Positions 1 to 64,000 of a DNA stretch of 64,000 nt are shown piece after piece. The stretch spans positions 2,604,001 to 2,668,000 of the forward strand of contig NZ_JAGKQQ010000001.1 in NCBI RefSeq assembly GCF_017939745.1. Direction: 5' to 3'. The position numbers and the translations under genes were made by a program. The DNA comes from Gemmata palustris (GTDB taxonomy: Bacteria > Planctomycetota > Planctomycetia > Gemmatales > Gemmataceae). Numbering within the stretch: the first letter of the stretch is position 1; each line of letters starts with the position of its first letter. Below the pieces are notes generated by a model. That model searched no databases. It was not told where the DNA came from and worked only from the letters and a program-made list of their open reading frames with translations.

Positions 1-1643
1 AGCGTGAACACGACGTTGCCGTCCCCGTCGTAAACCGTCATCGTGACCGAATCGCCCGCTTTCTGCCCCTGTGCGCCGAGCGCGAACTGGTACACGCCGG
101 CTTCGCTGAGTGAGACCGTATCGGCCGTCGTGGTCTTACCCGCGGCCACGGTTCCGTTCGCGACGTTGTCGAACACGAGCGGCGCGATCTGGTTGAAGTC
201 GGCCGCGAAGAAGTAGCCGCCGGTCGCCTTCGTCGCGCCCTCGCGGGCGGAAACCTGCACGTAGTAGTCCTTACCCGAAACCGCGTTCAGCACCTGCACG
301 CTGAACAGCCCGCGGTCGTTCGAGAGCACCTGGAACGCGACCGCGGTGCCATTCGCGTCGAACACCCGCACGCGGGCGTCCACCGGGTTCGCGTCCAGCC
401 CCCACACCATCACGTTCAGGGTGACCGACGTGCCGGGAGCGTACCGGTCCGTCCGCACGCGGTAGCTGTCCACGTCGTAGGAGTCTTCGAGTACCCCGCG
501 GTAAACGGCGTCGAACCGGGCGTCGGTGCCCGTGTTCGTCTGAACGCCGAGCGCGGTCGCGAGGATATCGTCCGTGTGGCCGTCGAGAACGCCGGTCAGC
601 GTCGTCGTGATCGGGCTGAGCAGCCCGGTGACCGAGAGGAAATCCACCGCGAGTTTGTACCCGCCGATGTCGAACACGTCGTTGCGCGCCCCCTCGACCT
701 TGATCGTGTAGTTCCCGCCGAACAGACCCGGCTTGAAGGTGAGCACGAGGTCGTTGTTCAGCGGGTCGGCGCTCGCGCCGCTCGCGACCACGCGCCCGGC
801 GGAGTCGTACACGGTCACGCGCGCGGTGAGGAGGCTCAGGCCCTCGGTCTTCAGCCGCACGGTCACGTTGCTGAGCATCGCCGTGATCGCGGGCGCGGTG
901 AATTTGTAGTAATCGACGTCGGACATCGTCGTGAGGTCGCCGCTCACGAGGAGCTGCGTGACCGAGTTGCGCGGCATCGCACTGGCCCGCGCGACGGTGT
1001 CATTCCCGCCGGCCAGGTCGTAGGCGTCCGCGCGCCGCGCGCCGTAGAGCGCCTGCAGGTGCGCGATGTCGCTCGCGCTCAGGCCCGTCTGGTACTCGTA
1101 CCCCGAGTGGATCGCCGAAGCCTCGTCGTGATCGTGATCGTGGTCCAGGCCGAATGCGTGCCCGGCCTCGTGGAGCGCGACCGAGTACAGGTCGTAGGCG
1201 GAGCCGATCCCGAACGGGGCGCTGGCGTTCAGCACCATGTCCCCGCTCAGGGTGGTGCCGGTCCAACTGAACGGGGACGTGCTCGCCAGCACGTCCGGCG
1301 AGAGCCCGACCGCGGCGACCCGGATGTCGCCGAAGCGCGCGTCGCCCTGCACCGCGCCGACCGCGCCGAGCACCTGCCCGCCGTCGGTCACGAGGCCGAT
1401 GTTGATGTTCGCGTTCACCGCCCACGTCTGGAACGCGCGGAGGATCTCGAGCTTCCACTGCGCGCTCGTGCCGGCGGAGTTGAGAACTTGGCTGAGGCTA
1501 CTGGTCCCGAGCGGCGTTTGCGTGCCGTCGGCAACGAAGCTAAAAGTCAGGTGTTCCGGGTCGGCCCACGGCACACCGAACGTGGTCGGCAGGCTGCGAT
1601 CTTCGAGAGCTTCAAAAGCGGAACCGAGGCGGGCGAACTTCAT
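1..1643 (-). CDS. Secreted matrixin-like zinc metalloprotease with pre-peptidase-type C-terminal domains (3' end outside window)
   Basis: The minus frame is open from ATG 1643 to the window edge, giving about 547 residues of a longer protein. It carries the metzincin zinc motif HEAGHAFGLDH at residues 158-168: three zinc-binding His and the catalytic Glu159. This is the matrixin/reprolysin-like type found in extracellular planctomycete proteases. After the catalytic part come repeated beta-rich segments such as DVDYYKFTAP and DVDSYRVRTD, which resemble bacterial pre-peptidase C-terminal (PPC) domains. An His-Asp run (HDHDHDE) follows the zinc motif. There is no obvious classical signal peptide at the N-terminus (starts MKFARLGSAFEALEDR); that LEDR-type start is common in large exported planctomycete proteins. 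Substrate unknown. Confidence is high for the protease domain, moderate for the start. Confidence 0.85.
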   Translation of the reverse strand, partial: MKFARLGSAFEALEDRSLPTTFGVPWADPEHLTFSFVADGTQTPLGTSSLSQVLNSAGTSAQWKLEILRAFQTWAVNANINIGLVTDGGQVLGAVGAVQGDARFGDIRVAAVGLSPDVLASTSPFSWTGTTLSGDMVLNASAPFGIGSAYDLYSVALHEAGHAFGLDHDHDHDEASAIHSGYEYQTGLSASDIAHLQALYGARRADAYDLAGGNDTVARASAMPRNSVTQLLVSGDLTTMSDVDYYKFTAPAITAMLSNVTVRLKTEGLSLLTARVTVYDSAGRVVASGASADPLNNDLVLTFKPGLFGGNYTIKVEGARNDVFDIGGYKLAVDFLSVTGLLSPITTTLTGVLDGHTDDILATALGVQTNTGTDARFDAVYRGVLEDSYDVDSYRVRTDRYAPGTSVTLNVMVWGLDANPVDARVRVFDANGTAVAFQVLSNDRGLFSVQVLNAVSGKDYYVQVSAREGATKATGGYFFAADFNQIAPLVFDNVANGTVAAGKTTTADTVSLSEAGVYQFALGAQGQKAGDSVTMTVYDGDGNVVFT

Positions 1644-1808
1644 CGGGATCTCACTATGGGCGGTTCAGCGGGCGAACAGTTTAATGGGCGATCTTGTGGC
1701 AGGACGAACTCGGCGTACTCGGAGAAAGTTGATAGGCGGGTCCGACCCGCCACGCTTTGTCGTTTTTTTCACGAAGCACCCCGACGGGCGCCTTTTGTGT
1801 GACACCCA

Positions 1809-1824
1809 CCGCCCTTGCGGGCGG
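1809..1824 (-). terminator. Small hairpin just after the kinase gene
   Basis: CCGCCC TTGC GGGCGG forms a 6-bp GC stem 16 nt past the stop codon of the minus-strand kinase gene. It has no clear T-tract, so it is only a possible terminator. Confidence 0.35.
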
Positions 1825-1839
1825 GGTTCACTGGCCGGG

Positions 1840-4800
1840 CTACTTTTTCTCGGACCGGGGCGCGTTGAGAGCCTTTGCGTCCCGCACCGCGTTCTTGAAA
1901 TCCGGGTCGTTCCGGAGCGCGTCGAGGTCCGCATCGGTGTCCACGATGTCGAGTGCGAATCCGGTCTTGAGGCCGTCCCAGATCAAGTTCAGTGCGGCGC
2001 GCTTGTCCTCGGGGTGGGTCTTGGCGGTCAGAGCGTAAATGCACCCGACCTGGTACAAGTTCGGGGCGCGGGTGTCGCGCCGGACCGCGTCCTGGGCGTC
2101 GCTCAGGGCCTCCGCGCGCTTCCCGGCGCGGGCGAGCAGCACCCCGCGCCCGGCGCGGGCGGCGACGTAGTCCGGGTGCAACTGGACCGCGCGGTCCAGG
2201 ACCGCGATCGCGTCGGCGGCGCGGTTCAGGTGCTCGGACAGGAGGTACGCCTTCAGCTCCAGGGCGAACACCGACCACGGATTGATCTTGAGAGCCTCGT
2301 CCGCGTCCGCGAGCGCGGCCCTCGGGTCGTTGGCGAACCGGATCTGGTTCTCGGCCCGCGCGACCCAACTCAGTTCGTCCGTCGGGGTGATCTTGAACCC
2401 CGCCTCGCGGTCCGCTTTCGCGCCCTCGAGGTCGTTCTTGAGGAACTTCGCAGTGGCCCGCTTGAAGTACGCCCGGGCCGGCGCGATACCGGTCGCGAGG
2501 GCGCGGGTGTAGTCCTCAATCGCGCCGGGGGTATCATCCGTTGCTTCGCGCAACTGGCCGCGCTGGACGTAGGCTTCGGCCAACTTCGCATCGAGCTTCA
2601 GCGCCCGGTCGTAGTCGTCGCGCGCGTCGGAGTAGAGCCGCGTGCGGAAGAACGCGAACCCGCGGTTCATCCACGCCGGGGCGAAGTCCGGGCGGAGCGA
2701 AACGCACGCGCTGAAGCACATCGCGGCGAGTTCGTTCTGCTCGAGTGCGAGGTGTGCGGTACCGCGGAGGAACCACGCGGAAAAGTTCTCCGGGTCGAGC
2801 AGCGTCGCGCGCTGGAGGTGCCGGAGCGCGTCGCGGTGCCGGCCGTCGCGCGTCTGCTGGCTCCCCGCGAGGTACAGGTCGCGCGGCAATTCGAGCGGCG
2901 CGAGTTCCGATTCGGCGCGGAGCCGTTCGGCCTCGGCGCGGCTCCCACTGAGGTCCGCCACGCGCGCCCGCTGCTCGCGCACCGCGCGGGGCAACCGATC
3001 GTTCCCGTAGCGCTCCGCGAGTTCGTTCCACTTGGTCGCGCGCCCGATCTGTTCCCCGCGTTCCTGTTCGTCCGTGGCCCCCGATGCCTTGAGCAGTGCG
3101 ACCTGGGCCATGAGGAAGAACGTTTCACCAACGTCCCCGCGCACCCGCTCCCGGTCGGCCGCGGGGAGGTACTGCAGGACCGGTTCGGACTGCCACGAAT
3201 CCCCGCTGGTGTCTTCGGGGATGCCGTACCCGGTGAGCACGGCGCGCAGCTTCTCCAGCCCCTCATCGAGCCGCGAACGGGACCGCGTGCGGTCGTCGAG
3301 GAACGTCTGGGCGTCCCGGAACGCGGTCTGGTGGTCGGCGAACCGGCCGCGCGCTTCGAGGTCGCGGGTGCGCTCGCGGGTGTACGCCGCCGCGCCGACC
3401 GTGCCGGTCAGGAGCACCACCGCGAGCGCGGCGACCGCACCGGACGACGCGAGCCGCGGGTGCCGCCGCGCCCACTTACGAGCGCGCTCGCGCGCGGACC
3501 GGTCCGGGGCGAATTTCAAACGCCTGTTGGCGAGGTGCCGGTCGATGTCTTCGCGCAGGTCCTCGGCGCGCTGGTACCGGTCCCCAGGTTCGGGCGCGAG
3601 GCACTTGCGGATAATCGCGTCCGCGCCCGGCGAGACGGCCGGGTTCAGCGCCCGCGGGGACGGCGGGGCCGCCCGGTCCTCGACCATGTGCGGAACGGTG
3701 ACGCGCGGCGATCCGCGCCGGACCGGGAACGGGTGCTTCCCGGTGAGCAACTCGAACAGGATGACGCCGAGCCCGTACAGGTCGCACCGGCCGTCGAGCA
3801 CGCCCGACGCGGAGCGGAACGCCTGCATGTGTTCCGGGGCCATGTACGGCAGCGTGCCGCCGATCATCGCCCGCTCCGCCGACCCGCGGAGCTTCATGTC
3901 TTCGGCGAGGTTGAAGTCGAGGAGCATCGGGCGCCCCTCGTCCGTGAGCAGCACGTTCGCGGGCTTCAGGTCGCGGTGCAGAATCCCGCGGCTGTGGGCG
4001 TGTGCCAGCCCGTCCGCGAGTTGCCCGCCGAGCGCGAGTACGGCATCGACATACGGCAGCCCGTCCAGGCGCGCCCAGCCCTCCGGGGCCTCGGCCGGGA
4101 GCGGCGGTTCCGCGCCCGGGGCCACCGCGGACGCGACATCGGATGGCGCGAGTGCCACCTCGGAACCGGCTCCCGGAGCCTGACCCGAGTTCGTTTTAAC
4201 GGAGGTCTCGAGGTTCCCGCGGGTCAGCGTGCTCCGAAGTTCGCGCCCGGAAGTGGGAACGTTCGGGCGCGAACTCAGGTGCTGCACCACTTGTGCGAGC
4301 GTGGTACCGCCCAGGAACGGCATGCACACGGCCTGGAACGGCCCGGCCTTGTGGTACGAGTAAATGGGTACGATGTTCGGGTGCTGGAGCTGCGCGAGCG
4401 TGTTCGATTCGCCCGCCAAGCCGCTCGCGACTTTGAGCGCCACGAACCGGCCCGCGAGATCGCCCTGGCGCGCGAGGTACACGCGCCCGAACGCACCGCG
4501 CCCGAGTTCTTTGGTCAGGTGGAACCCGACGAACTCCGTGCCCGCGTCCGGGAGTGATGCGGCGACGTCTTGCCAGTCCGAAAGTTCATCCGCCGCGGAC
4601 AGCACGCGCGCCCGGGCCGTCTGACGCGGGGGTTGCCAGTTGTTGCGGTGCTGGGTGTGTCGCGCGTCCGGAATGGCCGCGGTGCGAGCGTCGTCGGGGG
4701 GCGGGGGCGTGAACTCGGGGAGCGCGTTCGTGCGCGCGATGTCCTCGTCCGGTCCGGGTGCGAGAGACGACCCCGGTCCGAAGGAGCCCCAATCGGACGT

Positions 4801-5154
4801 GTTCACGCCGTACTTGTTCCGGTACTCGTCCGGGTGAACCGAATCGCCGGCCCGGATCCGCTGGCGGTACTCCTCGAACGCGACCGCGGCGAGCAGGACC
4901 GAGTTCGTGAGCACGACGGGGAAGCGCGCGGTGTAATCGGCCACGCGCTTGCGCCGGCCCCGGGTCCAGGCGTGCTCCAGGTCGATGCGAACCAGTTCGC
5001 CCAGTACGGCCGGGTAGAGCGGGTGCCCGGGGGCCGGGAGGTGGCGCGCGAAGTCCGCGCCCGGATCGACTTCCAGGGCCGCCTCGAACGCCTCGACGCG
5101 GTGCGCGAGTTCGGCGGACATTGACGGTGCGACAACGGCGGTGGGCGCGTTCAC
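1840..5154 (-). CDS. Membrane-anchored Ser/Thr protein kinase with C-terminal TPR repeats
   Basis: About 1104 residues. The kinase domain spans residues 210-545: G-loop LGRGAFGRVYLA (217-228), Lys241 in VALKV, HRDLKPAN (393-400). The metal-binding motif is DFN (413-415) rather than DFG, and the APE-like motif is YMAPEH. A low-complexity insert of roughly 75 residues (about 290-365) splits the N-lobe/C-lobe junction. One transmembrane helix lies near 570-590, followed by TPR-like repeats from about 760 to 1060, so the TPRs are probably extracytoplasmic. A second in-frame Met (residue 12, position 5121) is an alternative start. The gene lies directly downstream of an ECF sigma gene on the same strand (31-nt gap), a common planctomycete pairing. 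Substrates are not predictable. Confidence 0.9.
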   Translation of the reverse strand: MNAPTAVVAPSMSAELAHRVEAFEAALEVDPGADFARHLPAPGHPLYPAVLGELVRIDLEHAWTRGRRKRVADYTARFPVVLTNSVLLAAVAFEEYRQRIRAGDSVHPDEYRNKYGVNTSDWGSFGPGSSLAPGPDEDIARTNALPEFTPPPPDDARTAAIPDARHTQHRNNWQPPRQTARARVLSAADELSDWQDVAASLPDAGTEFVGFHLTKELGRGAFGRVYLARQGDLAGRFVALKVASGLAGESNTLAQLQHPNIVPIYSYHKAGPFQAVCMPFLGGTTLAQVVQHLSSRPNVPTSGRELRSTLTRGNLETSVKTNSGQAPGAGSEVALAPSDVASAVAPGAEPPLPAEAPEGWARLDGLPYVDAVLALGGQLADGLAHAHSRGILHRDLKPANVLLTDEGRPMLLDFNLAEDMKLRGSAERAMIGGTLPYMAPEHMQAFRSASGVLDGRCDLYGLGVILFELLTGKHPFPVRRGSPRVTVPHMVEDRAAPPSPRALNPAVSPGADAIIRKCLAPEPGDRYQRAEDLREDIDRHLANRRLKFAPDRSARERARKWARRHPRLASSGAVAALAVVLLTGTVGAAAYTRERTRDLEARGRFADHQTAFRDAQTFLDDRTRSRSRLDEGLEKLRAVLTGYGIPEDTSGDSWQSEPVLQYLPAADRERVRGDVGETFFLMAQVALLKASGATDEQERGEQIGRATKWNELAERYGNDRLPRAVREQRARVADLSGSRAEAERLRAESELAPLELPRDLYLAGSQQTRDGRHRDALRHLQRATLLDPENFSAWFLRGTAHLALEQNELAAMCFSACVSLRPDFAPAWMNRGFAFFRTRLYSDARDDYDRALKLDAKLAEAYVQRGQLREATDDTPGAIEDYTRALATGIAPARAYFKRATAKFLKNDLEGAKADREAGFKITPTDELSWVARAENQIRFANDPRAALADADEALKINPWSVFALELKAYLLSEHLNRAADAIAVLDRAVQLHPDYVAARAGRGVLLARAGKRAEALSDAQDAVRRDTRAPNLYQVGCIYALTAKTHPEDKRAALNLIWDGLKTGFALDIVDTDADLDALRNDPDFKNAVRDAKALNAPRSEKK

Positions 5155-5185
5155 AACAACTCCGGAGCGGTGGGCGGGTTCACTC

Positions 5186-5773
5186 TCAGGCGCGCGACAG
5201 GCGCGCGCGGAAGTCTTGCAGGACGCGCTCGACGGTGCGGCGCGAGCGCCCGGTTTCGCGGGCGATCTCCCCGACCTCGTAGCCCTCGGTGCGCAAGCGT
5301 ATGATGGCGCGGTTCGATTCGGGAAGTGCGGCCAGTTGCTCGTCCATCACCATCCGCAGGAACGCGGCGGCGGAATCGTCGGCGGCCAGCGCGGGGTGGG
5401 AGTCGAGGTCCGGCACGGACGCGGTCTGGCGCACCGCGCGCTTGTTGGCCTCGTGGTGCCCGACCAGCGCGCGAACCTTGTTCACCGCCAGCACCATGAG
5501 CAGCCCCCACAGTTCGCCCTCGGGGGGCACCTCGTAGGCGCGGTGCCGCGCGCCGTGGAAGAACGCGCGGAACACGGACTGGAGCACGTCGTCCGCGTCG
5601 AACCGGCCGGCATAATTGGGGGTGCAGTACTGGCGCGCGAGTGCGCGGAGGCGATTGGCGTAGCGCGAGTAGATGTCGGTGGCCGCGGCGTCGTCGCCGC
5701 CCTGGTACCGTAGTAGCAGTGCGGCGTCGGTGCCGGCTGCGGCCACGGGCGGGCCGTCGGGCAACCCGGGCAT
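5186..5773 (-). CDS. ECF-type RNA polymerase sigma factor
   Basis: A 195-residue sigma-70 family protein. The sigma-2 region contains LLLRYQGGDDAAATDIYSRY and FDADDVLQSVFRAFF (the DxxDVxQ core-binding helix). The sigma-4 region contains LPESNRAIIRLR, EGYEVGEIARETGRSRRTV (helix-turn-helix). The ATG at 5773 is chosen because AGGAGA lies 6 nt upstream; an upstream in-frame start at 5812 lacks such a site. It sits immediately upstream of the TPR kinase gene and is probably co-transcribed with it. In this type of pair the kinase is often thought to control the sigma factor; that link is inferred here. No anti-sigma gene is adjacent. Confidence 0.9.
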   Translation of the reverse strand: MPGLPDGPPVAAAGTDAALLLRYQGGDDAAATDIYSRYANRLRALARQYCTPNYAGRFDADDVLQSVFRAFFHGARHRAYEVPPEGELWGLLMVLAVNKVRALVGHHEANKRAVRQTASVPDLDSHPALAADDSAAAFLRMVMDEQLAALPESNRAIIRLRTEGYEVGEIARETGRSRRTVERVLQDFRARLSRA

Positions 5774-6021
5774 GGGCGATCTCCTGTCTCGCGCTTCTTC
5801 AAGTGTGACCACGGAATGGCGCGTTCCGTTCGCCTATTCCGCGGTTGAACCGTAGGACGCGGTTGCAGGCACACAAATGGATTTTGCAGAATACCGGGGT
5901 TCTGCTGCGACAATAGATCACAACTGAAAGGAGCGTCATTAACAAACCGCGCCGTTGTTAAAATGATGAAATCGCGCGGGACGAGATGGAATGTGCGAGC
6001 CGGACGCGAATCTGTAACAGC

Positions 6022-6081
6022 TTCCCAGGGTGCGCGTCTGCGCCGCGACCCTGGGCTGAGGAACCTAACCCCTTCGGGGTA
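6022..6081 (+). repeat. Dispersed 60-bp repeat, copy 1
   Basis: Matches the reverse complement of 11665-11724 at 58 of 60 bases by eye. It contains an internal inverted pair (CCCAGGGT / ACCCTGGG) and ends with a small palindrome ACCCCTTCGGGGT. It lies in a 388-bp gap (5774-6161) between the sigma gene and the frameshifted gene; nothing else recognisable is in that gap apart from an AT-rich stretch near 5870-5960 that could hold the sigma promoter. Confidence 0.75.
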
Positions 6082-6161
6082 CAGACGGAATCGTGATGGA
6101 TGCGCTCTGCGGAGCGCGGGCGACTCGCCCGCATGACCGCACGGGTCGGATGGGCGTGCCT

Positions 6162-6669
6162 TTACTCGCCGACCAGCTCCGCCCGCAGCCGCTCCAGTCG
6201 TCCTTCGATCTCGCCGGAGCCGGAATATACTTCCAGGCACTCGGTCAGCACCCGCCCGGTGAGTGCCGCATACTTGCCGAACTGCGGAAAGAACCGGGCC
6301 TTGGCTTCTCCCACGCGGGCCAGCGGCCAGACGGCCAGCCCCCCCGTTCGACGTGTCCGACCACAGCCACAGGCCGCCGAGGCTGCAACGCGCCCATTCC
6401 AGGCCGGTCTGTCGGGCCAGCACCCGACCCCACACCAGTGCTGCCGCAGCCACCCCGCCGGGCGGGTAGCCGATCCCTTCGTAGTCCAAGTAGTCCAGCG
6501 CACGAATGTCTCCGAGGCCGCCGCCGAACGGCTCGCCGAGCCACGGCATCGACCGCAGAGACTCCCAGAGGGCGCAGAACTCGGCGGCCGCCTGATCTAC
6601 CCCGGCCAGGTCGTCTTGTGTGGCCGGCGTGAACTCCACCCGCGTGCCCTCCGTTCGCAGAACGCTCAA
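6162..6669 (-). pseudogene. Small protein gene broken by a frameshift at a G7 run
   Basis: The N-terminal part reads from TTG 6669 (MSVLRTEGTRVEFTPATQDD...) to a tract of seven G (forward C7, 6339-6345). The frame then runs on into the sigma gene upstream sequence. Dropping one G puts translation into the frame that reads LAVWPLARVGEAKARFFPQ... and stops at 6162, giving a coherent protein of about 169 residues ending GRLERLRAELVGE. The composition is soluble, Trp-rich and acidic at the N-terminus. I do not recognise the family. It could be a true pseudogene, a sequencing error in a homopolymer, or slippage-controlled. The start is uncertain: no Shine-Dalgarno sequence precedes the TTG. Confidence 0.65.
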
Positions 6670-6735
6670 GCTCAGCGGACCAACCCGCCCGAGCGACTTT
6701 GAATCGTAGCGGAAACCGTCGCGGCGGGTACGAGT

Positions 6736-8352
6736 CTACTTCTTGTCCTGGACTCGCTCCAGGGTTATTAAACCCAACTCGCTCAGCGCCCCGGGCACGA
6801 AGGTTGTGGGGCGCCCCTTCTCGGCGCTACTCGGGTCGCGCAGGCAAATGACGAGTCGGTCCTTTTCCAGCTTGTAGATGCCCTGGCTCGTCGTGCCCTT
6901 GCTCTTCCCTTCCAGGGTGACCAGATCAATGTGCTTCGGGGATTGGGTCGGGTCCAGTTTTACAGACGTCTTCCCGCCCGGTTCCTCGCCGGGGTCCGTG
7001 AACCGGACCTCCGTGCCCGAGAACGACCAGCGCATCCCCTCGAGTTCCGCAGCCGGGGCCTTCTTCCCGTTGGCTTCCAGGGACACAACCTTCCAGTCCC
7101 CGGTGAGCCGTTTAAGGTCATCGGCCGCTACGGGTTTGAGGTCGGGCGACTTCGAGCCTCCCACCCCATCCCGCCTCTCAAAACTATCCAATTTATCCTG
7201 CCTATCCAACACGTCCTTGAGGAGCTTGATTACCTGCGGAAGCTTTGAGGGAGACGAGAGCCCGAATCCGTCGGAGTAGTATTTCAGCCGGGGCTTCAGG
7301 TTTTCGATTTGCCGCTCCAGTTCGGCCACTTTCTTGGTCAGCGCGACCGCGTCTTCCTTGCCCGGTTGCCCGGCGGCGTTGATGTCCCTACGGTGTTTGA
7401 GCAGTTCGGCCTCGGAGATTACCGACCAGAGCTGCTCGAATTCGGCGAAGCGGTCCTTCGCCTCCTGGAGTAACTCCGCGTTCGTTTTGGCCTTCGGAGC
7501 GGGCTCGACTTTTTGGGGCGGGGCCGCGGGTGCGGGCATCGGCGGTGCCGGGGCCGGTTGCAGCGAGCCATACGCGGTAATCGCGGCCCCGGCCAGTCCG
7601 AGCAGACCCGCGGTCGCGCCCGCGACCATCTTCCATTTGGCGGTACTCATGGCGTGGAGAACTCCTTCGGTAAGGGATGACACGACGGGGCGAACGGCCG
7701 AGCCACCGCCCGCGAGGGCCGCCGCCGCGCGAACCACACCGGCCGGCGTGGTCGACGCGGACAGTATCAGAACGGGGGCCACGCCGCGCCGGGCGAGCCG
7801 ATCGCGCAGCAGGGCTCGGGCACGGCTGAGGCGCCCGGCCACGGTCCCGACCGGGCACCGCAGTGTGACCGCGGCTTCGACGTGGGTGCGCCCTTCCAGA
7901 TCGCACAACACGACCGGCAGCCGGTACCGGTCCGGGAGCCGCGCCAGTTCCTCCTGAACGATCCCGGCGAGTTCCGGGTCGGGGCCTTCCGGGGCCGGGA
8001 CGGTGCTCAGGTGGTCCGAGGTGGCGACGGGATCTCGAGCGGCTCGCGCGCGCGACTTCAGTGCGACGCGGACGGCCACCCGGTGCAACCACCCGCCGAC
8101 ACACGCCCCGCGAATGGCCGCGGCTTTACGAGCGAAGATGAGGAACGTGGCCTGAAAAGCGTCCTCGGCATCGACGTCCGAGCGGACGATGCGCCGGCAC
8201 GGTGTCCAGACGGTGTCGGCGTGTCGGCGAACGAGCAGCTCGAACGCGGCCGCGTTTCGGTCTTGCGCGAACTGGCGCAGGAGTTCGGCATCCGGGACCG
8301 TGTCCCCGGCCTCAACTGTCGCGGCCAACAAACGAGTGAATCGGCGCAACAT
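6736..8352 (-). CDS. ECF sigma factor fused to a membrane segment and a TIGR03067-like domain
   Basis: 538 residues. Sigma-2 is at about 20-95 ([19 protein letters not shown]) and sigma-4 at about 125-190 (LPDRYRLPVVLCDLEGRTHVEA, then [20 protein letters not shown]). One hydrophobic segment near 240-260 (VAGATAGLLGLAGAAITAYG) is followed by a Pro/Ala-rich linker and a charged, coiled-coil-like region with ELERQIENLKPRLKYY. The C-terminal 120 residues (from LTGDWKVVSLEANGKKAP) resemble the planctomycete TIGR03067 domain. The layout puts the sigma domains in the cytoplasm and the C-terminal domain outside, suggesting a one-protein sensor-regulator, though the topology is inferred. No separate anti-sigma factor is adjacent. 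Confidence 0.88.
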   Translation of the reverse strand: MLRRFTRLLAATVEAGDTVPDAELLRQFAQDRNAAAFELLVRRHADTVWTPCRRIVRSDVDAEDAFQATFLIFARKAAAIRGACVGGWLHRVAVRVALKSRARAARDPVATSDHLSTVPAPEGPDPELAGIVQEELARLPDRYRLPVVLCDLEGRTHVEAAVTLRCPVGTVAGRLSRARALLRDRLARRGVAPVLILSASTTPAGVVRAAAALAGGGSAVRPVVSSLTEGVLHAMSTAKWKMVAGATAGLLGLAGAAITAYGSLQPAPAPPMPAPAAPPQKVEPAPKAKTNAELLQEAKDRFAEFEQLWSVISEAELLKHRRDINAAGQPGKEDAVALTKKVAELERQIENLKPRLKYYSDGFGLSSPSKLPQVIKLLKDVLDRQDKLDSFERRDGVGGSKSPDLKPVAADDLKRLTGDWKVVSLEANGKKAPAAELEGMRWSFSGTEVRFTDPGEEPGGKTSVKLDPTQSPKHIDLVTLEGKSKGTTSQGIYKLEKDRLVICLRDPSSAEKGRPTTFVPGALSELGLITLERVQDKK

Positions 8353-8430
8353 AAGACGTCAAATCCCCGGGACCGTCACTCTTCCTCCTAACATGATCCC
8401 GGAACGGCCCCGATCCATACGCCTAAATTC

Positions 8431-8478
8431 GGAAAACGACGGGCCGAACCCAACGTTGGGTTCGGCCCGTCGTTTTCC
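8431..8478. terminator. 48-bp perfect palindrome between operons
   Basis: Two 24-bp arms meet with no spacer at 8454/8455 (centre CCCAACGTTGGG); the outer ends are GGAAAACGAC / GTCGTTTTCC. It lies 28 nt past the stop of the DUF1501 gene, and its arms end in A4/T4, so it can act as a strong terminator in either direction. The next minus-strand gene starts at 8352. Confidence 0.8.
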
Positions 8479-8505
8479 CTTCCACACTCTGCTTTACCCC
8501 GCCGC

Positions 8506-9735
8506 CTAAGACAGCAGCCCCTTGACGTGGTCCCACTTCGCGCCGAGGACGGACTTGCTGTCGCAGTTCAGCCAATTATCGAGCAGCGTGGCGTACAGGC
8601 TGCGGAAGTCGGTGTGGTACTTCAGATCGTCCGCGTCGAGGTCCGACAAGCTCGGGTGCTTGCCCACCACCCCGCCCTTCACGCCCCCGCCGGCCAGGAG
8701 CACGCACGCGGCCGCGCCGTGGTCGGTCCCGCGACTGCCGTTCTCGGTCACCCGGCGCCCGAACTCCGAGAACGTCAGCACCCGCGTGCGCGTGTCGTGC
8801 CCGGTCTCTTTCAGTTCGCGGAAGAGCTCACCGATGCCCGTTGCGAGTTGCGTGAGGAGTTGCTGGTGCGCGGGCGCTTGGTCGGCGTGCGTGTCGAACC
8901 CGTCGAGGCTCACGTAGAAAATGCGCGTCCCGAACCCGCGCGCGATCAGCCCCGCGATGAGCTGGAACTTCTGCTGGAGCCCGCCGCCGAACCCGCGGAT
9001 CGCCCGCGGGCCTTCGATCAGCTCGCGCAAATTCTCGACCGCGGTGAGCGTCTGCACTTGGCGCCGCTGGACGAACGACAGCGGGTCATCGTCGTCCGTG
9101 CTCGACGCGGGCGCGGACACCTCTTCGAGCAGTTTCCGGCGCGAATCCTTCCGGTCGCCGCCACCGAGTTCGAGCCGGAACGAGTTCTGATCGCCCACGC
9201 TCACCGCCCCGCGCCCCTGGGCGCCGGTGGCCGCGAGTGGCGCCTTACCGGTCCCGACGTGGAGGATGGGCACGCCGCCGGAACGGTTCTCCATTTCGCC
9301 GGACGCGCGCCCGAGCCAGCCGGTCGTGGCCGCGCGCTTCGGGTCGGCGGTGTGCCAGATGTCCATCGCTTCAAAGTGCGACCGGTCCGGGTTCGGGTAC
9401 CCGACGCCCTGCACCACCGCGAGGTTCCCGGCGTCCCAAAGGGGCTTCAACCCCTGCATGCCCGAGTGCAGCCCGACGTGGTCGTCTAACACGACGACCT
9501 GCTGTTTCGTCTGGCGCAGCGTGGGGCGCGCCTTGTGGTACAGGTCGTCGGCGTAGGGGATGACGGTGTTGATGCCGTCGTTTCCGCCGGTCAGTTCGAC
9601 AACAACGAGAATAGTGTCCTTACCCGGCGCGGCCGCGCGCGCGGTCTGCGCGACGAATTGCGGCACCACGGACCCGAGGGCCACGAGCGACGACCCGCGC
9701 AACGCGCTGGTCAGAAACTGCCGACGGTTGAACAT
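8506..9735 (-). CDS. DUF1501 family exported protein
   Basis: 409 residues with a twin-arginine-like leader (MFNRRQFLTSALRGSSLVAL) followed by a hydrophobic stretch and an Ala-rich cleavage region. The body has the DUF1501 hallmarks GGNDGINTVIPYADDLY, LHSGMQGLKPLWDAGNLAVVQ, GFDTHADQ, FSEFGRR and GTDHGAAA, a fold related to the alkaline-phosphatase/sulfatase superfamily. Start ATG 9735 is preceded by CGGAGA. DUF1501 genes are typically paired with DUF1800, as here (10115-11578). Its biochemical function is unknown. Confidence 0.93.
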   Translation of the reverse strand: MFNRRQFLTSALRGSSLVALGSVVPQFVAQTARAAAPGKDTILVVVELTGGNDGINTVIPYADDLYHKARPTLRQTKQQVVVLDDHVGLHSGMQGLKPLWDAGNLAVVQGVGYPNPDRSHFEAMDIWHTADPKRAATTGWLGRASGEMENRSGGVPILHVGTGKAPLAATGAQGRGAVSVGDQNSFRLELGGGDRKDSRRKLLEEVSAPASSTDDDDPLSFVQRRQVQTLTAVENLRELIEGPRAIRGFGGGLQQKFQLIAGLIARGFGTRIFYVSLDGFDTHADQAPAHQQLLTQLATGIGELFRELKETGHDTRTRVLTFSEFGRRVTENGSRGTDHGAAACVLLAGGGVKGGVVGKHPSLSDLDADDLKYHTDFRSLYATLLDNWLNCDSKSVLGAKWDHVKGLLS

Positions 9736-9791
9736 GGGTTTCTCCGTTTGGGAACCGGCCCGGTTTCAACGCCACGCATTTGCGGGCGTGG

Positions 9792-10103
9792 TTATTTGTT
9801 CCGCTCCAGCGCTCGGAGGCGCCAAATGGCACGCACTACCAACCCGACTGAAACGACCAACCAAATGGCGTGAAGCGACCCGACGATCACAGTACCCCAA
9901 GACTCGGCGATAAGGTCGATCAGTGCCGCCGCGCCCCACATCACAAGCGGTCCCAGCGGAATGCCGGGCATACAACTCGTCCCGCGCCGTTGCCCCTCCG
10001 GGACACCCGCACGAGCGTCTTCAACTGCCAGATGCGCCGCGCCAGCCAACAATCCAAAGCACCAAGCAACGAAGAGGAGCAACAACAACGCCCACCACGG
10101 CAT
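9792..10103 (-). CDS. Small membrane protein of unknown function
   Basis: 103 residues with three hydrophobic segments: residues 3-27 (WWALLLLLFVAWCFGLLAGA), about 50-68 and about 70-92. The C-terminus is short and basic (RAIWRLRALERNK). It sits 11 nt after the DUF1800 gene and 56 nt before DUF1501, on the same strand, so it is likely part of that operon. I do not recognise the family. The reading frame is compact and codon use matches its neighbours. Confidence 0.6.
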   Translation of the reverse strand: MPWWALLLLLFVAWCFGLLAGAAHLAVEDARAGVPEGQRRGTSCMPGIPLGPLVMWGAAALIDLIAESWGTVIVGSLHAIWLVVSVGLVVRAIWRLRALERNK

Positions 10104-10114
10104 CGCGATTCCCG

Positions 10115-11578
10115 TTACGCCAACTGAGTTTCCGGCATCGTCAGAATCGCGTGTGCGGCTTCGCGCGCCCGGCGCGCGAGGATCAGGCCCGTGGGGTTGT
10201 CCTCGGCGACGAACGCGACGAGCTTCGCGCGCGCCTCCGCGCGCACCCCACCGGGCGCGTACATCTCGATGAGCGCATTAACCACGTCCCCGGGCTTCGT
10301 CGCGTGCGCGTCCTCGATCGCCCGCGCCGGGTCGAGCGCCTTCGGCGGCGGCAGATCGCTGGCTACGACAAACGGCGCGGTTTCCGGTGGCGGTGCCCAC
10401 ACCGTTCCCGACGCGAGTTCCGCGGCGAAGTTGTTCCGCTCGAGTACGGTCGCGGTGTTCAACCACGTCCGACCGCCCGGCCAGCCCTTCACGTTCGGCG
10501 GTGCAAAGAGCGCCTGCCCCATCCCGTTCAGCCACTTAACGAGTGACTGGTGCGCGAGCGGCCGGTAGTACGGGTCGCCCTCATCGAAGCGCTGATAGGT
10601 CGCCAGCACCGCGCCGAGCGCGTACTCGATGGGGCTTTTGATGCGCTTGCGGAAAGCGTGATCCGAATAGAAGTGGCGCGACGCCAGCATCGTCTTCACG
10701 AGCGCCGCGGTGTCGTACTCGCTCTTGCGGAACGCCTCGCAGAGCGGCTCCAGGAGACTTTGCGGCGGTGCGATCTCGCTGACGAAGAACGTGTACAGTT
10801 TGCGCACCAGGAACCGCGCCGCGGCCGATTGCTCTAGCACGATCTTCACGATATCGTCGCCGCGCCAGGGGCCGGTCTTGCCCAGAACGGTCTTGTCGCC
10901 CATATCGTGCTGGGCGTCGTTGAACTGGAACCCCTTGCCATCGGTGTGCCAGCCGGTGAAGGCCCGGGCCGCTTCGCGCACGTCCTTTTCGGTGTAATTG
11001 CCCACACCGAGGCTGAACAGTTCCATCAACTCGCGGGCGTAGTTCTCGTTCGCCTTGCCCTTCACGTTGCTGTTCGAGTCGAGCCACACGAGCATGGCCC
11101 CGTCGCGCGTGACCGCGTGCAATAGCGGGCCGAACTGCCCCAGCGCGTGGGTGCGGAACAGGCCGTTCTGTTGGAACATGAGGTTCGGGTCGCGCACCTT
11201 CACCATGCTGGTCGCAAAGTGGTTGTGCCAGAACAGCGCCAGCTTCTCGCGCAGCGGGTGACCGCCCTGCAACATGCAGTACAACCACCACCCGCGGAGC
11301 TGCGTGCCGTCGGCGTCGCGCGTGGCCGCGACCCGACCCACGTCCGTGAGCGTGGGTACCATTTCCGCCGCGTTGGGCTGCCCCCCGAGGAGCAGTTCCA
11401 GCGTCTTGGCCGGACCGTCCTTCACGGCCCGTTCGAGTTCCACCGCGCTCGCGCCGAAGGCGGCCCGGCGGTAGAGGTGCGCGGCCCACTTGCGGTCCCA
11501 CGGATCGGACGCGGAGGGCGCCCACGGCTTCCACGCCTCAACGGGATCGAGCTTGTCCAACGGGAGCGGAGCGGCCAC
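10115..11578 (-). CDS. DUF1800 family protein
   Basis: 487 residues from a GTG at 11578 preceded by AGGAGG at a 6-nt spacing. Recognisable DUF1800 segments: HLYRRAAFGASAVELERAV, REKLALFWHNHFATSMVKV, NENYARELMELFSLGVGNY, VREAARAFTGW, FNDAQHDMGDKTVLGKTG, RFLVRKLYTFFVSE and PPNVKGWPGGRTWLN. Members are usually encoded next to a DUF1501 protein, as here; their role is not established. No signal peptide is visible. It is the first gene of the DUF1800, small membrane protein, DUF1501 operon. Confidence 0.93.
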   Translation of the reverse strand: MAAPLPLDKLDPVEAWKPWAPSASDPWDRKWAAHLYRRAAFGASAVELERAVKDGPAKTLELLLGGQPNAAEMVPTLTDVGRVAATRDADGTQLRGWWLYCMLQGGHPLREKLALFWHNHFATSMVKVRDPNLMFQQNGLFRTHALGQFGPLLHAVTRDGAMLVWLDSNSNVKGKANENYARELMELFSLGVGNYTEKDVREAARAFTGWHTDGKGFQFNDAQHDMGDKTVLGKTGPWRGDDIVKIVLEQSAAARFLVRKLYTFFVSEIAPPQSLLEPLCEAFRKSEYDTAALVKTMLASRHFYSDHAFRKRIKSPIEYALGAVLATYQRFDEGDPYYRPLAHQSLVKWLNGMGQALFAPPNVKGWPGGRTWLNTATVLERNNFAAELASGTVWAPPPETAPFVVASDLPPPKALDPARAIEDAHATKPGDVVNALIEMYAPGGVRAEARAKLVAFVAEDNPTGLILARRAREAAHAILTMPETQLA

Positions 11579-11664
11579 GACCGACCTCCTGCATGAGTTC
11601 CAGAGTTCCAGAGTTCCGGCCGCGCTCGTAACCCGGGTGCGTGTGCATCCCGGGGTCCGGTTTA

Positions 11665-11724
11665 TACCCCGAAGGGGTTAGATTCCTCAGCCCAGGGTCG
11701 CGGCGCGGACGCGCACCCTGGGAA
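11665..11724 (-). repeat. Dispersed 60-bp repeat, copy 2
   Basis: Inverted copy of 6022-6081 with two mismatches. It lies upstream of the DUF1800 gene and next to the MITE-like element. Confidence 0.75.
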
Positions 11725-11752
11725 ACAAATGGGCGCCCTACTGATTGCCATC

Positions 11753-12054
11753 TTCTGTAGCCGGTCTCTGTGAGACTGGGACGCCCACCGCTTGTGGCTC
11801 CCCAGCCTCACACAACGGATTGCAAACGCGAATAGCACCGGGCCGTGAACCAGTGTTTTGGTTGTGCCCTCTCCCCTTGCGGGAGAGGGTCGTCGCGCTT
11901 CGCGGCGGGGTGAGGGGTTGCTTCGTGGGTGTGGCGGCCACCCCGCACCCGGTTCGCAAAGCCTCACCACCCTCTCCCGCAAGGGGAGAGGGCATAACAC
12001 CAAGCCGATCTACAACCCACGTTTGCAATCTGTTGACAGAGGCCGGCTACAGAA
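11753..12054. mobile_element. MITE-like non-coding element, about 302 bp
   Basis: The ends form a 21-bp inverted repeat with two mismatches (11753-11773 against 12034-12054; core CTGTAGCCGG). Inside are a second inverted pair (CGGATTGCAAACG at 11816-11828 and CGTTTGCAATCTG at 12020-12032) and two copies of a 23-bp palindromic module of the CCCTCTCCC type (11867-11889 and 11970-11992). No credible gene is present. Flanking target-site duplication is not clear. The structure fits a non-autonomous transposable element or a compound REP element, filling most of the 498-bp gap 11579-12076. Confidence 0.6.
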
Positions 12055-12076
12055 AAATAATCACATCAATACCGCG

Positions 12077-13423
12077 CTACTTTTTCTGAACGGCCACTTC
12101 GTAACCGAGGGTGCGTTCCTCGCCCTTCGGCGCCGATCCGCGGAGCTTGGCAACGCCGCCTTCGAGGGCGTACTCGAAGGGCTTGCCCGAAAACGGGTCC
12201 ACCGAGAGTGGAACGCCAACGTCGTCGAGTTTGTTGGGGAGTTTCCCGTCGTGGGCCGCGGCGAACGTGCGGAGCGCTTCCACGACCCGTAACAGCGCGA
12301 CCCGTTGCTCGAACCGAGTTTGCGTCCGGCGCACGTCAGCGACGCGCGGCACCAAGTCCGTGAACAACCCGTCCGCCCCCCTCCTCTTCGTGCCCGGGAG
12401 CGCGTCCATCTCCCACGCCTTCACACCGAGTAGACGAATCTCCTCGTCGCGGCGAACTTCGTAATCGCGCTTATCGTCCAACAACACAATGTGGACCGGA
12501 TCGAACCCCTCAACTGCGTTCTTGCTCATACCCGTTTCGATGAGCCGGCCCCGGGCCGCGCGAACACCGGCCGCGTCTTTGGCCCGTGCCGCGAGTACCG
12601 CCCGCAAGTTCCGCGGCGGGAGCCCCGCCTGCTCGCGAATGTAACCCGCGCGCCCGGACAACCGGCTCACGAGGTCTTCGACTTCGGTGCTACTCAGCGC
12701 GGAATCGTCGCGGAACGCGCGCAGGTCGTTATCCGCCAGCGCGCGGTCGCCCTGAACGCCCTTCCGCAGTTCCACGAGCGGGCACGGCAGATCGGTCAGC
12801 GCCCAGTATAAGTTCGGGCACCCCGGTTGTTGAATCAATTCCCAGAGCGTGTCGAGGGCCATGTCCGCGATGGCGATCCCGGTGCGGTTCGCAGCGGAGG
12901 TGGGGTAGTCGCTCAGGTGCCGGGCGAGCGCGAACATCGTCTTCGCGGTGCGGATCGCGTCGTCGAAGTCCCCGCGTGCGACTTCCCCGCGGAACCGGAT
13001 CTGGAGCGAGGCCCCGAGCAACTGGAGCGGGCCGAGTTCGGGCAACCGCAGGTCCGGGCCTTCGGTCTGCACGCGATCGAGCACCTGCCAATCGACCGTA
13101 TCGAGCCGCGCTGCCCAATCCGCTTGCGACAGTGCGGACCCACCGTAGTTACTGAGCGGCTCCTTCACGAGTTCCTTCAGCGTCATCGACTGGTACCGCA
13201 CGCGCTGTGCGACCCCATCTTTGCCAAAGAAGAAGTTCCGCTGCTCCATGAAGCACCGGAGGTACCACTGCGCCGCGTTCCCGGCCCTCAGTTCCCGAAT
13301 TTCGGGCAGGAGCTGGTACTTGAGCGCGAGCTTCGGCACGGCCACCGGGTGGACGGTCACGCGCACGGTCGGCGCCGCAACGGGAGCGGCCAGCGCTGCG
13401 GCGGCCAGAATAATGGCAGTCAT
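12077..13423 (-). CDS. Secreted protein of unknown function, paralogue of 15040-16341
   Basis: 448 residues from ATG 13423, opening with a signal-like segment (MTAIILAAAALAAPVAAPT). An upstream extension to 13600 is rejected because it runs through repeat DNA. It shares long stretches with the product of 15040-16341: LKYQLLPEIRE / LKYMLLPEIKE, FDDAIRTAKTMFALARH / FDDANVTAKTMFALARH, QQPGCPNLYWALTDLPCP / GQPGCPNYYWALTALPHP, and the C-terminal VPLSVDPFSGKPFEY / VPLPVDPFSGKAFRY. No catalytic motif is recognised. The DPFSGKPF end is seen in other planctomycete exported proteins. The two paralogues are separated by repeats and an IS110 element. Confidence 0.8.
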   Translation of the reverse strand: MTAIILAAAALAAPVAAPTVRVTVHPVAVPKLALKYQLLPEIRELRAGNAAQWYLRCFMEQRNFFFGKDGVAQRVRYQSMTLKELVKEPLSNYGGSALSQADWAARLDTVDWQVLDRVQTEGPDLRLPELGPLQLLGASLQIRFRGEVARGDFDDAIRTAKTMFALARHLSDYPTSAANRTGIAIADMALDTLWELIQQPGCPNLYWALTDLPCPLVELRKGVQGDRALADNDLRAFRDDSALSSTEVEDLVSRLSGRAGYIREQAGLPPRNLRAVLAARAKDAAGVRAARGRLIETGMSKNAVEGFDPVHIVLLDDKRDYEVRRDEEIRLLGVKAWEMDALPGTKRRGADGLFTDLVPRVADVRRTQTRFEQRVALLRVVEALRTFAAAHDGKLPNKLDDVGVPLSVDPFSGKPFEYALEGGVAKLRGSAPKGEERTLGYEVAVQKK

Positions 13424-13456
13424 CGCGAACGGGTTCCTGTTGGAGTACACACAAAT

Positions 13457-13841
13457 CACAGGGCTCCCGCCCTGTGCTACGAACGCCGGCCCCTCCGGGG
13501 CGGAAAGACATTCGGGGTACGGGTCTTCGCCCCGGAGGGCGGTAACGCATTCCGGGTATTGGTCTTCTCTTCGCCCCGGAGGGGCCGGCGTTCGTAGCAC
13601 AGGGCGGAAGCCCTGTGCGCTTATGTGCTTCCGCCACCCTGTGCGCCTGTGTCTGCGGCCCCTCTGCGGCGGTAACGCATTCCGGGTATTGGTCTTCTCT
13701 TCGCCCCGGAGGGGCCGGCGTTCGTAGCACAGGGCGGGAGCCCTGTGCGCTCATGTGCTTCCGCCACCCTGTGTGCCTGTGTCTGCGGCCCCTCTGCGGC
13801 GGTAACGCATTCCGGGTATTGGGCTTCTCTTCGCCCCGGAG
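13457..13841. repeat. 130-bp tandem repeat with palindromic modules
   Basis: The motif GGTAACGCATTCCGGGTATT recurs at 13541, 13671 and 13801, an exact 130-bp period. Each unit holds a 46-bp GC-rich module with the inverted repeat ACAGGGCGGRAGCCCTGT (13572-13617 and 13702-13747). An inverted copy of this module lies at 13457-13503. The third unit is cut at about 13841, where the IS110 element begins. The array occupies the region upstream of the 12077-13423 gene; no gene is credible in it. Confidence 0.85.
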
Positions 13842-13875
13842 CGCCTGTGTTGAAGGTCAAGGGAAAAACACGCGA

Positions 13876-14820
13876 TTAGGCGGTGGCGACGTTCGGGGTC
13901 CACGGTTTGTTGTCGCGGATCATGGCATTAAGGATGACGAGGAGCTTGCGCATCGCCGCCACCTGCGCGACCTTGATCGCTTTACCCGCCTTTCGCCGCT
14001 TCTGATAGAACGCGCGGATCGGCTCGTTGTACCGCACGGCCGAGAGGATCGCCATGTACAGGCCGCTCCGAACGCCCGCGCGCCCGCCGGCGATCGAACG
14101 GGTGCCCGACATCCGGCCACTGTCGCGGCTCATCGGGGCCACGCCCACGAGCGACGCGATCCGCTTGTTCGAGAGCGTTCCCAGCTCCGGGAGCTCGCTC
14201 ACCAGCACCCGGCTCACGACCGGTCCGATGCCCGGAACCCCTTGGAGCAGGTCGTCCTTGGCGCGCCACACCGGACGCGCTTCAATGAGCTCGGCCAGTT
14301 CCTTGTCGACCTGGTCCAGTTGCTTCGAGAGCCACGCGATGTGGGCCCGCACGCTCGTCGCCACGCGCGCGGTCGCCAGGGCCAGGCGGTTGGCCTCCGC
14401 GGTGCGCATCTCCAACAGCTGGCGGCGCCGGTCCACGAGACCCGCGAGGGCCACGGCCTCGGCACCGGGGAGCGCCCGGACCTCGGGTCGGATGGCCTCG
14501 GCGAAATGGGCCAGTACCGCGGCGTCGATGGCGTCGGTCTTGGCGAACTTGCCGGTGGCCCGGGCGAAGTCCCGTACCTGGCGCGGGTTGACGACGGCCA
14601 CGGGGTGCCCGGCCGCGGCGAGGGCCGCGGCCACCGCGCCCTCGAACCCCCCGGTGGCTTCGAGGACGATGCGCTCGGGCGCCCGTTCGCCCACGCGCGC
14701 GAGTAGGGCCGCAATACCGGTCGGGTCGTTGGTGTAGCGCGCGGCCGATCCGTCGGGCCGCGCGTGGAGGTCGAGATGATCCTTGGAGACATCGATCCCC
14801 ACGAAACATGCGGTCGTCAT
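13876..14820 (-). CDS. IS110-family DEDD transposase (recombinase)
   Basis: 314 residues from ATG 14820. The RuvC-like acidic residues are visible: Asp10 in FVGIDVSKDHLDLH, Glu54 in IVLEATGGFE, Asp96 and Asp99 in KTDAIDAAVLAHF. The C-terminal transposase_20-type region contains LLQGVPGIGP, IASLVGVAPMSRDSGRMSG and GGRAGVRSGLYMAILSAV; Ser234/Ser238 lie where the catalytic serine of IS110 recombinases is expected. Length and motif spacing match complete family members, so it is likely intact. An upstream extension to 15015 would translate the structured leader and is rejected. Family knowledge: such proteins use a bridge RNA from the element to choose donor and target DNA. Confidence 0.93.
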   Translation of the reverse strand: MTTACFVGIDVSKDHLDLHARPDGSAARYTNDPTGIAALLARVGERAPERIVLEATGGFEGAVAAALAAAGHPVAVVNPRQVRDFARATGKFAKTDAIDAAVLAHFAEAIRPEVRALPGAEAVALAGLVDRRRQLLEMRTAEANRLALATARVATSVRAHIAWLSKQLDQVDKELAELIEARPVWRAKDDLLQGVPGIGPVVSRVLVSELPELGTLSNKRIASLVGVAPMSRDSGRMSGTRSIAGGRAGVRSGLYMAILSAVRYNEPIRAFYQKRRKAGKAIKVAQVAAMRKLLVILNAMIRDNKPWTPNVATA

Positions 14821-14829
14821 GGTGGTGCC

Positions 14830-14980
14830 CCGATGCACCCGTTCGGCCCGGCCTTGCGAATCCGGTTGGGGTCCACGCGCCTGTTCGGGCTGCGAGGGTG
14901 CGAGAGTCGTGGGGTGGTCCTTGCTCCGGGACGGGATTTCACTCCCAAGGGGCGTGCGGCCTACCCCACCACTCTTCGGT
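14830..14980 (-). ncRNA. Candidate IS110 bridge RNA in the IS leader
   Basis: The 187 nt before the transposase start fold by eye into two domains. The first has a 13-bp stem with one mismatch between 14963-14975 (AGAGTGGTGGGGT on the minus strand) and 14903-14915 (ACCCCACGACTCT), closing a 47-nt internal loop that itself holds CCTTG/CAAGG (14946-14950 with 14919-14923). The second is closed by GCACCC (14896-14901) and GGGTGC (14835-14840) around a 55-nt loop. Two large loops upstream of the recombinase match the described arrangement of target- and donor-binding loops in IS110-subgroup bridge RNAs. Transcription and exact ends are not shown by the sequence. Confidence 0.5.
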
Positions 14981-15039
14981 TTACGAAACATACAAGGGGC
15001 CGTCTGACGTAGCACAGGGCGGAAGCCCTGTGTACCAGC

Positions 15040-16341
15040 TTACTTGCGGATGATGATTTCATAATGGAGGTTGTAAACGGCGACGTTCTCCTGGCCCTCC
15101 GGCGGGGTACCGCGGATGTGGGCCACGCCGTCAATCACCTCGTAGCGGAACGCCTTCCCGCTGAACGGATCGACCGGGAGCGGGACCGTCACGTCGGACA
15201 ACTTTGCGGGCGCCTTTCCTCCGTGCGTGGCGGCGTGCAGGCGCACGGCCTCGACGTGACGCAGGAGCGCGATGCGCTGCTCCAGACGGCCCTGCGCCAA
15301 TCGCACCTTGTAAAGCGCGGAGAGGAAAGAGTTGAAGAGCGGTTGTTCTTTCGGCCTCGGGTAATCCTTGAGGCGCGCCACCGCCTCCCAGGTGGGCAGG
15401 TACACCAACTTCATCTCTTCGTCGCGCTGGATCTCGTAGTCCATCTTCGCTTCCAGGAGCAGCACCTGGTACGGCGAGAAGAGCGCGAGCCGGTCCGCGC
15501 GGAGCCCCTGTTCGCGGAGCCGCGCCCGGGCCGCGGTGAGGTTCTTTTCATCCTTCGCCCGGTCCGCGAGCCACTCACCGGTTTTCTTCTCGTTCCTCTG
15601 AATTTCGCGGATGGTATCGAGGTGCGCGATGAGCTTCCGGAGCTGCGCCGAGGTCATCGGGTTCGTGTCGTCCAGGTCACGCAGTTCCGCACTAACGAAC
15701 ACCCGCTCGCCCTCCAGTCCCCTATCCAGCGTGACGAACGGGTGCGGCAGGGCGGTGAGCGCCCAGTAGTAGTTCGGGCACCCGGGCTGGCCCAGCATTT
15801 CCTCGAAGGGGCCGATCGCGACCGTGGCGATCGCGATCGCGACCAAGTCGCCGATGAGCGTGGGGTGTTCGCCCATGTGCCGCGCGAGGGCGAACATCGT
15901 CTTCGCCGTCACGTTGGCGTCGTCGAACCGGCGGAGCGCGACCTCGCCGCGGAACCGGTCGTTCAGTTCGCTCGCCAGTTGCCGCATCTTCTGGAGGTCC
16001 GGGAGCAACAGCCCGACGCCGTCGGTTTTCAGTTTGGGTAAGATCTGCCAGTCGGGTTTGTCCATCCGCGCGGCGCGGTCCACCTGTTTGAGCCCGAGCC
16101 GATTGAGGGGCTCGTTCGTTCCCGTCGCTTCTTCGTCGAGTATGCACTTCAGGTAGTTCGGGATCGGGTTGCCCTGCGTCATCTCCTTGATTTCGGGCAG
16201 GAGCATGTACTTGAGTGCCGGCCGCGGAGCGGGCGTCGCATCGACCGTGAGCCGGATCAGTGTTTCGGGCTGCGCGCGGGGGGACTGCGAAACGAACGCG
16301 GACGCGATCAGCACCGCACACGAGACGAGCGTTTCGGTCAC
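15040..16341 (-). CDS. Secreted protein of unknown function, paralogue of 12077-13423
   Basis: 433 residues from GTG 16341 with GGAGG 6 nt upstream. The signal-like N-terminus is MTETLVSCAVLIASAFVSQ. Shared blocks with the other paralogue are FRGEVA, TAKTMFALARHMGEHPT, LGQPGCPNYYWALTALPHP, QRDEEMKL, RLEQRIALLRHVEAVRLHAA and the DPFSGKAFRYEV end. It is mostly helical and has no recognised catalytic motif. It is probably a product of tandem duplication, with the IS110 element inserted between the copies later. It is divergent from the zinc-ribbon kinase at 16685. Confidence 0.8.
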   Translation of the reverse strand: MTETLVSCAVLIASAFVSQSPRAQPETLIRLTVDATPAPRPALKYMLLPEIKEMTQGNPIPNYLKCILDEEATGTNEPLNRLGLKQVDRAARMDKPDWQILPKLKTDGVGLLLPDLQKMRQLASELNDRFRGEVALRRFDDANVTAKTMFALARHMGEHPTLIGDLVAIAIATVAIGPFEEMLGQPGCPNYYWALTALPHPFVTLDRGLEGERVFVSAELRDLDDTNPMTSAQLRKLIAHLDTIREIQRNEKKTGEWLADRAKDEKNLTAARARLREQGLRADRLALFSPYQVLLLEAKMDYEIQRDEEMKLVYLPTWEAVARLKDYPRPKEQPLFNSFLSALYKVRLAQGRLEQRIALLRHVEAVRLHAATHGGKAPAKLSDVTVPLPVDPFSGKAFRYEVIDGVAHIRGTPPEGQENVAVYNLHYEIIIRK

Positions 16342-16684
16342 AGTGAACCTCCGCCGAACGGCCGGCGCGGAATCGCGCCCGGCTGGAACCCGCGTTCGTC
16401 ACCGCCAGAGACGACAGCGGCCCGGAAGAATTCCGCGAAAAATGGAGAAGTTGCGGGGACCCGGTTCCCCCCACGCGCGAACGCGCTCTACGCTCCGGGT
16501 GCTACAGGCGCTAACCGACCTTTCGCCCGGCGCAAAGTGACGGCTTTCTCGACAACAAATCTGTACCATTCGCCCCCCGGACACATCCAGATTCCCAATT
16601 CCGGGTCGCTCTGGTAGCATACTTCCATCACGTCGTCCAACTTCGCAAGTGCGCCCAGGCACCGCAGTGACGCGGGAGTGCCGA
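16342..16684. other. Intergenic region between divergent genes
   Basis: 343 bp between the divergent 15040-16341 and 16685-17887 genes. No supported gene or repeat. It should hold both promoters, but no convincing -35/-10 pair stands out. Confidence 0.5.
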
Positions 16685-17887
16685 ATGCCCGTTTCGTATG
16701 TCTGCCCGAGCCCGAACTGCGGGGCGTCCCTCCGGACGCCCCTGCGGGTACCGAGCGGTAAAGCCGTGACGTGCCCGAAGTGCGGGTTCCGTTTCGTCGC
16801 CGGTTCGCCCTACCCCGGTGCGACCCCGTTCCGCCCCGCGCCGACCAGTAACCCCGACGGGCCGCCGGACACGCGCGCTCAGGACAGCGCGGACCGCGCG
16901 CGCCTCGGGACCGGAGTCCAGGTCGTGGAACCGATCCGCCTCGTGTTCGAGAACGGCGACCCGGTCCCCGGGCTGTCGAGCTGGGTGCTCGAGCGCCAGA
17001 TCGGGGTCGGCGGGTTCGGGGAAGTGTGGCTCGTGCGCCACGAGTGGAAGGCCGTGCGCCGCGCGGTCAAGTTCTTCACCCACCCGGACGCGCGCCACCG
17101 GCTCGTCACGCACGAGAAAAAGGTGCTCGTGCGCGTGATGAAGCACGCGGGCGACCACCCGAACATCGTCCCGCTCGTGGAGTGCAACCTCGACGGCGAG
17201 ATCCCGTGGCTCATGTACGAGTACGTCCCGGGCGGGACGCTCGCCGACGCGGTGCGCGAGTGGAACACCCGGTCCCAGCCGAAGCGCATCCGGCGCGCGG
17301 TCCGCGCGCTCCTCTCGATCGGCGCCGCGATCGCGCACTGCCACCGGCTCGCGACGCCCATCGTTCACCGCGACCTGAAGCCCGCCAACGTGTTGCGCGA
17401 CGAAACAGGCGCGCTGCGCGTGACGGACTTCGGCATCGGCGGCGCCGCGGTCGCGCACCTGGTGGACGGGCAGACCCACGGCCTGCTCACGAACAGCGGC
17501 CGCGTGCCCACGCTGCTCCGCGCGGCCGGGAGTTTCGGGTACGCCAGCCCGCAACAGCGCAACGGCGAATCGCCCGACCCGCGCGACGACGTGTACGCGC
17601 TCGGCGTCCTGGCGTTCCAGATGCTGCTCGGCGACCTCACGCTCTGGCCCGGCCCGGACATGGCCGACGACCTGCGCACGCTCGGGCTCCCGCGGAGCCT
17701 CGTGTCGCTCCTGGTCCACAGCGTCGCGCACAACCCGTCCCGGCGCCCGGCGGACGCGGCCGAGTGGAAGCTCGCGCTCGAAGGGCTCACGACGCGCACC
17801 TCGCCCGACCCCGATACCGCGTCCTCCAGCGCGACGCCGACGATCATCACCCCGCCCCCGAAGCGCCCACAAAGCGACGTCGGCTGA
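16685..17887 (+). CDS. Zinc-ribbon Ser/Thr protein kinase
   Basis: 400 residues. The N-terminus has a four-Cys ribbon (Cys7, Cys12, Cys30, Cys33; CPSPNC...CPKC). The kinase domain runs from about 98 to 370: G-loop IGVGGFGEVW (106-115), Lys129 in AVKF, HRDLKPAN from His228, DFG at Asp248, and a YASPQQ motif. It ends soon after the kinase fold with a Pro/Thr-rich tail and has no transmembrane segment, so it is a soluble cytoplasmic kinase. The start at 16685 is chosen because GGAG precedes it and it places the ribbon at the N-terminus; an upstream ATG at 16649 is possible. A small GC hairpin (17949-17968) follows the gene. The substrate is unknown. Confidence 0.9.
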   Translation: MPVSYVCPSPNCGASLRTPLRVPSGKAVTCPKCGFRFVAGSPYPGATPFRPAPTSNPDGPPDTRAQDSADRARLGTGVQVVEPIRLVFENGDPVPGLSSWVLERQIGVGGFGEVWLVRHEWKAVRRAVKFFTHPDARHRLVTHEKKVLVRVMKHAGDHPNIVPLVECNLDGEIPWLMYEYVPGGTLADAVREWNTRSQPKRIRRAVRALLSIGAAIAHCHRLATPIVHRDLKPANVLRDETGALRVTDFGIGGAAVAHLVDGQTHGLLTNSGRVPTLLRAAGSFGYASPQQRNGESPDPRDDVYALGVLAFQMLLGDLTLWPGPDMADDLRTLGLPRSLVSLLVHSVAHNPSRRPADAAEWKLALEGLTTRTSPDPDTASSSATPTIITPPPKRPQSDVG

Positions 17888-18137
17888 AACACAGTCGGAC
17901 ACGGGGCTCGGTCGAGTGCCTAATAGTTCGGGGTGTGTTTCAGGCGAACGGCCGGTGTCAGCCGGCCGGTGTGATCTGAAATCGAACGAAGAGTTTTGAC
18001 AGGATTAGCAAGATCAACACGATCCAGAACCAATGCACGCGGAAGCCGCGACCGAAACTTGGTCTCGGCTCCACGCACCCCAGAACCGAAACAACGAATT
18101 CCCACCTCGTGCGGTAGCGCTCAAGTTCGCATTGCAC

Positions 18138-18812
18138 TCAGGGTGCCAGCCGCTCGCGCGCCCACCCAGTGGCGGTGCGCCGGAACACAATCCGGTCGTG
18201 CAATCGGCTCGGCCGGCCCTGCCAGAACTCGATCACCGCGGGCAGCACGCGGTACCCGCCCCAATTCGGCGGGCGCGGCGGGTTCCCATCCGGGAACTTC
18301 GCCATCAGTTCGGCGTGCGCCTGCTCCAACACCTCGCGCCCGACGATCACGGCACTTTGCGGCGACGCCCACGCCCCGAGCCGGCTCCCGAGCGGGCGCT
18401 TGACGTAATACTCGTCGGACTCCGCCGCGGTCACGACCTCGACCGTGCCCTCCACGCGGACCTGCCGTTCGAGCGGGTGCCACAGGAACACCAGCGCGAC
18501 GCGCGGGTTCGCGGCCATCTCGTTGCCCTTGCGACTGTCGTAGTTCGTGAAGAACGTGAACCCGCGGGCGTCGAGCGCCTTCAGCAGCACCGCGCGCGCG
18601 GACGGTTGGCCGTCGGCGGCACAGGTGGCCAGAATCATCGCGTTGGGGTCGGTCATCTCGGTCCCGACCGCTTGCGCGAACCAGTGGTGGAACAGCGCGA
18701 ACGGGTCGGTGCCCGCGTCCGCCTCCGACAACCCACCGGCGGAATACTCTTTGCGCAGATCAGCTAATGAAGGCACGTGTCTTCTGGCTCCGCTCGAGGT
18801 GTAACGTGACAA
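18138..18812 (-). CDS. pdxH: Pyridoxamine 5'-phosphate oxidase
   Basis: 224 residues of the flavoprotein that oxidises pyridoxamine/pyridoxine 5'-phosphate to pyridoxal 5'-phosphate in vitamin B6 metabolism (FMN cofactor, homodimer, cytosolic). Diagnostic segments: [43 protein letters not shown] (substrate/FMN region), [52 protein letters not shown], and the C-terminal [24 protein letters not shown]. Full family length. The true start may lie a few codons inside (near [11 protein letters not shown]). Stands alone; no B6 partner is adjacent. Confidence 0.95.
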
Positions 18813-18926
18813 TCGCCGCTCGAATAGTCATGTCCCAGTCGTCCCGATCATGGAACGATGTCCAACGTTCTTCGCACCGCACGGTGTACCACGCGAAGGT
18901 ACCCGCGCTCTGAGCGCCAGCGGTGT

Positions 18927-19634
18927 TTATTCCTTTTCAAGCACCAAGTCCACGCCCCAGCACCCGCGAACGTGCGGTCCGGGGCCGCGGCAGTGATTCA
19001 GGATGTCGGTATTCTCGCAGCCCGCGTCTTGCAGTGCATCGGCGAGAATGGGCATCGCGCTGAAGTCCCGCGACCTGTACATCTGCGCCGCGAGTGCGAG
19101 AGCGGTAGAGGTGCGCCAGTCGGGGGCGAAAGTTACGGGGCGAAAGGGATTGCCAAGAACTTCACGCGCGTAGTAACACCGAGTTCGCCTCTCCTCTCGG
19201 AAATGTGCTTGCGCCTCATTTTCATTGCCGAGCACGCGATCCAGAACTTTGGAACTGATTTCTAGAACTCGCCGCCAGCCTTGCAGTTTGGGCTTCGGGG
19301 GCGGGAAAAATGAGTGTAAAGGGACCGGCATTATGCAAAACTGCGTGCTGAGAGCTGCAATGGAGGTGCCGAGATTACCAGCCGCCCAAGCCTCGTCGTG
19401 TAGGGTGTCGCCATCATTGCTAACCTCGTCGGCTTCAGGCGGTTCAATACCCTCGTCGGCCCAGCGTTCACCAGTAACGATCATTCGCGAGAATCGCTGG
19501 TCTTTGATCTCTCGCCCCATGTCTCTGCAAATCGCACACGCCAAAAGCCGGCTCTTGCGCTCACTCAATTGCGTCTTGAGCAACTCCGACATCAACTCCG
19601 GTTCCGCACACTTCAGCCATTGCTTTTCGGTCAT
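18927..19634 (-). CDS. Gemmata-type paralogous family protein of unknown function
   Basis: 235 residues. Starts MTEKQWLKCAEPELMSELL after an AGGGGG-like site, followed by a Cys-bearing helix (RKSRLLACAICRDM). The C-terminal half has GNPFRPVTF, W-R-T-x(3)-LA, AMPILADALQDAGC and HCRGPGPHVRGCWGVDLVL. From memory this pattern recurs in many copies in Gemmata-type genomes; no function is assigned. The conserved Cys/His set (DAGCxNTDILNHC) might bind metal, which is speculative. A truncated relative starting MTEAEWLVCEDSERML lies at 56631. Confidence 0.75.
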   Translation of the reverse strand: MTEKQWLKCAEPELMSELLKTQLSERKSRLLACAICRDMGREIKDQRFSRMIVTGERWADEGIEPPEADEVSNDGDTLHDEAWAAGNLGTSIAALSTQFCIMPVPLHSFFPPPKPKLQGWRRVLEISSKVLDRVLGNENEAQAHFREERRTRCYYAREVLGNPFRPVTFAPDWRTSTALALAAQMYRSRDFSAMPILADALQDAGCENTDILNHCRGPGPHVRGCWGVDLVLEKE

Positions 19635-19838
19635 CGGTCACCCCCTGGAACCGCTCCCAGCATGACCGATCGGGGTGCCGGTGCCAAGTCCTGACGAAGC
19701 TGTTTCGTCCCGGGCAGAAACAGGATTTCTGCGAATTCCTCAATTCATGACGCCGAAACCCTTTGCGGCCTTTGGCTCACAGACGTGCGATTTTGAGAGG
19801 AGACTTCGCGCCGAAAATGCCCAGACGTTCCCCAGTGC

Positions 19839-20396
19839 TCATTGCTGGTCGCGTAAAGCAGAGCGCTCGGTTTGTGCTGCTGTCCATGCGGTGAGAATGA
19901 CGTCCGCGACGCCCGCGGGTGGTAAAGTGTCACACGCGACCGCGCAATCCGCGACTTCGCGGTAGAGTTGCTCGCGCGCCGCGATCAGCGCGCGTACCTC
20001 TTCTTCGCCACCGGTCGAAGTCAGGTTCGGTCTGCGCGCCGCGGTTGTTGGGTCCGTTTGGAGCCGCGCCCACACGGTCTCGGGGGTCGCGGTCAGCCAC
20101 ACCACGAAGCCGTTCGCCTTCAGGAGCGCACGGTTCGCTTCACGCAGGACCGCTCCGCCCCCCGTCGAGATGACGCTCGTGGACCGCGCGCACAGTTCCT
20201 GGAGCGCAACTGACTCGCGGTCGCGGAACCCGGCTTCGCTTTCGGCCGCGAAGATGTCTTTGATCGACTTCGCCGCGTGTGCTTCCACGAGATCGTCCAC
20301 ATCGGCGAACGGCCGGGCGAGCCGTTCCGCGAGGAGTTTCCCGACGGTCGTTTTCCCGGTGCAGCGGTAACCAACAAGGATGATGTTCTGGGCCAT
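19839..20396 (-). CDS. aroK: Shikimate kinase
   Basis: 185 residues. P-loop GYRCTGKTTVGKLLAERL (ATP binding), DVDDLVE (Mg/shikimate region), FRDRESVALQEL, ISTGGGAVLREANR (shikimate-binding GGG), and a LID-type segment with AARRPNLTSTGG. It phosphorylates shikimate at the 3-hydroxyl in the route to chorismate. It lies 18 nt downstream of the fused aroDE gene on the same strand, so two consecutive enzymes of the pathway are co-transcribed. The middle position of the P-loop is Cys (GYRCTGKT), which is not disabling. Confidence 0.95.
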   Translation of the reverse strand: MAQNIILVGYRCTGKTTVGKLLAERLARPFADVDDLVEAHAAKSIKDIFAAESEAGFRDRESVALQELCARSTSVISTGGGAVLREANRALLKANGFVVWLTATPETVWARLQTDPTTAARRPNLTSTGGEEEVRALIAAREQLYREVADCAVACDTLPPAGVADVILTAWTAAQTERSALRDQQ

Positions 20397-20414
20397 ATCG
20401 GTTCGGTGGGAGCC

Positions 20415-21986
20415 TCACTCCTCGGTACTTTCGGGTGCGGTCGGCTGGTCCTTCGGTTCGGTCTCCTCGTCGAACGCCTTCGTGAGCGGGGAGAGCGCCT
20501 TGCGCATGATGAGCCGCATCACTTCGGTGTCGGGCACGAGGCCGGTGAAGAGCTCGATTTGTCGCGCGGCCTGCCGGACGAACATGTCCACACCGGTGAT
20601 CGTATCGCACCCGCGCGCGCGGGCCTCGCGGATCAGGAGCGTCGTCTCCGGTGTGTAGATCGTGTCGAACACGATCGTGCCCGGCTTCAGGACGCTGAAG
20701 TGGCACGGGGACTCGTCCACGTTCGGGTGCATCCCGACGGGCGTGCAATTGATGAGCACGTCGAACGAGACGCTGTGGCGCGCGTGCCAGTCCACGGCCT
20801 TGCACTTCACGTCCTCGGCGAGCTTCTGGGCGCGCTCGTAGGTGCGGGCCGCGATGGTGATCTGCGCGCCCTCGCGGTGGAAGGCGTAGGCGATGGACCG
20901 CGCCGCGCCGCCCGCGCCGAGGATCAGGATCGAGAGCTGGCTCAGTTGCGTGTTCGGCCCCTCTTTCGCGCGTTCCGCGAGGAACCCCTTGAGCGAATCG
21001 GCGGCCGCCGCGAAGTCGGTGTTGGCCGCGGTGAACTTCCCATCATCGCGCCGCACGAGCGTGTTGGCCGACGCGGTCACCTGTACGTTCGGTTCGCTCT
21101 CGCGTGCGAGGCTCGCCGCAGCCTCCTTGTGCGGAATGGTCACGCTGTACCCGCGCACCGGGATCTGGTCGTAGGACTCCAGGGCCAGCGGCAGTTGCCC
21201 CCGGGGGACGCGGAACGGCAGGTACAGCGCGTTCACCCCGAGTTTCTTGTACATGTGGTTGTGGAGCAGCGGGCTGAGGCTGTGCCCGACCGGGTCGCCG
21301 AGGACGCCGAACACCTGCGTGTCCGCGTTGACGTTCTGGACCGGGTACGTGGTGCGGAACTCGTCGAAGCTCGGCAGCCCGGGCGCGATCCCGCGCTCCT
21401 TGTTGAACGCCGCGTAGATCCACGGCGCGCCGAACTTGAGCGCGAGGAACCGCGTCGGCTGGCCGATGTCGCCCATGCAGAACGCGACTGTGGGCTTCGG
21501 CGCGGTGCGCTGGAGCTGGAGCACGCGGCCCACATCTTCGGGCGATTGTGCCGCGACCGCGAGCTTGTACACGTCCGCGTCCTGCTTCAGCATCTCCGCG
21601 TAGATTTCGTCCAGGTTCGCGGGCGTCTCGGTGGTGTTGTGGTAACTCACGATCCGCTTCACCGGGCCGAACCGCGGGACCGTACCGGCGATGTCCGTTT
21701 CCAGATCGACCCACTCGAACGCGCCGGAGACGATCGCCTGGCGCAGGATCATCATCCGCTCTTGCTCGTTACCCGGGAACCGGCCGCCGTCCGAGGGCCG
21801 GCGGAGCGTGGCGACCCAGGGGCACTGCTTGAGCGGCGCGAGGCGCTTGAAGTCCACGGCTTTCGCGAGGAAGTCGAGCCGCAGTTCGATGAACTTGGCC
21901 CCGCGCTTCACCGCTTCTTGTAGCTCGGCCACCACCATTTTGTGGCGCGTCCGGCCGATCACCACCAGCACCCGGTCCGACGACAT
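20415..21986 (-). CDS. aroDE: Bifunctional type I 3-dehydroquinate dehydratase / shikimate dehydrogenase
   Basis: 523 residues. Residues 1 to about 220 form the class I dehydratase: Glu34 in IELRLDF, His116 in IVSYHNTTETP, and Schiff-base Lys141 in VYKLAV. Residues about 225-505 form shikimate dehydrogenase: FGVLGDPVGHSLSPLLHN (shikimate-binding Ser pair), VTIPHKEAA (catalytic Lys), the NADP-binding loop LGAGGAARSIAY, and INCTPVGM. The fusion channels dehydroquinate to shikimate, and the next gene, shikimate kinase, takes the following step. Plants, chlamydiae and planctomycetes carry this fusion. Confidence 0.95.
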   Translation of the reverse strand: MSSDRVLVVIGRTRHKMVVAELQEAVKRGAKFIELRLDFLAKAVDFKRLAPLKQCPWVATLRRPSDGGRFPGNEQERMMILRQAIVSGAFEWVDLETDIAGTVPRFGPVKRIVSYHNTTETPANLDEIYAEMLKQDADVYKLAVAAQSPEDVGRVLQLQRTAPKPTVAFCMGDIGQPTRFLALKFGAPWIYAAFNKERGIAPGLPSFDEFRTTYPVQNVNADTQVFGVLGDPVGHSLSPLLHNHMYKKLGVNALYLPFRVPRGQLPLALESYDQIPVRGYSVTIPHKEAAASLARESEPNVQVTASANTLVRRDDGKFTAANTDFAAAADSLKGFLAERAKEGPNTQLSQLSILILGAGGAARSIAYAFHREGAQITIAARTYERAQKLAEDVKCKAVDWHARHSVSFDVLINCTPVGMHPNVDESPCHFSVLKPGTIVFDTIYTPETTLLIREARARGCDTITGVDMFVRQAARQIELFTGLVPDTEVMRLIMRKALSPLTKAFDEETEPKDQPTAPESTEE

Positions 21987-22101
21987 AGCGCTCCCTCAAC
22001 GGGGAAATGCGAACGGAGCAAACTCGGAATTCAACGGCCCCAATCACCAAAATACACGCAACCCGCGAGCGGGGTGAGTGTGAAGCGGCCGCAAAAATGT
22101 G

Positions 22102-22127
22102 AAACCCAGGCCACCGGGCCTGGGTTT
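22102..22127 (-). terminator. Rho-independent terminator of rpmG
   Basis: An 11-bp perfect stem (AAACCCAGGCC / GGCCTGGGTTT) with a 4-nt loop begins 36 nt past the rpmG stop; on the minus strand it is followed by TCACATTTTTG. Confidence 0.8.
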
Positions 22128-22162
22128 TCGCGTTCTTGTGGATTTCCCTGGCCCCGACAGGG

Positions 22163-22333
22163 TCACACCTTGCTGGCTTCCTTGTACATGACGTGCCGGC
22201 GGACGACCGGGTCGAACTTGCGGAGCGAGATGCGCTCCTTGGTGTTGTTCCGGTTCTTCTGCGTGAAGTAGCAGTGGTCGCTGGCCTCGCTCTTCAGCTT
22301 GATGGTGCTGCGCGCTTCTTTCGACTTCGCCAT
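22163..22333 (-). CDS. rpmG: 50S ribosomal protein bL33
   Basis: 56 residues (MAKSKEARSTIKLKSE... to MYKEASKV). Recognised by the motifs STIKLKSEASDHCYFTQKN and RISLRKFDPVVRRHVMYKE. The four zinc Cys of the C+ type are absent, so this is the zinc-independent form. Start 22333 follows an AAGGG element; longer upstream frames are unsupported. It has its own terminator (22102-22127). Confidence 0.95.
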   Translation of the reverse strand: MAKSKEARSTIKLKSEASDHCYFTQKNRNNTKERISLRKFDPVVRRHVMYKEASKV

Positions 22334-22645
22334 GTCCGGCCCTTTAGTAAGGGAGTTTGGTACGTAATCCGGCTGCAGCCGGGATATACAGGAATGATAG
22401 CACCCGGGAGGGGAATCGGGGAGGGTGCGTGACGAACTCTGCGTGCGCGGGGTGAAGGGTGCGGATCGCCTGGGAATAGTTGTGGGGTGAGTTGGCAACG
22501 ACGCGAGTGACTCATCCCGCAGTGTGGTAAATTACGCGGACGAAGTTAAACGGTAGTGCGGTTGAAGCCGTGGGCGCGTCCCGACGCGCCTCGAGGCCGC
22601 ACGCGCGTGCTGCGTTCCGCCACCAACCAAACTTGGGGTAACTGG
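22334..22645. other. Intergenic region between divergent rpmG and phosphatase genes
   Basis: 312 bp with no supported gene or repeat. It must contain the promoters of both flanking genes. Confidence 0.5.
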
Positions 22646-23200
22646 ATGGAGCCCAAAAACACCGAGATACGGATCGCTGGTTACACAGCGGCCAGTCTGC
22701 TCCTCGAGCGCGAGCTGAAACAGTGGCACGCACTCGTGCTGCTCGATTCCAACAAGCAAGCTACCAACTTCGTTCAAGAACACACCCCGTCACACCTCTA
22801 TCTCCGCTTTGATGACATTGAGGAACCGCGAGCGGACAAGCAAACACCTACGAGAGCCCAAATCGCACAGGCGATCGAATTCGCTCAAGGAAAAGACAAA
22901 CTGCTCGTGAGTTGTCGGGCCGGGCGCGGGCGCAGTGTCGCTCTGGCCTACCTCATCTGCTGCCGCGAGCGCGGGGTTACAGAGGCCCTCAAACTTCTCG
23001 ATCCGACGCGGCACCGGCCCAATCGACTTGTGATTAGCCTTGGTGACACGCTCCTCGACGCGCTCTACGTACTCGATTCGTTCGATGATTGGCACAGGCG
23101 CCACGCACACGTCCAATTGTCCGACTACTACGACGAAATGGAGAAGGAATTCGAGGCACTGGAAGCGCAAGGAGCCTCAAATCGTATCTGCGGCCCCTGA
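22646..23200 (+). CDS. Dual-specificity/tyrosine phosphatase-like protein
   Basis: 184 residues from ATG 22646. The phosphatase P-loop CRAGRGRS fits C-x5-R-S/T (Cys90 nucleophile, Arg96), preceded by a beta strand (DKLLVS) and followed by a helix (VALAYLICCRERG), the standard layout of small DSP-like phosphatases. A candidate general-acid Asp lies in LYLRFDDIEEP. The C-terminus is acidic. Cytosolic and stand-alone; the substrate (phosphotyrosine, phosphoserine or another phosphomonoester) cannot be told from sequence. The many Ser/Thr kinases in such genomes make a protein substrate plausible. Confidence 0.8.
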   Translation: MEPKNTEIRIAGYTAASLLLERELKQWHALVLLDSNKQATNFVQEHTPSHLYLRFDDIEEPRADKQTPTRAQIAQAIEFAQGKDKLLVSCRAGRGRSVALAYLICCRERGVTEALKLLDPTRHRPNRLVISLGDTLLDALYVLDSFDDWHRRHAHVQLSDYYDEMEKEFEALEAQGASNRICGP

Positions 23201-23378
23201 TTCTACCCGCTGATGGTAGATCATTTCCCGCGGCACCGCAGTCCAAAAATTGTCCGATCATATTCACCAGCAATTTCCCTGGACGTAAGCGAACGATGTA
23301 GAGAGCCGTCGCTCTCAGTAAATCGCTGGATCACTCGCCGTTTCGGTGAGGGTCAGTTCGAGCACAGGAGGACACGAG

Positions 23379-23582
23379 GTGGCCGACACGGACAAACCAG
23401 AAGTTGCTCGACCAACCGAAGACGTGTATTGCTGGTTGGAGGCAGAGTCGTCGATCATGCTCAAAGCCACTACCCGGTTCGGTGACCCAGTGGAGCTGAC
23501 GGCCGATGATGCGCGGGCCATCGCCGCCACGCTTACGGCACTGGCCGAACGGTTGGAACCATTGACCGACAAGCGCGCCTAA
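23379..23582 (+). CDS. Small protein of unknown function
   Basis: 67 residues from GTG 23379, chosen because AGGAG (23366-23370) lies 8 nt upstream; an earlier ATG at 23346 lacks this. The sequence reads VADTDKPEVARPTEDVYCWL then a basic/acidic helix with LTADDARAIAATLTALAERL. Soluble; I do not recognise a family. The Shine-Dalgarno sequence and helix-like C-terminus support a real gene. Confidence 0.55.
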   Translation: MADTDKPEVARPTEDVYCWLEAESSIMLKATTRFGDPVELTADDARAIAATLTALAERLEPLTDKRA

Positions 23583-23633
23583 TCCGGCGCTCCACGGGAG
23601 CAGCAGCGCGAATGCCCGACGGCAGATCACCCA

Positions 23634-24320
23634 TCACGCGCCCAGCTTCGCCTTCGCGTCGTCGAGAATCGCCTTGGTCGCGGTGGCGCCCACGCGGGTC
23701 ACGCCGATCGCGCGCACTTCCATCAACTTCTCGAACGTGCGGACGCCGCCCGCGGCCTTCACCTGCACCCACGCCGGGCTGTGCTCGCGCATCAGTTTCA
23801 GGTCCTCGATCGTGGCCCCCGTCTCCGCGTAGCCGGTGCTGGTTTTCACCCAGTCCGCGCGCACGTCACCGCAAATGCGGCACAGTTCCCGTTTGTGCTC
23901 GTCTTTGAGATATGCGTTCTCGAAAATCACCTTCACCTTCGCGACGCGCGCGTGAGCCGCCCGCACCACCGCCGCAATGTCGTCGGCCACGAAGTTCCAT
24001 TCGCCGCTCAGCACCTTGCCGACGTTGACCACCATGTCGAGTTCGGTCGCGCCGTCGTCCATTGCGCGTTCGGCCTCAAAAACCTTCACGGCCGTGAGGT
24101 GCCCGCCGTGTGGGAAGCCGATGACCGTGCTGGCCTGCACCGTGCTGCCCGCCAGGAGCTTCGCCGCGAGCCGCACCGCGTAGGGCTTGATGCACACCGA
24201 CGCGGCGCCGAGTTCGCGCGCGAGGAGGCACCCGCGCTCGAGGTCCGCGTCCGTGAGGTTGGGCTGGAGCAGCGAGTGGTCGAACATCCGGGCGAGGTCG
24301 GCAATTGTCGGATTGGTCAC
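23634..24320 (-). CDS. deoC: Deoxyribose-phosphate aldolase
   Basis: 228 residues from a GTG at 24320 (upstream ATG 24377 is possible). This class I aldolase cleaves 2-deoxyribose 5-phosphate to glyceraldehyde 3-phosphate and acetaldehyde. Seen: FDHSLLQPNLTDADLERGC, VCIKPYAV, VIGFPHG, ELDMVVNVG, KVIFENAYL, the Schiff-base Lys in DWVKTSTGY, and the second active-site Lys in VKAAGGVRT, then GVTRVGATAT. Full length, TIM barrel, cytosolic. No other nucleoside-catabolism gene is adjacent. Confidence 0.95.
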   Translation of the reverse strand: MTNPTIADLARMFDHSLLQPNLTDADLERGCLLARELGAASVCIKPYAVRLAAKLLAGSTVQASTVIGFPHGGHLTAVKVFEAERAMDDGATELDMVVNVGKVLSGEWNFVADDIAAVVRAAHARVAKVKVIFENAYLKDEHKRELCRICGDVRADWVKTSTGYAETGATIEDLKLMREHSPAWVQVKAAGGVRTFEKLMEVRAIGVTRVGATATKAILDDAKAKLGA

Positions 24321-24918
24321 GATGCACCGGTGAGAGAGAAACGAGCGATTGGGGTTAGGATACCGGCGATTCGCCATGAACCCAGATGCGCTCCGGACGT
24401 CTTTACTCGTTGCTTTTTGAAATTTCGTACACTATAATATACACATGGTTTGGCGTCCGGTCGAAGAGTCGAGAGTGTGCTCCTTCGAGACACACGAAGC
24501 GCGACCAACATTCGGTGGGAATGGTGCCCAAAACCCGCACGATACGAGCGATTTATCAGTGAATGTTAGTCTCCGATCCAGGTCTCCACGGAAGGCAAAG
24601 GGGCCAAAAGCCTTGAAATGCTGTGGGTCTGTGCGGTGGCACCCCGGCCCACACCCGCGCCGGCCCAAAATGTTAGCAAATGTTAGCCGGGCCGATCGTG
24701 CGGGCGGAAACGGACACCCCGTTGAGAGAAAACGCCCCCACCGGGGCGAGTACGGAAGACTGCGGAGGTTCCTCGCTGCGCTCCGGGTCAAGCCGACTGG
24801 CGCGGATTGGCTCACCAGCCCCGCGTGCGTTCGGTAGTGACCGACCTTGACCCCATTTGGGGGCATGGTATGCGTGGAGGAACTCTCAAATATCCCCCAC
24901 GGTCCCGGAGATTCCCCC
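24321..24918. other. Long intergenic region without a supported gene
   Basis: 598 bp between the divergent deoC and SH3-protein genes. Frames on both strands are open but have no protein-like character. It holds one copy of the GTTAGC motif (24662-24693) and, 60 nt before it, CCTTGAAATGCTGTGGG; a similar CCTTGAAATG occurs near 56431. Confidence 0.5.
24662..24693 (+). repeat. GTTAGC double motif, copy 1
   Basis: Two tandem GTTAGC hexamers (TGTTAGCAAATGTTAGCC) inside GGCC-bounded ends. It lies 225 bp upstream of the start at 24919 and in the same orientation as that gene. Confidence 0.6.
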
Positions 24919-26172
24919 ATGCTTCGTGCCGCGCTCGCCGGGCTGACCGTCGCCCTGTTCGCAGCACACGCGACCGCACAACCGGCCGTATACAAGGCCA
25001 CCGTCGTCGCCCCCGAGGTGAAACTGCGAGCCGGAGCAAGCGATCAGTTCCCGGACACCGGCACACTACGCCAGGGCACCCCGGTAATTGTCGAAAGAGA
25101 AGCGGAAAACGGCTGGCTCGCCGTTACCGCACCGCAAGGGTCGATCAGTTGGGTGCAGGCTCAGTTCATCAACGACTACAGCCGCGAGCAACTCACGGAC
25201 GAGCAACTCAAATTACCGCCCAAAACGCCGCGAAACGTGTTCGTGGAAACCGATGGCGAGATCACCATTGCGACGGGTAAAGTCGGTTCGGATGAACCGT
25301 TCGACATCCGCCGCGTTAAGCTCCCTCCAGGAACGGAACTCGTGGTGATTGGGCAGAAAGCATCGTTCGCCGGGAAGAGCTGGTACCCGATTACTCCCCC
25401 TCACGGGGATGTACGCTACATACCGAAGACGGCCGTGCAGTTCGAGAAAGCCGTGAATGCAGGAATCACCGTCCGGGTAAACGAGAACGTGACGCCGATT
25501 CCGCCGGGCGGAAGCGGGAGTCCGTCTGTGGTTCCTGCAACACCCGCGGGCGGGCCGCTCGCGGCGATCCCGGGTCCGGGCGTTACTCCCACGGCCGGCA
25601 CAACGGCGAGCAAGCCCGCGGTGAACCACCCACTGTGGGAAAAGGCTGAAGCCGCCGAACGCGAGAACCGACTCAAGGACGCGGTGGACCTGTACTTCCA
25701 ACTCGCGGGTGAGATCAACCGGACCGGCGGCGATCACGAGATCGCGAACCAGTGCTTCAGCCGCGTTCACGACATCCGCGGCAAGCAACGGGACTCGGCC
25801 CGCGGAAGCACCACCGCGCCCACAATGCCAACGAGCTTGCTCAAACCACCGACGAAGGAAGACCGCGCCGTTCGGCCGGGCACGCCGGAACCACTTCCCC
25901 CAGCGGCAAATACTAACGGCGCGAAAGACGAGCGCGTGGAAACACAGAGCGGAACACTAGCGCGTTCCAACCTCACCCCCCCGGGTCTGAACCGCCAACT
26001 GTACATCCTGGAATCGCCTTCGGGTGAGCCGAAGATGTACGTGACCTCGGCTCCGGGTGTCAATTTGGCGCAACACCTCGGCCGACGTGTTGAAGTAACT
26101 GGTTCCACAACCACGGCCTACGGCCTCAAACGGCCGTGCCTCGTCGCGACGAGCATCGACTTGGCGCCGTGA
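24919..26172 (+). CDS. Exported SH3-domain protein
   Basis: 417 residues from ATG 24919 (GGAG upstream). Signal peptide MLRAALAGLTVALFAAHATA. Residues about 25-95 form a bacterial SH3-like domain (VKLRAGASDQFPDTGTLRQG, NGWLAVTAPQGSISWVQAQF). A second SH3-like stretch follows (IATGKVGSDEPFDIRRVKLP, GKSWYPITPPHGDVRYIPK). Then come a Pro/Gly/Thr linker, a helical segment around PLWEKAEAAERENRLKDAV, and a C-terminal domain ending with LYILESPSGEPKMYVTS and the OB-like GRRVEVTGSTTTAY. Probably binds cell envelope or extracellular polymers; this is inference. Convergent with 26260-28182. Confidence 0.8.
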   Translation: MLRAALAGLTVALFAAHATAQPAVYKATVVAPEVKLRAGASDQFPDTGTLRQGTPVIVEREAENGWLAVTAPQGSISWVQAQFINDYSREQLTDEQLKLPPKTPRNVFVETDGEITIATGKVGSDEPFDIRRVKLPPGTELVVIGQKASFAGKSWYPITPPHGDVRYIPKTAVQFEKAVNAGITVRVNENVTPIPPGGSGSPSVVPATPAGGPLAAIPGPGVTPTAGTTASKPAVNHPLWEKAEAAERENRLKDAVDLYFQLAGEINRTGGDHEIANQCFSRVHDIRGKQRDSARGSTTAPTMPTSLLKPPTKEDRAVRPGTPEPLPPAANTNGAKDERVETQSGTLARSNLTPPGLNRQLYILESPSGEPKMYVTSAPGVNLAQHLGRRVEVTGSTTTAYGLKRPCLVATSIDLAP

Positions 26173-26202
26173 TGTGCCAGCAACGGGAAGTGAATTCAAA
26201 CA

Positions 26203-26236
26203 CAAACGCCCGCGGACACGAGTCCGCGGGCGTTTG
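26203..26236. terminator. Bidirectional terminator between convergent genes
   Basis: A 15-bp perfect stem (CAAACGCCCGCGGAC / GTCCGCGGGCGTTTG) with an ACGA loop, between convergent genes ending at 26172 and 26260. Confidence 0.85.
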
Positions 26237-26259
26237 GCGTTACGTCAGATCGCGACCGA

Positions 26260-28182
26260 TCAGTGGTTCAGCATGAACTCGTTCGTGTTGAGCAGCGCCC
26301 AGAACACGTCCTGGTAGAAGGTGACGTCGTCCGGCAACGCGCCCGGAACGGCCGTGATGCCGCTGGTGGACGGCTTCGGCGTCGTGCCCGTGCCCTTCGG
26401 TGCCGGGGCGCTGAGGTTGATCGTTGCCCGACCGTTGCGGACCTGTTCGAGCTTCGCGATCTCTTCGCGCGACGGGTGGCGGCTCACGGTCATCAGGAAC
26501 AGTTCGCCGTAGATGGCGCTCGGGGCGCCCCGGTGCTTCTTCACGACGTCAGCGACCACACCCTTATCCCGCGCGGTACCGACCTGATCGTTCAGATCCT
26601 TGCCGTTCATCAGCAGCAGCGCCTGAACCACGGTCCCGTTGAAGCTCAGTTCGTTGCCCTCGTCGTCACCGAAGTTGCGAACCAGCTTCCCGGTCCAACT
26701 GGCCTTCAGGGCCTTGTACTCGGCCTCTTTGAGCCGCCCCTCGGCGCGCGTGGCGAGCGAGAGCGAGTCGAACAGGACTTCCGGCGACATCGCCTTCAGC
26801 GGCATCCGGGCGAAGTACGGGTCGAAGTCGGAATGGGTCAGCGACTTTCCTCCGACCTTCTCCTTCCCGGTGACGTGGCTCAGTTGGTACACGTCGCTGG
26901 TGCAGAGCCACTCGAGCAGCTTCTTCGTGTCGTGGTTGTACTGTTTGAACTGTTCGCCGAGGTACGCGAGCAGTTCCGGGTGAACCACCTCGTTGTCGCT
27001 CTTGAAGTCGTCAACGGTCGCGTCCTTCTGCAGCCCGCGCCCGAACAGGTGGCCCCACAGCCGGTTCACGTAGGCCCGCTCGAAGTTGTCGTGCTGGGTC
27101 ACCCACTCGGCCAAGATCTGGCGCCGGGTTTTGGTACCCACCGGAGTCGAGACCAGGTTCTTCGAGGACTTTTCCTCCTTCTCAGCCTGTACGAGATCCT
27201 TGAGCATCACCGGATAACTGGCGCGGCGCTGACCGTCACGGCGCTCGTACAGCACCATGCCCTTCTTGTTCCAGTTCGGCATCTCGCGGAGTTCGACGAA
27301 GTTCTGCGCCTGCATAGCCTTCTTTTGCATGTTGTTCTGGAGCCCGACCTTTTCGGTCTGGCGGAAGAAGGCGTTCACGCCCCAGAAGTCGGCCTGCAAC
27401 CACTCCTTCGCCTGCGGGTGGTCGTGGCATTGGGTACACTGCGTCTGAATCCCGAGGAACAGCTTGGTGACGCGCGAGGTGACCGGTACGTTGTCGTACT
27501 TGCCGAACTCTTCGAGGTCGACGCGCTGGCCCTTCGCGTCGGCCTGGATCGCGTCGCCGAGGTGCCGGAACACGAAGTGGACCGCGCCGTTCTCGTTGCT
27601 CTTGCCGGTCGCGGTGACGAGGCCGGTTACGAACTCGCGGTACGGGGCGTTGTTGTCGAGTTGGTCCTCCAGCCACATCATGAGCTGTTCGCGGTAGATC
27701 GCGTCCACCCCGCTGCGGGTGAGCAGCCACACGGACCAGATTTCCGCGAAGTTGCGGGCGTAGGCCGCCGAGTAGTCGATCGGAACCTTCGCGAGCCCCG
27801 AGACCGCGGTCACGGCCTTGCCGTTCACCTTCGGGGTGAACTTCCTCTCGTTCAGCAACCGCTGCACGAGGCGCACGCGCTTGTTCGCGGCCCGGTCCTG
27901 CTCGAAGTCCAGGATCTCTTCGACGGTCGGGATGCGACCGACCAGATCGATGAACACCCGGCGCATGTACTCGTTATCGGTGGCCCGCTCGGCCGGCTTC
28001 TTGATGCCGGCGGCCTCCCAGTTCTTGGCGATCAGTTCGTTGATTTTCTGCGTCTGCGGCGAGATGCCGGCCGTTGGGGGAACCGTGGGGACGGGGGGAG
28101 GAGTGGGCTTCGGGTCGTCGGCGGCGGCCGATGTTTGAGCCGCAGCGCACAGGGCGCCGAGAAGGAGCAGAGAGCGGATCAT
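26260..28182 (-). CDS. DUF1549/DUF1553 protein with a c-type haem motif
   Basis: 640 residues with signal peptide MIRSLLLLGALCAAAQTSAA. The N-terminal DUF1549 part contains INELIAKNWEAAGIKKP, DNEYMRRVFIDLVGRIPTVEE and LQADFWGVNAFF; near residue 247 lies a CTQCH haem-c signature (CxxCH). The C-terminal DUF1553 part has VTQHDNFERAYVNRLWGHLFGRGL and LNTNEFMLNH at the end. Planctomycetes carry many such paralogues, usually beside DUF1501 genes and without a proven role. This copy has no DUF1501 neighbour. Periplasmic location is inferred. Confidence 0.92.
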   Translation of the reverse strand: MIRSLLLLGALCAAAQTSAAADDPKPTPPPVPTVPPTAGISPQTQKINELIAKNWEAAGIKKPAERATDNEYMRRVFIDLVGRIPTVEEILDFEQDRAANKRVRLVQRLLNERKFTPKVNGKAVTAVSGLAKVPIDYSAAYARNFAEIWSVWLLTRSGVDAIYREQLMMWLEDQLDNNAPYREFVTGLVTATGKSNENGAVHFVFRHLGDAIQADAKGQRVDLEEFGKYDNVPVTSRVTKLFLGIQTQCTQCHDHPQAKEWLQADFWGVNAFFRQTEKVGLQNNMQKKAMQAQNFVELREMPNWNKKGMVLYERRDGQRRASYPVMLKDLVQAEKEEKSSKNLVSTPVGTKTRRQILAEWVTQHDNFERAYVNRLWGHLFGRGLQKDATVDDFKSDNEVVHPELLAYLGEQFKQYNHDTKKLLEWLCTSDVYQLSHVTGKEKVGGKSLTHSDFDPYFARMPLKAMSPEVLFDSLSLATRAEGRLKEAEYKALKASWTGKLVRNFGDDEGNELSFNGTVVQALLLMNGKDLNDQVGTARDKGVVADVVKKHRGAPSAIYGELFLMTVSRHPSREEIAKLEQVRNGRATINLSAPAPKGTGTTPKPSTSGITAVPGALPDDVTFYQDVFWALLNTNEFMLNH

Positions 28183-28437
28183 CCGAGTTCCCCTTTGAGG
28201 GTTCGCCTGTCGTGAAAGCCGCCTCCGGCGCGGTCCGGGGCTGGTAAACTGTGTTTGGTGTGCGTTTTGGTAGTGTAGACCAGTGGCGCAGGGCCGGTCT
28301 AACGTTTTTCACTTTAAACCGGGCTTATCGCCCCACCATATTCGGACGCGGGGGGCGCCCACAGAGTTCCCAAACTTCCCCTTGTGCGTGCGTTTGAACC
28401 CCACGAAACCGCCCCGAGTTCCGTCTGGAGTCACGAA

Positions 28438-28809
28438 ATGCGGTTCCCGCTCAGAGAAATCGCCCAGTACATTCGCTCGGCGCCGACGGAAGAATTGCTC
28501 GACCGCGTCACGGTTTACCGCGAAGGGATGGAACCGGCCGCGCTCGATCTGATGGAAGGCGAACTGGACCGGCGCCGCGTCACCCGCGCCCAAATCGCGG
28601 ACTACGACGCCAAACAGCGAGCGACCGCGATCATGCTCCCGGACGGGACCGCCCAGCGGTGCGAGCGGTGCGACCGCCCCGCCGTCTATCAGCGTCGCGG
28701 CTGGCACAGAACTTACGGCTGGCTCCCGGTGTTCCGCCGCACGTTTTACTTTTGCTCGTTCCACCAACCCGCATCAAAGGCGAACCCCGAACCGGGCACT
28801 GAGTCTTGA
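28438..28809 (+). CDS. Small protein of unknown function with a Cys-rich C-terminus
   Basis: 123 residues from ATG 28438. Helical N-terminus (MRFPLREIAQYIRSAPTEEL) followed by EGELDRRRVTRAQIADYDAK. The C-terminal half carries CERCDRPAVYQRRGWH and YFCSFHQPA, a possible C-x2-C...C-x2-H zinc ribbon. Not recognised further. It ends 29 bp before the start chosen for the HNH gene (28839) and would overlap a TTG alternative start there (28806), so the two are probably co-transcribed. Confidence 0.65.
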   Translation: MRFPLREIAQYIRSAPTEELLDRVTVYREGMEPAALDLMEGELDRRRVTRAQIADYDAKQRATAIMLPDGTAQRCERCDRPAVYQRRGWHRTYGWLPVFRRTFYFCSFHQPASKANPEPGTES

Positions 28810-28838
28810 GAGAACACCTCTCACTCCCGGTGCTCCAG

Positions 28839-29171
28839 ATGTCGCAGCGGAAAAAGCAGATCCGGCAGAAGTTTCGCGACGCGGTGTTCCACCGGGACAA
28901 CTTTACTTGCCGCACGTGCGGGTTCTTTTCCGCGCCGGAATCCGCCGAGAATGAACTCGACGCGCACCACATCACGGACCGAAATGAGATGCCGAATGGG
29001 GGATATGTCGCTGAAAATGGCATCAGTTTGTGCGCGCCGTGCCACGAGAAAGCGGAAGCCTTTCACCGCGGCGAGCCGATTCCGCCGGGGTTCACGCCGG
29101 CGGATCTGTATGCACTGATTGGTTCGAGCGAGGACGAAGCGCGGGCCGCATCCGAGCGGCTCGGCGAATGA
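28839..29171 (+). CDS. HNH endonuclease family protein
   Basis: 110 residues from ATG 28839; a TTG at 28806, overlapping the upstream stop, is an alternative. HNH signature: first zinc pair CRTCGFF, then DAHHITDRNEMPNGGYVAENG (His-His, Asn) and the second pair CAPCHEKAEAFH. Basic N-terminus (MSQRKKQIRQKFRDAVFHRD). Stand-alone small HNH proteins may be nicking or restriction-like nucleases; no methylase, toxin or phage gene is next to it. Convergent with 29174-29419 with only 2 bp between. Confidence 0.85.
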   Translation: MSQRKKQIRQKFRDAVFHRDNFTCRTCGFFSAPESAENELDAHHITDRNEMPNGGYVAENGISLCAPCHEKAEAFHRGEPIPPGFTPADLYALIGSSEDEARAASERLGE

Positions 29172-29173
29172 CT

Positions 29174-29419
29174 TTACTTGGCAGCGACTTCCTTAGCCGC
29201 GGTCTCGGTCACTTCCGAGAACCGGACGTTGAGCTGCTCGCTGAGCCAGCTCTGAATGGCCGGCGTGTACGGGAACTTACCGCCCGTAATGAGCTTCTTC
29301 ATGCGGGCGTCGCGGTTGGCGCGTTCCTTCCGCTTGAGGTGCCCGTTGACGGTACGAGAAATCGCGCTCTTATCGCGAATCCGGTCGTACCGGATGCGGG
29401 TTGACATACGTTCGGCCAT
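29174..29419 (-). CDS. Small basic protein of unknown function
   Basis: 81 residues from ATG 29419, preceded by GGAG at 7 nt; an in-frame ATG at 29407 is possible. Strongly basic first half (STRIRYDRIRDKSAISRTV, HLKRKERANRDARMKKL) and a more ordinary tail (WLSEQLNVRFSEVTETAAK). The charge suggests nucleic-acid or ribosome binding; I cannot place the family. Confidence 0.65.
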   Translation of the reverse strand: MAERMSTRIRYDRIRDKSAISRTVNGHLKRKERANRDARMKKLITGGKFPYTPAIQSWLSEQLNVRFSEVTETAAKEVAAK

Positions 29420-29581
29420 GCTTCGACTCCACAATCGGTCGCGGGTATTTCAAGATTTATTACGATAGGGCGCGCGGTGCGAAGCGGGAAGGGCGAGCCG
29501 GTGCAAAGCCTTAACTCACTCTTCCCATTTCGCGAGAAGGCGACGAACGGGAGCCTTCCCCGTCACCCGATCACGTAGAGG

Positions 29582-30760
29582 TTAGCCCTTCGGTTCGGTT
29601 TCCGGCAGACTGATCGCGGGCGGGCGCACGCGGCGGGCCGGTTCATCCAGCGACCGCAAGAACGCCTCCAGGTCGGCCAAATCCTGCTTGTTTAACCCCA
29701 GGGGCTTCAGCAGTGCCGATTTGGTCGGGAAGTTCGGATCGTCCTTGTGTTTCTCGGTGCGGCGCAGGGTGGGCATCCCGGCGTTGTACATCCGCAGCAC
29801 CCCGTCCAGGTCGAAGAGCCCGTTGTGCATGTACGGCGCCGTTCGACCGATGTCGCGCAGTGACGGAGTTTTGAACGCCCCGACGTCCGCTTTCTCTTTC
29901 GTAACGCGGAACCGCCCTAGATCCTCGAACTCCCGGCCGTAGTAGCTCAGTCCGACGTTGTGGAACTTCCCGTCCGATAGGGTCGGCCCATTGTGGCAAT
30001 GCAGGCACCGGGCGTCCGTCCGAAACAGGTGCAGCCCCCGAACTTCGGAATCGGACAGCACCTCGCTCTTCCCTTTAAGGAAGGCATCGAACCGGCTGCG
30101 CCCGCCGACCACGGTCCGCTCGAAGCACGCGACCGCCTGCGCCACCCGATCCAGGGTGATCGCCTTCTCTCCGAACACCTTCTCGAACAGGACCGGGTAC
30201 CCGGCCACTTTTTCCAGGCGCCCGACAAGGGCCTTTTCATCCGCGCGCATCTCGTCCGGGTTGGCGAGTACCGCCTTCACCTGAGATTCCAGGGAATCGG
30301 ACCGCCCGTCCCAGAAGTACGCCTTTCCGAACGCGGCATTGGTAATGGCCGGGGCGTTCCGCTTGAGCGGTTTGCGGTCGTGACCGAACGAGGTCGTTCG
30401 TCCGTCCGCCCACGCAAGGTCCGGGTCGTGGCAACTGGCACAGGCCGCCTGACGGGTGCCCGACAACCGGCCGTCGAAGAACAGCGCCCGACCGAGCTCT
30501 TCCTTGTCCTTGGAGTGCGGGTTGTCCTTCGGGTGGACCGGAGCTGAGAGCAGTCCGAGTTCCCGGTGTTCGGCGCCGGGGTCGAGGGTCGGTTTCGGCC
30601 ACTCCGCGGGCGCCTTGGTGTACGCGACGCGGAGTTCGGTCGCGCGTGCCTTCGCTTGCTCCGCGGTCGGCTCCGGCCGGGGCGGGAGCCTTGCGGGAGC
30701 GGGGTCTTGGCAAAGCGCGATCCCGGCTGACAGAAGGACAAGAACCACACCGACGCGCAT
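29582..30760 (-). CDS. Di-haem cytochrome c peroxidase (CcpA/MauG family)
   Basis: 392 residues from ATG 30760. Signal peptide [17 protein letters not shown]. Two haem-c sites: CASCH (107-111) and CLHCH (252-256), with typical surrounding text (LGRALFFDGRLSGTRQAACAS; FKTPSLRDIGRTAPYMHNGLF). The family reduces H2O2 or performs MauG-like oxidations in the periplasm, using electrons from small cytochromes. Its ATG overlaps the stop of the upstream prepilin-like gene as TGATG, so translation is likely coupled. The C-terminal text LGLNKQDLADLEAFLRSLD is typical of planctomycete members. Confidence 0.92.
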   Translation of the reverse strand: MRVGVVLVLLSAGIALCQDPAPARLPPRPEPTAEQAKARATELRVAYTKAPAEWPKPTLDPGAEHRELGLLSAPVHPKDNPHSKDKEELGRALFFDGRLSGTRQAACASCHDPDLAWADGRTTSFGHDRKPLKRNAPAITNAAFGKAYFWDGRSDSLESQVKAVLANPDEMRADEKALVGRLEKVAGYPVLFEKVFGEKAITLDRVAQAVACFERTVVGGRSRFDAFLKGKSEVLSDSEVRGLHLFRTDARCLHCHNGPTLSDGKFHNVGLSYYGREFEDLGRFRVTKEKADVGAFKTPSLRDIGRTAPYMHNGLFDLDGVLRMYNAGMPTLRRTEKHKDDPNFPTKSALLKPLGLNKQDLADLEAFLRSLDEPARRVRPPAISLPETEPKG

Positions 30761-31695
30761 CAATAGTCCCCTGAAACCACTTCCCCGCCTTCGCGAGTGA
30801 GGAGTGCGGCGATCACCTCGGGCCGGATCGATTGGTTGATGGATCGAACCGACCCGTCGGCGAACAGCACATTCGCCGCACTGGGATGGAAAGCATAGAT
30901 CCCGTTATTGTTATTGCAGTTTACGAAACAACTCCCGTCCCCCACCCCACTCGCATCGAACCCATTGATTACAAACATATTCGGCACCGCCCAGCCACAG
31001 TTCGCGGCCGTCGGGGTCGTTGCCGCGTCGAGTTTCCCGGCCTTCCAAAATTGCGGGCGCCCGGCCGCTTCGACCAGCACGATCGAGTTCGAGGTGCCGT
31101 CGAGGACGGCCGTTACCCTCACGTACTGATTGGTGTCGGACCCAATTACCCCGTCGGTATTCGCCGGCGCGGTTCCGGGGATGAACCCCTTCCCCGCGCT
31201 CCCGTTTGCTCGGGTCACGTAGAAGAGACTGCTCGGGCCGTAGTGACCGCCGTAATCGGAGGCCGCGGTCGGGTACTTGACCCCGCTCTCGTCGGCCGAG
31301 TTCGTCTGCCCGGTGCGGTCCGCCGGGGCCGACGGGCACACCATGATCTTGATCGGCGTGGCCAACACGCCCTTGTTCGTCGAGTGGTTGTACTTCTGGT
31401 CGAACCGGTACAGGCTGCGGACGTTGTCTTGCTCGATGTACGGTAGAAGTTGCACGCCCCAGTAACTGAGAACCCCGTTAATGCTCTGTTTGGCGCACGG
31501 GAAGCCGCCCTGAGCGGACTCGAAGTTGTGGAACGCGAGTCCAAGTTGTTTGAGGTTGTTTTGGCACTTCATCCGGGCCGCGGCTTCGCGGACCTTTTGC
31601 ACCGCGGGGAGCAGCAGTCCGATGAGGATCGCGATGATCGCAATTACCACCAGTAACTCAATGAGCGTAAAACCGCGTCGGCGCGTGCGGCGCAT
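30760..31695 (-). CDS. DUF1559 prepilin-like protein
   Basis: 311 residues from ATG 31695. Type IV prepilin/pseudopilin leader [20 protein letters not shown] (cleavage before Phe, Glu at mature position 5), then [28 protein letters not shown], the DUF1559 hallmark. The C-terminus has the H-x9-DG motif ([17 protein letters not shown]). Such proteins are very abundant in planctomycetes; they may form surface fibres or secretion pseudopili. Start at 31695 keeps the leader near the N-terminus; the longer frame to 31758 is rejected. Followed by a translationally coupled peroxidase. Confidence 0.93.
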
Positions 31696-32340
31696 GAACG
31701 TCTCCGGGTATTGGCGGCCGAAAGCTTGACGCGCGAGAGGTGAGCAGCAGAGCCGCATCCCGAACAGTGGCGGTACAATCTCGGCGGGGCGGGAGCAGAT
31801 TGAGATTGAATCTCATCTATTACGATTACGTTAGAGCCTTTCGGAGTTGAGTCAAGGGAACAAGGTGGCTCCAATCCGTGTGCCTCACTCGGGCCTGACT
31901 AACAATTGCTAACATTTTGGGGCCGTGGGAGTGGCCAAGACGAGCAAGAACACATCAACTCCTGATATCGTAATCACTTGGGCATTACGCTCCTCCACAC
32001 GCCTCTCTGAAACGGCTAACAATTGCCAATATCCTGCCGCCCGGACCACAACAATTGAGCCGCCACCACGAGGAAACGAATACGGTAAGTTCTGCGGCAG
32101 CATGCAAACTGCACTTCAGTCCACTTGCTGTTGAATGATATCGCAGTGAACACAAGAATACAAACGTTTTGAACCCCTTCTACCGCAACGGTTCACTGCA
32201 CGCGCACGAGCAATTCAGTTCACTCCCGAAGCGGAAAACGTTACTGCTCAAAATACCCGAGTGCCCCGCACGTTCCCGGTTGCACCGACTGGCCCGAGCG
32301 AATACACGATTCACTATTCCCACGCCGGAGACCCCGCACC
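31696..32340. other. Long AT-richer intergenic region
   Basis: 645 bp between the divergent prepilin and ftr genes, with lower GC than the rest. No supported gene. It holds GTTAGC motif copy 2 (31892-31924) and a partial one (GGCTAACAATTGCCAATA, about 32019-32036). Confidence 0.5.
31892..31924 (-). repeat. GTTAGC double motif, copy 2
   Basis: Reverse complement reads TGTTAGCAATTGTTAGTC inside GGCC-bounded ends. It lies 197 bp upstream of, and in the same orientation as, the prepilin-like gene starting at 31695. Confidence 0.6.
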
Positions 32341-33246
32341 TTGTTGACGCTCAACTCCGTCGCCATCGAAGACACGTTCGCCGAAGCGTTCCCCATGACG
32401 GCCACCCGCGTGCTGGTCACGGCGGAAACGATCGGTTGGGCGCGCGTCGCCGGCCAGACCGCGACCGGGTACGCCGCGAGCGTGATCGGCTGCGACGCCG
32501 AAGCCGGGATCGAGCGCGAGCTGTCCGCGAGCGAAACGCCGGACGGACGGCCCGGCGTTTCGCTGCTGTTCTTCGGCTTCAGCCGCGACGCTCTGCAGAA
32601 GGCCGTGGTGAACCGCGTCGCACAGTGCGTACTCACGTGCGCAACGACCGCGTGCTTTAACGGACTGGTGGGCGACCCGGGCAAAACGATCCGCGTGGGC
32701 GGAACGCTGCGCTACTTCGGCGACGGGCGGCAAATCAGCAAACTGCTAGACGGGAAACGCTACTGGCGCATGCCGACAATGGACGGCGAGTTCCTGTGCG
32801 AAGATGTGTTCGGCACGGTGAAGGGCGTCGGCGGCGGGAACTTCCTCATTCTCGGTGAAACACAGGCACAAACACTCGCGGCCGCGGAAGCTGCAGTTAC
32901 TGCGATCCGCCAATTGCCCGGTGTGATTCTGCCCTTTCCAGGTGGAATCGTGCGCTCAGGGAGCAAGGTCGGGAGCAAGTACAAGGGATTAAAAGCGAGC
33001 ACCAACGACGCCTACTGTCCCACGCTCCGCGGGGCGGTCGCGTCCGCGCTGCCCGAGGGCGTGAACGCGGTGTACGAACTCGTCTTCGACGGTTTGGATC
33101 TCGCTACGGTCGAGCGCGCGACGTGGGAAGGGATGCTGGCCGCCACCCGGTGTCCCGGGGTGAAACAGATCACCGCGGGCAACTACGGGGGGAAGCTCGG
33201 GCCGCACCACATTTACCTGTCAAAGCTCTTTCAAGGCAACAAGTGA
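32341..33246 (+). CDS. fhcD: Formylmethanofuran-tetrahydromethanopterin formyltransferase
   Basis: 301 residues from a TTG at 32341 (no in-frame ATG; GGAG 10 nt upstream). Family text is unmistakable: VAIEDTFAEAFPMTATRVLVTA, SVIGCDAEAGIE, ETPDGRPGVS, FPGGIVRSGSKVGSKYKGL, GNYGGKLGPHH. The enzyme moves a formyl group between methanofuran and tetrahydromethanopterin in C1 transfer. In bacteria it is the FhcD subunit of the formyltransferase/hydrolase complex used for formaldehyde oxidation. The partner genes (fhcA/B/C, mch, mtd, fae) are not in this window, so the gene is isolated here. Known in planctomycetes and methylotrophic proteobacteria. Confidence 0.92.
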   Translation: MLTLNSVAIEDTFAEAFPMTATRVLVTAETIGWARVAGQTATGYAASVIGCDAEAGIERELSASETPDGRPGVSLLFFGFSRDALQKAVVNRVAQCVLTCATTACFNGLVGDPGKTIRVGGTLRYFGDGRQISKLLDGKRYWRMPTMDGEFLCEDVFGTVKGVGGGNFLILGETQAQTLAAAEAAVTAIRQLPGVILPFPGGIVRSGSKVGSKYKGLKASTNDAYCPTLRGAVASALPEGVNAVYELVFDGLDLATVERATWEGMLAATRCPGVKQITAGNYGGKLGPHHIYLSKLFQGNK

Positions 33247-33280
33247 TTTATTGCGCGTGAACCGCACGGCTCTGCGCGGG

Positions 33281-33853
33281 CTACTTCTCCGCATCTCCCG
33301 GTAACAATGTTTGGGGGCGCTTGGTGAGCCTCCCCTTCCCTCCCTCGTAGGTCACCACCCACGCGCGGTCGAACACCGAATCCTTCCACTTGTCTGGAAC
33401 GTCTCCTACTTTGAGACTCCCCGCCAGTTCCGGGATATTTCCGTGGTGCCAGCAGATCAGCACCGTCTTGCCTTCGTATTTCGGGTTCGACAGCATTTCC
33501 GTGGCAAGTTTGGCGTAGTCGTCGTTGGCATACCGGGAATCGATGTCGAGTTTCAATTTCTTCGCGAGCGGCGCAACCGTTTCAACCGGGCGGTCACTGC
33601 GCTTGGACGCTTTCGTCGCGAAGATGAAGTCCGGCGTCGGGAGCGGGTCGGGACGGGTGTCCGATTTCTGAAACAGTTCGGCGAGCGCCTCAGCGCGCCT
33701 CTTCCCCGTCGCGCTCAGGTCGCGCGCGTTCTCGTCGTCCGGCTTCTCCGCGTGTCGGATGATGATGACCCGCGCCGGATAGACCGGCTTCGCACCCGCG
33801 CAACCCGGAACTGCAATACATGCAGCAACGAAGGCGACGAATCGGATGAGCAT
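33281..33853 (-). CDS. Histidine phosphatase (SixA/phosphoglycerate-mutase-like), exported
   Basis: 190 residues. Hydrophobic leader ending in a lipobox-like VPGCAG, so probably a lipoprotein. The branch-1 histidine phosphatase motif is RVIIIRHAEKPDD (RHxE in place of RHG), followed by LSATGKRRAEALAEL and a second catalytic His in LICWHHGNIPEL. This variant group includes SixA-like and esterase-like phosphatases. The substrate is unknown. Convergent with ftr (34 bp between stops). Confidence 0.85.
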   Translation of the reverse strand: MLIRFVAFVAACIAVPGCAGAKPVYPARVIIIRHAEKPDDENARDLSATGKRRAEALAELFQKSDTRPDPLPTPDFIFATKASKRSDRPVETVAPLAKKLKLDIDSRYANDDYAKLATEMLSNPKYEGKTVLICWHHGNIPELAGSLKVGDVPDKWKDSVFDRAWVVTYEGGKGRLTKRPQTLLPGDAEK

Positions 33854-33912
33854 AGCCGTCCCCCCAACCGTGTAGCCAGTTTAACAGAAGCGGCGGAACA
33901 ATAATGACGATC

Positions 33913-33941
33913 GCACGTTCCTCGATCGCGCAGGAACGTGC
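33913..33941. repeat. Inverted repeat downstream of the DUF2171 gene
   Basis: 10-bp arms GCACGTTCCT / AGGAACGTGC around a 9-nt loop, next to the larger hairpin 33952-33983. It lies between two minus-strand genes. Confidence 0.5.
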
Positions 33942-33951
33942 CCAACGCGAA

Positions 33952-33983
33952 CGGCCCGGCGCGATTGGTGTCGCGCCGGGCCG
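33952..33983 (-). terminator. Terminator-like hairpin after the DUF2171 gene
   Basis: 13-bp perfect stem (CGGCCCGGCGCGA / TCGCGCCGGGCCG) with a TTGGTG loop, 26 nt past the stop at 34009. No strong T-tract. Confidence 0.65.
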
Positions 33984-34008
33984 CCGGTGTTTGAACTTGG
34001 CTCGCACA

Positions 34009-34383
34009 TTAACCACAAAGCCCACAGGTCGAGGCATCCGTGGTGGCCCACTTCATCGCCTCTTCTGAGTTCTTGTTGAGGTGAACGTGTCGGTCCACGT
34101 GATCGACCATTGAGGTCGGTAGAAAGTGGTGCTGACCGTCGGAACAACTGTCCTTCGTCAACTTGATCGCGCCGCCCTCGACCTTGTCTACGACACCGAC
34201 CTTCTTGCCACACGACGCGATCACGTCCATGTGTTGGCGGATGCCCTCGATGCCGGCGTCCGACCCTTCGGCGCGGCCCGGACCCACGCCCGTCTTCTCC
34301 TTCACCCAGTCGGCCGCGTTGCCGACGTTCTCGGCGATCCGGTTCCCGACTTCTTGCAGTTTCTCTTGGGTGCTATTGGCCAT
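34009..34383 (-). CDS. DUF2171 domain protein
   Basis: 124 residues from ATG 34383, with AAGGAGA 7 nt upstream. N-terminal amphipathic part (STQEKLQEVGNRIAENVGNA) is followed by the DUF2171 (PRC-barrel-related) domain: IRQHMDVIASCGKKVGVVD, GAIKLTKDSCSDGQHHFLP, TSMVDHVDRHVHLNK. It ends DASTCGLCG, a Cys pair that may bind metal. Function not established; PRC-like barrels often bind RNA or act in stress responses. Confidence 0.8.
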   Translation of the reverse strand: MANSTQEKLQEVGNRIAENVGNAADWVKEKTGVGPGRAEGSDAGIEGIRQHMDVIASCGKKVGVVDKVEGGAIKLTKDSCSDGQHHFLPTSMVDHVDRHVHLNKNSEEAMKWATTDASTCGLCG

Positions 34384-34798
34384 GACGGGTTCTCCTTCAT
34401 GAATGTTAACGGCATTGACTGCCGAGTTCGCGGCTGTAAGTGCCCCGCGAGTGGACTCGTGAAAGTGCAATCGACGTGCCGCCGGGAGGTGCGGAGAAAG
34501 CTCCACGTGAATTCTTGGGGTCCAGTAGTTCGCCGATCGCCTTTAACGATCTCACGGACGGCGTGGAGCACGAAATGCACCCTGAAACGGGTTCCAACGC
34601 CAATGAGCGCCCCTGAGTTCCCCGTGCACCACCGAGTCGCTCACTGCAGGCGAGCCGAATTCAATCGGCTGACACCGGGAAGAATTGATATTTTTGCAAT
34701 TATAATATTAAATTTCCGCCGATGTATATCATGTCAGTGCCCGGATGTCGGGATCTCCCGAGGGGCACAGGGAACGGAATCCATTGCGGAGCGCATTC
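34384..34798. other. Intergenic region with an AT-rich promoter-like patch
   Basis: 415 bp between divergent genes. The stretch 34681-34715 (TTGATATTTTTGCAATTATA...) is far more AT-rich than its surroundings and contains TTGATA (34685) and TATAAT (34701), though their spacing is only 10 nt. It is probably the promoter region for the small gene at 34799. Confidence 0.45.
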
Positions 34799-35059
34799 AT
34801 GCGACGGAACGTGCTGGTGGCAAGTCTGACGGCGTGCGGGTTGGTAACGGCGTGTTCCGCTCCCGTGTTCGCGACGCAGTCAACACCGGTGCGGGCCGCG
34901 GTGTTCGTGGACCGGGCCGATGCGACCCGGCCGATGGACGGTGAGGTCTGGTTCTGGAACGGGACGGTTGATCGCCTCACGATCCCGCTCGGACCGACCC
35001 GCCTCGATCCCCGGCCGGGCGGACCGTGCGGGATGATCGGAGCACGAAGTTATGACTAA
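34799..35059 (+). CDS. Small exported protein or lipoprotein of unknown function
   Basis: 86 residues from ATG 34799. The leader MRRNVLVASLTACGLVTACS has a Cys in a lipobox-like position (LVTAC), then APVFATQSTPVRAAVFVDRA. The mature part is short (DGEVWFWNGTVDRLTIPLG). Not recognised. Its stop overlaps the start of the next gene by 8 nt, so the two are coupled. Confidence 0.6.
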   Translation: MRRNVLVASLTACGLVTACSAPVFATQSTPVRAAVFVDRADATRPMDGEVWFWNGTVDRLTIPLGPTRLDPRPGGPCGMIGARSYD

Positions 35060-35339
35060 CGAGATTCCCCGGAAGCGCTCGAGTGGTCGCTCCCACGAGC
35101 AGATCACGAAAGAGGTGGGCGCGCTCGAGCAGGTGGCGACAGAACTGGAGCACATCCCCCGGTGGCCCGGCGCGTATCAAGGACAGTTGCGGGCGATCTA
35201 CCAAATGCTCCGCGAAAACGATCTCGGTGAAAAGAGAGCGGGCGGCGCGAACCAGATTCTGCACCGCTGCATCGCGATCATCTGGCGGGACGTCCCGGGC
35301 GCCCCAATCAGCTACGACCGCGCGTTCTTCGACAGCTAA
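35052..35339 (+). CDS. Small soluble protein of unknown function
   Basis: 95 residues. ATG 35052 overlaps the preceding gene (ATGACTAA). Composition: basic start (MTNEIPRKRSSGRSHEQITK), then a helical body LEQVATELEHIPRWPGAYQG and LHRCIAIIWRDVPGAPIS. Not recognised. The overlap argues for a real, co-translated gene. Confidence 0.6.
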   Translation: MTNEIPRKRSSGRSHEQITKEVGALEQVATELEHIPRWPGAYQGQLRAIYQMLRENDLGEKRAGGANQILHRCIAIIWRDVPGAPISYDRAFFDS

Positions 35340-35546
35340 CTTCGGGATCGTGTGAAGCGCGCGGCCGTTCGGTTGCGGTCGGCTTCGCTGGGTCGGGTAA
35401 GCACCCCTCGCGCCGCGCCAACCGTGCGACACCGACAGACGACTTTCCCGCGGTCGAGAACCGGGCGCGGCTCTTCCGGTCCCGCCCGCGTGCCCCGGCG
35501 CCGCTGGCACGATTTTCCCCACGCCCTGTTCCTACGGAGATCCGGT

Positions 35547-37844
35547 TTGATTCGCACGGAGTTCCCGGTGACGCGCCGTTCCGAGATTCGCAAGATCGCT
35601 TTCGTCGGCGACTACCTGCCGCGGAAGTGTGGGATCGCCACGTTCACGCACGACATGCACGCCTCGGTCGCCGCCCGCTACCCCGATGCCGAGTGCTTCG
35701 TGGTTCCGGTCAACGACCGCCCCGAGGGGTACGACTACCCGCCGGAGGTTCGGTTCGAGATCGAAGAACAGAATCTGGACAGTTACCTCCGAACGGCCGA
35801 CTTCCTGAACTTCGCGAACACCGACGTCGTCTGCCTCCAACACGAGTACGGGATCTACGGCGGCACCTCGGGCAGTCACGTCCTCGGTCTCGTTCGCGAC
35901 CTCCGCATGCCGGTCGTCACGACCCTTCACACCGTGCTGCGCGAACCGAACGACGATCAAAAGCGCGTGCTCACGGAACTCGCCACCTTGTCCGCGCGCG
36001 TCGTGGTCATGACCGAACGCGCGCGGTCATTTCTGCGCGAGATCTACGACGTTCCCGAAGCGAAGATCGACCTGATCGCACACGGCATCCCGGACACGCC
36101 GTTCGTCGATCCGAACCCGTTCAAAGAGCAGTTCGGGGTCGAGGGGCGCTTGGTGGCGCTCACGTTCGGGCTGCTTTCGCCGAACAAGGGCATCGAGCAC
36201 GTGCTCCGGGCGATACCGGAGATCGTTAAATCGTTCCCCAACTTCGTCTACATCGTGCTGGGCGCGACACACCCGGCCCTGGTTCGAGAGCAGGGCGAGC
36301 GGTACCGCCTGAGCTTGGAGCGGCTCGCGCGGAACCTGGGAATCGGCAAGCACGTGATCTTCTACAACCGGTTCGTCGAACTGCAGGAGCTGACCGAGTT
36401 CATCCGGACCGCCGACGTTTACGTGACCCCGTACCTGAACGCGGCGCAGATCACCTCGGGCACACTGGCCTACGCATTCGGGTGCGGCAAGGCGGTCGTC
36501 TCGACCCCCTACTGGCACGCGGAAGAGCTGCTGGCCGACGGGCGCGGCGAAATCGTTCCCTTCGCCGACCCGGGAGCGCTCGCGCGCGCGATCCGCGGAC
36601 TGCTCGGTGACGAACCGCGCCGCACGGCAATGTGCGAACGGGCGTACCGCTTGGGCCGGGAGATGATCTGGGAGCAGTCGGCGCGCCACTACATGGAGTC
36701 GTTCCAGTTGACGCGCCTCGGGCGCCAGCACCAGCCGTGTAAGCCGCTCGCCGTGCGAACGCTCGCCGAGCAGCACGCCGACTTACCCGACTGGCGGCTC
36801 GATCACCTCGTGCGGATGTCCGACGCCACCGGGATGCTCCAGCACGCGACGCACACCATTCCCAACTTCGACGAGGGGTACTGCACCGACGACAACGCCC
36901 GCGCCCTGTTGCTGACGGTGCTCCTGGACGAACTCGGGCAGGGCGGGCCGGAGATCGAGCGCCTGGCGACGCGGTACGCCGCGTTCCTCCAGGCGGCGTT
37001 TAACCCGGCGACGAAACGGTTCCGCAACTTCCTGGGGTTCGACCGGCGCTGGCTCGAAGAGGTCGGGTCGGACGACTCGCACGGGCGCGCGCTCTGGGCG
37101 CTGGGCACCTGCGTGGGCCGGTCGCGGCGCCCCGATCTGCCCGCGTGGGCGGCCGGGCACTTCGAGCGCGCGCTACCGGCGATCCTGGAGACGACCTCGC
37201 CCCGGGCCTGGGCGTTCAGCCTCCTCGGTATCCGCGAGTACCTCCGCCGGCTCGGTGGGGACCGGCTCGCGGCGCAGGCCCGGGACACCCTCGTCGCGCG
37301 GCTGCTCGACATTTACGACCGGACGACCACCCCCGAGTGGCCGTGGTTTGAAGAGATCCTCAGTTACGACGTCGCCCGGTTGCCTCAAGCATTGATCGCC
37401 AGTGGTCACGAGAGCGGGAACGCCCGCGCGGTGGAGGTGGGCCTGCAAGCCCTGACCTGGCTGGTCAAGGTCCAGACCGCTCCGCAGGAGCACTTCCGGG
37501 CGATCGGCTCCAACGGGTTCTACCGCAAGGGGCACGCCCCCGCACGCTTCGACCAGCAGCCGGTCGAGGCGTGTGCGACGGTCTCCGCGTGCCTGGAGGC
37601 GTACCGCGTTACCGCGGACGCGAACTGGCTGAACGAGGCCCGCTCCGCGTTCGAGTGGTTCCTGGGGCGCAACGACCTGGGCCAAGAACTGTACGACCCG
37701 CGGACCGGCGGGTGCGGCGACGGGCTCCAGGAGGACCGGATCAACCGGAACCAGGGGGCCGAATCGACGCTCGCGTTCCTGCTCTCCCTCGCCGAGATGA
37801 ACCTGCTGGAAAGCTCACTGGCGGCGTTCCGTCAGGCGCGGTAG
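35547..37844 (+). CDS. GT4-type glycosyltransferase fused to an alpha/alpha-barrel domain
   Basis: 765 residues from a TTG at 35547, chosen because CGGAG lies about 8 nt upstream; the open frame extends back to 35352. The N-terminal half is GT-B: KIAFVGDYLPRKCGIATFTH, LQHEYGIYGGTSGSHVL, GLLSPNKGIEHVLRAIPE, and the EX7E nucleotide-sugar motif in HAEELLADGRGEIVPFADP. The C-terminal half is a helical, glycosidase-like toroid (DNARALLLTVLLDELGQGG, DDSHGRALWALGTC, QQPVEACATVSACLEAY, DPRTGGCGDGLQEDRINRNQ). The next two genes are GH130-like, so a mannosyl-transfer role is likely (inference). Cytosolic. Confidence 0.88.
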   Translation: MIRTEFPVTRRSEIRKIAFVGDYLPRKCGIATFTHDMHASVAARYPDAECFVVPVNDRPEGYDYPPEVRFEIEEQNLDSYLRTADFLNFANTDVVCLQHEYGIYGGTSGSHVLGLVRDLRMPVVTTLHTVLREPNDDQKRVLTELATLSARVVVMTERARSFLREIYDVPEAKIDLIAHGIPDTPFVDPNPFKEQFGVEGRLVALTFGLLSPNKGIEHVLRAIPEIVKSFPNFVYIVLGATHPALVREQGERYRLSLERLARNLGIGKHVIFYNRFVELQELTEFIRTADVYVTPYLNAAQITSGTLAYAFGCGKAVVSTPYWHAEELLADGRGEIVPFADPGALARAIRGLLGDEPRRTAMCERAYRLGREMIWEQSARHYMESFQLTRLGRQHQPCKPLAVRTLAEQHADLPDWRLDHLVRMSDATGMLQHATHTIPNFDEGYCTDDNARALLLTVLLDELGQGGPEIERLATRYAAFLQAAFNPATKRFRNFLGFDRRWLEEVGSDDSHGRALWALGTCVGRSRRPDLPAWAAGHFERALPAILETTSPRAWAFSLLGIREYLRRLGGDRLAAQARDTLVARLLDIYDRTTTPEWPWFEEILSYDVARLPQALIASGHESGNARAVEVGLQALTWLVKVQTAPQEHFRAIGSNGFYRKGHAPARFDQQPVEACATVSACLEAYRVTADANWLNEARSAFEWFLGRNDLGQELYDPRTGGCGDGLQEDRINRNQGAESTLAFLLSLAEMNLLESSLAAFRQAR

Positions 37845-37983
37845 GGTGCCACACCGGGAAGGATGAAGGACGAAACGCCCTTCGGCCCCTGGTCGAGTGG
37901 GCACGGGACCGGTCCGCGGATCACGGACCGGTTGTCTGGCACTCTATTTCATCCTTCATCCTCCGTCTTTCAGCTTTAGAAAT

Positions 37984-39435
37984 ATGGACGTCAAGCGCAC
38001 CGGGGTCACCCTCCGGCCCACCAATTCCCGCGTCGTGATCCGGCCGTTCGAGGTACCGAACGACAACCGCGTCGAGAAGATCATCGCCCGCGTCGCGGCG
38101 CTCGCCGAGGCGGACGTCGAGCGGCTGCTGGAGGGCGTGATGCAGGACTTCCGCCTGCGCCACCAGCGCACCCGCGAGTTCTTCCTGCACCGGTTCGAGC
38201 AGGTCCGCAAACACCTGCTGACCGACCAACCGCTCAGCGAGAACCGGCGCCTGCTCATCGGCTCGTACTTCACACTGGAGTACGCGCTGGAATCGGCGGC
38301 GCTGTTCAACCCGTCGATGGTGTGGCACCCCGATCAGTCGGGCCTGCCCGTGGGGAGCCGCCGGTTCATTGTCAGCCTGCGGGCGACCGGTGAGGGGCAC
38401 ATCTCGTCGATCACGTTTCGGTCCGGTGTGATCGACTCCGCGAACCAGATCAAGATCGACGAGCCGACGCGGTTCGTGGTGGCCCCGGACCTGGTCCCGA
38501 ACGTCCTCTACGAAAAACCCCTATTCTACCGCAAATTGACCGAACTGGGGATCGATGGGCCGTTCACCGATCTGGTCATGGCCGCGCTGGGCGAGACGTT
38601 CCCGCTCGACGACCTGAGCCGCGCGGTGCGGAACGTGTTGCGCCACAACCGGGCGCGGCAGCACGAGTTCGAGCCGATCGCGCAGACGATGGTGGTGCTG
38701 GCGCGGGCCAACTACGAGGTCCGCTTCGACGCGCGGTTGAACGTGTCGGAGCGGATCATCTTCCCGTCGTCGCCGACCGAGACCAACGGCATCGAGGACG
38801 CGCGGTTCGTGCGGTTCACGCACCCCGACGGGCGCGCCTGTTACTACGCCACCTACACCGCTTACGACGGCCGGGTGACGCTCCCGCAGATGCTCGAAAC
38901 CGAAGACTTCCTGCACTTCAAAGTGAGCACACTGAACGGGCCGGAGGTGAAGAACAAGGGGTTCGCACTGTTCCCGCGCATGGTCAACGGGCAGTACGCG
39001 ATGCTGTCGCGCCAGGACAACGAGAACATCTTCCTGATGTACTCGGACATGCCGCACTTCTGGTACACGAAGGAGTTGCTCGCGAAGCCGACGTACCCGT
39101 GGGAGTTCGTGCAGTTGGGGAACTGCGGGTCACCGATCGAGACGGAAGCCGGGTGGCTGGTGCTGACGCACGGGGTGGGTCCGATGCGGAAGTACGCGAT
39201 GGGGGCGTTCCTGCTCGACTTGAACGACCCGGCGCGGGTGATCGGTCGGCTGGAGGCGCCGTTGCTCGAGCCCAACGCGGACGAGCGCGAGGGCTACGTG
39301 CCGAACGTCGTCTACAGTTGCGGTGCGGCCCTGCACGGGCGCGAGCTGGTCATTCCCTACGCGATGTCGGACTACGCGAGCACGTTCGCCACCGTTCCAC
39401 TCGACGACGTGCTCAACGCCATGACACGGGCGTGA
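37984..39435 (+). CDS. GH130-family protein (mannoside phosphorylase-like), long form
   Basis: 483 residues from ATG 37984. Five-bladed beta-propeller family: NPSMVWHPDQ, NGIEDARFVRFTHPDGR (position of the GH130 catalytic Asp, GxEDxR), YYATYTAYDGRVTLPQ, NKGFALFPRMVNGQYAML, GNCGSPIETEAGWLVLTHGV, GYVPNVVYSCGAALHGREL. The N-terminal 150 residues add a helical domain (VEKIIARVAALAEADVERLL). GH130 enzymes phosphorolyse or hydrolyse beta-mannosides. It follows the GT4 gene by 139 bp on the same strand. The exact bond is not predictable. Confidence 0.88.
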   Translation: MDVKRTGVTLRPTNSRVVIRPFEVPNDNRVEKIIARVAALAEADVERLLEGVMQDFRLRHQRTREFFLHRFEQVRKHLLTDQPLSENRRLLIGSYFTLEYALESAALFNPSMVWHPDQSGLPVGSRRFIVSLRATGEGHISSITFRSGVIDSANQIKIDEPTRFVVAPDLVPNVLYEKPLFYRKLTELGIDGPFTDLVMAALGETFPLDDLSRAVRNVLRHNRARQHEFEPIAQTMVVLARANYEVRFDARLNVSERIIFPSSPTETNGIEDARFVRFTHPDGRACYYATYTAYDGRVTLPQMLETEDFLHFKVSTLNGPEVKNKGFALFPRMVNGQYAMLSRQDNENIFLMYSDMPHFWYTKELLAKPTYPWEFVQLGNCGSPIETEAGWLVLTHGVGPMRKYAMGAFLLDLNDPARVIGRLEAPLLEPNADEREGYVPNVVYSCGAALHGRELVIPYAMSDYASTFATVPLDDVLNAMTRA

Positions 39436-39445
39436 AACGGTACCG

Positions 39446-40513
39446 TTAGTCCGCGGTGCTCATCGCGGCGAGCAGGTCCGCTAAAGAAAATTCCGCGATT
39501 GCGGTGACCGCATCGGCGGCACCGTAGTAGACGAGCACCGATTCCCCGTCCCGTACCAGACCGGTCGGGAAGACCACGTTCGGCACGAAGCCCGTGCGCT
39601 CGAAATCGGTCTCGGGGCGCATGAACGGCTCCGCGGTCCGCTTCAGTACGCGGGTCGGATCGTTCGCATCGAGCAAAAGCGCACCGCCGTAATAGGTGCC
39701 GACTTCGCCCGGGCGCGTGGGGCGCTGGTTCCCGTGGTAGATCGCGAGCCACCCGTCCGGGACGCGAACCGGAGGTGGCCCCGCGCCCACGCGCCCGGAT
39801 TGCCACTCCCCTCCCGATAGTGTCAGCGGAGTGTGCGCGCCCCAGTGAATCAAGTCGGGCGACCGCGCCACCCACATCTCGGGTCGGGTGAACGGCGTAC
39901 CGCAGACCGGGCGGTGCAGAGCCGTGAAGTTCCCACCGACCGGTTCCGGGAACAGGACAACATCTTTGTTCTCGGGGCAGAAAATCACCCCGTGGCGCTC
40001 GAACGTGCGGAAGTCGGAGGTGCTCGCGAGTGCGGTCGCCGGACCGTGGCGCGACACCGCGACGTAGGTGAAGTAGAACCGGTCGTTCACCGCCGTGATG
40101 CGCGGGTCTTCGACCCCGAACTCTTCGAGTTCGCTCTGCGGGCCGAACGTAACTCCCGTGGCTTCGCGGACCGATCGGCCGTCCCCGCAGCGAACGACGC
40201 AGAGGTGCGAAATGAACGTGAGCCGCACCAATCCGTCGGACTTCCGTCGGACCACGCGCGGGTCGACGATGTCGAGTTCCGCGTCGGGCACCCAATCGAC
40301 CATCAACCCTTCGACCGCGTCCCAACGGGGCAAACCGGTGAAGCCGGGGCGCACCTCGCGCGGGCGCTCGGCCACTCGCACCAGGAGCACGACCTCGTCA
40401 CCCGCGCGAACCGCACCCGGGTTGAAGGCGCCGACAACCTCGAAGTCGGCGCGCGACGCGCGCAGGTCTTCGGGCCGGAGCAGGAGTCGCGTGGAGAGTC
40501 GCTGAAGGGTCAT
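39446..40513 (-). CDS. GH130-family protein (mannoside phosphorylase-like), short form
   Basis: 355 residues from ATG 40513 (upstream open frame rejected). GH130 motifs: FNPGAVRAGDEVVLLVRV, AELDIVDPRVVRR, EEFGVEDPRITAVNDRFYFT (catalytic Asp in EDPR), FPEPVGGNFTALHRPVCG, GAGPPPVRVPDGWLAIYHG, YYGGALLLDANDPTRVL, FVPNVVFPTGLV. It resembles beta-1,4/1,2-mannosyl phosphorylases of the short type. It is convergent with the long GH130 gene, with only 10 bp between stops. Confidence 0.9.
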   Translation of the reverse strand: MTLQRLSTRLLLRPEDLRASRADFEVVGAFNPGAVRAGDEVVLLVRVAERPREVRPGFTGLPRWDAVEGLMVDWVPDAELDIVDPRVVRRKSDGLVRLTFISHLCVVRCGDGRSVREATGVTFGPQSELEEFGVEDPRITAVNDRFYFTYVAVSRHGPATALASTSDFRTFERHGVIFCPENKDVVLFPEPVGGNFTALHRPVCGTPFTRPEMWVARSPDLIHWGAHTPLTLSGGEWQSGRVGAGPPPVRVPDGWLAIYHGNQRPTRPGEVGTYYGGALLLDANDPTRVLKRTAEPFMRPETDFERTGFVPNVVFPTGLVRDGESVLVYYGAADAVTAIAEFSLADLLAAMSTAD

Positions 40514-40844
40514 GGCTCGGTTCCGCGCCCTCGGCGGGCGCTCGTTCGTTATCAGTCGCGGCAAGGAACTCAGTTCGCGCAGCAGAAAACCTGCCCCGGA
40601 CACAACCTCTGGAGCCAATGCGTTTTCGGATAATCGGAGATCAGTAGCGGTCGCCCGATTCGCTCCGGCTTTCTCACCCAAGCCCCGGACCGCGTGCCCT
40701 TTGGTTGTGGGCACCAGAGCGATGATGCGGGGGCGCGGACGTCGAGCGCGGCCCGCGGGAATACGTTCAGCGACCACATGTGGTCGCTGAAACCTCGGCT
40801 CTGAACCCGCAAGGCAATACGGTCGGATCTCAATCGATCGGTGA
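40514..40844. other. Intergenic region downstream of the serine hydrolase gene
   Basis: 331 bp between two minus-strand genes. It holds the 26-bp palindrome at 40766-40791 and no supported gene, although the frame upstream of the GH130 gene stays open. Confidence 0.5.
40766..40791. promoter_or_regulatory. 26-bp perfect palindrome, operator- or terminator-like
   Basis: TTCAGCGACCACA / TGTGGTCGCTGAA, arms meeting without a spacer. It lies 54 nt past the serine hydrolase stop and 253 nt upstream of the short GH130 gene. It could be a dimer-binding operator or a terminator stem. Confidence 0.5.
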
Positions 40845-42308
40845 TTATTCCGCCTTCCCGGCGAGTGCGGCTTCTTTCGTCGGCCCGAAGCCCACGTTCG
40901 ACTCGGACTCGTACCGCACCTCGTTCCCGTTGAACTTCAGGCGCACGGTAGTGACGAACGGCGTTTCCGTGAAACAGATTTTCGCCGTCAGCGTGTCGTC
41001 CGCGGTCCAGGCGCAGGCCGCCGCGGACGGCTGCTCGGCGATGCGCCCCCACGCCGTGCGGCCCTTCACCCACGCCCCGGCCCCGCACTCGATGCGCCGG
41101 TCCGCGCCCCCGACGCGCGCCACCAGCGTAACCGCGCCGTCCTTTCCGCCTTCGAGCGTTACCGACTCCAGTTTCGCGTCGTTGCTCGGGAACACGAACT
41201 TCTTGCCCGCGACTTTGGGCGCGGTCCCCTTCCCTTCTGGTACGTGCAGGGTCAGCCCCTTCAGAGTGCTCGCCAGCTTCTTGGCGGCCTCCTCATCGGG
41301 CGTCAGCGCGCCCGGCTTCATCGCCGGGAGGAGTTTGTCCCAGACCAGGTTCAGAACGGCCTGCATGTCCTTCACGCCGGCGGTGATGGCAATGACCGCG
41401 TCCTGTTCGGGGAGCACGATGCAATACTGGCCGAAGGCACCGTCGCCGCGGTAGGCCCCGTTGCGGCACCGCCAGAACTGGTACCCGTACCCCTGGTCCC
41501 AGTCGCTCTTCGGGCTGCTCCCGTTGGACGTTTGCCGGGCGGTTGCTGCATCGACCCACGCTTCCGGCACGAGTTGTTTGCCGTTCCACTTGCCCTTTTG
41601 CAGGTAGAGTTGGCCGAACTTGGCGATGTCCTCGGTCCGCACGCTCAGACCGTACCCGCCGGTCGAGATCCCCTGCGGGCTGGTTTCCCAGGTCGGCTTC
41701 GCGATGCCCAGGGGGTCGAAGAGGCGCGGCTTCAGGTAATCGAGCACGGTCTGGCCGGTCGCCTGCTGAACCGCGGCCGAAAGCATGTACGTGGCCGACG
41801 TGTTGTACAGGAAGTGCGTACCCGGCTTGAACGGGACCGTCTGGGCGAGGAACGTCTTGGCCCACGACTCGCCCGCCTTGCGCGGCGGTTCGGTCTGGTG
41901 CCCGGTGGACATGCGGAGCAGGTCGCTCAGGCGCATGTTCTTAAGGTTGGTGGAGGGATCGGCCGGGGCTTCGTCGGGGAAAAACTTCAGCACCGGGTCG
42001 TCCGTGCTCAGTTTCCCCTCGGCCGCGGCCAGCCCGACCGCCGTCGAGGTGAAGCTCTTGCTCAGCGAGAACAGCATGTGCGGCGTTTCAGCCGCGTATG
42101 GCCCCCACCACCCCTCGGCGACGACGTGACCGCGGCGCACGAGCATGAAGCTGTGGAGCCCATCAATGTCCTTGTCGGCCGCTTCGATGAACGCGCGGAC
42201 GGCCGGGGACGAGACGCCCTGGGCCTCGGGGCTGCTGCGCGGCAGGTCCGCCCCGACCGCGGGGACCGCAGTCAGTGCGAACAGAGCGACGCCGGCGAGA
42301 GTTCTCAT
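40845..42308 (-). CDS. Exported serine hydrolase, class C beta-lactamase-like
   Basis: 487 residues with signal peptide MRTLAGVALFALTAVPAVGA. Catalytic S-x-x-K at Ser81-Lys84 (MLFSLSKSFTSTA), then FLYNTSATYMLSAAVQQATG (Tyr168; the third motif residue is Thr rather than Asn) and GLSVRTEDIAKFGQLYLQKG. The C-terminal 150 residues are a beta-rich extension of the DUF3471 kind. The family includes esterases and D-amino-acid or penicillin-type peptidases; which one is unclear. Periplasmic. Confidence 0.87.
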   Translation of the reverse strand: MRTLAGVALFALTAVPAVGADLPRSSPEAQGVSSPAVRAFIEAADKDIDGLHSFMLVRRGHVVAEGWWGPYAAETPHMLFSLSKSFTSTAVGLAAAEGKLSTDDPVLKFFPDEAPADPSTNLKNMRLSDLLRMSTGHQTEPPRKAGESWAKTFLAQTVPFKPGTHFLYNTSATYMLSAAVQQATGQTVLDYLKPRLFDPLGIAKPTWETSPQGISTGGYGLSVRTEDIAKFGQLYLQKGKWNGKQLVPEAWVDAATARQTSNGSSPKSDWDQGYGYQFWRCRNGAYRGDGAFGQYCIVLPEQDAVIAITAGVKDMQAVLNLVWDKLLPAMKPGALTPDEEAAKKLASTLKGLTLHVPEGKGTAPKVAGKKFVFPSNDAKLESVTLEGGKDGAVTLVARVGGADRRIECGAGAWVKGRTAWGRIAEQPSAAACAWTADDTLTAKICFTETPFVTTVRLKFNGNEVRYESESNVGFGPTKEAALAGKAE

Positions 42309-42550
42309 AGCGTGGCCTCGGAAGAGGGTGGGAAGAGCGCCCCGCGTGCCGAACTCGGGAGCCGCACACGGGACGTCATCGGCTTAGCCCCCGGGACCGA
42401 CCGCGGCCAGATGGCTCCATTCGTGCGTCATTATGAACAACCGTCCAGAACCGAACTCGTTCGGACATTTTTTCGATTTCCCATTTCGGTTTTCGGCGCC
42501 GCCGTTGGCTACTAAAGGAGAGTGAAGAGAACTACACATTCGGAGGGGTC

Positions 42551-45500
42551 ATGGGCCGGGACGTTCCCCGCGGGCTCGCTCACCACATCCGCGACCTGAC
42601 CGGGTTGTGGCGGGCCGATCCGCGCGCCGACGGCGAACTGCTCTCCGCGTTCGTTGGCGGTGACGGGGGCGCGTTCGCGGTACTGGTGGTCCGTCACGGC
42701 AAGCCCGTATGGGCGACGTGCCAGCGCGTTCTCGGCAACGAGGCGGACGCCGAAGATGCGTTCCAGGCGACGTTTATTGCTCTCGCGCGAAAGGCCTCTC
42801 AGGTCCGTTCCGAATCGGTCGCCGGGTGGCTGCAAAAGGTGTCGCGCGAAGTCGCTCTCAACGCGCGCAAAGCCGCCCAGCGCCGCGACGCGGCCCAATC
42901 GCGCCTGTGTGAACGTGCCGTTCCGCAAAACGAAGACGCACTGGACGAAGAACTGCGTGCGGCCGTCACCGAGGAAGTTTCGCGCTTACCCGAGCGGCTC
43001 CGGGTTCCGCTCACGCTGTACTACGTCGAAGGGAAAACGCAGGCCGAAGTCGGCCGCATCCTCGGGGTCACCGATCGCGCTGCGGCCCACCGCCTGAAGC
43101 AAGGCGTGAAGCTCCTGCGGGACCGCCTCGCCCGGCGCGGGGTCGCGGTCGCGGCCAGTGCCCTGGCCGCCGTTCTCGGTAACGTCCCGATCGCGGCCGC
43201 GGTCCCGAACGGCTTGGTCGCGCACACGACCCAGATGGCCCTGGCGATTGCCGCGGGCGCGCCCGCACAAACGACGGCGGCTCAACTCGCTCTCGGCGTA
43301 ACTCAAACAACGACGTGGACGCGGTTGAAGTTGTGTTCGCTCCTGCTGATTCCGGCACTGAGCACGATCGTCGGGGCCGTTTTTCTCTCTCAACACCCCA
43401 CCCGGGCAGCCGGGCCAGAAGCACCGGCCCCTCGGCCCGTTGGCACTTCTGCCGAAGGCACGCGAACCGACCGGTTCGGCGATCCGCTACCCGCGGGGGC
43501 ACTCAGCCGGCTCGGAACTCTCCGATTTCGTACCGGCAATCCCGGCGGCGTATCGAGCGTCGCCTTCGGTCCCGCGAGCAAGTTCCTGATCTCGGCTCAC
43601 GGGAACGACACGGTTCACTTCTGGGAACCGGAAACCGGGCGCGAGGTGCGCAAACTCGATGCACCCACATCGTGCTGGAGCGTGAGCACCACGCAAGACG
43701 GGAAGCGGTTGGTCGCGGTGGGGATCAAAGAGGTGTGGGCCTGGGATCTGACGGGTGACGCACCGAAAGTTCTCTGGAAGGCGGCATCAAAGAGTCCCGG
43801 TCCGAGCACCGTCGAGTTTTCCCCCGACGGCAAGCTGATCGCTTGCGGCGGCGATTCGGGGCGCGAGGTCCGTCTGCTCGATGCGACGACGGGGGCCACC
43901 GCACACACACTGTCCGGGCGCGGGTGCCGGTTCGCGTTCTCCGCGGATTCCAAACTCCTCGCGTCGTGGACGTGGTCCCCCGCGGCCGAGGTGAGCGTGT
44001 GGGATCTGACGACGAGCACCAAGCGGCACACCCTGACGGCCGGTGAGGGTAAAGAGATCGTCAGTTCCGTCACCTTCTCCCCGGACGGAAAAGCGCTCGC
44101 TACGGCCGGACAGGATCGGCACCTGCGCGTGTGGGATACCGAAAAAGGCACGGAGCAGCACCGCCTCGCGGACGACGCCGCCCCGCACGCATTCATCAGT
44201 TTCGCGCCGGACGGCCGAACGCTGATCGAGATCGGAGGGGGCCGAATTCGTTACTGGAACCCCGCAACCGGGCGCTCGGTCAAGCAATCGGTGAAGACCT
44301 CGGAAAGTGCGTGGTCCACGATCTACCGTTTGTCGGCCGATGGTACCCGCGCAGCAGCGGCTTGGCCCTTCGGAGTCGGGCTCTGGGACACCAAGACCGG
44401 CCGGGAGCTGGGTGCCGTGGCGGGGATGCCCGACGGGTTCATGCACCCCGTCATGTTTTCGCGCGACGGCTCGGCGCTCGCGACCGCGGCCTACAGCGAG
44501 GCCGCGGGGGGCACGATTCACGTATGGGACGCGGCCGACGGCCGGCTCCGGCGCCAGATCACGGTCGCTCCGCGCCAAATGGTGTGGGGAATCGATTTGA
44601 ACGGCGACGGAACGTTGTCCGCCTCGCTCGGCTCTCTGATCGACCTCCCGCCGAAGCCGCCGGAACGGATCGCCCGCTGGGACGCGGGCACGGGAGCGGG
44701 CCGCCCGGACCTGAGCTTGCCCGCCGACACGCGATCCGTCGCGTTCGCGCCCGGAGGGAAGCTCCTGGCCGTCGCCGGGCCGACCGGCGTCGCCCTGTAC
44801 GACCGCACGACCGGGCGCGAAGTGAAGAAACTTTCGGGCCGGTGTAACGCGGAGAGCATGGCGTTCTCGGCGGACGGGAAATCACTGGCCGCGCTCGACC
44901 GAGAAGCGGGCCGGGTCACCATCTGGTCGCTGCCGGACGGCCGGGAACGGCACTGGTCCCCCGCCACGCCCAAGAACGGGAAGCCCCCACAGCTCCGTTC
45001 CCCGGTCGCGCTGTCCGCCGACGGGCGGTTGCTCGCCGTGGGTGCGTCCGAACCACAGGACGCCATTCGGGTGATCGATGTGGCCACCGGCACGGACCTT
45101 CTGCCGCTCGACGGGCGCACGTTCGGGTGGGCGTTCCAGGAGTTCGCGTTCGCCCCGGACGGCCGAACGCTCGCCTCGGCCGGTTCCGACGGCGTCGTGA
45201 GAGTTTGGGAAATTGTGAGCGCCCGCGAGCGCTACCGGTTCACCGGGCACCGCGCCGCGGTTCTAGGGGTCGCGTTCAGCTCCGATGGTCGGCGCCTGGC
45301 CTCATCGAGCATGGACAGCACGGTGCTGGTCTGGGACGTGTCCGCGCCGCAACACCCGGCCCCCGCGACACGAGCAACAGCGGACCAGCTCTGGGCCGCG
45401 CTCACCGGGGCCGATGCGACCGCAGCGCACCGGGCGATCGCGTCTCTGGCGGCGGCACCGGACACGGCCGTGCCGCTTTTGAAAGAGCGTTTGAGCGCGT

Positions 45501-45874
45501 CACCGGTGCCGGCCGAACAGCTCCAACAATGGGTCGCCGATCTCGGGTCCGATCAGTTCGCGGTGCGTGAGGCCGCGACCAAAGAACTCGCTCAACGTGC
45601 ATCGCAGTTAGAAGGCGAATTGCGAAGCGCCCTGGCCGACACGACGTCCCCAGAGGCACGCGCGCGGTTGAAGAACCTCGTTGCCGGTATCGGGCCGAGT
45701 TCGCCGGCTAACCGAGCGACCGTGCGGGGCATCGAAGCTTTGGAGCAAATGGCGCGCGGCCCGGCGGCCAAACAACTGCTCCAGGAACTCGCGAAGTTAC
45801 CCGCCGACAGCGTGGCCGGCCGCGAAGCCCGGTCCGCTTGCCGCCGACTCGCCGAGCCCCCACCGGGCCGGTGA
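42551..45874 (+). CDS. ECF sigma factor fused to a membrane segment and a double WD40 propeller
   Basis: 1107 residues; GGAGGGGTC precedes ATG 42551. Sigma-2 about 25-100 ([19 protein letters not shown]), sigma-4 about 135-200 ([38 protein letters not shown]). A transmembrane helix lies at about 259-280 ([17 protein letters not shown]). From about 335 to 930 I count some 14 WD40-like blades (for example [60 protein letters not shown]), enough for two seven-bladed propellers. The C-terminal 170 residues are helical and HEAT-like ([20 protein letters not shown]). Cytoplasmic sigma with an outside propeller would make it a single-chain signal receptor-regulator; the topology is inferred. Confidence 0.9.
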
Positions 45875-45984
45875 CCCAGAAGCGTCGTGTACTCGTTGTC
45901 CGGCCCTTCTCTCCGCGGGCCGGTCGCTGCCCCCGGCGCAATTGGCGCTGCGGGCGTTTCATTCAATTCGGGAGGGTTTCTTCC

Positions 45985-46935
45985 ATGCTCGCGCCCAAGC
46001 GCACGGGGTTCACACTGATCGAGCTCCTGGTGGTGATCGCGATCATCGCCGTTCTGATCGGGCTCCTTTTACCGGCCGTTCAAAAAGTGCGCGCCGCGGC
46101 CGCGCGCCTCAAGTGCTCGAACAACCTTAAACAGATCGGACTGGCGGCGCACAACCTCCACGACTCCGAACAGGCGTTCCCCCAAGTCACCAAGGTCGGA
46201 ACCTCGAAGGCCCCGGGCTACCTGACCGCGTTCATTGGTCTGCTCCCCTACATGGAGCAACAGCCGCTTTACCAGCAGTTCTACAACAAGGCGGTCGCGA
46301 AGGGTTCGCCGATGATGGGGGGCGTCGGGGACGGAGGAGCGAACTCGTTGGACGCCTCCGTGTTCGCGTCCTACGTCTGCCCGGCGGACGCGATCTCGAG
46401 TCAGGCGGTCGCACAAGTACCGGGAACCAACACCTACATCGGCCTGACGAGTTACCGCCTCGGGTACACCGGCGTGGACTCGAGCGACCCCGACTGGGGA
46501 ACGGACGGCGTGATCTGCGACAAGGTGGTGCGGATCACCGACATCACGGACGGCACCTCGAACACGCTGATGCTCGGCGAGTTCTCCAACTTCGACCCGA
46601 ACTGGGACGCCTGGTCCAACGTCATCGGGAGCGGTGGAATGCCGCTGACGGTCATGACGTCGGGGTGGGCGTACCCGTACTTCAACCCGCTCGGGTCGGC
46701 CTTCAATCCGCTCAACCCGTCCCTGCCGGCCGCGATCCCCGCCGACCCGTTCGCGGCCCAGTACCAACTCGTCGCGCGCCTCATGTCCTACGGGAGCCGG
46801 CACACCGGCGGGGCGAACTTCGTGCTGGCCGACGGGTCCGTGCGGTTCATCCCGAACTCGGTGAACAGCACCCCGGCGCTGCTTTCCAAACTCGGCACGC
46901 GGGCGCGCGGGGAGGTCGTCAATGTCGACTTCTAA
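45985..46935 (+). CDS. DUF1559 prepilin-like protein
   Basis: 316 residues from ATG 45985, preceded by GGGAGG. Prepilin leader [20 protein letters not shown], then [20 protein letters not shown]. The H-x9-DG motif is present near the end ([17 protein letters not shown]). It lies 110 bp downstream of the sigma-WD40 gene and overlaps the next gene by 14 bp, so it heads or belongs to a small operon with a lipoprotein and a hydrolase. Confidence 0.92.
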
Positions 46936-47425
46936 TCCGGCGCCGCGCGGGTCGAGGTCACGGTCCGCACAGGCCGTGCGCCGGGTGTCTCCGCTCGCCG
47001 CGCTCCTGGTTCTTCTGGCCGGCGGGTGTTCCAGTTCGGACACGCCTCTTGCGCCGGTTGAGGGGACGATCACGCGCAACGGCCGGCCGGTGGCGCACGC
47101 GCAGGTCACGTTCATGGTGGATGACGACGGCCGGGGACCGCGCGCGACGGGAGTTACGGACGAGGCCGGGCGATTCCGGCTGGCGACGGATGACGGCAAG
47201 GACGGGTGCCCCGTCGGGCGCCACCGGGTCTGCGTGATCGACACGACGGTCACGGCCGAGCGGTTCGGGATGGTCGCGAAGCGCCTCGCGCCCGACAAAG
47301 CCGCGCCGGTCAAACCGGCGGGAAAATCAACCCCGATCCCCCCGGCATACGGGCGGCCCGCGGAAACGCCGCTCCGAGCCGAGGTCCGGGCGGGCGCGCA
47401 GACGATCGACTTCCAGGTTCCGTGA
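46922..47425 (+). CDS. Lipoprotein with a carboxypeptidase-regulatory-like domain
   Basis: 167 residues. Long basic leader, then [18 protein letters not shown] with a lipobox (LAGGC). The rest is a small beta-sandwich: [52 protein letters not shown], typical of planctomycete proteins that follow DUF1559 genes. It overlaps the prepilin gene by 14 bp. Likely attached to the cell envelope; the partner is unknown. Confidence 0.85.
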
Positions 47426-47457
47426 TTCCCGATTTCCGCGACACCAGGGCGCGTGCG

Positions 47458-48321
47458 ATGCCCCGACGCAGAACGACTGTGATCGTCGTCCTGACTGCGA
47501 GCGCGGCCCTGGCCGCGTGGCTCTGTGCTCCATCGGCCGGGGCCGGATTTGTGTACGCGAGTCCGAACGGGAAACCGCTCCACCTCGACATTGACTACCC
47601 CACCGGCCCGGGACCACACCCGGTCGTTTTGTTCGCGCCGCACCGCGGAGATTGGGGACCGTCGTTTAAGCGCGACGACCGGTGCCACCGCATGGTGACG
47701 GCCCTCACGCGCCGCGGGTACGCGGTTGCCACCGTGCATTACCGGCTCGTGGGCGAGCACCAATTCCCGGCCCAAATCGAAGACGGTAAGTCCGCGGTCC
47801 GGTGGCTCCGGGCGAATGCCGCGCAACTCGGGTTGGTGACCGATCGAATCGGAGCGGTCGGGGTGTCGGCCGGCGGCTACGGGGTCTGTATGCTCGGAAC
47901 GACCGGACCGGGAGACGGTTTCGATCCGCCCGGAGAAGACGCGACCGCTGCTCGCGTTCAGGCTGTAGTCGCGCTCGGTGCCCCGGCCGACCTCACCACC
48001 GCGGTTTCGCCGGTGGTGGAGCACCAGTACCTCCGCCCGTTCCTGGGCGCGCGATTCGCCGACGACCCGGCGCGTTACACCCGCGCGTCGCCGGGGACAT
48101 ACGCCTCCCCGGACGACCCGCCGTTTCTGCTCATCCACTCCGCGGGCGACGCGCTGATTCCGGTCGCCCAACCGCGGGCATTTGCCAACAAGTTGCGCGG
48201 AGCCGGAGTACCGGTCGAACTGGTCGAGGAAGAAGGCGTGGTCCACGTGTGGGGCGGGGAGCGCCTGGACCGGACGCTGGAGCGCGTGGGAACATTTCTC
48301 GACCGGCACTTGCGCGAGTGA
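47458..48321 (+). CDS. Exported alpha/beta hydrolase (esterase-like)
   Basis: 287 residues from ATG 47458; the frame is open from 47206 but that part overlaps the lipoprotein gene. Leader MPRRRTTVIVVLTASAALAA. Alpha/beta hydrolase core: HLDIDYPTGPGPHPVVLFAP, nucleophile in GVGVSAGGYG-like text (IGAVGVSAGGYGVCML), acid in HSAGDALIPVAQPRAFA, and His in EEGVVHVWGG. It resembles the BD-FAE/acetylesterase group acting on ester-decorated polysaccharides; the substrate is unproven. It starts 33 nt after the lipoprotein gene. Confidence 0.85.
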   Translation: MPRRRTTVIVVLTASAALAAWLCAPSAGAGFVYASPNGKPLHLDIDYPTGPGPHPVVLFAPHRGDWGPSFKRDDRCHRMVTALTRRGYAVATVHYRLVGEHQFPAQIEDGKSAVRWLRANAAQLGLVTDRIGAVGVSAGGYGVCMLGTTGPGDGFDPPGEDATAARVQAVVALGAPADLTTAVSPVVEHQYLRPFLGARFADDPARYTRASPGTYASPDDPPFLLIHSAGDALIPVAQPRAFANKLRGAGVPVELVEEEGVVHVWGGERLDRTLERVGTFLDRHLRE

Positions 48322-48351
48322 CGGGCCGTCCTTGTTGTGGTAGACGGCCCG
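48322..48351. terminator. Terminator between convergent genes
   Basis: 9-bp perfect stem CGGGCCGTC / GACGGCCCG with a 12-nt loop, directly after the hydrolase stop and 8 bp before the stop of the exporter gene. Confidence 0.7.
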
Positions 48352-48358
48352 AGAATCA

Positions 48359-49660
48359 CTACGCCGCTTCGCCCGACGGAGCCACGGGTACCTCGCCCGA
48401 TCGCTTCGGAGAGGTTTCCGCTTCGACCTCGTCGTGCGGTTCCGAAGGCGCTGCTGATTCTTCCGGCGCGACCACGGCTGCCGCCCGGCGCCCCACGAGC
48501 AGGACGACCAACCCGCACACTGCCGTGACCGCCAGGATGACGATGATCGGGAAGCTGTCGTGGGGCGTCGCGGCGCTGATGCCGACCGAGATCAGCGCGC
48601 CGAACCCGAGTTGGAAGAACCCGAGCAGCGCGGACGCGCTCCCGGCGTTCTTCGTAAACGGCGACAGTGCCAGAGCCGATGCGTTCGGGTTGGTCAACCC
48701 GATACACGCGAGGAACACGAACAGGAGCGCCAGTGTCTCATTCAGCCCCCACCACCCGGCCCCCGCCCCCGTCACAAAGACGATTGCCGTCACGACCTGA
48801 CCGAGCAGCGCGCGAAGGAAGATCGTCTCACTCGTGGCCCAGCGGAGCAGGAGCACGTTCACCTGACTCGCGCCGATAAATCCCACCGCGAGGACGGCGA
48901 AGATGATGCTGAAGGTGCCTTCGCTGAGTCGGAACCCGCTGATGAAGATGATGGGCGAACCGGCCACGTAGGTGAACAGCCCCGCGAACGACAGCGCCCC
49001 GGCGAACGCATACGTCGCGAACCGCGGGTGCCGGAGAATGACCAGGTACTCCGCCAGGATCGGGCCGGGCTTCAGTGAGATACTGGTGTCCGGCTTGTGG
49101 CCCTCGGGCAACAGGAATTGGACCAGCGCCAGTACGACGCCCACAATGAACGCCATCACCAGAAACACGGACTTCCAACCCGCCGCTGCGACCATCACCC
49201 AGCCAATGCTCGGCGCCAAAAGCGGCGAGACCGCGATGAACAGGAACAGCCGCGACAGCACCCTGGCGCTGTCCTTCGCCGGGAAGAAGTCGCGCACCAT
49301 CGCGATTGATGCGACCTGTGCGACGCACCCGCCGATCGCTTGAACGAACCGCAGCGCAATGAGCGTGTTCGCGTCGGGCGCCAGCGCGCACCCGATCGAT
49401 GCGAGCACGAACAAACTCAACCCGAACAATAGGGGCCGCTTGCGCCCGAACCGGTCGAGGAGCGGGCCGTAAAACACCTGCCCCAGCGCGAGTCCGATAA
49501 AGTAACTTGACAGAGTGAGCGCGATGACCGTGGGCGGCACGGCGAGTTCCGCGGCGATCTGCTCGAACGCGGGCAGGTACATGTCGATGGCGAACGGGCT
49601 GATGACACTGAGGGCGCCGAGTAGTGAGATGATGAACAGGTGCGATCGCTGGGTCGGCAA
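48359..49660 (-). CDS. MFS drug exporter, Bcr/CflA type
   Basis: 433 residues with about 12 transmembrane helices. Starts MPTQRSHLFIISLLGALSVI; the family text SPFAIDMYLPAFEQIAAEL and the MFS motif GPLLDRFGRKRPLLFGLSLF are clear. Drug:H+ antiporter signature region: LIALRFVQAIGGCVAQVASI, MVRDFF. The C-terminal tail is long, acidic and Pro/Glu-rich (from APEESAAPSEPHDE). Likely exports small drugs, sulfonamide- or bicyclomycin-like compounds or metabolites by proton antiport. No regulator is adjacent. Confidence 0.93.
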   Translation of the reverse strand: MPTQRSHLFIISLLGALSVISPFAIDMYLPAFEQIAAELAVPPTVIALTLSSYFIGLALGQVFYGPLLDRFGRKRPLLFGLSLFVLASIGCALAPDANTLIALRFVQAIGGCVAQVASIAMVRDFFPAKDSARVLSRLFLFIAVSPLLAPSIGWVMVAAAGWKSVFLVMAFIVGVVLALVQFLLPEGHKPDTSISLKPGPILAEYLVILRHPRFATYAFAGALSFAGLFTYVAGSPIIFISGFRLSEGTFSIIFAVLAVGFIGASQVNVLLLRWATSETIFLRALLGQVVTAIVFVTGAGAGWWGLNETLALLFVFLACIGLTNPNASALALSPFTKNAGSASALLGFFQLGFGALISVGISAATPHDSFPIIVILAVTAVCGLVVLLVGRRAAAVVAPEESAAPSEPHDEVEAETSPKRSGEVPVAPSGEAA

Positions 49661-49781
49661 GGGACTCCGCCTCCGTTGAAACGAGGAGCGCGCGACGATC
49701 CGGGGTTCCGGGCGCGGGTAACTTCTGAGAATAGTGCTCGGCCCCGGCGCGTCTAACAGTCCCGGCGCGATCCAAAACGGC

Positions 49782-51788
49782 TCACCGAACCGGGTCGGCG
49801 TCCCAGTGAACGCGGAACTCGATCTTGCCCTCGTCCTTCTCGCGCGGAACGGACAGGATGTACCCCACGCGCCGCCGCGCGTCCCACCGGAACACCCAGT
49901 TCCGCCCTGGCACCTTGGAACTCAACCGTGGGGTGTACCCCTCTTTCGCGTTGGGCAGCGAAACTTCGGCAAACGCCAGCGGCGCGAGCAGCCGCGCTTC
50001 CTCATCCGTCGTGAATAGTCCCGCGAGCCGCCCGCCCGGCCACATCTCGGCCTTGTACGGCGCCACTTCCGTTGGCGGGTAACGTTTTTCCGGCAGTGAG
50101 AGCGTGATCCGGTCCTTCACCACCTCGCACGCGAGCGCGGGCAGGGCGTCTTTGGGCGGTGCCGGCTTCGGCATCTTCAGTTCCGGGTCGCCCCAAATGG
50201 TGAACGTCCACGCGGCCCGCTTGTTCGCGCCGCTCATCTTGGCGCCGTCCCCGAGGCGTTTCGCCTTGAGGTCCATGTAGCACAAGAGGAAGTTCTTCGC
50301 GTGCCGCATGGAGGCGCCGGCGTTGCGCCCGTCATAGGCGAGTGAATCGAAGAACGCGAGCGTGAGCGCCCCGCCGGACCCGGAATACGTGCGGTTCGGG
50401 GTGCCGACCACGGCTGCGGCCCCGCGATCGAACAGCAGCGCGGATTCGTCCGGGTTCAGTGCCAAACAGCTCTGGAGGAAGATGAGCGACGGGCGGAGCG
50501 GCTCGGTCCACTTCGGCATCTCGAACTGATCGACCAGCGTGCGGTAGTGCCCCTCCCACAGAAACGCATCCTGTTCGGGGAGGGTTTCGCGCAACTCTTT
50601 CGCGGTGAGTTCGGTCTTACCGTAGCGACCGATAACCTTCCAACCCGCGTTCTCCAGTTCGCGCCCCGTGTTGCGCGAGAACGTTTCCAGGAGCGGCAGC
50701 CCGTCGCCGGGGTTGCTCGCGATGAGGATCTTCGGCGGCCCCGGCGCACGGGCCAGCAAGCGCGGGCGCGCGAGCAGAAGCGGAACAACCGCCCGGTCCG
50801 CGTGGAACAGCCGCCCGGCCGAGAGCGTGATGAGGTCGTCCGTCTCCGGAATCCACGGTTCCACGTCGATCTGCTCGTCCTTGCCCGCCGCCGGGTTCGC
50901 GCGCTTCACGAGCGGGATCGCGTTCGTGTCCGCGACCACGATAAGCACGTCCGCGCGGGCCGTGTCCTTCTCTTTGAGGGCCGCATTCACAACCGTGCCC
51001 GCGTCCTTGCCGTCGGTTCCGGTCAGCAACAGCGCCGCGCGCCGCTTCACCGCCACCCACGGGGCAAGCGCGGCATGCTTCTTCGCATCCGCCGGGTTCG
51101 CAAGCACGAGCGTCTCGATCTTCCCTTTACGCAGCAACTCCTTGCTGTGAGCCGCGGCCGTGGCCGCCGCGTCCGCGAGTTCGGTGACGCGCACGCCCTC
51201 CAGTTTCTTGCACGCATCGCGCGCCGCACCGACCGCGGTGATCTCCTTCGTGCCGCGGGCCGCGAGGAGTTCCTTGAGCCCCTTGATCGGGTCGTCGCCC
51301 TCGCGCAGCACGAACAGGGGAACGCGAAGCGCCCCCGCAAGGCACGCGGCCTGAAGCAATTCAGGAGCAGGTGTTCGTGGGGCGACCACCGCGCGCTCGG
51401 CCTTCGGGTACAGTGCCCATGCGAACGCGACCGGGTCGGCGACCGTGGGCCGCACGACCGGCTCGGCCACACCCCATCGCTTGGCCGCAACCAATCCCTC
51501 TGGGAACGTACCGACGGGCGTCACCGCAGCGGGTCGGAGCCGGTCGAAGTACGGTTTGACGATAGATTCCGTGCGCCCGGAGTCGAGGAGGAAGTCGGTG
51601 TCGGGCTGCGCTGCGGCGACCATCACCCCGAGGGCAACGAGATCCGGGTCCGGCACCGTGCCCACGAGAACGACGGCCCCGGCGCGCGCGGGTTCGGGCG
51701 CTGCGGCGCGGGCAACGGTCAATGGGTGCGAAAGCGTACCGAGGGTCGCGAACCCGATCAGCAAAGCGCGGGTCGAAAGACGGCGCAT
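49782..51788 (-). CDS. Exported clan-CD (C25/gingipain-like) protease-like protein
   Basis: 668 residues from ATG 51788, with GGAGGAG 5 nt upstream. Leader RRLSTRALLIGFATLGTLSH. The N-terminal 300 residues resemble cell-wall-binding repeats (AERAVVAPRTPAPELLQAAC, LAGALRVPLFVLREGDDPIK). The C-terminal half carries a caspase-fold dyad: His414 in LWEGHYRTL and Cys441 in LIFLQSCLALNPDE, plus AAAVVGTPNRTYSGSGG and FTIWGDPELKMPKP, which are typical of C25-like proteins. Both catalytic residues seem present. It lies 28 nt after the ATP-grasp gene (stop at 51817) and is probably co-transcribed with it. Confidence 0.75.
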   Translation of the reverse strand: MRRLSTRALLIGFATLGTLSHPLTVARAAAPEPARAGAVVLVGTVPDPDLVALGVMVAAAQPDTDFLLDSGRTESIVKPYFDRLRPAAVTPVGTFPEGLVAAKRWGVAEPVVRPTVADPVAFAWALYPKAERAVVAPRTPAPELLQAACLAGALRVPLFVLREGDDPIKGLKELLAARGTKEITAVGAARDACKKLEGVRVTELADAAATAAAHSKELLRKGKIETLVLANPADAKKHAALAPWVAVKRRAALLLTGTDGKDAGTVVNAALKEKDTARADVLIVVADTNAIPLVKRANPAAGKDEQIDVEPWIPETDDLITLSAGRLFHADRAVVPLLLARPRLLARAPGPPKILIASNPGDGLPLLETFSRNTGRELENAGWKVIGRYGKTELTAKELRETLPEQDAFLWEGHYRTLVDQFEMPKWTEPLRPSLIFLQSCLALNPDESALLFDRGAAAVVGTPNRTYSGSGGALTLAFFDSLAYDGRNAGASMRHAKNFLLCYMDLKAKRLGDGAKMSGANKRAAWTFTIWGDPELKMPKPAPPKDALPALACEVVKDRITLSLPEKRYPPTEVAPYKAEMWPGGRLAGLFTTDEEARLLAPLAFAEVSLPNAKEGYTPRLSSKVPGRNWVFRWDARRRVGYILSVPREKDEGKIEFRVHWDADPVR

Positions 51789-51816
51789 CACAACTCCTCC
51801 GGTTGATCGCAGCGGG

Positions 51817-52716
51817 TCACTTCTTGCTGAATTGCCGGTCCACGCGCTCGAGTTCGGGAGCGAGTCCGCGCGCGTTGGAAATTTGAATCGCCAGCCCCGG
51901 CCGAGCATTCGCTTCGAGTAACAGCGGGCCGCGGGTGCGATCGAGCACGATGTCTACTCCGATGTAGCCCATCTCGACCGCGCGGCTTACACGGCGCGAC
52001 ATTTCCAGAATCTCGGACCAGTAAGGGACCTGGAACCCGATCACGCTCTCTTTGGTGTCGGGGTGAATGTCGGCCTTCCGGTCCTTGAGAACCGCGTGGT
52101 GCGTTACCCCCGTGGTGATGTCCACACCGGCGCCGATCGCACCCTGGTGCAAGTTCGCGCGCCCGCCGGACGCCTTTGTTGGCAACCGGAGCATCGCCAT
52201 CACCGGTTCACCGCGGTAGACGATCACCCGGATGTCGGCGGTACCCTGGTAGCTGATTTTCTCCAGCACCGGATCGGGAACCACGCGCTGTTGAATCAGC
52301 GCCTCGTCCTCGTTTCCGCCCAAAGAGAACAGCCCGGACACCACGCCGGAACAGTGCTGGCGCAGATCCTCCGCGGGCAGCACTGTTCCGTTGTGACGCA
52401 CGTAATCCGGTCCCTTGCGCCCGGTAATCACGAGCACCCCGCGCCCGCCGGCCCCGCGGTTCGGCTTCACGACGAATTCGGCGTGTTTGTCCAGAATGCG
52501 GGGCAAGTGGCGGAGCGCGGAGTGGCTCACGAGCACCGCGTAGAGGTCGGGGGTGGGTACCCCGATCTTGCGGCAGAGGTCGTCCATCTTCCGCTTGCTG
52601 TCCACATACGGGAACCGCGCCCGCGGGTTGTAGTCGAGGATCACGCCGGCATTGCGGGCGTTCATGCCCAGCACCCCGGCGGCCTGCAACCCCTTCCACC
52701 GCGACCACCACGACAT
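51817..52716 (-). CDS. Alpha-L-glutamate ligase-like ATP-grasp protein
   Basis: 299 residues from ATG 52716 (an ORF start at 52752 is possible). ATP-grasp text: FPYVDSKRKMDDLCRKIGVP, EFVVKPNRGAGGRGVLVITG (ATP-binding Lys and Gly loop), ALIQQRVVPDPVLEKISYQG, DIRVIVYRGEPVMAMLRLPT, and the metal site LLLEANARPGLAIQISNARG. It matches the RimK-related group that is normally encoded next to an inactive transglutaminase 7TM protein, as here. The family ligates an amino acid to an acceptor carboxylate with ATP; acceptor and donor are unknown. Confidence 0.9.
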   Translation of the reverse strand: MSWWSRWKGLQAAGVLGMNARNAGVILDYNPRARFPYVDSKRKMDDLCRKIGVPTPDLYAVLVSHSALRHLPRILDKHAEFVVKPNRGAGGRGVLVITGRKGPDYVRHNGTVLPAEDLRQHCSGVVSGLFSLGGNEDEALIQQRVVPDPVLEKISYQGTADIRVIVYRGEPVMAMLRLPTKASGGRANLHQGAIGAGVDITTGVTHHAVLKDRKADIHPDTKESVIGFQVPYWSEILEMSRRVSRAVEMGYIGVDIVLDRTRGPLLLEANARPGLAIQISNARGLAPELERVDRQFSKK

Positions 52717-52794
52717 GAGAAGAACCCCCGTGATTAGGTGGATGCGGATCACACATCAAACAAAACGAACTGCGACCGCAAGGGAGCTGGTGCC

Positions 52795-52976
52795 TTAAGT
52801 GTGGTCCGCTCGCTCCGCGAGCGGTTGGCTCCCCCGGCCAGAGCGCTACGTTTCTCGCAGGGGTGGTGTTAAGTGTGGTCCGCTCGCTCCGCGAGCGGTT
52901 GGCCTCCCGAGTCGGAGCACTATCTCCACCAGGGAAGCCGCCCCGCTCGCGGAGCGAGCAGACCACACTTCACTTA
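52795..52976. repeat. REP-like repeat cluster: two direct copies and one inverted copy
   Basis: A 35-bp unit beginning TTAAGTGTGGTCCGCTCGCT is at 52795-52829 and 52869-52903, and an inverted copy at 52944-52976. Each unit has its own hairpin (CCGCTCGC / GCGAGCGG). The cluster lies between the ATP-grasp and transglutaminase genes on the same strand, so it may affect the transcript between them. Confidence 0.75.
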
Positions 52977-53003
52977 ACTCACCCACACCCCGTACCACGA
53001 ATG

Positions 53004-54728
53004 TCAGCCCACTTTCGGGTCCGACTTCTTTTCGTCCGTAACCGGTTGCAGCTTGGCGTTCTCCGCTTGTTTCGCTGCGCCCTCATCGATCTTGGCCGGT
53101 TCGATCACGTCCTGGAACCGGTACAGTTCGGTCAGCCGATAACCCGTGTAGCGCCCGAGCAGGAGCAGTGCTGCGACCACGAGCCCGAGCATTTCCGGGA
53201 AGCGGAACACGGTTCGGCCCACCGCGTCCGGGCTGAGCGTCACCGCGACCACTGCGGCCACCCCGAGCGTGCCGATGAGCGTTTTGAACGACGACCACGA
53301 GCCGTCTTCCGCTTCGACCGTCCAGACCCGTTCCACCATGTGCGTCAGGATGACGAGCGGGAACAGCGACAGGTACCCGCTCACCTGCACCCCGTACCGG
53401 GCGCTCACCCCGAGCACCACGAGCAGGAAGGCGACGATCATTGTCAGCAGTACCGCGGCCCGCGGGATGAGCAGTAAGTGGAACTGATCGAGGATCTTGC
53501 GGAACACCCACCCAATGAGAACGGTGGCGGCGAAGATCCCCAGCCCCCATGCGAGGCTCCGCAAGTCGCGGAAGATGAGCCCCAGCAGCGCGGGACTAAA
53601 CACGCCGAACGTGTGGTACCCGATCACGACCCGGATGAAACTCACCACCACGGTGGCAACCGGGAGCAGAACGATGAACCGCGCGAGGTGCTGTTCCGCC
53701 GGCGGGAGCGCGGCAAGCGACACTGCTCGCCAGAACGTTTGCATCCGCGATTCGCCTGCCGGGTGATCTGCGAGGGGGCGTGCAAACAGACTCACTCGCG
53801 GCGAACCGGGGCCGCTCACGATCGGCCCATCCCCGATCCGCACCACGAGGTAATTGGCCGGCCACCTGCGGTTCCCGAAGTGGTTGAAGGTCGGGTCGGC
53901 CGGCACCCAGTGCGGCTCCGGGCGCTCGGTCCCGCGCACCCACGCCTCCACCCACCGGTGCAACTTCGGTGGGGCGTTCGGGGTCAGTATCATCCCGCCA
54001 ACAACGCGCGCGTGAATACCCTTCGCCCGACACAGTGCGACCAACAGTCGGCTCTTGCCGATGTCGTCGCCGCCCCTCGGTTTACCGTCCTTATCTTCCA
54101 AACAATCCGCAGCCGTCTGTTTGACGCCGTCCTGATAGGCGAGTGCGTTGACGTACTCAAAAAACGCACGGAACTGCTCGATCGGTTCGCCCGCGCCCAG
54201 ATCATCGGCCAGTTCGCGCACCTCGCGCCGGTCGCTCTGAATGCGGGACGTGCTCTTGAGGGTTCGGTCCGGGGCTTTTGGCTCGGCATCGAGTTGTTTC
54301 GCGCGCCCGCCCATCGCGAGGGACGGGTTGTGCGCGCCGAGAAGAGCGTGAAACGAGTACGCGAGCCGGTACCCCTTGTCGGTAGTGGCGCCGGGGCTCG
54401 TCTTCCAAACGGCTTTTTCGCGCGGCCCCTTCGCCCCGGCGCGCCCCTCTGGGCGCGTCAGCTCTTTACTGCTCCACGACTCATCAGAAACGTGTTGCCG
54501 ACGAAAGTCGGGCGGGGAGTACAACGTGAGGCGCGGCTCCGCTTTCGCCCCTTTTGCGTCCTTCTTCTTGGCCGGGAATTCACCTCGAACAGTAACGGTG
54601 ATTTCCCAAACCGACGTCCCGGGCGGTCCGGCGTCCACGCCGCCGGTAGCGCGGCGCGTAAAAAAAACGGTCGCCGAGGCGATAATGAGAGCAAGAGCTG
54701 CAAATGCGGTAAGTCGGGTCCGTAACAT
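53004..54728 (-). CDS. Inactive transglutaminase fused to seven transmembrane helices
   Basis: 574 residues from ATG 54728, with GGAGG 5 nt upstream. N-terminal signal anchor (LTAFAALALIIASATVFF), then an extracytoplasmic part with a transglutaminase fold: KSRLLVALCRAKGIHARVVG, LHRWVEAWV, HWVPADPTFNHFG. His and Asp are kept, but aligning by eye the catalytic Cys position is Ile223, in line with the inactive family. About seven helices follow (for example FIVLLPVATVVVSFIRVVIG, GLGIFAATVLIGWVFRK, AAVLLTMIVAFLLVVLGV). The tail is charged. Its ATP-grasp partner lies downstream on the same strand. Possible role: receptor or scaffold for a peptide that the ligase modifies (inference). Confidence 0.88.
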   Translation of the reverse strand: MLRTRLTAFAALALIIASATVFFTRRATGGVDAGPPGTSVWEITVTVRGEFPAKKKDAKGAKAEPRLTLYSPPDFRRQHVSDESWSSKELTRPEGRAGAKGPREKAVWKTSPGATTDKGYRLAYSFHALLGAHNPSLAMGGRAKQLDAEPKAPDRTLKSTSRIQSDRREVRELADDLGAGEPIEQFRAFFEYVNALAYQDGVKQTAADCLEDKDGKPRGGDDIGKSRLLVALCRAKGIHARVVGGMILTPNAPPKLHRWVEAWVRGTERPEPHWVPADPTFNHFGNRRWPANYLVVRIGDGPIVSGPGSPRVSLFARPLADHPAGESRMQTFWRAVSLAALPPAEQHLARFIVLLPVATVVVSFIRVVIGYHTFGVFSPALLGLIFRDLRSLAWGLGIFAATVLIGWVFRKILDQFHLLLIPRAAVLLTMIVAFLLVVLGVSARYGVQVSGYLSLFPLVILTHMVERVWTVEAEDGSWSSFKTLIGTLGVAAVVAVTLSPDAVGRTVFRFPEMLGLVVAALLLLGRYTGYRLTELYRFQDVIEPAKIDEGAAKQAENAKLQPVTDEKKSDPKVG

Positions 54729-54876
54729 CGATCCTCCGTCCTGGGAGTAATTCACCCGACCCGCAGCGAGTGTGGCGGCAATTTCAATGCCGCCCCTATT
54801 GAATCCTTCGTTCCCATGATACCATCTAACAACCCGCCCCAACACCCCACCCAAAAACCTCACCACTTCTTCAATC

Positions 54877-56187
54877 ATGCGCAGCACACTGCTCGCAATC
54901 GCGTTCGTATTGCAGATTGCACCCACGCCCGCACTGGCCGCCGACCTTTCAATTCCGAACTGGGCCAAGAACCGCGATGAGCGGATGCCGGCCACGCGCG
55001 CCGCGCACCTCGCCACCCTCGGTTCCCCCGATTGGGTCGACGCCGGGTTCCGCGGCCAGAACGTGAAGGTTCTGGTGCTGGATACCGGGTTCCGCGGGTA
55101 CCGCGACCAGCTCGGTAAATCGCTCCCGGCGAAGGTCACGGTCCACTCCGGGCGCAAGGACCGGAACCTGGAATTCAAAGACAGCCAGCACGGGATTCTG
55201 GTCGCGGAAGTGGTTCACGCGATCGCCCCGGACGCCGAACTGCTGTTGGCCAACTGGAACACCGAGGAGCCGGAAACGTTCCTCGACGCGGTGAAGTGGG
55301 CACGCGAGCAGGGCGCGAGGATCATCACCTGTTCGGTGGTCATGCCGAGTTGGAGCGACGGCGAGGGGAACGGCCCGATCCACAAGCGCCTGAGCGAACT
55401 ACTCGGGGACGGCACCAAGCCGGGCGACCCGCTGTTCTTCTCGTGCGCGGGCAACACCGCCCGCCGGCACTGGTCCGGGACGTTCGCCCCGAACGCGGAC
55501 GGGTTCCACGAGTGGACCGCGGGGGTATCGCTCAACGCGATCTCGCCGTGGTACGACGACCGCGTCGCGCTCGACCTGTGCTGGTCGGACCCGGGCGCCC
55601 GGTACCGGTTGGAAGTGATCGACACCGAAACGGGCAAACCGGCCGCGGGCGTGACCTACCGCGAACAGGCCGATCCGCCCGCGTCGGTGGCGCGGTTCAT
55701 CCCGCAATCCAACAAATCGTTCGCGGTCCGCGTTCACCAGGAAAAGGGCAAGCCCGGCAAGTTCCACCTGAACTCACTCGCCTCGTACCTCGGCGAAACG
55801 CGGCTCGCCGGGAGCATCCCGTTCCCAGGCGACGGGCCGGAAGTGGTCACGGTGGGGGCCGTGAGTCTCGATCTGAAGCGCGCGTCCTTCAGTGCGTGCG
55901 GACCGAATTCGCCGCGCCCGAAGCCGGACGTGGTGGCCCCGATCCCGTTCGGCAGTTACACGCGATCGCAGCCGTTCAGCGGAACTTCGTGTGCCACTCC
56001 GCAGGGGGCGGCGTCCGCGGCGCTGTGCATTTCGCGTAACCCGGAATGGACCTCGGCGAAGGTGCGCGGGTACCTGACGGACTGGGCACGCGACCTCGGC
56101 CCCACCGGGCACGACTGCGAGACCGGGTACGGGCTGGTCCACTTACCCGCCCTCGCCCCCGCCCCGCACCCGCGCCCGGTGCGTTGA
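54877..56187 (+). CDS. Subtilisin-like (S8) serine protease, exported
   Basis: 436 residues. Leader MRSTLLAIAFVLQIAPTPAL. Full catalytic set: Asp69 in VKVLVLDTGF, His105 in DSQHGILVAEVV, oxyanion Asn193 in FFSCAGNTARR, and Ser371 in FSGTSCATPQGAASAAL. Divergent from the transglutaminase gene with 148 bp between starts, so both may share a control region. The middle contains a beta-rich insert (YRLEVIDTETGKPAAGVTY). Substrate unknown; it could mature a peptide handled by the neighbouring ATP-grasp system (speculative). Confidence 0.93.
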   Translation: MRSTLLAIAFVLQIAPTPALAADLSIPNWAKNRDERMPATRAAHLATLGSPDWVDAGFRGQNVKVLVLDTGFRGYRDQLGKSLPAKVTVHSGRKDRNLEFKDSQHGILVAEVVHAIAPDAELLLANWNTEEPETFLDAVKWAREQGARIITCSVVMPSWSDGEGNGPIHKRLSELLGDGTKPGDPLFFSCAGNTARRHWSGTFAPNADGFHEWTAGVSLNAISPWYDDRVALDLCWSDPGARYRLEVIDTETGKPAAGVTYREQADPPASVARFIPQSNKSFAVRVHQEKGKPGKFHLNSLASYLGETRLAGSIPFPGDGPEVVTVGAVSLDLKRASFSACGPNSPRPKPDVVAPIPFGSYTRSQPFSGTSCATPQGAASAALCISRNPEWTSAKVRGYLTDWARDLGPTGHDCETGYGLVHLPALAPAPHPRPVR

Positions 56188-56216
56188 TTCGGGTACGGTG
56201 CGAGGTGGAAAAACAC

Positions 56217-56261
56217 GCAGGGCGGGGCGTCGAACACCAATTGTTCGACGCCCCGCCCTGC
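56217..56261. terminator. Strong terminator after the subtilase gene
   Basis: 20-bp perfect stem (left arm GCAGGGCGGGGCGTCGAACA) with a CCAAT loop, 29 nt past the subtilase stop. Confidence 0.85.
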
Positions 56262-56548
56262 TGCATTGCTGGCACCGTTCTACACAGTTCGCACAGCCAC
56301 TGCCATTTGCCACTTGACACTCTGTACACTAAAATCTATCGGGGTCGACTGATCTGTTGCGCGCGTGAAACAGTCCCGAGATGCGCTGGGTTGAGGAGGC
56401 TAACACTTGAAGCAAAACGTTAGCCCAGAACCCTTGAAATGTTATCGCTTGTTAGCCTTCAGCGCGCGGCGGTGAAGCGGGCCGTTGCGTCAAACACCTT
56501 GAAATACCAGCCGTCGGTGCGTTCTTCACTCAGCACACGACCACCCAC

Positions 56549-56579
56549 GGACAAAACGTTAGCAATTGTTAGCCCGACC
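56549..56579 (+). repeat. GTTAGC double motif, copy 3
   Basis: Reads ACGTTAGCAATTGTTAGCCC. It lies 51 bp upstream of, and in the same orientation as, the truncated gene at 56631. Confidence 0.6.
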
Positions 56580-56630
56580 GGAGCGATCAGCCCGAGCCGA
56601 GGTGCGGAAGCAGTTCCGGGGGGACGACCG

Positions 56631-56912
56631 ATGACCGAAGCGGAATGGCTGGTGTGCGAAGACTCGGAACGGATGCTCATCGCACTCGCCTGTGAGTTCC
56701 GACACCCGAACCGGCGATCCCCGATGTTCGCGGCCACGTTCGCAGAGTCCGGGCGCGTGCGTGCGCTGCTGTCCCCTCACCTCCGAGTACCATTCGACAA
56801 CTTTATCCGATGGGTTCAGGAAGGAGGACCACACCCGTCGACGTTACCCCGCCCGCTTGAAGAGTTCGGTCCTTTAAAGATGGTTCCCTTCCAATACCTG
56901 GATCGTGGATGA
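56631..56912 (+). pseudogene. Truncated copy of the MTExxWL family
   Basis: 93 residues starting MTEAEWLVCEDSERMLIALA, like the N-terminus of the 18927-19634 product (MTEKQWLKCAEPELMSELL). It lacks the conserved C-terminal GNPFRPV / HVRGCW part and instead ends FIRWVQEGGPHPSTLPRPLE, so it is probably a remnant or a divergent short form. Confidence 0.6.
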
Positions 56913-57215
56913 CGTTGTGGAGCGATTGGTGGAAGCTGGGTCGTTGATCTCGTGCTAGACAAGGAGTAGCGCGCGGCACAGGCCCACTTCCTTTTTTTGG
57001 CACGCAACGTGCTAATGGTGATTCTGGAAACCGGTATCGGGCTCCAGCGCCGCGATATCCTTCACCAAATGAAGCCCGAAACGATGCCCCTACGACTGGA
57101 CAACGACCGTAAAAACGAAACACTAAATCGTTGTGCCGAGCAGCGAAATATCGGTTCATTCGGGGCGATCGGTTCTCAGTCGCTGCACCGATCCGAGTAT
57201 TCAGGAGACGACCGG
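56913..57215. other. Region upstream of the light-sensing operon
   Basis: 303 bp. The haem oxygenase frame is open from 56997 but the preferred start is 57216, so this segment likely contains the operon promoter. No clear motif. Confidence 0.45.
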
Positions 57216-57803
57216 TTGATCGCACACGGACGGATACTCGAGCGCCTCAAGGAAGGTACTGCCCCCCACCACGCGGCCGCAGAACAGCGCCTCGACCTGG
57301 AAAATCGCCTGCGCGATTCGTCCGCATACGCCGCCCTGATCGGCCGATTGTGCGGGTTCTACCGGCCCCTCGAATCCGCACTCGGCCGCGTGCGCGGGTA
57401 CGAAGAACTGGACCTGCGTTTCTCCGAGCGCAGCAAGGCGCATCACCTTGTGAACGATCTTGCCGAACTCGGGCACGCGCCCGACCGCTTTCCCATCTGC
57501 CCCCCGCCTCAAGTTCCGTCCCTCGGGGACGCTCTGGGGCGCATGTACGTGCTCGAAGGCGCGACCCTCGGGGGCCGAATGATTAGCCGGATGGTGGAGG
57601 CGCGGCTGGGGTTCACCCCGGAACGCGGGTGCGCGTTCTTCGCCAGTTACGGCGACCGCGTGGGGGCAATGTGGACCGCGTTCCGGTCCGCGCTCGTGCG
57701 GTTCGCTACCACCCCGGAAGTCGAGCGCGAAATCATCGTCGCCGCGGTCGACACTTTCGACCGCTTCAATTCCTGGCTGGCATCCGCCGGGGAGCGGCCA
57801 TGA
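57216..57803 (+). CDS. bphO: Biliverdin-producing haem oxygenase (BphO type)
   Basis: 195 residues from a TTG at 57216 with AGGAG 8 nt upstream; longer starts back to 56997 are possible. Haem oxygenase text: ILERLKEGTAPHHAAAEQRL (proximal His), FYRPLESALGRV, GDALGRMYVLEGATLGGRMI (distal helix glycines), MVEARLGF. It opens haem to biliverdin, the chromophore of the phytochrome encoded next. Its stop overlaps the start of that gene (ATGA), so the two are translationally coupled. Confidence 0.9.
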   Translation: MIAHGRILERLKEGTAPHHAAAEQRLDLENRLRDSSAYAALIGRLCGFYRPLESALGRVRGYEELDLRFSERSKAHHLVNDLAELGHAPDRFPICPPPQVPSLGDALGRMYVLEGATLGGRMISRMVEARLGFTPERGCAFFASYGDRVGAMWTAFRSALVRFATTPEVEREIIVAAVDTFDRFNSWLASAGERP

Positions 57804-60049
57804 GCGCGGCGGGCACTCCAGAAATTGTGGACCTCGAGACGTGCGACCGCGAACCGATCCACGTCCCGGGGAGCATCCAGCCGCACGGCGCGCTCGTGGT
57901 CCTCTCGGACCCGGACCTCATCGTTCTGCAGGTGAGCGACAACGTCGCGGAGTTTTTCCCGAACTCGATAGAAGCGGCTCTCGGTTCGAGTGCCGCCGAT
58001 TTGTTGGGCGCGGAATGCGCCCCGCTCCTGCGCGACCTCGGTTCGCGCCTGCCGCCGACCGGCGAACCGCTGCTGCTCCGCGCGTTCCGCGCCGGGGACC
58101 GAGTTCTGAACGCGGTCGGGCACCGGAGCGATGGGGTCATCGTTCTCGAATTCGAGCCGGCTTCTGAAGAGTCCCCGTCGTCGAGCGGGCTGCACCCGAT
58201 CGTGGCCTCGTTCATCGCGAAGGTTCAGGGCACTTCTGCAGTGAGCGAACTGGCCCAGATCACCGCCCGCGAAGTGCGCCGGGTGACCGGGTTCGACCGT
58301 GCGCTCGTGTACCGGTTCGACCCGGACGGCACAGGCGTGGTCGTCGCGGAGGACGGGACCGGGCGGTTGCCGTCGTACCAGGACCACCGGTTCCCCGAGT
58401 CCGACATCCCGAAGCAGGCGCGCGAACTGTACCGCCGGAATCGGTTGCGGCTCATACCGGACGCCGGGTACCGTCCGTGCGCGCTCGTGCCGGCGCGGAA
58501 CCCGCTCACAGGGACGCCGCTCGATTTATCGCACTCCACCCTGCGAAGCGTGTCGCCGGTCCACGTCGAGTACATGCGGAACATGGGGACGGCCGCGTCC
58601 ATGTCCGTGTCGGTGCTAAAGGACGGCGAACTGTGGGGGCTGATCTCGTGCCACCACCGCACCCCGCGGGTCGTGCCGTTCGAGTTGCGCACCACGTGCG
58701 ACCTGCTCGCGCAGGTGTTCGCCCTTCAGGTGGCCGCGCGCGAGCACGCCGCGGACTACGTGCGCCGCGTCGAGATCCAGTCGGTACTCACCCGGTTGCT
58801 CGCGCACATGGCCCGGGCCGACGACTTCGTGGCCGGGCTGCTCGACCACCCGGGCGACGTCCTCGCGTTCGTCCGCGCGGCCGGGGCCGCGGTCGTGAGC
58901 GAAGACCGGTGCGGCCTGATCGGGCGCACGCCGACCGAGAACCAAGTGCGCCGGCTCGCGACCTGGCTGTTCGTCGAGCAGCGCAAAGAGGTGTTCCACA
59001 CCGACGCGCTCTCGACCGTATTCCCGGCCGCAGCCGCGTACACCTCGGAGGCGAGCGGGCTGCTCGCCGTTTCCGTCTCCAAGCTGCACCCCACCGCGGT
59101 CCTGTGGTTCCGCCCGGAAGTGATCGAAACGATCCGCTGGGGCGGCGACCCGCGGAAAACTGTCGAGGCCGGCGCGGCCCCCGGCCGGCTCCACCCGCGG
59201 AAGTCGTTCGAGACGTGGTCCCAGACCGTGCGCGACCGCGCCGTGCCGTGGCTGGGGAGCGAGGTGGACGGGGCCACCGAGTTGCGCAACGCGGTCGTCG
59301 GGATCGTGCTGCGCAAAGCCGAGGAGATGGCCGCACTGAACGTCGAGTTGCAGCGTAGCAACCGGGAACTGGAGGCGTTCTCCTACTCCGTCAGCCACGA
59401 CCTCCGCGCGCCCCTGCGCCACATCGTGGGGTACGCGGAACTGCTCAAAGACGTCGCGAAGGACAAGCTCGCAAAGAGCGAGTTGAAGCACGCCGACACC
59501 ATTATCGAGTCCAGCATTTACGCCGGGAAGCTGGTGGACAACCTGCTGGCGTACTCGCGGATGGGCCGGGCCGCCCTGGACCACTCGACCATCGACACGG
59601 GCGCGCTCGTGACCGAGGTGCGAGCGGACGTGATGTCCGAGTTCCCCGGGCGCCGGGTGCGCTGGGAGGTCGGCCCGCTCCCGACCGTCGCGGGCGATTT
59701 GGTCATGCTCCGCCTCGCGGTGCGCAACCTGCTCGCCAACGCGGTAAAATACACGAAGACCCGCGAAGAAGCCGTCGTGGAGATCGGCGCCACGACCGGG
59801 GCGGACGCGCACACGTTCCACGTCCGCGACAACGGAGTCGGGTTCGACATGCGCTACCGCGACAAACTGTTCGGGGTGTTCCAGCGGCTCCACCGCTGGG
59901 AGGACTTCGAGGGCACCGGGATCGGACTGGCGAACGTGCGGCGCATCATCGAGCGCCACGGCGGACGCACCTGGGCCGACGGCGAAGTGAACCGGGGGGC
60001 GACTTTTTACTTCACGCTGCCGGTCCCGAACGACCGCGAGAGGGAGTGA
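57800..60049 (+). CDS. bphP: Bacteriophytochrome histidine kinase
   Basis: 749 residues, domain order PAS-GAF-PHY-HisKA-HATPase. Cys15 (DLETCDREPIHVPGSIQPHG) is the expected biliverdin attachment site. GAF: YQDHRFPESDIPKQARELYR and SPVHVEYMRNMGTAASMSVS (chromophore-pocket His). PHY tongue text: WFRPEVIETIRWGGDP. Phospho-acceptor His533 in YSVSHDLRAPLRHIVGY; ATP lid DNGVGFDMRY and FEGTGIGLANVRRI. It should sense red/far-red light by biliverdin isomerisation. It overlaps bphO upstream and the response regulator gene downstream (GTGA). Confidence 0.95.
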   Translation: MSAAGTPEIVDLETCDREPIHVPGSIQPHGALVVLSDPDLIVLQVSDNVAEFFPNSIEAALGSSAADLLGAECAPLLRDLGSRLPPTGEPLLLRAFRAGDRVLNAVGHRSDGVIVLEFEPASEESPSSSGLHPIVASFIAKVQGTSAVSELAQITAREVRRVTGFDRALVYRFDPDGTGVVVAEDGTGRLPSYQDHRFPESDIPKQARELYRRNRLRLIPDAGYRPCALVPARNPLTGTPLDLSHSTLRSVSPVHVEYMRNMGTAASMSVSVLKDGELWGLISCHHRTPRVVPFELRTTCDLLAQVFALQVAAREHAADYVRRVEIQSVLTRLLAHMARADDFVAGLLDHPGDVLAFVRAAGAAVVSEDRCGLIGRTPTENQVRRLATWLFVEQRKEVFHTDALSTVFPAAAAYTSEASGLLAVSVSKLHPTAVLWFRPEVIETIRWGGDPRKTVEAGAAPGRLHPRKSFETWSQTVRDRAVPWLGSEVDGATELRNAVVGIVLRKAEEMAALNVELQRSNRELEAFSYSVSHDLRAPLRHIVGYAELLKDVAKDKLAKSELKHADTIIESSIYAGKLVDNLLAYSRMGRAALDHSTIDTGALVTEVRADVMSEFPGRRVRWEVGPLPTVAGDLVMLRLAVRNLLANAVKYTKTREEAVVEIGATTGADAHTFHVRDNGVGFDMRYRDKLFGVFQRLHRWEDFEGTGIGLANVRRIIERHGGRTWADGEVNRGATFYFTLPVPNDRERE

Positions 60050-60516
60050 CCGTGCTCAAGCCCATCCTGCTCGTCGAGGACAATCCAAAAGACCTCGAGC
60101 TGACGCTCCTCGCACTGGCGCGGAGCAACCTGGCCAACGAAGTGATTACGGTGCGCGACGGGGAGGAGTGCCTCGACTACCTCCTCATGCGCGGCCCCTA
60201 CGCGACCCGCTCGAAGGGGAACCCCGCGGTCGTGCTGCTGGACCTGAAGCTCCCGAAGATCGACGGGCTCCAGGTGCTCGAAGAAGTGAAGAAAGACCCG
60301 GCCCTCCAGGGCGTACCGGTGGTCATGCTGACGACCTCGCGCGAGGAGCAGGATCTGCTCCGGAGCTACAAGCTCGGCGTGAACGCCTACGTGGTCAAGC
60401 CGGTCGCGTTCAAAGAATTCATGACCGCCATTCAGGAACTCGGCGTGTTCTGGGCGGTGGTCAACGAGCCGCCCCCCGGGAGCTTCAAGTCCGGGCGGCC
60501 GGCGCCGAGCGAGTGA
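60046..60516 (+). CDS. Single-domain response regulator (Rcp1-like)
   Basis: 156 residues from GTG 60046 (overlaps the bphP stop); GTG 60052 is possible. Receiver motifs: ILLVEDNPKDLELTLLALAR, phospho-acceptor Asp66 in VVLLDLKLPKIDG, MLTTS, and KPVAFKEF. No output domain. Rcp1-like regulators of cyanobacterial and bacterial phytochromes have this form, and gene order makes it the likely partner of the phytochrome. Confidence 0.92.
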   Translation: MTVLKPILLVEDNPKDLELTLLALARSNLANEVITVRDGEECLDYLLMRGPYATRSKGNPAVVLLDLKLPKIDGLQVLEEVKKDPALQGVPVVMLTTSREEQDLLRSYKLGVNAYVVKPVAFKEFMTAIQELGVFWAVVNEPPPGSFKSGRPAPSE

Positions 60517-60588
60517 CGGCACCGCGCCGCGTGAGTTGGTTCACCGAAGTCGCCCGACCGCGGTCGCGCACGGACGCTGTGAGAGTTT

Positions 60589-63081
60589 ATGACAGCCACG
60601 ATCCTGCACCTGGAAGACAGCGACCTCGACGCCGAACTGATCGCCCAGCGATTGGTGCGGGCCGGCGTCGTGGCCGACTTGGTGCGCGCGAGAGACCGGG
60701 CCGAGTTCCAGACGTGGGTGACCGCCGCGCGCCCCTTCGACATCGTGCTCTCCGACTACCAGTTGCCGGACATCGACGGGCTGGAAGCCCTCGATCTTGT
60801 GCGCGAGTACCGGCCGGACGTGCCGTTCGTCTTCGTTTCCGGCGCGCTCGGCGAGGAGCGCGCAGTAGAGACCCTGAAACTCGGCGCCACCGACTACATA
60901 CTCAAGCACCGGCTCGAGCGCCTGGTCCCCGCGCTCGAGCGCGCCGTGAAAGAAGCCCGCGAGCGCGCCGACCGGCACCGCGCCGAGCACGCGGCGCGCG
61001 AAGCGAGCGAGCGCCTCGCACTGGCCCAAACCGCCGGACGGTCGGGCGTGTTCGACTGGCTCGTCCCCGAGGGGCGCGTCGTCTGGTCGCCGGAACTCGA
61101 AGACCTGTACGAGATCCCGCGCGGGTCGTTCGAGGGCACTTACGCGGGGTGGGAACGGCGCGTCGTACCGGAGGACGCGGCGCGCGTCGGCGCGCTCATC
61201 GAGCAGTGCCTCGCCGCGCGCGCCGAGAACGTCGAGTACGAGTTCCGGGTCGCGTTCCCGGGCGGCCGGCACCGGTGGCTAGCGGGCAAAGCGAAGTTCT
61301 TCTACGGCCCGCACGGAACCCCGATCCGCATGATCGGGATCAACGTCGACATCCACGACCGCAAGGAAATCGAGGAGCGACTGCGGGCCGGCGAAGAGCG
61401 CTTGCGCCGGCAGAACGAGCGGCTCCACGTACTGGGCGACGCGGCCGAAGCACTGCTCGCGGCCAACGGCGATCCCGGGCAGATGATGCGCGACCTGTTC
61501 GCGCGCGTGTCCGAGGGACTGGAGCTGTCACACTACTTCAACTACGCGCCGAGCGCGGACGGATCGGCCCTCGTACTCGTCGCGTGCGCCGGGGTGCCCG
61601 CGGAAGAAATCGACGCGATCCGCCGCCTCGATTTCGGACAAGCCGTGTGCGGCACCGTCGCGATGACCCGGCGCCCGCTGAGCGTCAACGCGGTGCAAAC
61701 GTCGGCCGACGCGAAGGTGCAAATCGTGCGCAGGTTCGGGGTGCGCGCGTATGCGTGCAACCCGCTCCTGGCGGGCGACCGGTTCCTCGGTACACTGTCG
61801 TTCGCGACGAACACCCGCGACCGGTTCAGCGACGCGGACGTGGACGTGCTCCGCACCATCTGTCACTACGTCGCGATGGCCAAGGACCACCAGCGCCTCG
61901 CGGCCGAGGCCCGCGACCGCGCCGAACGGCTGAAGGAGCAAGATCGCCGGAAGGACGAGTTCCTGGCGCTGCTCGCGCACGAGCTCCGCAACCCCCTCGC
62001 GCCGCTCCGCAACGGGCTCCAGGTGCTCAAGCTCACCGAGGGCCGGGGGGAGTCCGCGACCCGCGCGCGGGGGATGATGGAGCGGCAACTGGCGCACACG
62101 GTCCGGCTGATCGACGACCTGCTCGATATCTCGCGCATCAGCCAGAACAAGCTCAACCTGCAGCGCGCGCCGGTCACGCTGGCCGAGGTCGTGGAGAGCG
62201 CCGTCGAAACCGCGCGCCCGCTCGTCGACGCGGCCGGGCACGAGCTCACCGTCACCCTGCCCCCGGAGCCCGTGGTCCTCGACGCCGACCTGACCCGGCT
62301 GGCGCAGGTGTTCTCGAACCTGCTGACCAACAGCGCGAAGTACACGCCCCAGAACGGCCACATCGCCCTCGACGCGGAACTCGGGTCCGGTTCGCTGGTC
62401 GTCACCGTCCGCGACTCGGGGCTGGGCATCCCGGCCGACTACTTGCCGCGCATCTTCGACATGTTCTCGCAGGCCGATCGCGTGGTCGAGCGGGTCTCGG
62501 GCGGGCTGGGCATCGGGCTCGCGCTCGTGAAGGGGTTGGTCGAGATGCACGGCGGCACGGTGGAAGCGCGGAGCGACGGCCCCGGGACCGGCAGCACCTT
62601 CACCGTTCGATTACCTGTGCCGGCCCGGGTCGTTGAGACTGAACCCGAGGCGCCCGCGCCGGACCCGGTGATCGCTCGGGGGGCCAAACGGCGGGTGCTC
62701 GTGGTGGACGACAACCACGACGCGGCCGAATCGCTCGCCCAGCTCCTCGAGCTCCTCGGCAACGAAGTTCACATCGGGCACGACGGCGTCGAAGCGGTCG
62801 AAGCCGCCGAGCGCGTGCGCCCCGACCTGATCCTGATGGACGTGGGAATGCCCCGACTGAACGGGCTCGACGCGACCGCCCGAATTCGCGAACAGTCGTG
62901 GTCCTCTTCGACCACGATCGTCGCACTCACCGGGTGGGGGCAAGACTCCGACCGCGAACGGACCACCGCGGCGGGTTGCGACGGCCACCTCGTCAAGCCG
63001 GTGCTCCTCGCGGACCTGGAACGGGTGCTCGGCGACACCACGCGCCCGTCGAAGCCCCCCGCCCAGGCGGGCAAGTTTTGA
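60589..63081 (+). CDS. Hybrid histidine kinase REC-PAS-GAF-HisKA-HATPase-REC
   Basis: 830 residues. N-terminal receiver (Asp56 in [14 protein letters not shown]), PAS (about 145-260; [19 protein letters not shown]), GAF (about 285-430), HisKA with His464 in [20 protein letters not shown], HATPase ([39 protein letters not shown]), and a C-terminal receiver (Asp751 in [19 protein letters not shown]). No transmembrane segment. It lies 72 bp after the response regulator, so it probably forms the next step of the same light-signalling operon, although its own PAS/GAF inputs may bring other signals. Output not defined. Confidence 0.93.
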
Positions 63082-63101
63082 GCGGACCAGGTGCCCGGGT
63101 G

Positions 63102-63239
63102 TCACGGCTCCGTGCGGATTCCCATGCTCTGAACGAGCCCACCCTCAATGCGGTACACGTGCCACACGATTTGGTCGTGCAGCAGATTACCGGCCAGATC
63201 CCGAACAACTGATGAACGGTGACCGCGGTCGGCAGACAT
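63102..63239 (-). pseudogene. Possible C-terminal remnant of a SnoaL-like protein
   Basis: 45 residues reading SSVVRDLAGNLLHDQIVWHV and YRIEGGLVQSMGIR, which resemble the last strands of a SnoaL/NTF2-like domain. No N-terminal part is found upstream. It lies between the hybrid kinase and the cupin. Confidence 0.35.
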
Positions 63240-63264
63240 CGGAGCGCCTCCTCGGGGTACGCAC

Positions 63265-63720
63265 CTACTTCTTCTTCCGGGGATCGTCCGCGGGGTCGAG
63301 GTACTCGATCGTCCACGGCCCTTGCCCGTGAACCTGGAGGATCGTTTCACCCTTCACATACCCGAAGTGCTTCATGCCCGCTCCCGTGCGCCCGTAGGAG
63401 CCAACGGGCATGGGCTTCGCCGCCTTCTCGTCGAACTTCGCGCCCATACCCAGATAGAGCGTGCCCGCGAGGACCGTCACGCGCTCGTCCTTCGGGTGCG
63501 TGTGCGGCATGATTTTGAACCCATCGGGCATTTTCACGCGCATCACGAACGGCCCGTCTTTGGCCGGGTCGCCCTCCAGCAGAATCATCTTCGCGCCTTT
63601 GGGCAGCGACGGCGGGCCGTCCACCCACTTAATGTCGTCGGGGGTCACGATCTCGTGGTCCTTGTCCGCGTGCGGCGGCGCGCCCACGAGGGCAATTGCG
63701 GTAAGCGTTGCGAGCAGCAT
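63265..63720 (-). CDS. Exported cupin-domain protein
   Basis: 151 residues with signal peptide MLLATLTAIALVGAPPHA. Single cupin barrel: PDGFKIMPHTHPKDERVTVL (two His and the following Glu at the metal-site positions) and TGAGMKHFGYVKGETILQVH (third His). Size and layout match short planctomycete/proteobacterial periplasmic cupins described as DUF4437-like. Enzyme or binding role unknown. Confidence 0.85.
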   Translation of the reverse strand: MLLATLTAIALVGAPPHADKDHEIVTPDDIKWVDGPPSLPKGAKMILLEGDPAKDGPFVMRVKMPDGFKIMPHTHPKDERVTVLAGTLYLGMGAKFDEKAAKPMPVGSYGRTGAGMKHFGYVKGETILQVHGQGPWTIEYLDPADDPRKKK

Positions 63721-64000
63721 GAAGGTACCTCCGGGATGGGCGGCCGTGGCATCATACCGCGAGGGAGCGCGCGAGCAAACGCACTGCGTTCAGGTGAAGT
63801 CGGTCAACGAGTGCGTTTGGAGGCGGGAGAAATAAACCCGCCCGGGTCGGGGAAGCGAGGGCACGGGGCGGCCTCACCCAACCCGGGCGGTGTTCCGAAG
63901 GCGAACCGGAACTGGCTTAAGGATGTTTCGTAGACTGACCGCGGCGAGGTGGGTCAGTGATAGCTGAGGCAGCTTGGGCGGGATGCAGTAATCGTAGTAG
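63721..64000. other. Terminal 280 bp without a recognisable gene
   Basis: Contains an inverted repeat (CAAACGCACT at 63776-63785 with AGTGCGTTTG at 63810-63819) about 56 bp upstream of the cupin start. Nothing else is recognisable before the window edge. Confidence 0.4.

Follow-up and report, generated by a model that had tools for sequence, protein, structure and literature searches.

Locus organization

The window, the whole stretch of 64,000 nucleotides of Gemmata palustris DNA that was analysed, contains four genes at the places given in the initial annotation (Table 1). The spacing of 28 nt between the ATP-grasp gene and the C25-like gene is as described there, and the subtilase gene is indeed complete and divergent, encoding DTG at 69, QHG at 104, and GTS at 369, which are presumably the catalytic motifs. 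For rloB and the C25-like gene, the longest open reading frames probably extend too far at the N-terminus; the likely starts, 54728 and 51788, respectively, were chosen by comparison with relatives. The gap between rloB and rloC is 287 nt here, as against 32 nt in loci L066 and L069, and the REP-like element present within it has 64 matches genome-wide when up to 2 mismatches are allowed.

Table 1. Features of the rlo-like locus, in window positions.
Feature	Position	Strand	Remarks
C25-like clan-CD protease gene	49782..51788	-	668 aa; PF01364 20.4 bits; signal-like N-terminus
Cys441 codon, C25-like gene	50466..50468	-	QSC motif; coordinate computed from start 51788
His414 codon, C25-like gene	50547..50549	-	EGH motif; coordinate computed from start 51788
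CWB2-like N-terminal region, C25-like protein, aa 33-323	50820..51692	-	Cwp6 5j72_A Z 11.9
rloC-like ATP-grasp ligase gene	51817..52716	-	299 aa; TIGR02291 347.8 bits, PF14397 272 bits
Three REP-like palindromic elements, between rloB and rloC	52795..52972	.	3 matches in window
rloB-like gene	53004..54728	-	574 aa from likely start; PF14402 163 bits, PF01841 (Transglut_core) 48.5 bits
S8 subtilase gene	54877..56187	+	436 aa; PF00082 71 bits; signal-like N-terminus; divergent

The RloB-like and RloC-like proteins

The ATP-grasp gene and the inactive-transglutaminase/7TM gene are the counterparts of rloC and rloB in the Rlo operon, which serves in cell-envelope stress in bacteria and is still little understood. 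In Pseudomonas, Rlo has effects on growth at low salt, on cell shape and biofilm, and on cell-wall antibiotic sensitivity (PMC12239564). The product of its third gene, rloA, is there a polyglutamate-cleaving retropepsin that is secreted, and the low-salt growth of rloA mutants is restored by deletion of either rloB or rloC. The pair had been called conserved but functionally obscure; the conservation stands, while the obscurity has been lifted in part by these rloABC genetics (PMC12239564).

That the pair is real is borne out by TIGR02291, PF14402, and the transglutaminase fold. The ATP-grasp protein scores above the TIGR02291 cutoff of 314.2 and is thereby identified as RloC-type; no export signal was seen in it, and it is taken as cytosolic. 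The RloB-like protein has an N-terminal transmembrane segment, then a transglutaminase-fold domain (aa ~36–322), which in structure comparison resembles 3isr_A (Z 19.9, 237 residues, 3.4 Å), and a 7TM domain (aa ~343–545). Asp222 occupies the alignment column that, from its motif, we take to be that of the catalytic Cys, a residue present there in 2 of 29 rows, and the label "inactive" therefore holds. The NCBI exception model for RloB gives this protein 130 bits (cutoff 900). Structure matches to the 7TM part were limited to two NQR rows, at a middling Z of about 8. By eye, there is a GL-x3-G-x3-P resemblance between this part and PgsC/CapC; homology is not claimed, hhalign returning a probability of 1.3% (E 0.042, 32 columns).

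The C25-like protein

In its predicted model (pLDDT 88.8), the C25-like protein has the gingipain catalytic fold, matching RgpB (4ief_D) with a Z of 25.7 over 291 residues at 2.6 Å, and other gingipain structures similarly (1cvr, Z 25.4; 4rbm, Z 24.2). The aligned range, residues 224–543, overlaps the last third of the CWB2-like region, and identity to the gingipains is 12–14% over the aligned residues. The His/Cys dyad is intact as annotated, His414 and Cys441 being correct in the 668-aa numbering and invariant in both alignments of relatives (26/26 and 30/30 rows). Several basic residues, for example R326, R341, K508, and R524, are likewise conserved in the 30-row alignment. PF01364 matches all 30 relatives at E ≤ 0.1 (best 5.2e-10), while the G. 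palustris protein falls below the curated cutoff of 23 bits and is for this reason named "C25-like". No match at E ≤ 1 was found by phmmer among PDB sequences, and against PHROGs the best E was only 0.11.

Residues 33–323 of the model align with Cwp6 (255 residues, 3.8 Å), to which the family profile also has a weak match (E 1.7e-6); the Pfam CWB2 model is matched by 1 of the 30 relatives. The C-terminal part is predicted to be beta-rich. With a simple hydropathy window, an export-type hydrophobic segment is present in 21 of 30 rows, the G. palustris protein, at 1.42, lying just under the threshold of 1.6.

Distribution and linkage of the C25-like gene

Within the host order, Gemmatales, the C25-like gene is present in 23 of 102 genomes, all of them among the 33 that are RloB-positive and in all cases adjoining rloB, and in none of the 69 RloB-negative genomes (Fisher 2e-15, ignoring phylogeny; at most 11 candidates scored per genome). 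In a draw of 392 genomes from the phylum, with at most 3 candidates scored per genome, 18 are RloB-positive, and the 4 with a C25-like match at E < 1e-100 all belong to these. The two occur together in 13 genera of the order and in three more families of the phylum draw, so that the co-occurrence extends beyond close relatives and the refutation named in the initial annotation does not apply. Many of the genomes are drafts, and the query alignment was built from rloB-linked members only, so that the order, phylum, and collection searches lean towards linked relatives. Seven RloB-less genomes of the phylum draw with weak profile matches (E 3e-13 to 9e-29, with two in G277), which span the N-terminal half only, were excluded from the counts.

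A collection scan with the C25 alignment identified 29 loci, 28 titled as planctomycetes and 1 as an uncultured bacterium, with rloB beside the C25-like gene on the same strand in 28. Although 22 of the loci were already known through rloB, 6 of the 7 new ones also have it. The planctomycete loci are spread over several families, and the suggestion that the C25-like gene is specific to this lineage is not upheld; its absence outside the planctomycetes is not proven, since the scan used short patterns. In G429 and G430 the C25-like gene stays by rloB while RloC sits on a different contig, and G423 probably has the same arrangement. G441, where RloC is likewise on another contig but rloB is at a contig edge, was not counted as unlinked.

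Retropepsins and loci without an adjoining protease

No PF05618 retropepsin match at E ≤ 0.001 was found across the G. palustris genome, which is 99.1% complete, and the locus is therefore filed as an Rlo-like variant rather than as RloABC. In 7 other planctomycete genomes a secreted-type retropepsin adjoins rloB, with hydrophobic or lipoprotein-type N-termini in the 8 open reading frames concerned, and a C25-like gene was detected in none of the 7. The 26 C25-bearing genomes contain 12 retropepsins, which are RimB-like and have neither type of N-terminus; 10 are followed by a RimK-type ligase and the other 2 reach a contig start. Two retropepsin places (G374 C23 and G275 C3) were left out of this tally. 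In G071, a RimB-like retropepsin lies divergent beside rloB.

Full-length RloB with RloC but neither protease nearby is seen in G397, G388, G065, and the second locus of G195, as well as in G465, where the match is partial. In G065, an AstE/AspA-type zinc enzyme and a PP2C are encoded ahead of rloB, a single case.

Retropepsin-type loci group together with support both for RloB (100/100) and for RloC (100/98), and one locus lacking a protease falls among them. The RloC tree places this group with the distant C25 group (98/99) and not apart from all C25 loci, and one clean protease swap is therefore not established.

Interpretation of the locus

On balance we lean towards an envelope system of the Rlo type whose secreted retropepsin, RloA, has given way to a cysteine protease that is C25-like and has a gingipain fold. 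The initial annotation had seen the C25-like gene as an addition to the pair; it does belong with the pair, but it looks more like a stand-in for the retropepsin, which was not found here. Against replacement, the RloB tree requires 6 changes of the C25 label, and there are C25 paralogues with no rloB nearby (L137, L190).

That the association is inherited synteny without a functional link seems very improbable. Removal of 22 collection-scan duplicates, and of L137 as it has no rloB, leaves 32 loci, and one order does supply 23 of them; the identical linkage is nevertheless found in other planctomycete families. The C25-like gene is first in 21 loci and last in 11, and by hand reading of the RloB tree the order has switched at least three times with the linkage retained. 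The flanking genes are not conserved either, with S8 in 9 of the 32 loci and the next cluster in 6, although some loci are short contigs. The joint peptide tagging and processing system of ligase, C25-like protease, and subtilase that was first envisaged is also improbable. Within the order, subtilase homologues (E ≤ 1e-40) are present in 21 of 23 C25-positive genomes as against 11 of 79 C25-negative ones, a hand count that is strong before phylogenetic correction and has no control gene. Yet the subtilase adjoins rloB in one clade only, to which all 9 of its linked loci belong, and a homologue is present in 9 of the 69 RloB-negative genomes, which leaves it unsupported as a core component and probably a clade-specific neighbour. 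What survives of that proposal is the pair itself, together with the C25-like gene as its companion and the intact dyad.

The protease might otherwise work with RloBC by processing or releasing a surface protein, or as a factor in maturation or anchoring, rather than in place of RloA. Its different catalytic class, much larger size, CWB2-like N-terminus, and beta-rich C-terminal part would all fit such a role, as would the RloBC loci with no adjoining protease. We regard this as fairly unlikely, given that nearly all C25-like copies are linked to rloB and that none of the genomes examined combines a C25-like gene with an rlo-linked retropepsin of the secreted type.

Under the replacement of RloA, the cytosolic RloC would form amide bonds to give a product that is most probably oligo- or polyglutamate, whether free or carrier-bound. 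RloB, with its 7TM part and outward-facing non-catalytic transglutaminase domain, would receive, export, or hold this product at the membrane. The C25-like protease, if exported and active, would cut this product and limit its amount, the CWB2-like part perhaps retaining it in the envelope. Gingipains cleave after Arg or Lys, not Glu, and this preference counts against such a scheme. That the protease is a dedicated endopeptidase of acidic (polyglutamate) chains, and that its CWB2-like repeats retain the anionic polymer formed by RloBC, is possible but doubtful; if true, two unrelated protease classes would have the same job in one envelope-stress system. An unrelated protease in the RloA slot would point to proteolysis of an envelope substrate, and not to a trait of retropepsins, as what matters. 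The C25-like variant would be another, independent system for seeking that substrate, and a group of planctomycete gingipain-like proteases gains a genomic context.

Comparison with known systems

No earlier description of RloBC with a C25-like protease was found in the open literature, as covered by titles and abstract openings. A survey of amidoligases was reportedly made by Iyer et al. in 2009.

As in Pseudomonas aeruginosa RloABC, an RloB-type transglutaminase-7TM protein and an RloC-type ATP-grasp are encoded beside a protease with an export-type N-terminus. The planctomycete protease is, however, C25-like and not a retropepsin, and the gene order, A-B-C or B-C-A, differs. Of the RloB matches reported in PMC12239564, 96% are from Proteobacteria, whereas the variant is found in Planctomycetota. 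RimK/RimB, a ribosome modification system, likewise pairs an ATP-grasp ligase with a retropepsin that removes polyglutamate (PMC11957791), but it is cytosolic and without RloB, and 12 of the 26 C25-bearing genomes carry a separate RimB-like gene, mostly together with a RimK-type ligase. With the gingipains (C25, RgpB/Kgp) the C25-like protein shares the predicted catalytic fold and the His/Cys dyad, and it differs from them in its CWB2-like N-terminus, its sub-cutoff Pfam score, and its linkage to RloBC. Residues 33–323 resemble the CWB2 proteins of Clostridioides difficile (Cwp6, Cwp8, SlpA) in fold and in the weak profile match, although the Pfam CWB2 model is matched by 1 of 30 relatives and the effector parts are different ones.

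Gene arrangement and identity

The arrangement proposed in the initial annotation, a trio of genes with a divergent subtilase gene upstream of them, was confirmed, as was the 28 nt spacing between the ATP-grasp gene and the C25-like protease gene that follows it. The gap between rloB and rloC is 287 nt, as against 32 nt in L066 and L069, the closest relatives, and contains copies of a REP-like element present 64 times in the genome (up to 2 mismatches; reversed control 0), frequently as inverted pairs with approximately 75 nt between them. Past the subtilase gene lies a stem-loop, with a T-run after it on the minus strand. Beyond it, the heme oxygenase gene is followed by three genes that resemble, by eye, those of a phytochrome-type sensor kinase, of a response regulator and of a large hybrid kinase, perhaps a bilin light-sensing cluster.

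Features of the region, in window positions
Feature	Positions	Strand	Remark
7TM/inactive transglutaminase (rloB-like)	53004-54728	-	first of trio
Three palindromic REP-like copies	52795-52972		inside rloB-rloC gap
ATP-grasp (rloC-like)	51817-52716	-	second of trio
C25-like protease	49782-51788	-	third of trio
Subtilase	54877-56187	+	opposite strand to trio
Stem-loop	56217-56261		20 pairs
Candidate bilin light-sensing cluster	56997-63081		headed by heme oxygenase (PF01126)

The ATP-grasp protein scores above the TIGR02291 cutoff, and the membrane protein matches PF14402 and also the NCBI RloB model, the latter far under its cutoff; the two are the counterparts of RloC and RloB in the Pseudomonas aeruginosa rlo operon. 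As described for that operon, the retropepsin RloA carries a signal peptide and cleaved reporters of 8 or 10 glutamates, leaving those of 6 or fewer uncut, while a mutant in three RloA proteases did not grow in low-salt medium, and deletion of rloB or rloC restored low-salt growth fully and other defects partly (PMC12239564). RloA therefore restrains something that depends upon RloB and RloC. The reported rise in vesicle release in Shewanella upon disruption of an inactive-transglutaminase gene with seven transmembrane helices (PMC12096838) likewise points to the envelope. RimK, for which poly-alpha-glutamate is the described product (PMC11957791), is given as 24% identical to RloC in Pseudomonas (PMC12239564).

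Distribution and linkage of the C25-like gene

RloB is present in 33 of the 102 genomes of the order and the C25-like protein in 23, all of them among the 33 and all with the gene adjacent to rloB. Among 392 planctomycete genomes drawn from the phylum, RloB was found in 18 and a full C25-like protein in 4, all RloB-positive (at most three candidates scored per genome). With copies in RloB-positive genomes of both sets, the suggestion that the C25-like gene is specific to this lineage is not borne out. Scanning 84,980 species with an alignment of rloB-linked members, a search not independent of rloB, through which 22 of the resulting loci were already known, gave 29 loci (28 planctomycete-titled, one uncultured bacterium), with rloB on the same strand in 28 and rloC in 24. 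Of the 7 loci not known before, rloB is seen at 6; the exception, L137, is a paralogous copy from the genome of L136. L190 of G191 is another such copy, with no rloB within the stretch that was read.

There are 32 unique loci, selected for having both C25 and RloB (32/32 by definition) and in part short contigs, at which the neighbours are rloC (28/32), subtilase (9/32) and any other family in 6 or fewer. In 21 the order starts with the C25-like gene and in 11 it ends with it, the gene invariably lying on the rloB strand; the latter order is found on the RloB tree in the Gemmata-type clade, G071 and G191, which, read by hand, is at least three switches. RloC was present in all 16 RloB-positive genomes examined. 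In G429 and G430, and probably G423, it is on a separate contig with the C25-like gene still next to rloB; in G441 rloB meets the contig edge, so that RloC on another contig fits either reading. The linkage of C25 to rloB exceeds plain synteny. In G352, a one-contig genome, rloC is split into two overlapping frames (L095:8674-9511 and L139:12627-13464), with a single frame in its close relative L140.

The subtilase is probably not a core part of the system. All nine loci where it adjoins rloB belong to one clade, in which it may be accessory, but it is not seen at rloB beyond these, and its homologues (E<=1e-40), found in 32 of the 102 genomes, include 9 that are RloB-negative as well as 23 that are RloB-positive. 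They occur in 21/23 C25-positive versus 11/79 C25-negative genomes (hand count; Fisher 8e-12, ignoring kinship and with no control gene).

Ten RloB-positive genomes of the order have no C25-like protein. Six (G393, G394, G425, G431, G450, G485) have an RloB that lacks most of the transglutaminase domain; G421 and G458 count as fragments, which leaves G397 and G465. At loci with short RloB forms of this kind (L076, L078, L079, L080, L081, L082), some on short contigs, no adjoining protease was seen; domain and protease may have been lost jointly. In G065 (L092:5513-7807), an AstE/AspA-type zinc enzyme, possibly a different hydrolase type in the protease slot, and a PP2C that carries a cNMP-binding domain lie upstream of rloB.

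Protein structure

The model of the C25-like protein (pLDDT 88.8, pTM 0.90) aligns over residues 224-543 with gingipain RgpB (4ief_D, Z 25.7, 291 residues at 2.6 A; 1cvr, Z 25.4). A second alignment, over residues 33-323, is to the CWB2 parts of Clostridioides difficile Cwp6 (Z 11.9) and Cwp8 (Z 11.7), so that residues 224-323 fall in both ranges. Cwp6 is also a match of the family profile (E 1.7e-6), and Pfam C25 is matched by 30/30 relatives (E<=0.1) and Pfam CWB2 by 1/30. In C. difficile, CWB2 motifs are described as tethering their proteins to PSII, an anionic polymer (PMC8881574). An export-type segment is present in 21/30 rows at a hydropathy window of 1.6, the other nine including fragments and doubtful starts; the window protein, at 1.42, falls below this.

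In the RloB model, helices accompany a fold of the transglutaminase type (3isr_A, Z 19.9). His is retained in 24/29 rows and Asp in 12/29; in the column which we take, from the motif, to be that of the Cys, Cys occurs in 2/29, with 3 more within two columns. Separately, L160-L174 encode planctomycete proteins whose open frames run to about 1000 aa and contain two CapC-like membrane repeats, one after the other.

Retropepsins and the protease slot

No PF05618 retropepsin was found in the window's genome (9.2 Mb, 99.1% complete). This family is matched in 23 of the 50 RloB-positive planctomycete genomes searched, adjoining rloB in seven (G354, G374, G072, G275, G239, G088, G195), and all 8 rloB-adjacent ORFs show an N-terminus of hydrophobic or lipoprotein type (7 by hydropathy window, one by eye). 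Among the 26 genomes in which a C25-like gene stands next to rloB, 12 also carry a retropepsin. An N-terminus of this kind is absent from all 12, and a RimK-type ligase directly follows 10, the remaining two meeting the contig start. They look like RimB rather than RloA, so that the C25-like gene and a secreted-type retropepsin at rlo were not seen together in any genome. G071 has its RimB-like gene next to rloB, in divergent orientation. In G169 (L101:9217-9849), part of a retropepsin (PF05618 positions 1-94) runs within one 211-aa frame into the final portion of the RloB 7TM domain; either the locus has decayed or the assembly has joined two pieces.

One group on both trees (RloB 100/100, RloC 100/98) takes in all seven loci of the retropepsin type together with the second, protease-less G195 locus. 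On the RloB tree a supported branch (96/86) divides the retropepsin side, which includes G388, from the C25-type and short loci and from most of those without a protease. On the RloC tree the retropepsin group joins those C25 loci that lie outside the order (98/99), and the C25 loci are therefore not one block. The C25 label must change 6 times for RloB and 5 times for RloC, a history that requires several losses and possibly more than one protease swap, in either direction, as both trees are unrooted.

Comparison with known systems

The C25-like protease probably takes the slot of RloA, where it would cut the product of RloB and RloC. Cytosolic RloC would produce an amide-linked product, RloB would transport it or keep it at the membrane, and the C25-like protease would cleave it on the outer side; the RloC and RloB steps are based on the Pseudomonas work and family knowledge, and the last on the shared slot. 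Gingipains cleave after Arg or Lys, and an acidic specificity of the C25-like protease would therefore be new. The locus is a real, widespread variant of a known system, its novelty being the proposed change of protease class, which gives a testable prediction on the RloB/RloC product.
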